Assembly: GCA_025351325.1 (NCBI GenBank) | Contig: JANXWE010000097.1 | Span: 1-34,107, forward strand | Length of the DNA stretch: 34,107 nucleotides | Source of the DNA: Fimbriiglobus sp. | GTDB taxonomy: Bacteria > Planctomycetota > Planctomycetia > Gemmatales > Gemmataceae | Direction: 5' to 3' | Shown: in pieces, positions 1 through 34,107 of the stretch | Layout of the letters: each line of letters begins with the position of its first letter | Numbering within the stretch: position 1 is the first letter of the stretch | Translations under genes and position numbers: made by a program | The notes under the pieces: model-generated | Told to the model about the DNA's origin: nothing | Databases searched by the model: none | Seen by the model: the letters and a program-made list of their open reading frames with translations, nothing else

Positions 1-167
1 CGAGCGAGCGGATGGTTCTCCTGCTTGCGGAGGACGGCCAGCACCTCGTTGGCGACCCGTTCGAGTTCTTCCGGCGACGGTTTTGCGAAGGGCACGGGCA
101 GCCTGGGGTAAGATTTTCTAGCCGTCTCACGACGACAAAAAAGAAAATCCCGCCCACTGGATACCAC
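1..167 (-). CDS. Partial unrecognised CDS at the left edge, start uncertain
   Basis: On the minus strand a frame stays open from a stop near 260 to the window edge. The part from about 115 down to 1 reads like a protein (PVPFAKPSPEELERVANEV, then VLAVLRKQENHPLAR) with the neighbourhood's GC-rich codon use. The part before it (about 120-260) is more AT-rich and looks less coding. No ATG is in frame. The coordinates use the GTG at 165-167, which has GGGAG directly against it rather than at normal spacing, so the true start may be elsewhere. Function is not recognised because the body of the gene is outside the window. Positions 168-388, between this frame and nadE, show no other gene and no clear promoter. 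Confidence 0.3.
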   Translation of the reverse strand, partial: MVSSGRDFLFCRRETARKSYPRLPVPFAKPSPEELERVANEVLAVLRKQENHPLA

Positions 168-388
168 CTCCCAAACTTTCTTGCAAAGCGAGTCCTGCAC
201 CCCGAAGTATTTGTCCCGGAGAGTTGCTATTGTGGTGGCGTGCAAAATCCGAATATTATGCCGTCAACCCACAGGCCATTTCAATAGCAACAGGTAGTTT
301 ATTTTGGCGTGACTCCTAAAATAAGTTATAGACCATACAAAGAACCCTCTAAGGCAATTTGAGAAAAACGCGGCAAAACCTCATCCCA

Positions 389-2374
389 TCACCACCCCGC
401 CAGCCACGCTTTCGCGGACGCATCGCTGGCCATGCGCCAATCTCCCCGTGGCGACACACTGACCGAACCGACCTTTGGCCCGTCGGGCAAGCAACTACGC
501 TTAAACTGGTTGGCGAAGAAGCGGGTCACGAAGACACGGAGCCAGTTGCGGATTTCGGCCGGGGTGTAGTCAACATGGAACTTGGCGTGGCCCGCCAAGA
601 ACAGGATCTTCTCCGGTGACTCGGCCCAACGAAGGAAGTGGTACAAGAAAAAGTCGACCAATTCATACGGGCCGGTGCTTGATTCGGTCGCTTGGAGTGC
701 TTCGCCCTCCGCCGAGGTCGGCAGCAACTCCGGGGAGATCTCCGTCGCCACGATGTCGCGCAGGGTTGCTTGCGGTTCGCCGGTGAACTCGTTCTCGGCG
801 GCCCAAGTCACGAGGAACTTCACCAATGTTTTCGGAATGCTGATGTTCGGGTTGTACATGCTCATGTGGTCGGCGTTGTAGGTACACCAACCCAGGGCGA
901 GCTCGGAAACGTCGCCGGTGCCGATGACGAACGCGGTGTTCATCAGCAGGTTCGTCCGCACGCGGGCCTGGACGTTTTCAAACGTCAGATCGTGGCGATT
1001 GTCGTGCGGTAGCGCTTGCAGCGCCATCGTCAACGATTCGACGCTGTGGCCAGTGGGGTCAATGCCGAAGGGTTTGTGCTGGAGTGCCTGCATTTCCAAT
1101 AGGCAGAGCGGGCGGATGTCGATATCTTTCGCCGTGACACCGAGGGCCGCCATCAAGGTTTGGGCGTTGGTTTTGGTGCGTTTCGTCGTGCCGAAGCCGG
1201 GCATGGTGATCGCTTGAATCTTCGCCGGGTCTTCGCCGAGTTCCGCAAACGTCTTGCACACCACAAGTAACGCGAGAGTCGAATCGAGACCACCGGAGAC
1301 GCCGATGCTGACCCGCGGTCGGCCAATGTGATCGAGCCGTTTGGCGAGCGCGGCCACTTGCGTGGCAAAAATTTCTTCGCAGCGTTCCCTCAACGTCGCC
1401 GGATCCGACGGCACGAATGGATGCGCATCGACTTCTCGAAGCAAAGTTGGCAGACGTTCCGACTTCGCCAAAGTGAACGGAACAGTGCGGAATGGTTTCA
1501 CCCAGTCCGCTTCGTGGAAACTCCCCAGCTGCAAACGATCCCGCTGGATATGTCCCAGGTCGAGATCATGGATCGTGACATGGCCGCGACGCTGGAACCG
1601 TTCGGACTCGGCCAGCAGCGTGCCATTTTCGGCGATCAAACAGTGGCCGCCGAAGACGAGGTCGGTCGTCGATTCCCCGGTGCCAGCCGAGGTATACACA
1701 TACCCCGCAAGACAGCGCCCACTCTGGCCGACGACGAGTTGCCGGCGGTAGTTCGCTTTGCCGATGGTCTCGTTGCTCGCGGAGAGGTTCGCCAACACCG
1801 TGGCACCGGCCAGCGCTTGAAACGAACTGGGGGGCACCGGCATCCAAAGATCTTCACAGATTTCGACACCGAGCACGAATTCAGGTGCGTTCTCCGCGCG
1901 GAAGAGCAGGTCGGTTCCGAATGGTACGGTCTGCCCGGCCAGGGTGATTGAATTGGAACGAGCATGCGCAGCCGGGTGGAAGTAGCGGCCGTCGTAGAAC
2001 TCTTTGTAATTCGGCAGGTAGGTTTTCGGGACGACACCCAGCAGGCGACTACCGGTGAACACGGCAGCACAGTTGAAGACCATGCCGTCGACGAGCACAG
2101 TCAGACCGACGACGGTGACACCGTGGAAGCAGTGACCGGCCGCGACCAGCAGCGTATCGAGGGCCGCTTCCGCCGCGATCAACAACACGGGCTGATGAAA
2201 CAGATCATGGCAGGTGTAGCCGGAGAGGCCGAGTTCGGGAAAAACGACGAGATCGCACCCGGCCGCATCCGCGTCCCGCAGCAGCGCCAAAGTGCGTTCG
2301 GCATTGAACGAACAATCGGCGACCCGGAGTTCGGGGGAAGCCGCCGCCACGCGAAGGAAGTTGTGGGGAAGCAT
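389..2374 (-). CDS. nadE: Glutamine-dependent NAD(+) synthetase
   Basis: This enzyme makes NAD+ from deamido-NAD+ (NaAD), ATP and glutamine, the last step of NAD synthesis, in the cytoplasm. The N-terminal half is a nitrilase-fold glutaminase with its Glu-Lys-Cys triad visible: Glu47 in VFPELGLSGY, Lys117 in VVPKTYLPNY and Cys173 in GVEICEDLW. The C-terminal half is the synthetase, with the PP-loop ATP motif SGGLDST near residues 359-365. The length (661 aa) is usual for the two-domain type, so ammonia is made in the same polypeptide and no separate glutaminase is needed. The ATG at 2374 is chosen; a GTG at 2386 would add four residues, and neither has a strong ribosome-binding site. The gene follows the PIN toxin on the same strand but appears functionally unrelated to it. 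Confidence 0.95.
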   Translation of the reverse strand: MLPHNFLRVAAASPELRVADCSFNAERTLALLRDADAAGCDLVVFPELGLSGYTCHDLFHQPVLLIAAEAALDTLLVAAGHCFHGVTVVGLTVLVDGMVFNCAAVFTGSRLLGVVPKTYLPNYKEFYDGRYFHPAAHARSNSITLAGQTVPFGTDLLFRAENAPEFVLGVEICEDLWMPVPPSSFQALAGATVLANLSASNETIGKANYRRQLVVGQSGRCLAGYVYTSAGTGESTTDLVFGGHCLIAENGTLLAESERFQRRGHVTIHDLDLGHIQRDRLQLGSFHEADWVKPFRTVPFTLAKSERLPTLLREVDAHPFVPSDPATLRERCEEIFATQVAALAKRLDHIGRPRVSIGVSGGLDSTLALLVVCKTFAELGEDPAKIQAITMPGFGTTKRTKTNAQTLMAALGVTAKDIDIRPLCLLEMQALQHKPFGIDPTGHSVESLTMALQALPHDNRHDLTFENVQARVRTNLLMNTAFVIGTGDVSELALGWCTYNADHMSMYNPNISIPKTLVKFLVTWAAENEFTGEPQATLRDIVATEISPELLPTSAEGEALQATESSTGPYELVDFFLYHFLRWAESPEKILFLAGHAKFHVDYTPAEIRNWLRVFVTRFFANQFKRSCLPDGPKVGSVSVSPRGDWRMASDASAKAWLAGW

Positions 2375-2422
2375 GGGGAAGATCACGCCTTGGTTTGTAC
2401 GGGAGGGCGAGTATTGTCGGTC

Positions 2423-2459
2423 ATTCCTCGTCTGCGATGGTCACCGATTGCAGCATCGC
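2423..2459. repeat. 37-bp direct repeat, copy A (relic gene 3' end)
   Basis: This 37-bp stretch is identical to 3167-3203. Read on the minus strand it encodes AMLQSVTIADEE followed by a stop (TGA at 2421-2423), the same C-terminus as the intact hypothetical gene whose end is copy B. Nothing upstream of it continues that protein, because the PIN toxin gene ends 15 bases away. It is therefore a gene end without a gene: either the remnant of a tandem paralogue or a duplicated target left by insertion of the toxin-antitoxin cassette. Confidence 0.85.
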
Positions 2460-2473
2460 CACTCAGGATGACT

Positions 2474-2869
2474 TCAGATACTCACGATGCGCATGTTCGG
2501 AAAATTTCGGAGTCGATGATCGTTCGTGACGAAGCAGTCGCAACCGCTGACCAGCGCCGAGGCCAAACAAAGTGCATCCGGTGAGCGATACCCTTTGCGA
2601 GCAGCCCTGAATTGTATGGCCTGATCCATCACTGCGCGGTCAAGCGGAACGAACTCGGCCACTTGCTGTGCGAAAAAGTCTTCGAACGATCGCACCCGAT
2701 TAAAGTCACCATTGCGAATGGGAATAACGAGCGTCTCCATTCGAACTAGTTCACTGGAAATGATGGTGTGGGGCCCAAGTTGATCGAGCGCGACCAATAC
2801 TGATGCTGCAAACAGTGGATCCTGTTCGATGAGGTAAATGACGATGACCGAATCGTAAAACACCCTCAT
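2474..2869 (-). CDS. PIN-domain ribonuclease toxin, VapC-like
   Basis: This 131-aa single PIN domain is the expected size of a VapC toxin, a metal-dependent RNase that cuts tRNA or rRNA when its antitoxin is lost. The acidic active-site residues are in place: Asp6 (FYDSVIV), Glu40 (SSELV), Asp98 (SPDAL) and Asp117 (TNDHRL). The start codon overlaps the stop of the preceding antitoxin gene in an ATGA, so the two are translationally coupled, antitoxin first. The pair lies between two copies of a 37-bp direct repeat, which suggests it arrived as a cassette. The RNA target cannot be judged from sequence. Confidence 0.85.
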   Translation of the reverse strand: MRVFYDSVIVIYLIEQDPLFAASVLVALDQLGPHTIISSELVRMETLVIPIRNGDFNRVRSFEDFFAQQVAEFVPLDRAVMDQAIQFRAARKGYRSPDALCLASALVSGCDCFVTNDHRLRNFPNMRIVSI

Positions 2870-3120
2870 CGGTCACCCCAAGATTCCCGCTCTTGGTCGA
2901 CTTGCCGATCAATCTCGTCGCGGCTCATCGGCACATGGCCTTCGGCGCCTTGGCGGACGCGGAGGGCGGTGAGGAATTCATCCAAGCTCCGCCGCGGATT
3001 TTCGCTCGGAACCGGTTGCACCGTCACGAACACCCGACCCGTGCCGACCGGAGCCGGCGTGTCGAGGGTGAGTGTTCGTCCGTCAGTTGTAGTCGCGGTC
3101 GTCGTGAATATTGCACTCAT
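2866..3120 (-). CDS. Antitoxin of the PIN toxin, VapB-like
   Basis: This small protein (84 aa) is encoded directly upstream of the PIN toxin with a 4-base overlap. The N-terminal half looks like a beta-rich domain (LTLDTPAPVGTGRVFVTVQP). The C-terminal half is charged and helical, with a segment RDEIDRQVDQERESWGD near the end of the kind that VapB-type antitoxins use to block the toxin's active site. The ATG at 3120 is preferred because GAGG lies six bases before it; a GTG at 3165 would add 15 unlikely residues. Autoregulation of the pair is expected from family knowledge, but I see no operator that I can defend. Confidence 0.7.
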   Translation of the reverse strand: MSAIFTTTATTTDGRTLTLDTPAPVGTGRVFVTVQPVPSENPRRSLDEFLTALRVRQGAEGHVPMSRDEIDRQVDQERESWGDR

Positions 3121-3164
3121 GAAATACCTCGTTCCATTATCGTACTCCCTTGCCGGTGAATTCA

Positions 3165-3596
3165 CTATTCCTCGTCTGCGATGGTCACCGATTGCAGCAT
3201 CGCTTTCAGGACCGATTCATAGTCCAGCCGATCCAACTCGCTCACTTGTCCCAGAATCAGCAAGTTCCCCTCACTGGTGCTCACGCACCGCAACCAAGCT
3301 TCAATGCTGGTATCGAGTGTGAGAAAGTCGATGTTGTACCCGACCGCCGGGAGGCCACCGACCGATTCCACAACCGGTTCGGCGTCGAGTTCTTTGTACT
3401 CCGCTTTCATCACACTGAGCGCTTCGTCGGTCACTTGCGTCGGGCTGACGGGGCCGGGTCGCAGCGACGCCGTCAGGAATGCCGTGCCGGGGCTGGCCAC
3501 CGAAACCGTCCAAGCGTCGCTGTCGTCTTCGATTTCCAAAGTCCAACTTGCGGGGTACTGGAATGCAATTCCAGAGCGGGTAAACACTTTCAACAT
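3165..3596 (-). CDS. Hypothetical protein, possibly DcrB/PsbP-like fold
   Basis: This 143-aa protein begins at the ATG at 3596, which has GAGG six bases upstream; a longer frame to 3641 lacks this support. It has no signal peptide or membrane segment. The opening (FQYPASWTLEIEDD, then VSVASPG) resembles the small beta-sheet domains of the DcrB/PsbP/DUF1795 kind, but I do not recognise the family with certainty. The last 37 bases of the gene are repeated exactly at 2423-2459 on the far side of the toxin-antitoxin pair. The gene is probably intact, since it ends in a normal stop (TAG at 3167-3165). Confidence 0.6.
   Translation of the reverse strand: MLKVFTRSGIAFQYPASWTLEIEDDSDAWTVSVASPGTAFLTASLRPGPVSPTQVTDEALSVMKAEYKELDAEPVVESVGGLPAVGYNIDFLTLDTSIEAWLRCVSTSEGNLLILGQVSELDRLDYESVLKAMLQSVTIADEE
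3167..3203. repeat. 37-bp direct repeat, copy B (3' end of the hypothetical gene)
   Basis: Identical to 2423-2459. This copy is the authentic 3' end of the 143-aa gene. The two copies bracket the toxin-antitoxin pair almost exactly: 15 bases from the toxin's stop on one side, and the antitoxin start region on the other. Confidence 0.85.
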
Positions 3597-3787
3597 GGGG
3601 AACCTCAGACGCCTGCTTACGATTCCGCGGGACGCACGCAACCATCATGGTATAGGTGGAATTGTTCTCCTGAGGCGAGCCGCTTGGCCGACCCCGTTTT
3701 TGTGTCCGGAATGACAATTGCAACGACGGTTTTGCACGGCTGCGTAAAATGTTGGAAGCAGCCAAACCTATACCAGCGGATCGAGCC

Positions 3788-4576
3788 ATGCATTCGCGGA
3801 AGTACCTCGCGCCCAACGTCATCGAGTTGAACCTCGCCGCCGGGAAACCGCTCGGCGTGAATATTTATTTGATCGACGGCGGCACCGAATTCGCGCTGCT
3901 CGACATCGGCCAAACCGACACGTTGAACGAGGTCATCGATCTGATCCGGGCGATGGATTTCCCGCTGTCCAAATGCAAGATGATCCTCGCGACTCACGCC
4001 GATGCCGACCATGTGCAAGCGCTCGCGGCCGCCCGGGATCGCTTGAAAGCAAAGACCGCCGCACATGCCCGTGCGGCCGTGGCTATCGAAGCCGGCGATG
4101 TCATCGAGACCTTCGCCTGCATCTCGGCCCAGAATTTCAGCATCCCAATGCCGCCATGCAAGATCGACGTGAAGCTCAAAGAAGGGGACGTGATCACCAT
4201 CGGCAAGTTGAAGTTGGACGTTTGGCACACGCCGGGGCACACCCCGGGGCAACTCAGCTTTAAGCTCGACAACTTGCTCTTCAGCGGCGACAACATTTAC
4301 CGCGATGCCAGCGTCGGCGTGATCGACGCCCACCACGGTTCCAATATTTCCCACTTCATCGAGTCGCTGAAGCGCATCCAAAACGACGATTGCGACTTTT
4401 TGTTGCCGAGCCATGGCCCGGCTTTTCGCCGCGATCCTGCCATTCTGCAAACGGCCATCGACCGCCTGACGCAGTACCAGTTCCTCGCCGACTTCGGCAC
4501 CTGCGCCGTACGCTGGCCCCTGCAAGAAGAGTGGGAGCAGTCCATTTTGAACGGGGACGTACCCGCCCTCGTTTAA
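3788..4576 (+). CDS. MBL-fold metallo-hydrolase
   Basis: This 262-aa metallo-beta-lactamase-fold hydrolase is cytoplasmic, with no signal peptide. The dinuclear metal site is visible: THADADH near residue 70, the histidine in HTPGHTPGQ, the aspartate in FSGDNIY and the late histidine in LPSHGP. The set resembles glyoxalase II-like and general thioester or lactone hydrolases, but the substrate cannot be assigned. The ATG at 3788 is chosen because it opens directly into the conserved first strands; an ATG at 3749 would add 13 residues and has no ribosome-binding site. Its TAA overlaps the stop codon of the converging ROK kinase gene, so the two 3' ends abut with no room for a terminator. Confidence 0.85.
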   Translation: MHSRKYLAPNVIELNLAAGKPLGVNIYLIDGGTEFALLDIGQTDTLNEVIDLIRAMDFPLSKCKMILATHADADHVQALAAARDRLKAKTAAHARAAVAIEAGDVIETFACISAQNFSIPMPPCKIDVKLKEGDVITIGKLKLDVWHTPGHTPGQLSFKLDNLLFSGDNIYRDASVGVIDAHHGSNISHFIESLKRIQNDDCDFLLPSHGPAFRRDPAILQTAIDRLTQYQFLADFGTCAVRWPLQEEWEQSILNGDVPALV

Positions 4577-5532
4577 GTCCCGACGAAGTGCTGGCGGGCC
4601 AACGCCAACGCCCCGTGGACGACGACTTCTTCTCCCAGCGCTGCCGGCACGATGTCTGTGAGACCAGCGAACGGCTTGAATCCGCGTTCGGCGACATACT
4701 TGCGAATCGGCGCAAAGAAAAGGTCGTCCCCCATCAGCGATACCCCGCCACCGATGATGACACGGCGCGGACAGAGGAGCTTGATGACGGTGCAAATGCC
4801 TTCAGCGAGCGCCTGAGCTGCTGCGTCGAGAATCACGAGCGCTGCCGTGTCGTTATCGTTCTCGATTGCCTGAACCATGCTGCGGACAGTTACACCATTC
4901 ACGTCCGCGTATTTGCTGATCGTCTCAGTTCCGAAACCACAATTCTCCGCAATTGCTGTATTCGCAGCAATCCCTTTGCCCGATGCCCAACTCTCGACGG
5001 TTCCGGTCTCTACTTGAAAGCCTGTCGGATAAACCGGCCGCACATGTCCGATCTCCGCCGCCCCGCGACCCATCCCCCGGTAAATCTTCCCATCGATAAT
5101 TAGCCCGCCACCGATGCCGGTGCCGACGGTGATGTAGAAGATGGGGCTCAATCCTTTCCCCGCGCCGAAGTGGGCTTCGGCCAACCCTGCCACGTCAGCG
5201 TCGTTGCAAATGACGGCCGGGGCACCCAAATTATCTTGGAGGAATGCCGCCAGTGGGAAGTTGTCCCAACCTTGAATTTGATGCGAGGTGATGGTCGACT
5301 GGGTGGCATCGTCGGTTGGCCCGCCGAAGCCGACACCGATACCGAGAATGTTGGCGCGAGTGAGGCCTGCCGATTGGAGTAGAGCCGGATAATTGCGGAC
5401 GATCTCGGCGCGAATGCCGGCGCCGCCCAACTTCCGATCGACCGTGCCGCGCCAGAGCTGGGCAATGGTGCCGTCACCTTCGCCCAGACCAAGTTGCAGT
5501 TTGGTGCCACCAATTTCGATGCCGAGGAACAT
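4573..5532 (-). CDS. ROK-family sugar kinase / transcriptional regulator family protein
   Basis: This 319-aa protein has the ROK/ASKHA fold. It has the N-terminal phosphate loop (GIEIGGTKLQLG), the catalytic aspartate in VICNDADVAG, the adenosine loop (TVGTGIGGGLIIDG) and EIGHVRP. It probably phosphorylates a hexose such as glucose, without a DNA-binding domain. AGGAG lies seven bases before the ATG. The zinc-binding CxCGxxGCxE motif that normally follows the EIGH histidine is missing: that stretch contains no cysteines (VYPTGFQVETGTVESWASG). It is therefore a ROK protein of the zinc-free or degenerate type. The substrate is not known. Confidence 0.88.
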   Translation of the reverse strand: MFLGIEIGGTKLQLGLGEGDGTIAQLWRGTVDRKLGGAGIRAEIVRNYPALLQSAGLTRANILGIGVGFGGPTDDATQSTITSHQIQGWDNFPLAAFLQDNLGAPAVICNDADVAGLAEAHFGAGKGLSPIFYITVGTGIGGGLIIDGKIYRGMGRGAAEIGHVRPVYPTGFQVETGTVESWASGKGIAANTAIAENCGFGTETISKYADVNGVTVRSMVQAIENDNDTAALVILDAAAQALAEGICTVIKLLCPRRVIIGGGVSLMGDDLFFAPIRKYVAERGFKPFAGLTDIVPAALGEEVVVHGALALARQHFVGT

Positions 5533-5563
5533 GGCGCACTCCTGAATTAGCCGCGACCCGGAG

Positions 5564-8173
5564 TTACTTCACCGGTACGAAGAACCCGGAGCGCACCGGT
5601 GCTGGCATCCGGCTCAACGCCCCTTTCACACTCTTCCAGATCACCTCGTTGAACAGCAAGTCGTCGGCCTGATCTTCCTTGGCCAGGTCGAACTTCTCCG
5701 AAAGTGCCGCACCGTACACTCCTGGCTTGTTCACCGCGTCGAGGTCGGTCTTCGGCTGCACCGCTTTGTACTTCGCAACATCCGGCTTTGCCGTGAAGCT
5801 GTGATACATCGGCCGGGCCGCCGCGTCGAACTGACTCATCGGCTTCAGGCCCAGAATCAGTTCCATCGTCCGCAGTAGACTCGTCGTCGAATACATTGTG
5901 GAATCGACAAACTTCCGCTTCGTGTACGGCGAAATGACCAGGGCCACCACCCGGTGGGCATCGACGTGGTCCGGCCCATTCTGCGCATCATCTTCGATGA
6001 CGAACACGGCGGTGTCCTTCCAAAACGTACTCTCGCTCAACCCTTCGATCACCATGCCGAGCGCCAAGTCGTTGTCCGCCACTTGCGCCGTCGGCGTCGG
6101 CTTGCCGACCCGCGTGCCCGACGTGTGATCGTTGGGCAATTTCAGAATTTGCAGCTTGGGCATCTCGCCCTCTTTCTCGAAGCGCTTGAGTTCGCTCAAG
6201 AACCGCTCGGCTCGTTTCACGTCGGTGTAATCCAGATCGTACCCGCGGAACTTCGGGTCGAAGTGGCCTTCGAGGGCCTTCACCGTGGCTTTGCTATCGT
6301 CGAAGGTGCCATCCTTGTTTTTCTTGCCGTTGGCAATCCACTCGCCGTAGCTGCGGTACGTCACTTTCGCCTCGGCCGCCCGATCCCACAAATAGCCACC
6401 CGATGGCCGTCCCACTTGGTCAACGTAGCCCTCACTCGGATAGCCGAAGGTCTTGCCGGGGCTACCGCGGTAGCTCAGCGGCCAGAGTTTTTCGACGAAA
6501 TCGGTGGCATAAGCCCCCATCGACCACTCGTGACCATCGGCTGAAACTTCACCATCAACGTAAGTGTTGTCGAGCAGCACAAATTCTTTGGCGAGCTTGT
6601 GGTGGTTCGGCGTGATCGCCTCCGGAAAGAGGCACAATTCCGCGGAACCGTTGCCCTGTGGTAAGTCGCCGAAGACTTGGTCGTAGGTGCGATTCTCTTT
6701 GACGATGTAAATCACATGCTTGATCGGCGAGGCGTCGCCGACCTTCTTCGGAATCGGGTTGTCAGCGGCAACATCGTCCGTCTTCGGCAGGTTGTCTTTG
6801 TTCAGCGGACTGCACTGGTACGCCACCTTGGAATGCTTCGCCATCGCGGCCGGTGTCGGCATCGGGATCGCCGAGACGGTGCCTTTGAACAGCCCGCCGA
6901 TGTATTCGAGAATCCCTTTATCGAACGACAAGAACGGGTTCGGCCCACTCGGGTTGGCCTTCGCCACGTTCCCTTTTCCATTGGCGACGTAGATCGTGCG
7001 GTCGAGCTTGTTGTAGCGCACGCTCGTGGGGTACCAGCCCGTCGGAATGAAACCAAGCGACTTCGCTTCTTTCGCATCGACGATGTTGAAGACCGCGAGG
7101 TTGTTGGCATCGGCGTTGGCCACGAACAGCACCTCGCCGTCCGGAGTCATCGCTAAACTGCTGGGCGTGTTCCCCGATGGGGCTTGTGGATAGAGCGACG
7201 CATTGATTGTCTGGATCGTCTTCCCGGTGGCTGAGTCGAGCACGGTCACCTGGGTGCTGTTGGCACAGGCGACGTACAGCGACTTCCCTTTCGGATCGAG
7301 CAGCAGTTCCGTCGGGTGGCTGGCCGTCTTCCAAACCGCCGACACTTTGTTGGTTTCGAGGTCGATCACCGCCACACCGCTCTTGGCCCAGAGGCTCACG
7401 AAGAGCCGTTTGCCACCAGGTTCAGGCAGGCAGGTATAGGGGTAGCCGTTGTTCTTCGCTGGAATCACGCCGCTGTCTTCTTCGTCGAGGAGTAGCTTGT
7501 CGACTTCCTTGCGACCGTCCGCCGGGCTGGGCAAATCGCCGACCGGCCCCTCTTGTTTCGGTTCGACAAACACCAGCGGAATCACGACCTTGTTCCCTGG
7601 ATTATCGAGTGGAACCCGGATGATGGCATCGGCCCACAAGGCGCACGCAAATAGCTCCTTGCCTGCTGCATCGAGAGCCAATCCCGCCGGCACGACCCGC
7701 TTGACGCCCGGTACACCAGCGACATCCACTGTGCGGTGATTGTGGAGCAACCCTTTGTCGAAGTCCCAAATGTGCACGAGGTCGAACTCGCCGCCACTGG
7801 CGTAAATCTGTTTCCCATCCGGAGACCACGTCAGCCCATAGAACGCTTGCTCCATCGTCACCCGGCAGACGATCTTTCGCTTCTTACTGTTGAGATCCAG
7901 GATGTGAACTTCGTGCTCTTTCCAACCGCAATGCAGCACCGCGGCGAACTGGCCCGTGGGGTGAATTTGGATATTTGTCGGAAGGTCGCCGACTTCGAGG
8001 TGCGTCCCCGCCGGGTTCAGTTTCCACTGGTTCGGCAGTTGCATGAAGCCATCTTTTTGCAGGCCCGGCAACACCCGTACCACTTTTTCCTCGGCGTGGG
8101 AACGTGGCACAAGCATGAGGGCGAGCGCACTGCCGACGAGGAGCGTCGGGCCAATTCGTTTTTTCCAAGGCAT
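5564..8173 (-). CDS. Secreted YncE-like beta-propeller fused to an alkaline phosphatase-like phosphoesterase
   Basis: This 869-aa exported protein has a signal peptide of about 27 residues ending near SHAEE. Residues about 35-430 form a YncE/lactonase-type beta-propeller with repeated blades (for example WSPDGKQIYASGG and MTPDGEVLFVANADA). From about residue 488 comes a phosphoesterase of the phospholipase C/acid phosphatase group, with its metal-binding signature KENRTYDQVFGD and a later DDAQNGPDHVDAHR near 730. It probably removes phosphate or a phosphodiester head group in the periplasm. This fusion recurs in planctomycetes and acidobacteria. GGAAGG lies about eight bases before the start. 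It is transcribed away from the rhodopsin operon and shares a 349-base intergenic region with it. Confidence 0.88.
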   Translation of the reverse strand: MPWKKRIGPTLLVGSALALMLVPRSHAEEKVVRVLPGLQKDGFMQLPNQWKLNPAGTHLEVGDLPTNIQIHPTGQFAAVLHCGWKEHEVHILDLNSKKRKIVCRVTMEQAFYGLTWSPDGKQIYASGGEFDLVHIWDFDKGLLHNHRTVDVAGVPGVKRVVPAGLALDAAGKELFACALWADAIIRVPLDNPGNKVVIPLVFVEPKQEGPVGDLPSPADGRKEVDKLLLDEEDSGVIPAKNNGYPYTCLPEPGGKRLFVSLWAKSGVAVIDLETNKVSAVWKTASHPTELLLDPKGKSLYVACANSTQVTVLDSATGKTIQTINASLYPQAPSGNTPSSLAMTPDGEVLFVANADANNLAVFNIVDAKEAKSLGFIPTGWYPTSVRYNKLDRTIYVANGKGNVAKANPSGPNPFLSFDKGILEYIGGLFKGTVSAIPMPTPAAMAKHSKVAYQCSPLNKDNLPKTDDVAADNPIPKKVGDASPIKHVIYIVKENRTYDQVFGDLPQGNGSAELCLFPEAITPNHHKLAKEFVLLDNTYVDGEVSADGHEWSMGAYATDFVEKLWPLSYRGSPGKTFGYPSEGYVDQVGRPSGGYLWDRAAEAKVTYRSYGEWIANGKKNKDGTFDDSKATVKALEGHFDPKFRGYDLDYTDVKRAERFLSELKRFEKEGEMPKLQILKLPNDHTSGTRVGKPTPTAQVADNDLALGMVIEGLSESTFWKDTAVFVIEDDAQNGPDHVDAHRVVALVISPYTKRKFVDSTMYSTTSLLRTMELILGLKPMSQFDAAARPMYHSFTAKPDVAKYKAVQPKTDLDAVNKPGVYGAALSEKFDLAKEDQADDLLFNEVIWKSVKGALSRMPAPVRSGFFVPVK

Positions 8174-8522
8174 GGTTCAATCCTTCCGCGAGTCGAATGG
8201 AAGACACACATGGCATTATGAAAAGTTCGGATCGAACAAGGTAGTGAAGAGTTCGAGAAGAGTGGGCTCAGACTATTTTCTTTTTCCACAAAGTTTTTCG
8301 GCGTGGCGTTGAAGTCGCGGCGCTTGTGCCGGTATTAATGCTTTCAGTGTAAGTCAATGTGAATCGGCTGCTTGTCGGTTCCGATCCAGTTTGAAGTCCG
8401 ATGCCGCTTGGCCGCCGGCTCCGGATTTTCACTTGACCTACTCCGATCCTGACTCCACGTACACATTTTTTATGTGAGACGAGTCACTTCGTTTTTCTCC
8501 CGAACCTGTTTGGAGTGTTTCC
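8174..8522. other. Divergent intergenic region before the rhodopsin operon
   Basis: This 349-base non-coding region separates the phosphoesterase gene (minus) from the rhodopsin operon (plus). It must carry promoters for both. A TTGACC at 8433-8438 could be a -35 box for the operon, but no -10 box sits at the right distance. The clearest element is the palindrome at 8473-8488 listed separately. Just before the opsin ATG, GGAG at 8512-8515 gives a seven-base spacing. I see no RNA gene here. Confidence 0.5.
8473..8488. promoter_or_regulatory. CRP/FNR-type palindrome upstream of the rhodopsin operon
   Basis: The sequence TGTGA-N6-TCACT matches the two-fold consensus of CRP/FNR-family regulators (TGTGA-N6-TCACA) at nine of ten half-site positions. 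It lies 34 bases before the opsin start codon and overlaps a second small palindrome (CACAT-N5-ATGTG, 8462-8476). It could be an operator for the phototrophy operon. Planctomycete regulators have their own preferences and a match this short can occur by chance. Confidence 0.35.
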
Positions 8523-9377
8523 ATGTCCATCCTCGGCGCGATCCCTTCGCTGGATCTGTTTCAGTACAACTTGGTCGACAACGTCTTCTCGATGACCGTC
8601 GCCACGATGGGCGCTGCCGCGCTCTTCTTCTTCCTCTCACGCAACCAAGTGGCCCCGAAATTCCGACCGGCACTCATGGTGTCCGGAATCGTCGTCTCCA
8701 TCGCCTGCTACCACTACTTCATGATTCGAGGAAGCTGGCAAGCCGCTTTCACATACGAAGCGGCGACGGGTGGAACAGGCCAGTACTTGGCGAGCGGCAA
8801 GTCGTTCAACGATTTCTATCGCTACGCCGACTGGATTTTGACAGTGCCACTGTTGATGGTGGAACTGGTCTCCGTGCTCGCCTTGGCCAAGCATATCAGC
8901 CGCCCGCTGTTGATCAAACTGGTTGTCGCGGCAGCACTGATGATCGGCCTGGGTTATCCCGGGGAACTCTCGACCAATTGGAACACTCGCTTGATCTGGG
9001 GTGTGCTCAGCAGCATTCCCTTCTTCTACATCCTCTACGTTTTGTGGATTGAACTGACGAAATCGCTCGATACGCAACCCGCGGAAGCCCGTCCGTTGAT
9101 CTCGCTCGCCCGGATCGTGTTACTGGTCACGTGGGCGTTCTACCCGATTGCGTATGCCATCTACGGTGACTCGCTGCCAGGTGCCACACCCGGAATTATG
9201 ACTGGGGACAAAACCGGCCTCGCGGTTGTCGGCATCCAAGTGGGCTACGCGATTGCTGACATCACGGCGAAGGCCGGATTCGGCGTTCTGATCTACCTGA
9301 TCGCCGTCCGCAAAACGGACGCTCTGACGCATGCCGAACTCGCCGACCAAACCCGCGCCGCTGCGGTCATGGCGTAA
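8523..9377 (+). CDS. Xanthorhodopsin-type light-driven proton pump
   Basis: This 284-aa seven-helix microbial rhodopsin is an inner-membrane, retinal-binding proton pump. The Schiff-base lysine is Lys250 (ADITAKAGFG, with counter-ion partner Asp246). Helix C has the full proton-pump triad: Asp103, Thr107 and Glu114 in YADWILTVPLLMVE. His64 (CYHYF) matches the proteorhodopsin histidine that partners the counter-ion. Leu111 is at the spectral-tuning position, which predicts green absorption. VATM, VAPK, YHYF, LGYPGE and IPFFYILY resemble xanthorhodopsin more than marine proteorhodopsin. Gly160 (LIWG) aligns with the xanthorhodopsin glycine that opens the fenestration for a carotenoid antenna. 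It is the first gene of the operon; blh starts 21 bases after it. Confidence 0.95.
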   Translation: MSILGAIPSLDLFQYNLVDNVFSMTVATMGAAALFFFLSRNQVAPKFRPALMVSGIVVSIACYHYFMIRGSWQAAFTYEAATGGTGQYLASGKSFNDFYRYADWILTVPLLMVELVSVLALAKHISRPLLIKLVVAAALMIGLGYPGELSTNWNTRLIWGVLSSIPFFYILYVLWIELTKSLDTQPAEARPLISLARIVLLVTWAFYPIAYAIYGDSLPGATPGIMTGDKTGLAVVGIQVGYAIADITAKAGFGVLIYLIAVRKTDALTHAELADQTRAAAVMA

Positions 9378-9398
9378 CTCGCTCCTCGGAGTCGTACG

Positions 9399-10373
9399 AT
9401 GGCGACGATCTCGATTCGTTCGATCCCAAACACCATCGACCGACATGCGATCATCGTCACGGTGATCGCATTGTTGGCCGCGGTCACGAATGCTTTCAGG
9501 ACGACGATACCGCTGATGGGGATCATCGTCGGGTTGACTTTGATGGTCGTCGTGGTGGGACTTCCGCATGGTGGCCTCGATCATCGTGCCGGCAGAGCTG
9601 TTTGCGAACCGCTGTTCGGGAGTTGGTGGCCACTCCCGTTTCTGCTTGGGTACTTAGTCGTCGGTGGGATTGTGATCTGCGGTTGGGTCACAGTTCCGTT
9701 CATCACAACGGCACTGTTTTTTGTGTTGTCCGCGTTCCATTTTTCGGACACCGAATCCGGCCCGAAATGGCGTGCGATTCTTTTCGGCGGACTGTCGATT
9801 TGGCTTCCGCTGTTAGCCCGGCCGAACGAAACGGCACTCCTGCTCGGTTGGATCACCCCGACCAACATCGAAGCCTCAGGTGCACTTTTTGCAGTACGCC
9901 CAGCACTGTTTGGAATCGCCGGGATTGCTTTGGCGGTCTGGGCCTTCGAAGTTTCTTTGGCTTTGAAGAGACGCGATCCCGTGGTGCTAATCGACTCGTT
10001 ACGGATTGCCGTGTTTGCCGGAATGTTCATGGCCGTGCCAGTATTGATCGGTTTTGCTGTCTCTTTTTGCGGTTGGCATTCCCTACGTGAGTTAGGACGG
10101 TTGGCGAAGAACGCCGATCCGCTGCGTCCGGAAGTCGGGTTGAAACGAGTGTTGGTCGCCGCCGCTCCGCTCTCCGTCCTGTCCGCGTTGATGGCCGCGT
10201 TCGGGGCTTGGTTCGTGTTCGAGGATCGACCGGTTGGCCCCGTGGTCGTGCAGACGGTCTTCTTGGGGCTGAGCGCCGTCGCCGTGCCCCATATTTTGTT
10301 ACACGCTCTCGCCAGTCGCTTGGGTTTGAATCCGTTCACCGTTGACACACGGGAGGTGGCGAATGCGATTTGA
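9399..10373 (+). CDS. blh: Brp/Blh-family beta-carotene 15,15'-dioxygenase
   Basis: This 324-aa membrane-embedded enzyme cleaves beta-carotene into two retinals, the chromophore for the adjacent opsin. Family histidine motifs are all visible: GLPHGGLDH in the first third, SAFHFSD, FCGWHSLRE and VPHILLHA. Multiple hydrophobic helices agree with the family. GGAG lies about seven bases before the ATG at 9399. It is co-transcribed with the opsin and overlaps crtY by 11 bases, tying retinal production to the last carotenoid step. Its presence argues strongly that the rhodopsin works with self-made retinal. Confidence 0.93.
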   Translation: MATISIRSIPNTIDRHAIIVTVIALLAAVTNAFRTTIPLMGIIVGLTLMVVVVGLPHGGLDHRAGRAVCEPLFGSWWPLPFLLGYLVVGGIVICGWVTVPFITTALFFVLSAFHFSDTESGPKWRAILFGGLSIWLPLLARPNETALLLGWITPTNIEASGALFAVRPALFGIAGIALAVWAFEVSLALKRRDPVVLIDSLRIAVFAGMFMAVPVLIGFAVSFCGWHSLRELGRLAKNADPLRPEVGLKRVLVAAAPLSVLSALMAAFGAWFVFEDRPVGPVVVQTVFLGLSAVAVPHILLHALASRLGLNPFTVDTREVANAI

Positions 10374-11514
10374 CTACCTCATCGCGGGCGGTGGACTCCA
10401 AGCCGGTTTACTGGTGTTGGCCCTGCGGCACCGACAACCGACCGCCCGAATCGCACTGATCGAACGCGCGGAAAAACTCGGTGGCAACCACACCTGGTCG
10501 TTCCACGAAGCGGACGTGCCCACCACCGCTTGGCCCGTGATTCAGTCCTTAATCACCGCGAGTTGGCCGGCGTATCGGGTGCGGTTCCCCGGTCTGCAAC
10601 GTATCGTTCGTAGCCCGTATCACTCGATACTCTCCGATCAATTTGATGCGGTCATCCGAGTCGCTGTCGAACGTCAGGGTAGCCTGTTACGGCAGGGCGC
10701 CGAAGTAGCATCGCTGACTGTCAACCGGGTGACACTGACGGATGGGACTGAATTCAATGGGCGTTGCGTCATTGATGCACGCGGGAGTACTGTTGTCACT
10801 GAGCCATGCGGTTGGCAGACGTTTCTCGGCCTGGAGGTCGAACTCGATTCGCCATGGCCCGACGAGTTACCGACGATCATGGACGCCACCGTGCCCCAGG
10901 ACGACGGTTACCGATTCGTCTATGTGCTACCTTTGAGTCCGACCCGTGTATTGATCGAAGAGACTTACTTCGCTGACTCGCCAACTTTGAATCCCGATCA
11001 CCTGCGAGAACGAGTTGGCGACTATCTCCGAGCCGCCGGCTTCAAAACTTGGCGAGTTCTCCGTGAAGAATCTGGCGTCCTGCCGATGCCGTGGTCCGGC
11101 CGGACACCAACGCCTGCCGCGCCGCTGCGAACCGGTGCGGCCGGCGGTTGGTTTCACCCGGCCACCGGCTACTCGTTCCCCGTCGCATTGAGACTGGCAC
11201 TGGCAGTTGCCGCCGTCGAACCCGAACAGGCCACCCACGCCGCGACGAGCTTGGCCCGCCGCCTCGGCTGGCGGCTCCGCTTCGCCCGATCTTTGAACCG
11301 ACTCTTATTCCGCGCGGTGCGTCCGGCGAATCGTTGGCGCGTCTTCCGCCGACTGTACCGCTCGTTGCCGGACACCACGCTGGCCCGCTTTTATTCTCTG
11401 GAATTCACGGCGGCCGATGCCGCCCGGATTCTCGTGGGTCAGCCGCCGCCGATCGACCCGATCCGCTTGATCACCCGACCGGAGGTATGGTCGTGCCCAC
11501 CGTTGCCGCGTTGA
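10363..11514 (+). CDS. crtY: Lycopene beta-cyclase, CrtY type
   Basis: This 383-aa flavoprotein converts lycopene to beta-carotene by closing both ends. It has the N-terminal dinucleotide-binding fold (FDYLIAGGGLQAGLLVLAL), the family motif FLGLEVEL and the highly conserved DDGYRFVYVLPLSPTR followed by VLIEETYF. This is the classical proteobacterial-style CrtY rather than the CrtL or heterodimeric types. The ATG at 10363 is chosen because GGGAGG precedes it at good spacing; a frame to 10342 would add seven residues. It overlaps blh by 11 bases and crtE by about 20, so translation is coupled through the cluster. Confidence 0.94.
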   Translation: MRFDYLIAGGGLQAGLLVLALRHRQPTARIALIERAEKLGGNHTWSFHEADVPTTAWPVIQSLITASWPAYRVRFPGLQRIVRSPYHSILSDQFDAVIRVAVERQGSLLRQGAEVASLTVNRVTLTDGTEFNGRCVIDARGSTVVTEPCGWQTFLGLEVELDSPWPDELPTIMDATVPQDDGYRFVYVLPLSPTRVLIEETYFADSPTLNPDHLRERVGDYLRAAGFKTWRVLREESGVLPMPWSGRTPTPAAPLRTGAAGGWFHPATGYSFPVALRLALAVAAVEPEQATHAATSLARRLGWRLRFARSLNRLLFRAVRPANRWRVFRRLYRSLPDTTLARFYSLEFTAADAARILVGQPPPIDPIRLITRPEVWSCPPLPR

Positions 11515-12509
11515 CTACCGCCAAAAAAGTGGCCGATCCGTTGACCGAACTGCTCGACCGCGTGGCCGTGCCACCGCCGGGCGTCCCCCGACGAGTCTGG
11601 GTCAAATCGCTCGTCGGGCCGGTGCGCGAGTTCCTCGCCCGGCCGGGCAAACGTTTCCGCAGCCGGCTCGTGACACTCGCGTGGCAATTGTCTGGCCGTG
11701 ACGACGAGCCGCCGCCGTATCTCCCGTTGGTCGTGGAGCTGTTGCATGCCGGCTCGTTGATCGTGGACGACATCGAAGACGGCAGTGTGCAGCGCCGAGG
11801 TCGGGCCGCGCTCCACAAACTCGTCGGAATGCCGACCGCGTTGAACGCCGGGAACTGGCTCTACTTCTGGCCGTTGTCGTTGCTCGAAGACATGGGGTTG
11901 TCACCGACCGTCGAATTGCGATTGCACCGAGCGGCCACCGCTGCCGTGCGCCGCTGCCACGAGGGTCAAGCCCTCGACTTGAGCGCCCACGTCGGCGACT
12001 TGCACCCGGACGAACTCCGCGCCGTCGCCCTCGCCGTCAGCGAACGAAAAACCGGCGGATTGATGGGGCTGGCGGCGGAACTCGGAGCGTCGGCTGCCGG
12101 GGCCGACGCCACAACAATCCGAGCCGCAGCCACATTCGGCGTGAGCCTCGGAGTCGGGTTGCAAATGCAGAATGACTTGTCCGAATTGACCGGGGCGGCC
12201 GGGCCACTGAAGCATCCCGAAGATTTGATTCATGGCCGGGTCACCTGGCCATGGGCTTGGGCGGCCCAACGGTTGCCGGCTTCGCAATTCGACCCGCTTC
12301 AAGTCCGCGGGGCCAAACTCGCCGATGGCCACGGCGATGCCGCCGCGCTGGCCCGCGATCTGCTCGCCGCACTCGGCCCCGATCCGTCCCGGCGCGTGCG
12401 CGAATGGCTCGCGGATGCCGTCGCCGATTTGGCCAACGTCGTGCCTAACGGTACCGCTCTGGATGCCGTGCAGGACGAGATCACCCGCTTGGAACGGAAG
12501 TACTCGTGA
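11493..12509 (+). CDS. crtE: Polyprenyl (geranylgeranyl) diphosphate synthase
   Basis: This trans-isoprenyl diphosphate synthase (about 339 aa) should make the C20 precursor for phytoene. The first aspartate-rich motif is intact (DDIED near residues 92-96), as are GKRFRSRL and the downstream RRGRAALHKL. The second motif, normally DDxxD, reads NDLSE in LQMQNDLSEL near residue 226, an unusual change at a magnesium-binding site. The GTG at 11493 is preferred because GGAGG at 11481-11485 is seven bases upstream; the ATG at 11487 sits almost on top of that site. The gene overlaps the end of crtY and is followed by the PsiE-like gene with a GTGA overlap. Family is certain; chain length is inferred from context. 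Confidence 0.88.
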   Translation: MPTVAALTTAKKVADPLTELLDRVAVPPPGVPRRVWVKSLVGPVREFLARPGKRFRSRLVTLAWQLSGRDDEPPPYLPLVVELLHAGSLIVDDIEDGSVQRRGRAALHKLVGMPTALNAGNWLYFWPLSLLEDMGLSPTVELRLHRAATAAVRRCHEGQALDLSAHVGDLHPDELRAVALAVSERKTGGLMGLAAELGASAAGADATTIRAAATFGVSLGVGLQMQNDLSELTGAAGPLKHPEDLIHGRVTWPWAWAAQRLPASQFDPLQVRGAKLADGHGDAAALARDLLAALGPDPSRRVREWLADAVADLANVVPNGTALDAVQDEITRLERKYS

Positions 12510-13012
12510 GAAGCTCCATGACGACTGAACCACTGGTCGATGATCGCACCCGCCGCATCATCACCCGCGTCTTCCGACTACTCGAAGACGTGATTTTCGT
12601 CGGCCTCGGAATGCTCCTGGCGGGCTGCGCGATCTACTTGCTGATCTCCGCCGTCGGGAACTTCGCGGAGCACGTCTACCGCATGAATTTGAACGGTGCC
12701 GTAGTCGTCGAACTGATCGAACAATTGCTCTTGATCCTCCTCGTCGTCGAAATCCTCTACACCGTTCAAGTTTCGTTCCGCGAACACACCTTGGCCCCCG
12801 AACCATTCTTGTTGATCGGCTTGATCGCCGGCGTCCGGCGGGTGCTTGTCATCACGGCGGAACTGGCCGAAAAACGCAATCAGTCCGAGGAGATGTTCCG
12901 GTTCCTCATGATCGAACTCGGCGTGTTGACACTCCTGATTCTCGCCCTCGTCGCCTCCGTGATGATGCTCCGCAAACGGCCGATCCAATCGGAGGCGAGC
13001 CGAAATGGTTGA
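12506..13012 (+). CDS. PsiE-family (phosphate-starvation-inducible E) membrane protein
   Basis: This 168-aa inner-membrane protein has four predicted hydrophobic helices and the PsiE-family core FLLIGLIAGVRRVLVITAE. Its role is unknown even in model bacteria, where the founding member is induced by phosphate starvation. The start is taken as GTG at 12506, which overlaps the crtE stop as GTGA; an ATG at 12518 would remove four residues. It lies inside the carotenoid operon, between crtE and crtI, overlapping crtI by eight bases. It must therefore be made together with the pathway and could serve as a membrane partner, but no biochemical role is visible. Confidence 0.85.
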   Translation: MRSSMTTEPLVDDRTRRIITRVFRLLEDVIFVGLGMLLAGCAIYLLISAVGNFAEHVYRMNLNGAVVVELIEQLLLILLVVEILYTVQVSFREHTLAPEPFLLIGLIAGVRRVLVITAELAEKRNQSEEMFRFLMIELGVLTLLILALVASVMMLRKRPIQSEASRNG

Positions 13013-14492
13013 ACTCCGCGCCGCCGTCATCGGCAGTGGTTTCGGTGGCTTGGCCGCCGCGATTCGCCTGCAAAGTTCGGGCGTGAAGGTCACCCTGTTC
13101 GAAGCCCGCGACAAACCCGGTGGCCGCGCTTACGTGTACCAAGATCAAGGGTTCACCTTCGACGCTGGGCCGACGGTCATCACCGCGCCGCAATGTTTGG
13201 AGGAATTGTTCACCGCGGCCGGTCGCCGCATGGCTGACTACGTCGAACTCTTGCCCGTGACGCCGTTCTACCGGCTCGTTTGGCCGGACGGTGAGACGTT
13301 CGATTACAGCGGCGACGCGGACAAGCTGGAATCCGAAATTCGTCGCATCGCCCCGGACGATCTTGAAGGCTATCGCCGCTTCTACAAATACACCCAGAAA
13401 GTTTATGCCAAGGGGTACGACGAACTCGGGGCGGTGCCGTTCCTGCGATTCTGGGACATGCTCCGTGTCGCTCCGAATTTGGCCGCACTCCGGGCTGATC
13501 GCAGTGTCTACGGAACCGTCAGTCGCTATGTGAAAAGCGAACACCTTCGGCAGGCACTCAGCTTCCATCCGTTGCTCGTTGGCGGCCACCCGTACCGCAC
13601 CAGTGCCATCTACACGTTGATCCACCATCTCGAACGCAAGTGGGGCGTCTGGTTCCCGCGTGGGGGTACCGGAGCGCTGATCCGGGGACTGGTGAAACTG
13701 TTCATAGAGATCGGTGGCGAGTTGCGCTTGAACACCCCGGTACGCAGCATCCACGTCGAACCGGGCCAGAGACCGAAGCACTTCGTGACGACGGATGCGG
13801 CTCGGGAGCCGTTCGATCTTGTCGTATCGAATGCCGATGTCCATCACACCTATTCCAAGCTGTACCAAGCGGAACCCCGTGCCATGCCGATGGCCCACAA
13901 AGTCGAGCGTATGACGTGGTCGATGTCGCTCGTCGTGATTTACTTCGGGACCCGCAAACGCTACCCCGAGTTGGCCCACCACACGATTCTGTTCGGCCCA
14001 CGCTACAAAGGTCTGCTCGACGACATCTTCGGTAAAGGGGTCTTGGCCGACGACTTCAGCCTCTACTTGCATGCTCCGACTGTCACCGACCCGTCACTGG
14101 CGCCGCCCGGCGGGGAGGCATTCTACGTCCTCAGTCCCGTGCCGCATCTCGGCACCGCACCGGTCGACTGGGCCACGGTGGGGCCGAAGTACGCCGATCG
14201 AATCCTCGAAGCGCTCGAAGAACACCTTCCCGGTTTGCGTGAATCGATTGTCACCCGCCGCGTGTTCACCCCGGCGGACTTCGCGCACGAACTCGGGGCA
14301 CACCAAGGTTCAGCATTTTCGGTGGCACCTCTGCTGACCCAGAGCGCGTACTTCCGGCCGCACAACCGCGACGACCGCATTCCCGGCTTGTACCTCGTCG
14401 GCGCGGGCACACACCCCGGCGCGGGGGTACCCGGCGTGGTGAACTCGGCCAAGGCCACCGTATCGGTGATTCAGAAGGATTACTCGCTATGA
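13005..14492 (+). CDS. crtI: Phytoene desaturase, CrtI type
   Basis: This 495-aa FAD-dependent desaturase introduces the double bonds that turn colourless phytoene into lycopene at the membrane. The N-terminal Rossmann motif is GSGFGGLAAAIRL, followed by EARDKPGGRAYV. The C-terminal FAD signature is GLYLVGAGTHPGAGVPGV. The length is typical of a bacterial CrtI. It starts within the end of the PsiE-like gene and ends in an ATGA overlap with crtB, so translation is coupled on both sides. The number of desaturation steps cannot be read directly, but four fits the crtY and blh genes beside it. Confidence 0.95.
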   Translation: MVELRAAVIGSGFGGLAAAIRLQSSGVKVTLFEARDKPGGRAYVYQDQGFTFDAGPTVITAPQCLEELFTAAGRRMADYVELLPVTPFYRLVWPDGETFDYSGDADKLESEIRRIAPDDLEGYRRFYKYTQKVYAKGYDELGAVPFLRFWDMLRVAPNLAALRADRSVYGTVSRYVKSEHLRQALSFHPLLVGGHPYRTSAIYTLIHHLERKWGVWFPRGGTGALIRGLVKLFIEIGGELRLNTPVRSIHVEPGQRPKHFVTTDAAREPFDLVVSNADVHHTYSKLYQAEPRAMPMAHKVERMTWSMSLVVIYFGTRKRYPELAHHTILFGPRYKGLLDDIFGKGVLADDFSLYLHAPTVTDPSLAPPGGEAFYVLSPVPHLGTAPVDWATVGPKYADRILEALEEHLPGLRESIVTRRVFTPADFAHELGAHQGSAFSVAPLLTQSAYFRPHNRDDRIPGLYLVGAGTHPGAGVPGVVNSAKATVSVIQKDYSL

Positions 14493-15406
14493 CCGACCGT
14501 GACGTCATCCGCCGGCATTCCAAAAGTTTCTCGCTGGCCGCCCGATTGCTGCCACCCGTCGAACGACGCCGTGCCGAAGCGCTCTACGCTTGGTGCCGCG
14601 CCGCCGACGACGCAGTGGATCATGCCACCAGTGCTAATGCAGCGGTCGATGCGCTCGAGAAGTTGCGGAACGATATCGACGATGTTTACGCCGGTCGCCC
14701 CGTCACCGGCCCGGCCGAAGCGTTGCGAATGGTGGTGGATGAGTGTGCCGTGCCTCGGGAATATCCACTCGAAATGATCGCCGGCTTCGAAATGGATGCC
14801 ACCGGCGCCACGTACCGAACGACCGACGATTTGCTGCTATACTGCCACCGCGCAGCCGGGGTGGTCGGCCTCATGATGTGCCATGTCTTCGGAGTCAGCG
14901 ACGACGCGGCCCTCCCGCATGCCGCCGATCTCGGCACGGCCATGCAGCTCACCAACATCGCCCGCGATGTCGCCGAGGATTGGTCGCGTGGCCGACTTTA
15001 CATTCCCGAACGTTGGCTGACCAATGTACCGCAACCAGGCACCAAACTCGATGATGTGGCACTGGCCCCGGCTATCCGTCGGCTCTTGAACGTGGCCGAC
15101 CACTACTATCGTTCCGGTGCGTTGGGCCTGAAATATTTGTCACCGCGCTGCCGACTGGCGATTCGCGTGGCCGCACTGGTCTATTCAGAAATCGGCCGGG
15201 AGGTGGCGCGGCGCGGTCACAAGGCCAACGGCCCGCGTGCGTTCGTGCCGAAGTGGCGGAAAGCGGTCCTCGTTGCTCAAGCCACTCTGGAACTGCGCCC
15301 GAACCGCCCCGGTATCCCACTGAGGCGCCCGAACCGCCGCGTGGATTTCGATCGGTCGAATGCGCCACTTCAATCGAAATTGACCTTCGCCAATGCGTCC
15401 AAGTAA
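14489..15406 (+). CDS. crtB: Phytoene synthase
   Basis: This 305-aa squalene/phytoene synthase joins two geranylgeranyl diphosphates head to head to give phytoene, the committed carotenoid step. Both magnesium-binding motifs are present: DDAVD in RAADDAVDH near residue 35, and DVAED in the diagnostic NIARDVAEDWSRGRLYIP. It begins in an ATGA overlap with crtI and closes the phototrophy operon. Its last 37 bases overlap, in the opposite direction, the 3' end of the retron reverse transcriptase gene, so the two operons converge with no terminator between them. Confidence 0.95.
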   Translation: MTDRDVIRRHSKSFSLAARLLPPVERRRAEALYAWCRAADDAVDHATSANAAVDALEKLRNDIDDVYAGRPVTGPAEALRMVVDECAVPREYPLEMIAGFEMDATGATYRTTDDLLLYCHRAAGVVGLMMCHVFGVSDDAALPHAADLGTAMQLTNIARDVAEDWSRGRLYIPERWLTNVPQPGTKLDDVALAPAIRRLLNVADHYYRSGALGLKYLSPRCRLAIRVAALVYSEIGREVARRGHKANGPRAFVPKWRKAVLVAQATLELRPNRPGIPLRRPNRRVDFDRSNAPLQSKLTFANASK

Positions 15407-16665
15407 TGCCGGCCCAACTTCGGGTCGGTCATGGACACGTAGGCCGCGTAACCCTGCAACCGGGCCAGCGTTTCACCTTCGGGCAGCGGCTTGCCCGCAT
15501 TCAAATTGAACAGAGCTGCCCGGAGTTCCCGGCGGAGTTTGCGCGGCGTCCGCGGGGCCGCCAAACCGTTCACCACCAGTCCCGTCACCGTCTGCCGACG
15601 CCCCAAGCGGATCACCCGCGTCTTCGATTCCTTGATCGCTAACCCTTCCGCGGCGGCGATTTTGGTCACTGTGCGAATCAACCCATCCGGCGCACAGTCC
15701 GGGGCACCCTCGGGTAGACTGAAAGTGAGATCATCCGCGTAGCGGCTGTAGCGCCAACCGGCTTTGAGTGCCAGTGCCGCCAGCCGACGATCAAACCGCA
15801 AACAGAGTGCGTTGGTGAGTGCCGGACTGGTCGGTGCCCCTTGCGGCAAGCAGCGCGGCCCGAGTGCCACGAAGTACTTCTTCCCTTCCAGCTCCACGAT
15901 TTCCCGTGGGCTTTCGGTGCAGAGCAACGCCAACAACGTCGAAATGGATTCGCGGTAACCAGCCCGGCGGAACAATCCCTTGACCCGACGCCATGTGATG
16001 GTGGGGAAAAACTGCTCCACATCCATTTTCACCAGCACCTGCGAGCCGGTGTGCACCGCCGCGTTGGTCAGAATCGACCGGCCCGCCAAGAACCCCTGCG
16101 CGGCCCCGTGCACGGGCAAGCGTTCGGCGATGTTGTGCAGTACCCAGCGCTGGGCCGCTTTCAAGCGCGGCAGCGGCGCCCAGATCGGCCGCGGTTCCCC
16201 GTCGCGTTTGGGGATGGTGAAGCGGACGTAGTGCAGCATCGTCGCGGCATCGCGGTGGTAGGTCATCGCCCGCAAGTCGGCGACGGTCAGCCCCAACGCC
16301 TCCGCCAGTTGCAACGGGGTATCGAGCGCGGGCAGTTCGTTCTCAGCAGCTCGTTCGACTGCGTTCGGCGTGTCCCATTTGTCCGGTTTGTTGTCGTCGC
16401 TCCAGAAAATGCCATCGCCCAAGTGGACGATGTTGGCAGCCTTGTACGCCGTCCAGGCCTGCCGGTCGAGCGTCTTCCGCTCCGCCGCTTCGCGCTTCAA
16501 TTCTTTCTTGTACTGGTCACGTTCGCGGTCGGTCATCGCGTCGGCGTCGCGCCGCTCGACGAGGTAACCGCGTTCCTTCAGTTGATTGTCGACGTAAGCA
16601 CGGCGGCCCCCGGCTTGGGAAATCAACGTCCAGAGGGTCAAGAGATCGGTCTGCGGCGTGCTCAT
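15370..16665 (-). CDS. Retron reverse transcriptase
   Basis: This 431-aa reverse transcriptase should copy the msd part of the structured RNA at 28083-28363 into msDNA. The polymerase site is SRYADDLTFS near residue 310, with the upstream aspartate in VKMDVEQFFP and the QGAPTSPALTN motif. Two retron-diagnostic features are present: NAxxH (LTNAAVHTG, near residue 201) and VTG (QTVTGLVVN, near 357). Together they separate retron RTs from group II intron and DGR enzymes. About 120 residues precede the first RT block, a longer N-terminus than in compact retron RTs. It is the last gene of a four-gene minus-strand operon, 34 bases after the SWIM gene. There is no room for an RNA directly upstream, so the RNA must lie elsewhere in the operon. 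Confidence 0.93.
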   Translation of the reverse strand: MSTPQTDLLTLWTLISQAGGRRAYVDNQLKERGYLVERRDADAMTDRERDQYKKELKREAAERKTLDRQAWTAYKAANIVHLGDGIFWSDDNKPDKWDTPNAVERAAENELPALDTPLQLAEALGLTVADLRAMTYHRDAATMLHYVRFTIPKRDGEPRPIWAPLPRLKAAQRWVLHNIAERLPVHGAAQGFLAGRSILTNAAVHTGSQVLVKMDVEQFFPTITWRRVKGLFRRAGYRESISTLLALLCTESPREIVELEGKKYFVALGPRCLPQGAPTSPALTNALCLRFDRRLAALALKAGWRYSRYADDLTFSLPEGAPDCAPDGLIRTVTKIAAAEGLAIKESKTRVIRLGRRQTVTGLVVNGLAAPRTPRKLRRELRAALFNLNAGKPLPEGETLARLQGYAAYVSMTDPKLGRHYLDALAKVNFD

Positions 16666-16699
16666 GATCGGGGGAGCCGTGGGCTAAGGAACGTCGAAA

Positions 16700-18547
16700 C
16701 TATTCGGCGATGGCGTCGAGGTAGCCCTTCGCATCGAGATCGGCGAGGCGCTGAAAATACGAGGCCCGGGCTTCACCTTCGCTGTTGAACCGCACCGATT
16801 GCAACCGCATGGTCTGGCCCGCGCGGCCCCAACGCACTTTCAACTTCTTGCGTTCCAGCGAAATCTGCACGACGTTTTCCCCAGCCGCATCACGCTGAGT
16901 GAACGCCCGCGTTTCAAAGGTGACGCCGTCGTCGGTCTTGGCCGTCGCCGCTTCTCGCACTGCCCAAGCCAACCGAAGGGCTATCAGGTGGACGCACGGC
17001 CCCGCCTTCAAACCCTGCTTGCGGAACTGGGCACAGGTGCAACTCGCACGGCGCAAGTTGCCTTCGTCGGCGATCAGCATCTGCGGGCGGTAGTCGCGCT
17101 TCTCTTCGGTCACCGTCACTTGGCCGGTGAGTTCCAACCCTTGGGCCGCGATGCGATTCGCTGAAACGATCTTCACCGCATCGCGGCGGGTCAACAGGTC
17201 GTGGGCGACTTTCTCGCGGACGTTGCGATACTGCAATCGAGTGAGGTCGAGCTTCGTTTCCACCAGCGGCCGGTAGCGGTACTGCTGGGTTGCCAAGTCG
17301 AACATCAGTTGCCCCTGCTGGCACCCGAGTTGCAACGCTTCCAGCAACTGCGACCCCTTCAGCCCCGTCTCTTTGCCGATCTGTTCCTTGGTGGCAACCC
17401 ACACCCCGTCGGCCAAATACTCGGTGATCTTTTCGAGTGCACCACCACTGGTGATCTGTCGTGGCAACAGCAAATCGAATCCGAGTGCACTCGACCAGTT
17501 CGCGGCGGTGAATCCGGTCAGACCCACTGTCAAGGTGATATCACCGGCGCGGAAGATCCAGAAACTCGGCAAGCCACTACCGAGCAAGTAGACATCCACA
17601 CTCTGCACATACGGCAACAATCGCTTCATCAGCAACAAGCGTCGTCGGCCCCAAACGCGGACAACTTTTGCGGCAGTTCCTTTGAACACCGGCCCGGTCG
17701 CTTCGATCACGGTCTCGGACGGTTCGAGCACGAGGCGCGGCTGCTGCGCCGGGATCAGCTCCAACCGCAGCCCGCGCCGCTTGCCCTTGCGGTCCCCGTT
17801 CATCCGCAGGTGCCGCAGGGCGTTGTACAAATCCATCGGGGCCAACTGCACATGTTCGAGCGGTAATGTGGCCGCCGATTGCACCTGCAAGAATCCGCGC
17901 AACCACGAGTCGGGCACGCGAATCTGTTTCTCGAGCACGCCCGGTTCGGTTTCGGTTTTCAGTTGCACGCCAGCCGTGCCGATGTGCAGTTCCGTCTTGC
18001 GGTAGTCGCGCATCTGCTGGACGCTGGCGAAGAGCGCTTCGCTGAAGTCGATGTTGGTGGTACCCGCTCGCACTGCGCCGATTTCGTCGAACGCTTCCCG
18101 CGCGAATGCAAGGCAGGCGTACCCCGATTCATCGCGGCTGAATACTTCCAACAACACCCGATCCGGGTGGACGGTCACCACCGGATCGAGAATGCAAAAG
18201 AGCAGCGGATCGTTCCGCAATAGCCAACCGAAATACGCTTGCTGGGCCTGCCAGATCGACTGCGACGCGGTCTCTTTTTTCAGCCGAAGGTATGCCAGGT
18301 ACGCCGTGCGATCTTTGGGTTGGTAGCGGTAGTCGCTACCAACGATGGCGTACAACGCAGACAGTGCTTCGCGGAAGCGGAGCGGCTCGCGGATGGTGCC
18401 CCGAAACTCGACGGCGGGCCGATCCAGATTGCCGAACAGTTCGAGCTGCGCCGCCGTGCCCGTTGTGGCCACGTGGGAGCTACCGCCATAGCGCAAATGG
18501 GCCGGCGTCGTCGGGGCTTCGTCGGTCGTTTCCACTTCGGTGCTCAT
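16700..18547 (-). CDS. Winged-helix / SWIM zinc finger / WGR-domain protein (retron partner)
   Basis: This 615-aa cytoplasmic protein starts at the ATG at 18547, whose bases overlap the stop of the HEAT gene as ATGA; a longer frame to 18607 is disfavoured. The first 370 or so residues are not recognised. A likely winged helix follows (ATKEQIGKETGLKGSQLLEA), then a SWIM zinc finger near 500-516 (CTC, later CVH, fitting CxC...CxH). Near residue 572 comes a WGR-like domain (KVRWGRAGQTMRLQSV). SWIM and WGR domains bind nucleic acids or their ends, WGR being best known from PARP proteins. Placed between the scaffold gene and the RT, it is a candidate sensor or effector of the retron. I recall a retron class with winged-helix/SWIM partners but could not check it. 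Confidence 0.85.
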   Translation of the reverse strand: MSTEVETTDEAPTTPAHLRYGGSSHVATTGTAAQLELFGNLDRPAVEFRGTIREPLRFREALSALYAIVGSDYRYQPKDRTAYLAYLRLKKETASQSIWQAQQAYFGWLLRNDPLLFCILDPVVTVHPDRVLLEVFSRDESGYACLAFAREAFDEIGAVRAGTTNIDFSEALFASVQQMRDYRKTELHIGTAGVQLKTETEPGVLEKQIRVPDSWLRGFLQVQSAATLPLEHVQLAPMDLYNALRHLRMNGDRKGKRRGLRLELIPAQQPRLVLEPSETVIEATGPVFKGTAAKVVRVWGRRRLLLMKRLLPYVQSVDVYLLGSGLPSFWIFRAGDITLTVGLTGFTAANWSSALGFDLLLPRQITSGGALEKITEYLADGVWVATKEQIGKETGLKGSQLLEALQLGCQQGQLMFDLATQQYRYRPLVETKLDLTRLQYRNVREKVAHDLLTRRDAVKIVSANRIAAQGLELTGQVTVTEEKRDYRPQMLIADEGNLRRASCTCAQFRKQGLKAGPCVHLIALRLAWAVREAATAKTDDGVTFETRAFTQRDAAGENVVQISLERKKLKVRWGRAGQTMRLQSVRFNSEGEARASYFQRLADLDAKGYLDAIAE

Positions 18548-21500
18548 GCCGTTCGCCTCGCCAGGGTCAACTTCCGCGCCCGTTTCGACCGGCTCAAGGC
18601 CTTCCACGCCGCCTTGCGAATCTCTTCATCCACTTTGTCGTCGGCACCGAGTTTCACCAGCACCGCTTCCGCGGCGACGTCGGCCAAGAAGCCAAGTCCT
18701 TCGACCGCACCCAATCGCACCGGCTCGGCCGCTTTCTTGTCCGTGGCCACGGCCGCGAGTGTCGGCACATCCTTCGCGGCGAGGAGTACCACCGCTTGTT
18801 GGCTGGCTTGCCCCACAGCCACATTCACGGCGACGTTCACCGCACCGGCGTTGCGCATCCGCGTGAAGGTCGGGCGGTCGGCGAAGAACTGCGGCAGCAT
18901 CTTGCCAGCCTGAGCGGAGTCCGCGTGGGCGAGTGCGGTGGCCGCGAGAATCCGCAGCTCCGCGTCGGTGCCAGCCGCCAGCGTTTTGAAGGCGTCCAGT
19001 ATCGCAGCGGTCGGCTTGGCAGAACCAACAAGTGACCGCAGTGCTGCGAGCCGAATCGGTTTCGCGCGGGCGTCATCCAGTTGGCTCGTGGCAATCCCGG
19101 CGACAGTCTCGCTTCCCACACCCACCCGTTGGCAGGCCCAGAACAGTTCCGGCAAGCACGTCGTCGAGCCATTCGCATCTGCTTGTTTCGCTTCCAATTC
19201 CTGCCACTTGGCCCACCAACTCTTCACGGCTTTTTGCAGGGCAGCACCCGCGCTCGCCGGCAATTTCTCGGCGTGTCCCAACATACGGGCGGCCAATCGC
19301 ACCGTGGAATCATCGGCGCGATCCAACGCCGCCAGTGCTGGGGCCACGGGGACATCCGGCCGACTGGTCAGACTCGTTTCGAGCCGCCCCTTCACGTCGT
19401 CGCTGCACTTCGGGAAGAGTTCGAGCAACCGGAGAACATCGCCCTTCTCGCAAACCACGGCCAGCGCATCGACCTCGGATTTGCCAAACTTGTCGGCACC
19501 ATGCTGGGGATTTTGAATGGCCGCGTAGTGTGGTTCAAAGTTGTCCGGGCCGAAGAGTTTGACGGCGGAATCGAAGGCGGCCCGGATGACATCGTTGTCG
19601 CGCTCCGTCCGTAGCACTTTCAACAATAGGTCGCGGATGGCGGGAGTATCGTGGAACGCGAGTTCCCGGCAGGCAATCATCTGCGTGCGCCAATTGCTGC
19701 CGACAGCCGCGGCTTGGATCAAGCTCCAACCGCTTGGTGAATCGAACCAGCGCAACCCGACCAGCGCACTCTGCGCGATTCCACTCCGAGGCGACTTCGC
19801 CAACCGTTCGAGCAACTTGCCGATGGCCTCGGCACGCGGGCTGCGCCGCAGGTGCCCAATGGCCTCCGCAGCCGACTCTTGCAGGGCGTGGTTGTCTTCC
19901 CCGGCGAGTTTCACCAACACATCCACGGCACGCGGGTCAGCGAGTTCACCCAGTGCCAGCACCGCCCGCTGCCGCATCGCCACGTCGTCCAAATATTCGA
20001 TGCTGCTCAGCAGGACTTGCAACCCTTCCGGCCGCTGCACTCGGGCCAACCCCTCGGCCGCGAGGAACTGCGTGGTCGGATCTTTATGCTTGAGAGCTTT
20101 CGCCAGCGGTTCAACCGACCCCTGCCGTTCCTTCGCTCGCCACGCAATTGATTCGATGGCCGTGTGGCGGATCTCTTCGTCCGGGTTCGCGCCCAGCGTG
20201 CTCAGCACGGGATCGACTTCGGACCCGCGCGCCGACTCCGCATCGCGGATGGTGTGCAGTTCATTCCGCAAGATCCCGGCAGCCGAAAGTGCTTCGAGCA
20301 ACTTGGCCAGCACGGCTGAGTGGCGCGGGTGCTGCTTCTTCTCGCGTGCCAATCGGGCCGGTTCGTCCTCGTCGCTCTCCTCGTCCTGATCGAACCCCGA
20401 TACGGTGTACGTGGCGTTGAAGAGCGGCGCCTGGAATTCCTTCTTGTCGACCGCCAGCTTCAGCATCCGCTCCGCGGATGCCGGATTGCGGAAACTGCCG
20501 GCGGCCTCGATCAACTCGGTGGCGACGGCAGTACCGGTGGGATCGATCACCACGCGGTCGAGCAGGGCATCGACGGCACGCGGATCGGCCAACGCGACGA
20601 AGCCGGCGATCAGTTTCCCCTGTTGTTCGGGCGTCGTAGCTTCCTTCAGCAATGCTTTCAATGTTTCGAACGCGGCCGTGTCTTTCTTCTGGGCCAGGGC
20701 CAACGCCGCTTCTTCGCGGACTTGCCGATACCGTGAAGCCGTCGCGGTTCGCAGAGCCGCTCGACCCGCCGGGTCGTTCTCGTGGAGCCAGTTGACGGCT
20801 TGGGTTCGCAGGGCGGGGAAGACCGCGTCGAGGGCGACGGTGGCCACGGACACCGGCCCACGCGACTTCACCAGCAGCTTCGCCGCTTCGAGGGCCAAAT
20901 CGTCGGTGCGACTGAGCAGCACCCGTTCGAGCACCGCGTCGCCGTCTTTGCCTTTGGTGCCTTCCGTCAGCAGTTGCAACCCCTTCACCCCGAGATCGGT
21001 GAACCCGGCTTCGAGGGCATCTCGGCTGAGCGTGGCCCGGTCGATGCCGAGGTTCAGCAAGTGGTCGAACGCTTGCAAACGCACCGCTTGATTCGGGTCG
21101 CCGAGGGCTTGCGTCAGCACCGGTTGAGTCGCCCGCACCAACGCCGGTTCCAACTTGGCCAAGGCGGAGATGCGGGCCAACGCCGTCTGGCGAATCCGGA
21201 TGACCGCCGGCGTCGCGGCGGCTCCGCCCTGCTCGCGTACCAAGCCGATGTAGGCCCCGAAGGCGAGTTCGCGGGGTTCCGCCTGATTCAACTTCGGTGG
21301 CACCGGCTTGGCCTTGGCCAACGCCGTCGTGAATGCGGTCGAATATCGCGATTTCAGCAGTCCGAATTCCGCTGTCCAGCGACCCTGCTCTTTTTCTTCG
21401 AAGGCGAGCAGCGGGAAGTACGCGAGTGCCCGAAGCTGCGACGGAGCCAACGCCAGAACTGCCGCAAATGCTTCAATTTCTTCAGCCGGGATCTTCCAGG

Positions 21501-24500
21501 CGGGGGCGTCACCCCGGTCGTTCAGCGTGGTCGTCACGAATGTCAAGAAGTTGGCACGGTCGTGGAATGCTTCCAACCCTTGAGCAGCCGCGAGTCGCAA
21601 CCGTGCCGATTGTGCCGAGAGCGTTTGCAAGCAAAGATCGGGCGTGCCGTCGGTGCCAGCAAGCTCAAGTAACAGATGAACGAAGAGTGCCCGCGTCCGC
21701 ACCGCTTCATCGGGGTTGTCCAAAAAGCCCGCGAGCAACCCCGAGGAACCCTGTGCCAGTGCCGCCGTGAATGGGCCGTCGATGCCAAGTACCGTCACCG
21801 CTTCGTCGGAGCGCACCAACGGGCCGACGGAGGCATCACCGAGCCAAGCGAGGGTCAGGGCCGCTGGGAACTTCACATGCGAATCGGCGTGCGTCATCGC
21901 CTCTCGCAGGGCAGCCACGTTCTCGGCACGGGCTGTGGTGAGCAACGCTTGAGCCGCGCCCCGGCGGATGGTTTCGTGTGAAGATTCGAGCAAATTCAGC
22001 AGGTCACCGAACACCGAGGGATCGCCGAGTGATTTCAAACCAACCAAGGCGAGGCCGACGTTTTCCGTCCACGTTGCTTTCAAGTGCGGCTCTTGCGGCT
22101 CCGGGGTAAAGGCCAGTTCCCGCAGCGGAACCAGTGCGGCCGCATCACCCTGTTTGGCCAGTGCCACGACGGCGCGGGAGCGCACGTCGGCCAATTCCGA
22201 CTTCAGCCCCGCATGCAATGCATCGCGGGCATCGTCGTCGATCAAGTACGAAATGGCTGCGCAGCGAACTTCTGGAACACCGTCGGCCATCGCCGATTGG
22301 AGCAGCGCCTGCGCCGGTTTGCTGTGCTTTTTGAACAGGGCCTCGAGTGCCAGCAACCGCGCGTCTGGGTACCGTGACTTCAGCATCGCCGCGAGCGGTG
22401 GCAGCTCCTTGTTCTTGCGGATCGCCTGCTCGAATGCCTCTTTGCGAAGCTCGGCGGCGGGGTCATCGAAGAACTCGTACTGCAACGGCACCGCCCACGG
22501 CTGATCGATCTGGGCGGTCACTTCGATCAACACTTCACGGCGAACGTCGGCATGAATCGACTGGCGAATGAACCGCAGCGTCGCTTCGCCGCCACCACCT
22601 ATCCCCCGGTTCAACGCGGCTTTGAACGCCTCTTGACGCACCTTGGGGGCACTGTCGTTGAGAGTACGAACCAACAAGCCCCACGCGGGTGCGGCCTCAT
22701 TTTGCGGTGGTGTGGCCTTGGCGAATTCGGCGAGCGTTTGCAACCCCCGCAAGCGCACATCGGCTTCGGTGGCCCCCAACCCCGCTTCGGCGGCCAACAG
22801 CGGCTCCGTCTTGTGGAGTGCCACCATCGCCGTGTACGCCGCATCGCGCACCGACGCTTCGCGGTCGTCGAGCAACGATCGCAATCGATTCGTGGCTCGA
22901 CCATCACCCAGTGCCGCGAGTGCCCGGCAGACATCGACCCGGGCCGGCACGACGTCTTCCCGGCTGAGCTGCAACAGCAAGCTGAAGGCCCGCGAATCCT
23001 TCAAGATCGCCAGCCCCTTGGCCCCACGCAAGCAGGTGTCGAGTGCCCGGCTCGCGGTCGCTTGCAACAGGGCATCGTAGTCTGCTGCATCGAGTTTTGC
23101 CGCCGTCGCTTTAGGTGCGGCCCTCTCCGATTTTTCGAGTTCGTTCAACTGCCGGTGCAAGTCGTCGTCTTGCGCACGCAGCACCGCTGCCAACGTCGGC
23201 CGCGATTCAATGGACAGCAAGAATGCCACCCGGCGGACGGTGCCATCATCGTCCTCGAGTGCCCGGCGGATGGCCGAGGTCACACTGGCGTCCGCGAGTA
23301 ACCCGCTGCTGAAAAAGCGGGTGAGGGCGGCTGCACGGATGTCGCCGAACTTGGCTTGGAGTGCCAGCAACCCGGCCTGCGGACTCGTGGCTCCAGTCAC
23401 CGTTTCGAGCGATTGCAAGGCCTGAGCACGCACGTCCCATTTCGGAGCGCCGAGCGCCGCGACCAACCGGGCCATCGCTTGGTCGTCAGTTGTAGCCAGC
23501 GGTTCGAGCGCCTTCGCCGCCAGCACGCCAATCTCGGGTTTGCCGGTGGCGAGGGCCGCGTCGATGGGGCGCAGATCGGACTGCCCGAGTTGTTTCTGCA
23601 AACCGCCGAACACCGCGACCCGCACTTTGTCGTCGTTGTGGTTCAGATGCGGTTCGAGCAGCGCCGCCACACGCGGATTCTTGACATCACCGAGGAGCTT
23701 GGCCGCTTTCACCCGCAAGCCAGAGTCGCTGTCGGCAGCAATCCGGCCGGCCAGCAAAGTCAAGGACGCCGTGTCATTCCACCCGGCGAGCTTCTGCTGC
23801 GCGGTATCGCGGGCTTTGGTATCCCAAGTGTTCTCAAATTCGCGTGCGGCCCATTCTTGCGCCCCGTGCAGCGTGACCTTGCCGTCGAGTTCGTCTTCGT
23901 CGAATTTGCCGCTCTCGGCATCCAAAGCCAAGATGCGGATCGTGTTATCGGTGCAGAGTGCGACGATCACCGGATCGTCGAACACGACTGCCGCCACCAG
24001 TGCGATGACCGGCCCGAGTTGATCCTTCAACGTCGATGGTTTTATCGCCCCGCCGCGCGGCCAGTTTTTAATCGTCGCATCCAGGGAACCGGACAAGAGT
24101 CGATCGCCTTGCGGAACCAGTAGCAACGCCGTCGGCAGGTTTTCGTGGTTGTTGCCACGCCCCTTATCTTCAGCGTCGAGATCGCCCCGGGCGTGCGTGC
24201 TGAGCAGCTTGTTATCGGCACCGGTCGAAAAGAACCGCAATTCCTCCGGTTCAAACAAGATCGCCGTGACCCGGCCATCGTGGAGTTTCGCACTTTCGGA
24301 CACTTCGAACTCGGCCCGGTCTTGACCATCGAACACGACTACCGAACCGTTGTCGCAGCCGACGGCCAGCCACTGCCCCGATTTGTCGGTGGCAATGCAG
24401 CGACCGACGCCGGGCAGTTCGAACGTTTGCAAGATGCCGCCGTCGGCACGGGACACCAAGACCAATTGCGAACCGCAGACGACCGCCAGCCGATCCCCCG

Positions 24501-24798
24501 CCACTGGCACCAAGGCAGCCAGATCGTCGGCGAGCGCTTCGCCTAGCGGCTGGAGTTTCTTGCCGAGCGAGTACAACCGGCGGTCGGTACCTGCGACGTA
24601 AATGTTCTGAGCATCGGATGCCAGTGCCAGGCCCCCGCATGGCAGGGGCACCTCGGCGATGGTGTCGGTTTCGATCTGGAAGCGGTACAGCGCCGTCGGC
24701 AGGCCTTCGGGGTGAACCGTCACGAAGACAATTTCGGCGCCGAGGCCGAGCGCGGCTTTGAGGTCACCGCGGTAGGGGAAGTAGAAATCCTGCGCCAT
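18544..24798 (-). CDS. Giant beta-propeller / HEAT-repeat protein (retron partner)
   Basis: This 2084-aa cytoplasmic protein has no signal peptide. Residues 1 to about 290 form a WD40-like propeller with blade-like repeats (YSLGKKLQPLG, WLAVGCDNGSVVVFDGQD, FFSTGADNKLLSTH, LLSGSLDATIKNW). The rest, roughly 330-2080, is a long run of HEAT-like helical repeats (for example DPRAVDALLDRVV, DDKVRVAVFGGLQKQL, SPRSGIAQSALVGLRWF). Such a superhelix is a scaffold or cargo-binding solenoid; no catalytic motif is visible. It begins nine bases after the BRCT gene stop and ends in an ATGA overlap with the SWIM gene, so stoichiometric co-production is likely. It is probably the structural core of the retron complex, but this is inference. 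Confidence 0.85.
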   Translation of the reverse strand: MAQDFYFPYRGDLKAALGLGAEIVFVTVHPEGLPTALYRFQIETDTIAEVPLPCGGLALASDAQNIYVAGTDRRLYSLGKKLQPLGEALADDLAALVPVAGDRLAVVCGSQLVLVSRADGGILQTFELPGVGRCIATDKSGQWLAVGCDNGSVVVFDGQDRAEFEVSESAKLHDGRVTAILFEPEELRFFSTGADNKLLSTHARGDLDAEDKGRGNNHENLPTALLLVPQGDRLLSGSLDATIKNWPRGGAIKPSTLKDQLGPVIALVAAVVFDDPVIVALCTDNTIRILALDAESGKFDEDELDGKVTLHGAQEWAAREFENTWDTKARDTAQQKLAGWNDTASLTLLAGRIAADSDSGLRVKAAKLLGDVKNPRVAALLEPHLNHNDDKVRVAVFGGLQKQLGQSDLRPIDAALATGKPEIGVLAAKALEPLATTDDQAMARLVAALGAPKWDVRAQALQSLETVTGATSPQAGLLALQAKFGDIRAAALTRFFSSGLLADASVTSAIRRALEDDDGTVRRVAFLLSIESRPTLAAVLRAQDDDLHRQLNELEKSERAAPKATAAKLDAADYDALLQATASRALDTCLRGAKGLAILKDSRAFSLLLQLSREDVVPARVDVCRALAALGDGRATNRLRSLLDDREASVRDAAYTAMVALHKTEPLLAAEAGLGATEADVRLRGLQTLAEFAKATPPQNEAAPAWGLLVRTLNDSAPKVRQEAFKAALNRGIGGGGEATLRFIRQSIHADVRREVLIEVTAQIDQPWAVPLQYEFFDDPAAELRKEAFEQAIRKNKELPPLAAMLKSRYPDARLLALEALFKKHSKPAQALLQSAMADGVPEVRCAAISYLIDDDARDALHAGLKSELADVRSRAVVALAKQGDAAALVPLRELAFTPEPQEPHLKATWTENVGLALVGLKSLGDPSVFGDLLNLLESSHETIRRGAAQALLTTARAENVAALREAMTHADSHVKFPAALTLAWLGDASVGPLVRSDEAVTVLGIDGPFTAALAQGSSGLLAGFLDNPDEAVRTRALFVHLLLELAGTDGTPDLCLQTLSAQSARLRLAAAQGLEAFHDRANFLTFVTTTLNDRGDAPAWKIPAEEIEAFAAVLALAPSQLRALAYFPLLAFEEKEQGRWTAEFGLLKSRYSTAFTTALAKAKPVPPKLNQAEPRELAFGAYIGLVREQGGAAATPAVIRIRQTALARISALAKLEPALVRATQPVLTQALGDPNQAVRLQAFDHLLNLGIDRATLSRDALEAGFTDLGVKGLQLLTEGTKGKDGDAVLERVLLSRTDDLALEAAKLLVKSRGPVSVATVALDAVFPALRTQAVNWLHENDPAGRAALRTATASRYRQVREEAALALAQKKDTAAFETLKALLKEATTPEQQGKLIAGFVALADPRAVDALLDRVVIDPTGTAVATELIEAAGSFRNPASAERMLKLAVDKKEFQAPLFNATYTVSGFDQDEESDEDEPARLAREKKQHPRHSAVLAKLLEALSAAGILRNELHTIRDAESARGSEVDPVLSTLGANPDEEIRHTAIESIAWRAKERQGSVEPLAKALKHKDPTTQFLAAEGLARVQRPEGLQVLLSSIEYLDDVAMRQRAVLALGELADPRAVDVLVKLAGEDNHALQESAAEAIGHLRRSPRAEAIGKLLERLAKSPRSGIAQSALVGLRWFDSPSGWSLIQAAAVGSNWRTQMIACRELAFHDTPAIRDLLLKVLRTERDNDVIRAAFDSAVKLFGPDNFEPHYAAIQNPQHGADKFGKSEVDALAVVCEKGDVLRLLELFPKCSDDVKGRLETSLTSRPDVPVAPALAALDRADDSTVRLAARMLGHAEKLPASAGAALQKAVKSWWAKWQELEAKQADANGSTTCLPELFWACQRVGVGSETVAGIATSQLDDARAKPIRLAALRSLVGSAKPTAAILDAFKTLAAGTDAELRILAATALAHADSAQAGKMLPQFFADRPTFTRMRNAGAVNVAVNVAVGQASQQAVVLLAAKDVPTLAAVATDKKAAEPVRLGAVEGLGFLADVAAEAVLVKLGADDKVDEEIRKAAWKALSRSKRARKLTLARRTA

Positions 24799-24807
24799 AC
24801 CGAAACC

Positions 24808-27800
24808 CTACCGGGAGAGCGAAAACTGCGGGTAGCGGTGGCGAATCCGCGTGATGGCCACAAGGCAGGCGGCCCGTTCGCTCTTACCACGCGAATGGAC
24901 GAATTCATCGAGTAGCGGGAGGATCCCACCGGCGAAGGCTTCTTCTTCGATGGCCAAATCGCGCATCACTTCGAGGGCGTCCAGCTTCGCCCGGCGGGCC
25001 GGGATCGGCTTCAACGACACTGGCTTGTCACTGGTTGTCGCCTCGGCTTCGTCAGCACTGGTCGCTGGCCCCTGCGTTTTTGGCGGTGGCCCCGGTGGCA
25101 ACTCGAACAACACACGACGGAGGAATGTGGCCAGCGTTGCCCCTTCAGCAGGCCAGGTAGTCGGCCTTGTGGGAACGCCAGTACCGAGTTCCATGCCGCG
25201 TTTCTCGGCATCCTTCTTGGCCTTGGCCCCGACGGTCGGCGCCGGTGGCACGGGTGGTTTCCAATCGGCCGTGACCCCGCGATCGCGATAGACGCTCCAC
25301 AGGGCGCGAATGACGAATGCTCTCACTTTGCGATCTGGACTTTGCGACAGCAGGAACAGCGATTCCGGGACACGCAACTTCGGCAACCGGCGGATCAATT
25401 CCATCCCGAGTGCCCGCGTCTCTTCCACCGCCGATTCGCACAGGCGGTACACCGTGGCCGCTTCCAAGTTCGCCGGGTCGATGCGGTACGGCTGACTCTC
25501 TTTTCCTGGCTCCGCGAGTAACGCCTTGGCGGCGAAGCGACGGACATCGACGAACGAATTCTCGGTGAGTGCCACCAGCTCTTCGGCAGCCGGATTCCAG
25601 CGGGCGAACTCATAAGGCGCATAGGCCAGTGCAAAGTCACGGAGCGGTTTACGGGTCTCGTTGAACATCGGGGCGAAGCGTGCCCACGTCAGGAAGTTCG
25701 CCGGGATTTCGGCTCCGGGATCGACCGGCCGCGAAGTATCCACCAAGGCCATTGCGGGGTGGTGCTTGCGGAAATAATCGCGGGCGAACACCCCGGCTGG
25801 AGCATCGGCCGGGCCAGGGCTGACAACCATATTCCAGAGCGCCTCGCAACCCAGGCGGGTGCTGTCCGCATCGGCGGCGGCCACGGGCGCCCCGCTGAGC
25901 ATCTGCAAAAACATCGTCTCGGAGATGATGCGAATGTTCGCCCCGGCGGCGTTCAACTCTTCGCCCTTCACTTGCTTCGTTCCCTTTTTCCCTTGGCCGT
26001 ACAGCGGGGAACCTTCGTCGCCGATCACGAGGTAATGCAGGTTCTTGGTCACACTGCCAGCTACGGTGCCCTTCGCGGCCTTCACCTTGGCCTCGGCTTC
26101 GTCGCGCGTCATTGTCGCCAGTTTGCCGGTGAACAGGAACGAACTCTTCTGCAAATCGGCTTCGACCCGACCAGCGGGAACCGCTGCGGTACTGCTCGCC
26201 ACTGTCGGTGCGAAATCGGCTGGCACGAACGAACGGATCAAGCGACTCTTGGCGAAGTCGGAGTACCGTGGTTCGGCGCGGGCCACCAGTTTCATCAGCC
26301 AGTCGAAGCCGAGTTCGGCGTTGGTGAAGGCCCGCACGTCGGCGAACCGACCGAGGATCGCATCGGCCCGATTCTCGTCGAAACACAGTTGTTCGGCCCA
26401 GTCGCCATTGGTCGCAGTGAACTCACGCCGCCACGGGGAGGCGTCCCAGTCCGGTTCGTACGACAGCATCTTCCAGAAATCGACGCCAAACGCCTGCGGG
26501 GTAATCTTGCTCTCTGATATCCAGCCATCCACGGCCGCAACTGTGAAGGGGAACAGGGCCAGCCATTGCAGGTCGGCTTGCGGGATCGCGGGCAGGTCCA
26601 GCAGTTTTAACTCGCCCATTGCCCACTGAGCTAGCGCCGAGTGGGCGTCGTTCTTCAGGTCGATCTTCTTCAACAGATCGACGAAGTACACGGGGCCGAG
26701 TCCCTTGGCCGGGTGCAACTTGAGCAGGTTCGTTTGGGCGAAGGCCCCGGCGGCACGGCTGCCGTGTAGCAAGCGTTCGGCAAACCACGCGGGCGTCAGT
26801 TCCTTGGCCCCGAACGACTTCAATAGCGACTTCGCCGCAAAGTCATTCATATAGGTCGTTTCGAGTAACCGGCCCCAACCGTCGAGGCCGATTTCCTTGC
26901 GCGGGTCGCGTTCGCCGACGAGGTCGAGCACCAATTTCTGCACGGCGGCATCGCCGTTGTTGGCCAGTTTCACAAGTCGATCGAGGGTCAAATCGCGGGC
27001 GTGAATCCGCGCGTATTCGGCGGCGTACTTACGAGCCGCACCCGACGGTGAATCGAAGAGCCGCAGCACCGCGTCGTGCAGGCCGAGTTTGCGGAAGGCC
27101 GCCTGTTCGAACTTCGGCACGTTCTGCAGAATCCAGACCATGAACTCGTGGACGGCGGCACTCGGCACGCCGGCGAGCCGCTGCACCCAGGCCGGTTCCA
27201 CATCCCGCAGCACCGGCTTGAAGTCGGTCTTCAACCCGGCGATGGCGAACTCGCGCACCGTTTCGGCACGGGCCAGTTCCAGCAGTGCAAAGAGTGGTCG
27301 CGGGCTGCGTTTCCAAAGATCTCCGTAGGCCCGGTGCTTCAATTCGCTCGGTTTGGGCTGACTCCGCGAATCGAACCGGAAGCCCGCACGACCGTATTTC
27401 TTCGTCTCATGGAAGGCAATGTGGTTCCAAATCCACGTCCGTGGCCACATTGCGTCTTCCGTGTATCGACTCAGGAGATCGACTGCGACATCCGGATAAG
27501 TTGCAGGCAGTTGCACCGCCACCCGGCGCAGGTAGCGCCACGCACGCCGAGCCAAATACGCGAGCGTGGCGGGACTAATTTCCCCGCACGAACGACTCGA
27601 ACAGGCGGAGTCGAAACGGGCCGCGAGAGCACCATACACTTCGGTGTCGTTCTTCACCTCGGCCTCTTTGAAGATGCGTTTGAGTGCCCGCCAGGGGCCG
27701 TACACCAACGGGACTTCGGCGATCACTTGCAAGAGGGTGTCACGAGCCAAGGCGTCGTTGGCGTTCCACAACTCCAAGATCACGGTGTCGATCTTACGCC

Positions 27801-28068
27801 GTTCCGGCAGTGGCACTTCCGAATCAGCGGCTTCGACGACTTTCAGCCGTTCCACGCGGGCTGCTGCTTGTTCCGGTTTCGTTTTGCGACGAAGCTCGTT
27901 GCTTCGCTGGAAGCGAATCCACTCATCAAAAGTCGGGGTACCCTCCCGTGGTGGCGGTTCGAGAACGGGGTCATCTTGAACAGAACAATCGACGAGAAGC
28001 TGGGTGAAACGGGGATCGCGGTTGGCCCAGGCCTTTTGCAGGTCCGCGATGGTCAGGGTGGTTGCCAA
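24808..28068 (-). CDS. BRCT-domain helical-repeat protein (first retron-operon protein)
   Basis: This 1086-aa protein starts at a TTG codon (28068-28066), supported by GGAG seven bases upstream. A single BRCT domain lies near residues 638-722 (SSFLFTGKLATMTRDEAE, then KNLHYLVIGDEGS), most like those of bacterial DNA ligase and RFC1. BRCT domains bind DNA ends or phosphoproteins. The rest is mostly alpha-helical and HEAT-like (VREFAIAGLKTDF, VRRFAAKALLAEPG, KVRAFVIRALWSVYRDRG). A Pro-rich linker lies near residue 955. The start codon lies 14 bases after the end of the predicted retron RNA, so this gene is read straight through from it. The nine-base gap to the HEAT gene places it in the same operon. 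Enzymatic activity is not evident. Confidence 0.85.
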   Translation of the reverse strand: MATTLTIADLQKAWANRDPRFTQLLVDCSVQDDPVLEPPPREGTPTFDEWIRFQRSNELRRKTKPEQAAARVERLKVVEAADSEVPLPERRKIDTVILELWNANDALARDTLLQVIAEVPLVYGPWRALKRIFKEAEVKNDTEVYGALAARFDSACSSRSCGEISPATLAYLARRAWRYLRRVAVQLPATYPDVAVDLLSRYTEDAMWPRTWIWNHIAFHETKKYGRAGFRFDSRSQPKPSELKHRAYGDLWKRSPRPLFALLELARAETVREFAIAGLKTDFKPVLRDVEPAWVQRLAGVPSAAVHEFMVWILQNVPKFEQAAFRKLGLHDAVLRLFDSPSGAARKYAAEYARIHARDLTLDRLVKLANNGDAAVQKLVLDLVGERDPRKEIGLDGWGRLLETTYMNDFAAKSLLKSFGAKELTPAWFAERLLHGSRAAGAFAQTNLLKLHPAKGLGPVYFVDLLKKIDLKNDAHSALAQWAMGELKLLDLPAIPQADLQWLALFPFTVAAVDGWISESKITPQAFGVDFWKMLSYEPDWDASPWRREFTATNGDWAEQLCFDENRADAILGRFADVRAFTNAELGFDWLMKLVARAEPRYSDFAKSRLIRSFVPADFAPTVASSTAAVPAGRVEADLQKSSFLFTGKLATMTRDEAEAKVKAAKGTVAGSVTKNLHYLVIGDEGSPLYGQGKKGTKQVKGEELNAAGANIRIISETMFLQMLSGAPVAAADADSTRLGCEALWNMVVSPGPADAPAGVFARDYFRKHHPAMALVDTSRPVDPGAEIPANFLTWARFAPMFNETRKPLRDFALAYAPYEFARWNPAAEELVALTENSFVDVRRFAAKALLAEPGKESQPYRIDPANLEAATVYRLCESAVEETRALGMELIRRLPKLRVPESLFLLSQSPDRKVRAFVIRALWSVYRDRGVTADWKPPVPPAPTVGAKAKKDAEKRGMELGTGVPTRPTTWPAEGATLATFLRRVLFELPPGPPPKTQGPATSADEAEATTSDKPVSLKPIPARRAKLDALEVMRDLAIEEEAFAGGILPLLDEFVHSRGKSERAACLVAITRIRHRYPQFSLSR

Positions 28069-28083
28069 AGGGGAGCTCCGACA

Positions 28084-28108
28084 CGAATTCTCGACTCGAA
28101 CGGACGGG
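28084..28108. repeat. Inverted repeat arm a2 of the retron RNA
   Basis: This 25-base arm pairs with 28338-28362. The two share CGAAT, CTCG, ACTCGAACGGA and GGG in order, with one mismatch and one extra base on each side. Together the arms enclose the msr hairpins and the msd, as a1/a2 do in retrons. Confidence 0.85.
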
Positions 28109-28132
28109 TGTCAACGACTCGACCTGGGGCAT

Positions 28133-28260
28133 CGAAGGCTCACGGTTCCGCCGGCCGGGGGTGACCCTGTACGACATAAGAACCACGATTCGCGGGGTTG
28201 CTCCAGTCTTATGTCGTACAGGGTCACCCCCGGCCGATAGCGGAACTGGAACAGCCTTCG
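28133..28260. repeat. Long msd hairpin with 30-bp perfect arms
   Basis: The inner arms 28152-28181 and 28207-28236 are perfect inverted repeats of 30 bases. A 3-base bulge separates them from a further 7-bp helix (28145-28151 with 28240-28246), and a small internal loop leads to an outer 8-bp helix (28133-28140 with 28253-28260). That gives 45 base pairs in total. The 25-base apex contains a small 5-bp hairpin (CCGCG/CGTGG around AAT on the minus strand). Reverse transcription would give a single-stranded DNA that refolds into an equally long double-stranded stem. Confidence 0.9.
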
Positions 28261-28337
28261 TTGAGGAGCATGGGAAGCCATGGGCTCGGACGACGCAACA
28301 TCGTCCCGGTGACCGAAGTCACCACGCTTAACGGGAA

Positions 28338-28362
28338 CCCTTCCGTTCGAGTGCGAGATTCG
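28338..28362. repeat. Inverted repeat arm a1 of the retron RNA
   Basis: Partner of 28084-28108. On the minus strand this arm is the 5' end of the predicted RNA, and the candidate promoter just upstream would start transcription at about 28363. Confidence 0.85.
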
Positions 28363-28369
28363 TCATAGG

Positions 28370-28398
28370 GTTGTAAGCTCCAGACTGCACCAATGCAA
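28370..28398 (-). promoter_or_regulatory. Candidate promoter of the retron RNA and operon
   Basis: On the minus strand TTGCAT (28398-28393) and TACAAC (28375-28370) are separated by exactly 17 bases. The -10 box matches TATAAT at four positions and the -35 box is weak (three of six). Transcription seven bases downstream would begin at about 28363, the first paired base of arm a1, which is where a retron RNA should start. Positions 28399-28523 hold no gene and would carry the divergent promoter of the secreted protein. Confidence 0.45.
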
Positions 28399-28523
28399 GT
28401 TAAAGTGGAAAAGAATTTTGTTCATGTTTTCGGCGGTGCTCGGCCACGCGGCGTAACATCCGCTTGCACAACGGCTTTGCTTCGGCCATGCTAGATTCGG
28501 TCGATCGTCCGAGGAGCTCCCCC

Positions 28524-30134
28524 ATGCGTCAATTTTTTGCGGCCACGGTTTTGGCAGTCGCCGTTGCCGGCACGGGGTACTCGCAAGAAATCAAAGTGAA
28601 AAGTTCAGCGGTCAAAGTCGCAGAACTGATCCAACTGGCCGCTCAACTCGAAGACCGCGATTACCGCAACCGGGAAGACGCCGGCAAGCAGTTGTACAAA
28701 CTGGGTGCCAACGCCTTGCCGACCCTGCGCAAAGTGGCCGAATCAGGCAGCTTGGACGCCGCCGAGCGGGCGGCGGAGTGGATCACCCGAATCGAGCATG
28801 AGTTGGCCAATGCCAAAGCCACGGCGGGTACGCTCGTGGAACTGAACGCCGAAGAGCAAACCCTCGGTGCGGCCCTGGACTCCCTCACCAAACAGACCGG
28901 CTACTCGTTTCAACTGGTCGGGGATCGTGCCAAGAAACTGACGCCGAAAGCCGGGAAAATGGTCTTCTGGGAAGCCGTCCAATCGCTGATCGAAGACGCC
29001 GGCTTGGAAGTGGAACCGTGCGTTGCGGTATCCGGTTTGCAGATGCCGACCTCCGACTCCAAAGTGCCATTTACGCCTCTTGGCCCGGTGAAATTACGGC
29101 CGCTGTCGATGAAACGCGCGAACCCGGTTTGCATCTCGGGGGGCTTCCGGATCGAAGCGATCCCAATTCCTGTCGCCAACTTGCCGCTGATGCCGACGAA
29201 TCGCGTGCCCGTCGTGTTGCAGATCACACCGGAACCCCGATTCCAATGGATCGGCACGACAAAACCGTTGGTGACCACGGCCCGCGATCAAGAGGGCCGC
29301 TTGCTGCTATGGGACTACTTGTCCATCAATCCACCCGTGCTGAACAACGAGTTAGATGGACGTCGGATCCGGGTACGTGGCGGATTCCGCCGAAATCCAG
29401 ACGGATTCACATACGTCGAACCACCGTCACCAGAATTCGGAGCGACGGCGTTCCAAGCCTATGTCAAGCTCCTGGCCCACCCCGAGGGAACGAGTACGGA
29501 GCTGAAAACGTTCGATGGACTGGTGCGTGGGAAAATTTATAGCCGACCGGAAACGATGCTGACAATTCCCCAGTTAACAGATGCGTACCAAGAAGTCAGG
29601 GGTGATAGCGGATTGAGTATGAAAGCGAAGTGTGTACCTGGCGACGTGGGTACACACTTAATTTCAGTGACGACGATCTACAACCACAACAAGGTGTTTC
29701 CGTTCAGTGGCAGTAGTGCCTTGAATACCAACCCGGACGGCCTGTGGGTAGATAACGCTCTCCACGGTCGCGTGCAAGTGAAACTCAGCCCCGAGGAACA
29801 GAAGCAGGCGGCGACCTTCACCAACGCATGCGGGTTAGCCCTTGTCGATGGTCACGGCAAACCGATGAATCTACTACCTATAAACATCAGTCCACTTATG
29901 ATATACAACGAGTCTCTTGGCGCTCAGATGACAATCGTAACGGCGCTATACACCGTGCTACCTGCGAACACTGATGCTGGGAGCAAGCCCGCCAAACTCA
30001 CGTTCCACGGCACTCGTATGAAAACCATTGAACTGCCCTTCCAATTGAAAGATGTCCCCGTCCCACGCGGCACGGCTCCCATCCTACCATCTCTCGACAA
30101 TTATCCGAGGAACCGGGAATTGCTCATCCGATAA
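28524..30134 (+). CDS. Secreted HEAT-like / STN-like planctomycete protein
   Basis: This 536-aa exported protein begins at the ATG at 28524, with GAGGAG upstream; a longer frame from 28464 is disfavoured because the signal peptide (MRQFFAATVLAVAVAG, cleavage near YSQE) starts here. After it comes a HEAT-like helical segment (DYRNREDAGKQLYKLGANALPTL). Next is a region resembling the STN/secretin short domain (LGAALDSLTKQTGYSFQLVG). The remainder is beta-rich with no recognised domain. I know similar proteins only as planctomycete hypotheticals. It is divergent from the retron and there is no sign that it belongs to it. Function is unknown. Confidence 0.75.
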   Translation: MRQFFAATVLAVAVAGTGYSQEIKVKSSAVKVAELIQLAAQLEDRDYRNREDAGKQLYKLGANALPTLRKVAESGSLDAAERAAEWITRIEHELANAKATAGTLVELNAEEQTLGAALDSLTKQTGYSFQLVGDRAKKLTPKAGKMVFWEAVQSLIEDAGLEVEPCVAVSGLQMPTSDSKVPFTPLGPVKLRPLSMKRANPVCISGGFRIEAIPIPVANLPLMPTNRVPVVLQITPEPRFQWIGTTKPLVTTARDQEGRLLLWDYLSINPPVLNNELDGRRIRVRGGFRRNPDGFTYVEPPSPEFGATAFQAYVKLLAHPEGTSTELKTFDGLVRGKIYSRPETMLTIPQLTDAYQEVRGDSGLSMKAKCVPGDVGTHLISVTTIYNHNKVFPFSGSSALNTNPDGLWVDNALHGRVQVKLSPEEQKQAATFTNACGLALVDGHGKPMNLLPINISPLMIYNESLGAQMTIVTALYTVLPANTDAGSKPAKLTFHGTRMKTIELPFQLKDVPVPRGTAPILPSLDNYPRNRELLIR

Positions 30135-30294
30135 TGGGTGCCATTCGATCCTTCACAGTACCTTCGCACGGTCGACCGTAGACATTGTCGCCCGTGCAGA
30201 TACAGTATCTTTTGCTCCGGTGTCCGGGGCAAACCGCCGAACCCCATTACCGTCGGTCGGCTCTATCTCACACGGCAGGCACCTTGGCCCGCCG

Positions 30295-30316
30295 GCGGCG
30301 GATTCGTTTCCGCCGC
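30295..30316 (+). terminator. Hairpin in the leader of fusA, possible terminator or attenuator
   Basis: GCGGCGGA and TCCGCCGC form an 8-bp perfect stem around a 6-base loop, followed by a T/C-rich stretch (GTTTTCCTCTTTCC). It lies about 160 bases after the secreted-protein gene and 43 bases before the fusA start. It could end the upstream transcript or act in the fusA leader. The rest of the gap 30135-30359 shows no gene. Confidence 0.35.
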
Positions 30317-30359
30317 TGCGTTTTCCTCTTTCCCCGACTGTGCCGGGGGCAGGCCTCAC

Positions 30360-32528
30360 ATGAAGCTCGACAAAGTCCGAAACATTGGAATCATGGCCCA
30401 CGTCGACGCGGGCAAGACCACGACCACCGAACGAATTTTATATTACAGCGGCACCAAGCACAAAGTCGGCGACGTCGACGACGGCGATACCACCACGGAC
30501 TTCGACCCCCTCGAACGCCAGAAGGGGATCACGATCAACAGCGCCGCCGTGTCGATCGACTGGCTCGACCACGACGGCAACGACATCGCGATCAACATCA
30601 TCGACACCCCCGGCCACGTCGACTTCACCGCCGAGGTCGAACGATCCCTGCGCGTCCTCGACGGCGCCATCGGCGTCTTCTGTGCCAAGGGCGGCGTCGA
30701 GGTGCAATCCGAAACCGTCTGGCGCCAGGCCACCAAGTACAAGGTGCCCCGGTTGGCCTACGTCAACAAGCTCGACCGCATGGGTTCCAACTTCTGGGCC
30801 TGCGTCGACCAAATGAGAACGAAGCTGCACGCGAACCCGGTCGTGGTGACCATCCCCGCCGGCCAGGATTCGGCCCTCGAAGGGATCATCGACTTGATCC
30901 GCATGAAGCTGGTCACGCGCAACACCGACGACAAAACGCACCGCGAGTTCTACTCGAACGACGTGCCCGAGAAGTACCTCGCCGAAGCGATTAAACGCCG
31001 CGACGAGATGCTCGACGGCATTTCGATCGCGTCGGACGAAGTCACGGAACTGGTGCTCGAAGGCAAACCCGTCAGCATCGATCTGATCCTCAAGACGCTC
31101 CGCGCGGGGACGCTCGGGAACCTGTTCACGCCCGTGCATTGCGGCAGCAGCAAGATGTTCCACGGCGTCCAGCAACTGCTCGACCTCGTCGTCGATTGCC
31201 TGCCCAGCCCTCTGGACCGGCCGCCGGTGAATGCGGTGCACCCGAAGACGAAGGAGCATTTCCTGCGCAAGCCGGAGGCCGACGAGCCGATGAGCGCGCT
31301 GGCCTTCAAGACGGTCGCCGAGACCAACGGCGACCTCGTGTACATCCGCGTGTACTCGGGCACGATGCGGCCGGGCGAAACGTACATGAACACCACCACC
31401 GGCAAGAAGGAGCGGATCGCCCGCTTCATGCGGATGATGGGCGACAAGCGCATCCCGCTGGAGAGCGCCGGCCCCGGCGACATCGTCGCGGCCATGGGCC
31501 TCGCCGACACGTTCACGGGCAACACGCTGTCCGACACGGAGCAACCGGTCGCCCTCGAAGCGATCCAGTTCCCGAAGCCGGTCATCGCGCAAGCGTTGAC
31601 GTTCAGCAAGCTGCTCGACGCCAGCAAAGTCGGAGAAGCCCTCAACCGCTTGGTCCGAGATGATCCGACGCTGAAGACCCACACCGACGACGAGACCAAG
31701 GATACGATCATCTCCGGGATGGGCGAACTCCACCTGGAAATCAGCATCGAGAAGCTCAAGCGTGCCGTCGGCATCCGCCAAGACGACATCGAATCGGTGA
31801 AGCTCGGACGGCCCCGCGTGGCCTACCGCCAGAGCCTCGCCCGCCCGGTCGACTTCGAATACAAGTTCCAGAAGCAGACCGGCGGTCGCGGCAAGTTCGC
31901 GGTGATCGCGGTGAAGTACAGCCCGCTGACCCCGGAGCAGATCGAGGTGAAGGTCAAGGAGATCGAAGCGCTCAACGACCCCAAGATCAAGCAAGAGCCG
32001 AACAACGTTTACTTCGTGAACAGCATCACGCAGGGGGCGATCGACAAGCAGTTCATCCCGAGCGTGGAAGAAGGCCTGCGCGAGGGGGCGAAGAAGGGGC
32101 ACAAGTACCCGTTCCCGTTCGTCGACCTCGAGTTCGACCTCTACTTCGGCAAGATGCACGACGTCGACTCGTCGCAAGACGCGTTCTACCTGTGTGCCTT
32201 GGAAGCCTTCCGCGAAGCCCAAGACAAGGCCGGCATCCAACTGCTGGAGCCGATCATGAAGGTGGTGGTGGTGTCGCCCAAGGACTACCAAGGGCAGATC
32301 ACGGGGAACATCAGCAGCAAGCGGGGCGTCATCGAGGACACGACCGAAGACCGTGGCGTGGCCCAGGTGAGCGCCAAGATCCCGCTGGCCAACCTGTTCG
32401 GCTACACGAGCGACCTGCGCTCCGCGACCAAGGGCCAAGCGAGCTTCAGCATGGAGTTCAGCCACTACGCCGCCGTCCCCGTGGAACTGGCGGACCTGCC
32501 GCCGGGCACCGTCCGCGGCGGGAAGTAA
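30360..32528 (+). CDS. fusA: Translation elongation factor G
   Basis: This 722-aa GTPase moves tRNAs and mRNA through the ribosome. The GTP-binding motifs are present: P-loop AHVDAGKTTTTER, the switch region ERQKGITINSA, DTPGHVDF and the guanine-specific NKLD. The length covers all five EF-G domains. The ATG at 30360 is chosen because it opens directly into the conserved N-terminus; a frame from 30138 adds 74 unlikely residues. The switch I stretch (VGDVDDGDTTTDFDPLE) differs from the usual GEVHEGAATMDWME, so it may be one of several EF-G paralogues found in planctomycetes. It stands alone, with a strong terminator hairpin after it. Confidence 0.95.
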   Translation: MKLDKVRNIGIMAHVDAGKTTTTERILYYSGTKHKVGDVDDGDTTTDFDPLERQKGITINSAAVSIDWLDHDGNDIAINIIDTPGHVDFTAEVERSLRVLDGAIGVFCAKGGVEVQSETVWRQATKYKVPRLAYVNKLDRMGSNFWACVDQMRTKLHANPVVVTIPAGQDSALEGIIDLIRMKLVTRNTDDKTHREFYSNDVPEKYLAEAIKRRDEMLDGISIASDEVTELVLEGKPVSIDLILKTLRAGTLGNLFTPVHCGSSKMFHGVQQLLDLVVDCLPSPLDRPPVNAVHPKTKEHFLRKPEADEPMSALAFKTVAETNGDLVYIRVYSGTMRPGETYMNTTTGKKERIARFMRMMGDKRIPLESAGPGDIVAAMGLADTFTGNTLSDTEQPVALEAIQFPKPVIAQALTFSKLLDASKVGEALNRLVRDDPTLKTHTDDETKDTIISGMGELHLEISIEKLKRAVGIRQDDIESVKLGRPRVAYRQSLARPVDFEYKFQKQTGGRGKFAVIAVKYSPLTPEQIEVKVKEIEALNDPKIKQEPNNVYFVNSITQGAIDKQFIPSVEEGLREGAKKGHKYPFPFVDLEFDLYFGKMHDVDSSQDAFYLCALEAFREAQDKAGIQLLEPIMKVVVVSPKDYQGQITGNISSKRGVIEDTTEDRGVAQVSAKIPLANLFGYTSDLRSATKGQASFSMEFSHYAAVPVELADLPPGTVRGGK

Positions 32529-32555
32529 GGATTGGGAATTAGGTGAAGTGAAATG

Positions 32556-32588
32556 AAGAAGCCCCCGGCAGGTTGCCGGGGGCTTCTT
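32556..32588 (+). terminator. Strong terminator hairpin after fusA
   Basis: Two perfect 15-base arms (AAGAAGCCCCCGGCA and its complement) enclose a 3-base loop, 27 bases after the fusA stop. The following T-run is short (TTTATT), but the A-rich left arm and T-rich right end could serve in both directions. This is the clearest terminator in the window. Confidence 0.85.
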
Positions 32589-32634
32589 GGTTTATTGGAA
32601 CCGAAAATTCTGCAGACGCCGCACTTGACAACTG

Positions 32635-32646
32635 CCCCCCCCCCCC
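32635..32646. repeat. C12 homopolymer tract upstream of a secreted protein
   Basis: Twelve consecutive C residues lie five bases after a perfect TTGACA (32625-32630) and just before an AT-rich GAATATT. The tract therefore sits where a promoter spacer would be, about 60 bases before the next start codon. Such tracts are prone to length change. Confidence 0.7.
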
Positions 32647-32705
32647 TGCGAATATTGGCAATTGTCGGTAACACCTAGTTTCACAACCACGACGGGAGCA
32701 ATGGA

Positions 32706-33161
32706 ATGAACACTCGATTGGGCTTGATCTGCGCGACGGCGGTCGTCATGCTAACCGGGGTCGCACAGGCGGTACCACCGACGTGTACCAGCTCATCGAT
32801 CATCGCCGGATACAAAGCGGGCGTCACCGATCCGACCGTCGCACCACAAGGCAAGTTCGTCGTCAATCGGCAGCCCGTCGCCGCGGAAGAGTTTCAAGTC
32901 GTCGTCGACGCGGTCGAAGATAAAGGTCCTGGGATTGGCGGGGGCATCAAAGTGTGGGCCGGACTCACAACGTACGATCAGGCTGTCGTCCACAATGGTG
33001 CGGCGATCATCGGTTACGGACCTCCTGCTCCGATCACCATCAAGGACCCACCGGCGACTCTCATGATCCGCGGAGATATTCAATACAGGGCCAATGCTAC
33101 CGGTCCATGGAAATCAATCAAAGTCGTGTTTGCGCCGTACAACTCGGGAGTCGTCAATTGA
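32706..33161 (+). CDS. Small secreted hypothetical protein
   Basis: This 151-aa protein has a clear signal peptide ([20 protein letters not shown], cleavage near AQA) and a mature part of about 128 residues with no recognised domain. The mature part looks beta-rich ([19 protein letters not shown], later [13 protein letters not shown]). It has a single cysteine, so no internal disulfide. GGGAG lies about a dozen bases before the ATG. It precedes a DUF1559 prepilin-like gene on the same strand, with a hairpin between them, and the two may be co-expressed. Function is unknown. Confidence 0.7.
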
Positions 33162-33177
33162 TTTGAGCGTACGCACA

Positions 33178-33200
33178 CTCCGCGAGGTTTGCCCGCGGAG
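33178..33200 (+). terminator. Hairpin between the secreted protein and the DUF1559 gene
   Basis: CTCCGCG and CGCGGAG form a 7-bp perfect stem around a 9-base loop, 16 bases after the stop and 11 bases before the AGGAGG of the next gene. There is no T-run, so it could be a weak terminator, a processing site or an RNA-stability element. Confidence 0.4.
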
Positions 33201-33222
33201 GATTTCTACAAGGAGGTATGAG

Positions 33223-34107
33223 ATGTCGAATCGACGCGGGGCAACACTGGTCGAAATCCTGGTGGTCATCGGGATTCTGGCGACCCTCATCGGCTTGCTG
33301 CTGCCGGCGGTGCAGAAGGTGCGCGAGACGGCCTCGCTCATGAAATCGAAGAACAACCTGCACCAACTCAGCCTCGCCCTACATCAGGTCGCCGACGCGA
33401 ATAACGGCAACATCGGCGGGGTTGTCAAGGCCGATCCATGGACAAGGGAAGAAGACCTGCGATATTACGGCGCTTGCGGAGATGCGTACTGCGCGCCTCC
33501 ATTCTGGCTCCTCATCCGGCTGCTCGACGGCGAAGACATCAACAATCCGGGCCGCGAAACGACCGGCGTCCGACCCTACCTCATCAGCCCCGGCGACCCG
33601 ACTTACCCCGATGCCTATATCCCCGGAAGAAACGCCCGAGGGGAAATCGCTTTGGATCACTACGGCGGGCCGATGAGCTACGCCTTCAACATGGTGGCGT
33701 TCACCGGGCCGCCGCGCTTCCCGGGCAGCATTTCCGACGGCACCTCGAACACCATCGCGTTCGCGGAGCGGTACTTCGCCACCTTCAAACTGGAGTGTCT
33801 CCCTGGGTCAACAGAAGATTTTCTCCCCTACTCGCGGTTGAAGCACGGGCAGATGAATCCCGCCTATCCCGACTTTTACCCGGAGCGCAACACCCTCGGA
33901 GATCGGCGGGCGAGCTTCGCCGACGCGGGCTGGGGCGACGTGGTCCCGATCACCTCGGGAAACCCGTCGGTCACGCGGCCCTCCGTACCGGGGTTGACGT
34001 TCCAAGTCCGCCCGAAGCCGCGCGAGGCGGACAGCCGGATCCCCCAGACGCCGTTCTCGGCCGGATTGCCCGTGGCCCTGTTCGACGGGAGCGTCCGAAC
34101 CATCCGC
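33223..34107 (+). CDS. DUF1559 prepilin-like protein, 3' end cut by the window
   Basis: At least 295 aa, open to the window edge. The N-terminus is a type IV prepilin-like leader and helix ([19 protein letters not shown], then [11 protein letters not shown]), cleaved after the glycine by prepilin peptidase. The body carries the DUF1559 pattern: [13 protein letters not shown] early, [14 protein letters not shown] in the middle and FDGSVRTIR at the very end, so only a few codons should be missing. These proteins occur in dozens of copies in planctomycete genomes and probably form surface pseudopilin-like structures. AGGAGG lies six bases before the ATG at 33223; an ATG at 33218 is out of frame. 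Confidence 0.9.

Follow-up and report, generated by a model that had tools for sequence, protein, structure and literature searches.

Results and Discussion

Architecture of the vapBC-nadE locus

The window, that is, the whole stretch of 34,107 nucleotides analyzed here, belongs to a planctomycete genome of the genus Fimbriiglobus, which comprises 382 contigs and is probably a metagenome bin. A repeat search revealed an exact direct repeat of 37 nt, the two copies of which (2423-2459 and 3167-3203) are 100% identical, lie 744 bp apart and enclose a putative toxin-antitoxin pair. All elements of the locus are on the minus strand, in the following order:

3165-3596, minus strand: hypothetical gene, single-copy, 143 aa, stop codon TAG at 3165-3167, with its 3' end repeated; conserved in the family and without a Pfam or NCBIfam match
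3167-3203, minus strand: repeat copy 1 (repeat search), the last 36 coding bases of the hypothetical gene and the T of its stop codon
2866-3120, minus strand: putative antitoxin gene, VapB-like by position, 84 aa; partner of vapC in the genomes G003 and G001
2474-2869, minus strand: vapC, VapC-type PIN toxin gene (PF01850), 131 aa, with a 4-bp overlap with the end of the antitoxin gene
2460-2473, minus strand: 14-nt joint AGTCATCCTGAGTG from the vapC stop to copy 2, presumed to be a non-homologous junction; absent in relatives, where vapC abuts nadE
2423-2459, minus strand: repeat copy 2 (repeat search), an orphan hypothetical-gene tail that has a stop of its own, TGA at 2421-2423
2375-2420, minus strand: 46-bp spacer from the orphan-tail stop to nadE; with copy 2, it is like the empty-allele junction of the genomes G046 and G077
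389-2374, minus strand: nadE, NAD synthase with an amidase domain (PF02540, PF00795)

An exact 37-mer pair is expected by chance in 34 kb at a frequency of about 3e-14. The original prediction had claimed such a repeat around a toxin-antitoxin pair, and both copies were indeed recovered, with no further copy in the 5.09-Mb assembly even when up to 3 mismatches were allowed. Either copy translates as AMLQSVTIADEE followed by a stop. The repeat, described earlier as the last 37 bases of the neighboring gene, comprises 36 coding bases of that gene and the first base of the stop codon, after which the identity ceases, and consequently copy 1 terminates in TAG and copy 2 in TGA. Two small corrections concern the start of nadE, which is at 2374, and the distance of 46 bp that separates it from the stop of copy 2. 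The upstream gene is intact, in agreement with the proposal of a small cassette situated at a gene end that was preserved, and the two toxin-antitoxin genes are all that lies between the copies, with no integrase among them.

The 131-aa toxin contains a PIN domain (Pfam PF01850, E=4e-12), and the acidic residues expected of VapC could be read from its sequence as D6, E45, D98 and D117. Its nearest relatives in the family are mostly vapC genes adjoining nadE. The 84-aa partner gene gave no Pfam or NCBIfam match and hence belongs to no known DNA-binding antitoxin family; we call it an antitoxin gene because the same gene, with 50-55% identity, precedes vapC at the homologous place in G003 and G001. 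By these features the pair is classed as a VapBC-type system with a putative toxin and a putative neutralizing partner. It resembles the VapBC type II systems in having a PIN toxin gene downstream of, and overlapping, a small antitoxin gene, but differs from them in that the antitoxin lies outside every curated family, and its activity is putative. The hypothetical 143-aa protein matched no Pfam or NCBIfam family, and a contig scan with it as the query gave no match. Searches for tRNAs, Rfam families and PDB relatives yielded none that helped. Elsewhere in the window (28152-28236) there is a perfect 30-bp inverted repeat with a 25-nt loop and no Rfam match, which could represent a terminator or else a repetitive element of small size.

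The nadE neighborhood in related genomes

Each of the three congeners has vapC immediately ahead of nadE, at 3 bp in G003 and G001 and overlapping it in G002, and in none of them is there a second tail of the hypothetical gene. The order is gshA-like - hypothetical - pncB - vapBC - nadE in G003 and gshA-like - vapBC - nadE in G001; in G002, about 20 codons are left of the hypothetical gene, ahead of a broken antitoxin. A PIN toxin gene or vapBC precedes nadE in at least 9 other genomes of the family, and outside the congeners this was seen in G108, G061, G065, G056, G076, G068 and G021. An empty arrangement, with the hypothetical gene directly before nadE and no pair, was detected in G046 (22-bp gap) and G077 (25-bp gap). 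Thus, the family contains occupied as well as empty arrangements, and G076 and G077, which are of one genus, differ in just the presence or absence of the pair before nadE. The arrangement that the original prediction expected of an empty site, with nadE beside the hypothetical gene, was thus seen in two genomes, both from genera other than that of the window.

Given this variation of the neighborhood among the congeners, the wider family and G046/G077, the pair before nadE appears to be an old, unstable resident of the site. Since all three congeners already carry vapC abutting nadE, a simple new arrival of the pair is unsupported. The derived feature of the window is the 99-bp stretch from vapC to nadE that holds the second gene tail. 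This stretch looks like the end of an empty hypothetical-gene/nadE allele, and the window accordingly has the appearance of an occupied allele fused to an empty one. Alternatively, at an old locus of the order hypothetical gene - vapBC - nadE, a local template switch could have placed a 37-bp copy of the hypothetical-gene end between vapC and nadE; as the congeners have vapC directly before nadE, such an event need add only 99 bp. It would not account for the form of the added stretch, namely a gene tail whose stop works, followed by a spacer ahead of nadE, nor for the recurrence at other toxin-antitoxin loci described below, and we regard it as decidedly improbable.

The original prediction had also allowed for a tandem paralogue of the hypothetical gene replaced by the pair, in which case the last 37 bp of the second gene copy would look alike. 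However, the hypothetical gene is matched just once in each of 86 of the 95 family genomes, two paralogues flanking the pair at this place were seen in no genome, and nadE and Mfd, which are other targets of the same pattern, are normally single-copy. The probability that we assign to this explanation is close to negligible.

In a tree of VapC proteins, which accommodates vertical descent of the window's pair as well as its replacement, the linkage to nadE is clustered (3 changes versus 9.5 expected), and the deep branches lack resolution. Linkage of vapBC to nadE is found in several genera (L036, L037, L038, L137, L138, L139, L140, L134), often in the order gshA-like - hypothetical - pncB - vapBC - nadE, and the placement of a toxin-antitoxin pair within an NAD-synthesis neighborhood may be more than chance.

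Direct repeats bracket other toxin-antitoxin pairs

A search for the same kind of repeat around other toxin-antitoxin pairs, as the original prediction had proposed, found it many times, at PIN, MazF and ParE loci. In the raw count, direct repeats bracket 16 of 134 PIN-toxin loci of the family versus 3 of 131 control stretches (p=0.002), the control set being small and the genomes surveyed mostly metagenome bins. Curation, in which paralogue arrays and dispersed repeats were removed by hand after the hits were seen and which depends on judgement, left 11 of 134 PIN loci versus 0 of 131 controls (p=4e-4). Bracketed MazF and ParE loci numbered 2 of 30 each.

In ten units each of the two copies is a gene tail that terminates in an in-frame stop of its own, and the identity ends at most 11 nt from that stop. 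Besides the window, these involve nadE in G002 and genes coding for an enolase-superfamily protein (L068), an unnamed protein (L194), a sulfatase (L247), a DUF1501 protein (L251), a YdjY-domain protein (L264), a NagX-like protein (L307), Mfd (L315) and an altronate-dehydratase-type protein (L337). Not every repeat is a 3' end, as that of L203 is the 5' part of the downstream hydantoinase-B gene; the repeats of L244, L267 and L362 are without clear gene status. Bracketing repeats at L248, L250, L255, L268 and L278 were excluded, being judged paralogue arrays or dispersed repeats, and that of L421 (63 bp) was rejected as a dispersed repeat. L250 (1472-3206) and L278 (1206-2864) have long direct-repeat arrays around PIN toxin genes that are unlike the gene-tail pattern.

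The unit in G002 has the last part of nadE (67 nt) repeated 722 bp downstream with 96% identity. Enclosed by these copies are a small gene resembling an antitoxin gene and the broken 5' part of a MazF/PemK-like gene, the MazF reading having been made by eye. A further 650 kb around nadE, from 80 genomes, contained no bracketing gene tail. Palindromic elements of one design were noted in two genera (L038:4235-4337 and L140:239-341), and in G002 the element interrupts the MazF-like gene; with 30-nt arms, 43 nt between them and the core CGCTCCGCGA, they may represent a dispersed repeat of the MITE or REP type.

L064 and L068, which come from two genera, have related VapBC pairs (66-68% identity), in both cases at the tail of one type of gene. 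In L064 (913-2096) both bracketing tails are of the enolase superfamily and no full-length gene is present upstream, as if tail - VapBC - tail had moved without the gene, or the gene had decayed. For the L194 unit, the congeners of G104 conserve the downstream region with 81-97% identity, the upstream gene was not found in them, and they offer no clean empty site.

Such structures might also be produced by an assembly chimera, in which occupied and empty alleles of co-existing strains are joined in metagenome assembly; a branch of the graph located at the stop codon would produce a tail that stops precisely at that point. The 382 contigs of the probable bin, and the end of identity exactly at the presumed branch point, agree with this explanation. 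So does the only control region with a bracketed VapBC pair (L294, between two 105-bp copies), which was set aside, as a run of N adjoins one of its copies. However, there is no N between the copies in the cases checked, the lengths vary from 28 to about 430, and most copies are non-identical and therefore not k-mer overlaps. Furthermore, the contigs that carry L264 and L068 measure 405 kb (in a genome of 20 contigs) and 164 kb, respectively. We consider a chimera quite unlikely. The pair in L294 (3879-11037) lies between a type IIG restriction-methylase-like gene and a DrmD/BrxHI-like helicase gene, and its exact 105-bp repeat, one copy of which is at the assembly gap, is the 5' part of the helicase gene.

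The two copies as probable alleles of a gene end

Across the units the tail length ranges from 28 to about 430 bp. The last residues differ naturally between copies, as in the pairs LFWMYRRGIFLRI / LFWMYRCGIFLHV and ARAWLGGW / ARAWLEAMG, each followed by its stop, and of the 62 sites at which copies differ, 46 are third codon positions (p=6e-11). Such a bias is not expected of a duplicate that decays where it arose; it suggests that two functional alleles were joined or, in multi-copy families such as the sulfatase and DUF1501 families, paralogues, possibly of the same genome. The copies are identical in the window (37/37) and in L068 (88/88), and the other cases look like two alleles. As the window copies are identical over only 37 bp, the allele test is without power there, and it is the structure of the window together with the other cases that argues for reading it as an occupied plus an empty allele.

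The direct repeats are also reminiscent of a site-specific integrative element that restores gene 3' ends and would since have lost its integrase. Prophages integrating in coding genes supply alternative gene ends, and the synonymous tail differences resemble these. Nevertheless, at least 8 unrelated target genes are involved and the repeat length is variable, in contrast to a constant attachment site; no common core sequence was seen, and the repeats of the window enclose the toxin and antitoxin genes alone, with no integrase. The parallel that the original prediction drew with integrase-driven elements is weak, because many unrelated genes serve as targets, and we hold an element of this type to be highly improbable.

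Another explanation is insertion of the whole pair at once, with in-place duplication of tens to hundreds of target bases, as described for restriction-modification systems. These are reported to insert with long, variable target duplications on the order of 100 bp (Nobusato 2000, Furuta 2010, as cited in PMC3874152), and their footprint and lengths are the same as those seen here; the identical copies of the window and L068 are likewise in its favor. In most other cases, however, it is chiefly third codon positions that distinguish the copies, and the natural C-termini and stops are not the same in several of them, which duplication in place and subsequent decay would not yield. Moreover, the repeat ends cluster at the stop codon, and random duplication would not produce such clustering. 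We therefore judge target duplication to be unlikely.

Proposed integrase-free capture through a gene end

We favor, with somewhat better than even confidence, the proposal that the window is an occupied allele (hypothetical gene - vapB - vapC) fused to an empty allele (tail - 46 bp - nadE) by capture without an integrase. A DNA fragment with a gene 3' end and the adjoining toxin-antitoxin pair would enter a cell having the empty allele. The free end of the fragment would be joined illegitimately, either in forming a circle, which one RecA crossover within the gene tail then integrates, or without a circle, through homology-facilitated illegitimate recombination. Both routes would yield full gene - toxin-antitoxin - truncated gene tail - old downstream gene, with the upstream gene remaining intact, the downstream gene retaining its context and the tail length set by whatever gene end was on the fragment. 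Addiction would then retain an insertion that the direct repeats could otherwise delete.

In the window the gene upstream of the pair is intact and vapC is joined via 14 nt to the inside of a gene tail, giving the seamless side and the presumed non-homologous junction that homology-facilitated illegitimate recombination would leave. Homologous recombination, one of the routes named in the original prediction, is supported as the likely driver. Against capture, it gives no account of why the toxin-antitoxin pair would start right at the stop codon in so many donors.

Taken together, the loci suggest that pairs in this family spread without a transposase, probably by ordinary recombination through a gene end. 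More tentatively, and with less than even confidence, the chromosomal pairs of the family might be viewed as integrase-free mobile units that travel with the 3' end of the upstream gene, integrate by homology in that gene, leave a tail as a scar and are kept by addiction against loss through their own repeats. Little is understood of how chromosomal toxin-antitoxin pairs move when no recognizable mobile element carries them. The duplicated gene tail can be read as a scar that marks an insertion, reveals the joining of two alleles and lends itself to genome-wide counting. Should the pattern hold, such pairs would need no more than ordinary recombination and addiction to spread, and the scar would provide a direct test in any genome collection.

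Comparison with known systems

The insertions reported for restriction-modification systems (PMC3874152) likewise involve a small chromosomal addiction module, direct repeats of tens to hundreds of bp and no transposase. In the present units, by contrast, it is a toxin-antitoxin pair that has been inserted, most repeats are gene ends that finish at the stop codon, and in most cases the two copies represent different alleles instead of identical duplicates. A limited search of the open literature found no report of a long target duplication for toxin-antitoxin pairs.

In Escherichia coli, gene-end fragments were integrated mostly by circularization and a single crossover, with partial gene-end duplications of 109-950 bp, and illegitimate recombination of this type is rare in the laboratory (PMC3240628). 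The one homologous anchor, the one illegitimate join and the partial duplication of a gene end are all shared with the capture proposed here, although that case concerned laboratory conjugation of a marked plasmid, whereas ours is deduced from natural genomes. For the type VI effector-immunity modules of Vibrio cholerae, an illegitimate recombination anchored in a similar way has been put forward (PMC5361080). There too an incoming toxin-immunity module is anchored in a conserved upstream region and the old 3' region is moved downstream, but it displaces an old effector gene or domain, whereas at the loci described here the upstream gene is unrelated to the module and stays intact.

What the first reader, a model, noticed from the sequence alone, without database searches (positions are those of the whole stretch)
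28133..28260. msd hairpin with perfect 30-bp arms and a structured apex
A perfect 30-bp stem plus two outer helices would, after reverse transcription, give a single DNA strand that refolds into a long double-stranded rod. Such a product could mimic a DNA end or a regulator's binding site, a plausible bait for the BRCT/WGR partners. Perfect identity over 30 bp also implies either strong selection or recent origin.
Basis: partly seen in the sequence, partly recalled or inferred. Interest (0 to 1): 0.6.

Follow-up and report, generated by a model that had tools for sequence, protein, structure and literature searches.

The report
Retron with swappable DNA-hairpin cassettes
The 30-base-pair hairpin is the DNA-making part of a type XIII retron (a bacterial reverse-transcriptase system of the anti-phage kind); in related planctomycetes one such system appears to be served by up to 36 scattered RNA genes whose hairpins differ almost completely in sequence, stay nearly perfectly paired at a fixed length, and are swapped as whole units.

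Summary
The hairpin is real: perfect 30-bp arms (28152-28181/28207-28236) inside a complete msr-msd RNA on the minus strand (28363-28083), upstream of a type XIII retron operon (HEAT/BRCT, HEAT/WD40, SWIM-WGR-like, RT with YADD, NAxxH and VTG). In relatives the arms diverge to chance level yet still pair, at fixed length (26 of 31 RT-locus stems have at least 29 perfect pairs). Unexpectedly, a model of the flanking RNA finds 36, 31, 26 and 14 dispersed copies in four Gemmata-group genomes, each with one window-type RT and one HEAT/BRCT gene. Of 93 copies parsed, 71 have at least 28 of 29 pairs; together they hold 56 distinct stems. At 16 same-locus pairs between two genomes, stems match at 27-29 of 29 bases (10) or 8-16 (6), nothing between: hairpins are replaced as units. 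Stems are enriched in internal dyads (30 of 80 strong; 7.2 expected). Best reading: exchangeable double-stranded DNA baits presented by a retron complex. The anatomy, repertoire and replacement are shown; msDNA production, phage sensing and the source of new hairpins are inferred. The window's own genome shows only one copy.

The parts
28337..28363 (-). a1, 5' end of the retron ncRNA, pairs with a2
   Evidence: 27-nt inverted repeat, 78% complementary; closes the RNA fold
28326..28328 (-). predicted priming AGC motif (branching G at 28327)
   Evidence: AGC of the TTTAGC/TTAAGC motif after a1, conserved in relatives; role recalled from known retrons, not shown
28308..28323 (-). msr hairpin 1
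   Evidence: sequence; fold; conserved in alignment
28288..28306 (-). msr hairpin 2, GGACGATGTTGCGTCGTCC, most conserved part
28265..28287 (-). msr hairpin 3
   Evidence: sequence and fold
28133..28260 (-). msd hairpin with two outer helices (the finding)
   Evidence: outer helix covaries between relatives
28207..28236 (-). 5' arm of the perfect 30-bp stem (exchangeable cassette)
28182..28206 (-). apical loop, conserved between relatives
28152..28181 (-). 3' arm of the perfect 30-bp stem
28083..28109 (-). a2, 3' end of the ncRNA; reverse transcription should start just before it
   Evidence: start point inferred from known retrons
24808..28068 (-). HEAT/ARM protein with BRCT domain (HEAT-ARM_XIII), 1086 aa
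   Evidence: PADLOC E 0, 1086 bits; BRCT E 6.4e-6
18544..24798 (-). HEAT-repeat and WD40 protein (HEAT-ARM_XIII), 2084 aa
16700..18607 (-). SWIM_XIII protein, weak SWIM and C-terminal WGR signals, 635 aa
15370..16665 (-). retron reverse transcriptase RT_XIII, 431 aa, with YADD, NAAVH and VTG
   Evidence: PADLOC 512 bits, RVT_1, translation; motif names recalled, VTG also in PMC6868368

Best explanation
The finding is the msd of a type XIII retron ncRNA, and its apical hairpin is an exchangeable cassette: an invariant RNA frame and apical loop carry a roughly 29-bp stem whose sequence is almost free but whose length and pairing are kept (shown by comparison). In the Gemmata group the same frame recurs in many dispersed stand-alone genes per genome that co-occur with the single operon, and hairpins at a given locus are replaced as whole units (shown). 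I infer that the one RT reverse-transcribes all of them in trans, giving a panel of msDNAs, each a rigid DNA rod bearing its own, often dyad-symmetric, site. These would be held by RT and the HEAT/BRCT/SWIM-WGR proteins as baits; a phage enzyme or DNA-binding protein that modifies, cuts or binds one rod would release or activate the effector proteins (inferred from how other retrons are triggered). New hairpins probably arrive by recombination through the conserved flanks, possibly with msDNA itself as donor (inferred).
For: Operon and RT. Perfect arms. Upstream of the HEAT gene in 36 relatives plus the window, 29 of 37 regions gave 31 stems; 26 of 31 have at least 29 consecutive perfect pairs and the other five 22, 22, 26, 27 and 28. 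Mean pairwise inner-stem identity 0.31 against 0.29 for shuffles. Frame spacing is 115-117 nt in 27 of 31 frame hits. Dispersed copies: 36, 31, 26, 14 in four genomes and 27, 18, 14, 14, 11 in five more. Of 198 genomes, 37 have the ncRNA and 38 the HEAT gene; the printed lists share 36. Ten genomes each show one window-type RT. Pairing in 93 copies: 57 with 29/29, 71 with 28 or more; 56 distinct stems. Replacement is bimodal at 16 G472/G481 same-locus pairs: 10 at 27-29, 6 at 8-16 of 29. Hairpins shared by two loci of one genome while frames differ (84/85 against 82/99 and 31/51). Compensatory changes between orthologues L213/L237, L205/L242. Terminator-like stem after a2 in 61 of 93 copies, 2 of 93 in control. 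Dyad enrichment: 30 of 80 against 7.2, sd 2.5. Retron triggers acting on msDNA: PMC13158370.
Against: The window's own genome shows a single copy, so the repertoire is shown in relatives only. No RNA, msDNA or phenotype data. 13 of 93 copies no longer pair and some hairpins are collapsed. In family f6 the stems drift gradually (L063/L064 24 of 29, L060/L061 20 of 29) and copy number is 1-2. a1/a2 pairing in dispersed copies is only modestly above control (runs of 8 or more in 42 of 93 against 25 of 150 mismatched pairs). No phage source or target of any stem was found: 6 stems by exact 20-22-mers in viral contigs. Dyad enrichment could have a non-functional cause.
Confidence: 0.6

Rival explanations
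1. The stem is a structural ruler only. Length and pairing matter, sequence does not; hairpins are reshuffled by gene conversion among paralogous copies, and dispersed copies are by-products of ncRNA spread.
For: Fixed spacing with chance-level sequence identity; hairpins shared between loci in one genome and related across loci and species (L039 with L207 25 of 29, L043 with L262 26 of 29); decayed copies.
Against: Stems are enriched in dyads against shuffles and against genomic 29-mers; same-locus conserved stems are nearly unchanged although flanks differ by 3-28%, though pairing constraint alone could explain that; dispersed copies keep frame, loop, pairing and terminators.
Confidence: 0.3
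2. Spacer-like memory: new stems are pieces of phage or mobile-element DNA captured into the hairpin.
For: Whole-unit replacement at fixed loci; distinct stems per copy; some copies lie beside terminase genes or in predicted proviruses.
Against: No exact 20-22-mer hit for 6 stems in viral contigs; no other match within 3 mismatches in the own genome for the window stem or, for one tRNA-arm-like stem, in six genomes. Planctomycete phages are poorly sampled, so this is weak.
Confidence: 0.08
3. Some dispersed copies are phage-borne decoys or partners that use or jam the host retron, and prophages spread them.
For: L206 has a terminase large-subunit gene about 200 nt from the ncRNA, and similar ORFs lie beside L214 and L215; two predicted provirus contigs carry the ncRNA (E 7e-20 and 1e-17) beside terminase genes.
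Against: Only a few of 33 parsed G472 copies show this; for most no phage gene was seen, but most neighbours were not annotated. One provirus hairpin (L306) is degenerate.
Confidence: 0.15
4. The hairpins are ordinary dispersed intergenic repeats (terminators, REP-like or MITE-like elements) unrelated to a retron.
For: Dispersed and structured.
Against: Full msr-msd anatomy; co-occurrence with the type XIII operon in 36 of the 37 ncRNA-positive genomes of 198; two same-genus genomes without the HEAT gene, G410 and G448, have none.
Confidence: 0.03

Closest known systems
Type XIII retrons (PADLOC RT_XIII, HEAT-ARM_XIII, SWIM_XIII, WGR_XIII)
   Same: RT and three partner proteins match; msr-msd in front of the operon
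   Different: Dispersed ncRNA copies, fixed-length exchangeable stems and tandem ncRNAs are not something I know to be described; the classification paper (Mestre 2020) is recalled and was not held
Retrons Eco1/Ec86, Ec83, Eco8
   Same: msDNA stem-loop held in an RT-effector complex; phage methyltransferase (Ec86), degradation (Ec83) or SSB (Eco8) acting on msDNA releases the effector (PMC13158370, main text read, part 1 of 2)
   Different: Described with one ncRNA beside the RT; other effectors
msDNA-like repeats of Nannocystis exedens (Lampson and Rice 1997; Lampson 2002)
   Same: msDNA-like sequences dispersed in a chromosome, proposed retrotransposition
   Different: The 2002 title says a partial copy; here full-length units with variable paired stems. 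Only titles seen, in the reference list of PMC6868368
Diversity-generating retroelements
   Same: A reverse transcriptase linked to a variable cassette in a constant frame; the idea that msDNA may home like DGR cDNA is in PMC6868368 (passages)
   Different: Variable part is a paired hairpin replaced as a unit, not a coding repeat

Membership tests
Type XIII retron | RT of the XIII clade with retron motifs | tested here: met
   RT_XIII 512 bits, next best 288; YADD, NAAVH, VTG in the translation
Type XIII retron | HEAT-ARM / SWIM / WGR partner genes in the operon | tested here: met
   HEAT-ARM_XIII twice, SWIM_XIII; WGR weak in Pfam
Type XIII retron | msr-msd ncRNA with a1/a2, priming AGC and msd hairpin | tested here: met
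Retron (general) | reverse-transcribed branched msDNA is made | not testable with these tools
   needs msDNA extraction
Retron (general) | one ncRNA per RT, adjacent to the operon | tested here: inconclusive
   met in the window genome (1 copy); not met in the Gemmata group (14-36 copies in four genomes)
Anti-phage defence | protects against phage | not testable with these tools
   no assay
CRISPR-like memory | variable units match invader DNA | tested here: inconclusive
   0 exact hits for 6 stems in viral contigs; sampling poor
Diversity-generating retroelement | adenine-directed mutation copied from a template repeat | not tested
   changes seen are whole-unit replacements; base-specific bias was not measured

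The most novel reading that the evidence does not exclude
A retron-based repertoire: one RT operon reads a genome-wide panel of ncRNA genes, each giving a different double-stranded DNA bait, and the panel is renewed by swapping whole hairpins between loci and between cells, perhaps by the msDNA recombining into other copies of its own conserved frame.
Probability: 0.35. Interest if true: 0.95.

Novelty: new variant of a known kind. Interest (0 to 1): 0.86.

Why it matters
Retrons are understood as one RT, one RNA template and one effector set, and how msDNA sequence sets what is recognised is called unclear (PMC13158370). A natural series of more than 50 hairpins in the same frame, with orthologues that keep or replace them, makes that question directly testable. 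It would also be a natural case of many templates per retron RT, useful for multiplexed DNA production.

Tried and rejected
Recent-origin or hypermutation reading of the arms: rejected for dispersed copies because same-locus stems are either nearly identical or unrelated; my first reading from RT-locus stems alone was hypermutation, and the dispersed copies changed it. Coding reading of the arms: considered by eye and dropped, because the reading frame across the loop is not kept in family f6 (loop 28 against 27 nt). Self-match: the window stem has no other site in its genome with up to 3 mismatches. tRNA-arm resemblance of one stem (L226): no match outside its own two arms in six genomes. Rfam: no family at gathering score. 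Search for an empty site at locus L208: the counterpart in G481 proved to be a decayed copy (L249), not an empty site. Common neighbour gene: an unnamed protein family lies near 14 of 33 parsed G472 copies and terminase-like ORFs near 3; one member of that family has no Pfam or PHROG match. Blast of one provirus-side copy (L206) against phages and plasmids: none. Of the upstream regions, L067 was dropped from stem comparison because its stem is longer (32 bp); L036, L050, L051, L033, L052, L058 and L068 gave no full stem (collapsed, missing or cut by contig ends). Literature: search listings; no held paper joins retron and Gemmata, and the one paper holding both retron and 'type XIII' is a phage-resistance ecology paper (listing only). 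This library lacks most subscription papers and bioRxiv, so novelty is not proven.

Full report
Observation. On the minus strand upstream of a gene starting at 28068 lies a complete retron-like RNA: a1 28363-28337, an AGC priming motif, three msr hairpins, an msd hairpin 28260-28133 and a2 28109-28083. The arms 28152-28181 and 28207-28236 are 30 nt and perfectly complementary. RNA and DNA folds beat every shuffle. Rfam has no match at gathering score.

Surroundings. The RNA precedes four genes on the same strand: a 1086-aa HEAT/ARM protein with BRCT, a 2084-aa HEAT and WD40 protein, a 635-aa SWIM_XIII protein with weak SWIM and WGR signals, and a 431-aa RT. PADLOC's best models are all type XIII retron. 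The RT has YADD, NAAVH and VTG.

Relatives at the RT locus. The HEAT/BRCT gene was found in 38 of 198 related genomes, and the region upstream was read in 36 relatives plus the window. A near-invariant frame flanks an arm, a conserved apical loop and the complementary arm. 31 stems from 29 of 37 regions were compared; 26 of 31 have at least 29 consecutive perfect pairs. Stem sequences are near chance identity (0.31 against 0.29 shuffled). For the close pair L046/L049 the HEAT protein is 99% identical, four-fold sites 84% and the spacer to the start codon 92%, but the stem matches at only 11 of 29; L043/L048 and L046/L053 give 9 of 29. Against this, L063/L064 keep 24 of 29 and L060/L061 20 of 29, so in family f6 stems drift slowly. 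A collection scan gave named hosts, among them Limnoglobus roseus, Zavarzinella formosa, Gemmata sp. IIL30, Singulisphaera acidiphila, Paludisphaera soli and Tautonia sociabilis, and more distant HEAT relatives in Myxococcota and Verrucomicrobia. Most Myxococcota loci show no such frame near the HEAT gene; one proteobacterial locus, L117, does. Other type XIII-like RT loci carry long perfect stems too: L076 and L077 have 27-bp arms in the same frame with different sequences.

Dispersed copies. A covariance model of the flanking RNA without the variable stem (R1) found the ncRNA in 37 of 198 relatives and in 4 of 392 genomes drawn from the phylum, the window's own included. With more candidates scored, four Gemmata-group genomes gave 36, 31, 26 and 14 copies; five more gave 27, 18, 14, 14 and 11, the window's congeners G394 and G392 six and three, G393 none, and the window genome one. 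The congeners' copies also have different stems: eight of nine have 29-30 perfect pairs and the ninth, the G392 operon copy, 22. By the printed lists, 36 genomes have both ncRNA and HEAT gene, one only the ncRNA (G432), two only the HEAT gene (G412, G543). In ten genomes searched there is one window-type RT each, with a second XIII-like RT in eight (the split into two kinds is mine, by where the profile match starts and its score).

Anatomy of the copies. 93 copies from four genomes were parsed: 57 pair at 29/29, 71 at 28 or more, 77 at 25 or more, 13 below 20. An earlier 55-copy set gave a mismatched-arm control of 10.1 of 29 on average. There are 56 distinct stems, and 28 of the 29 stem columns show several pair types; column 1 is always C-G. 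A terminator-like stem follows a2 in 61 of 93 copies against 2 of 93 one kb downstream, and a consensus scan finds a 13-bp terminator at L207 but no sigma-70-type promoter. Promoters were judged by eye only. a1/a2 pairing is modestly above control.

Replacement. For G472 and G481, 17 same-locus pairs were defined by blastn matches on both sides of the copy; 16 have both arms parsed. Stem matches are 8, 10, 10, 11, 12, 16 and then 27 to 29 for ten pairs. One of the ten (L220/L248) is a decayed hairpin in both genomes and one of the six (L203/L236) is degenerate in G481. At replaced loci with a parsed loop the loop differs too (0.42-0.85 identity), while at conserved loci it is 0.93-1.0. Two loci in G472 share one hairpin (84/85) while their frames differ, and G481 has a similar case. 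Orthologous stems L213/L237 and L205/L242 differ by compensated changes. So hairpins behave as units that are kept or swapped. With the more distant G457 and G436 the same split is seen, apart from two values of 23 and 24 that belong to the decayed copy L270.

Stem content. 80 distinct stems are richer in internal dyads than dinucleotide shuffles (z 4.5 to 7.5, 0 of 300) and than GC-matched genomic 29-mers (30 of 80 strong against 7.2, sd 2.5). An earlier set of 31 stems gave only a weak signal. No stem source was found: six single stems had no exact 20-22-mer hit in viral contigs.

Phage links. L206 in G472 lies beside a terminase large-subunit gene and L214 and L215 beside similar ORFs. Two of 21 viral contig loci fetched by frame patterns carry a true copy (E 7e-20 and 1e-17), both near terminase genes; one has the same stem as G481 copy L243, so it may be the same strain's provirus.

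How it may work. In other retrons, msDNA holds effectors and is the thing that phage factors touch: a methyltransferase for Ec86, degradation for Ec83, SSB for Eco8 (PMC13158370). Rods with dyad sites fit a bait for dimeric DNA enzymes or binding proteins. That step, trans use of the copies by the RT, and msDNA as donor for hairpin exchange are inference.

Against known families. It is a type XIII retron by proteins and ncRNA. It departs in the number of templates and in exchangeable stems. Dispersed msDNA-like repeats have a precedent in Nannocystis (titles only). A 2019 review already raised msDNA homing and adaptive roles as hypotheses (PMC6868368, passages).

Noticed in passing
window 8523-12509: Rhodopsin gene next to beta-carotene dioxygenase, lycopene cyclase and polyprenyl synthetase genes: a likely light-pump and retinal pathway cluster.
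   Followed up: no
L103, L129 (=L036, L050), L217: Hairpin replaced by a short perfect palindrome (16 or 18 nt) inside an intact frame: a deletion between palindromic sites in the two arms, or an assembly artefact (L217 is in a one-contig genome).
   Followed up: partly
L234 copy at 2644 (G481): Chimeric hairpin: loop and 3' arm equal the L211 hairpin, 5' arm unrelated (14 of 29 pairs at best); may be a recombination product or misassembly.
   Followed up: partly
L076, L077, L074, L078: A second type XIII-like lineage with the ncRNA directly upstream of the RT and 21-27-bp perfect variable arms; whether it also has dispersed copies was not tested.
   Followed up: partly
L208 about 3160-3420; L200:4170-4790: A family of roughly 240-bp repeats with dozens of matches per genome near an ncRNA copy, and an unnamed protein family near 14 of 33 parsed G472 copies; whether the two are the same was not tested.
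   Followed up: no
L086, L108, L057, L087: Two tandem ncRNAs before the operon with different stems.
   Followed up: partly
L044 and L049 upstream regions: Other long inverted repeats of 37 and 44 bp upstream of the ncRNA, not of the retron frame.
   Followed up: no
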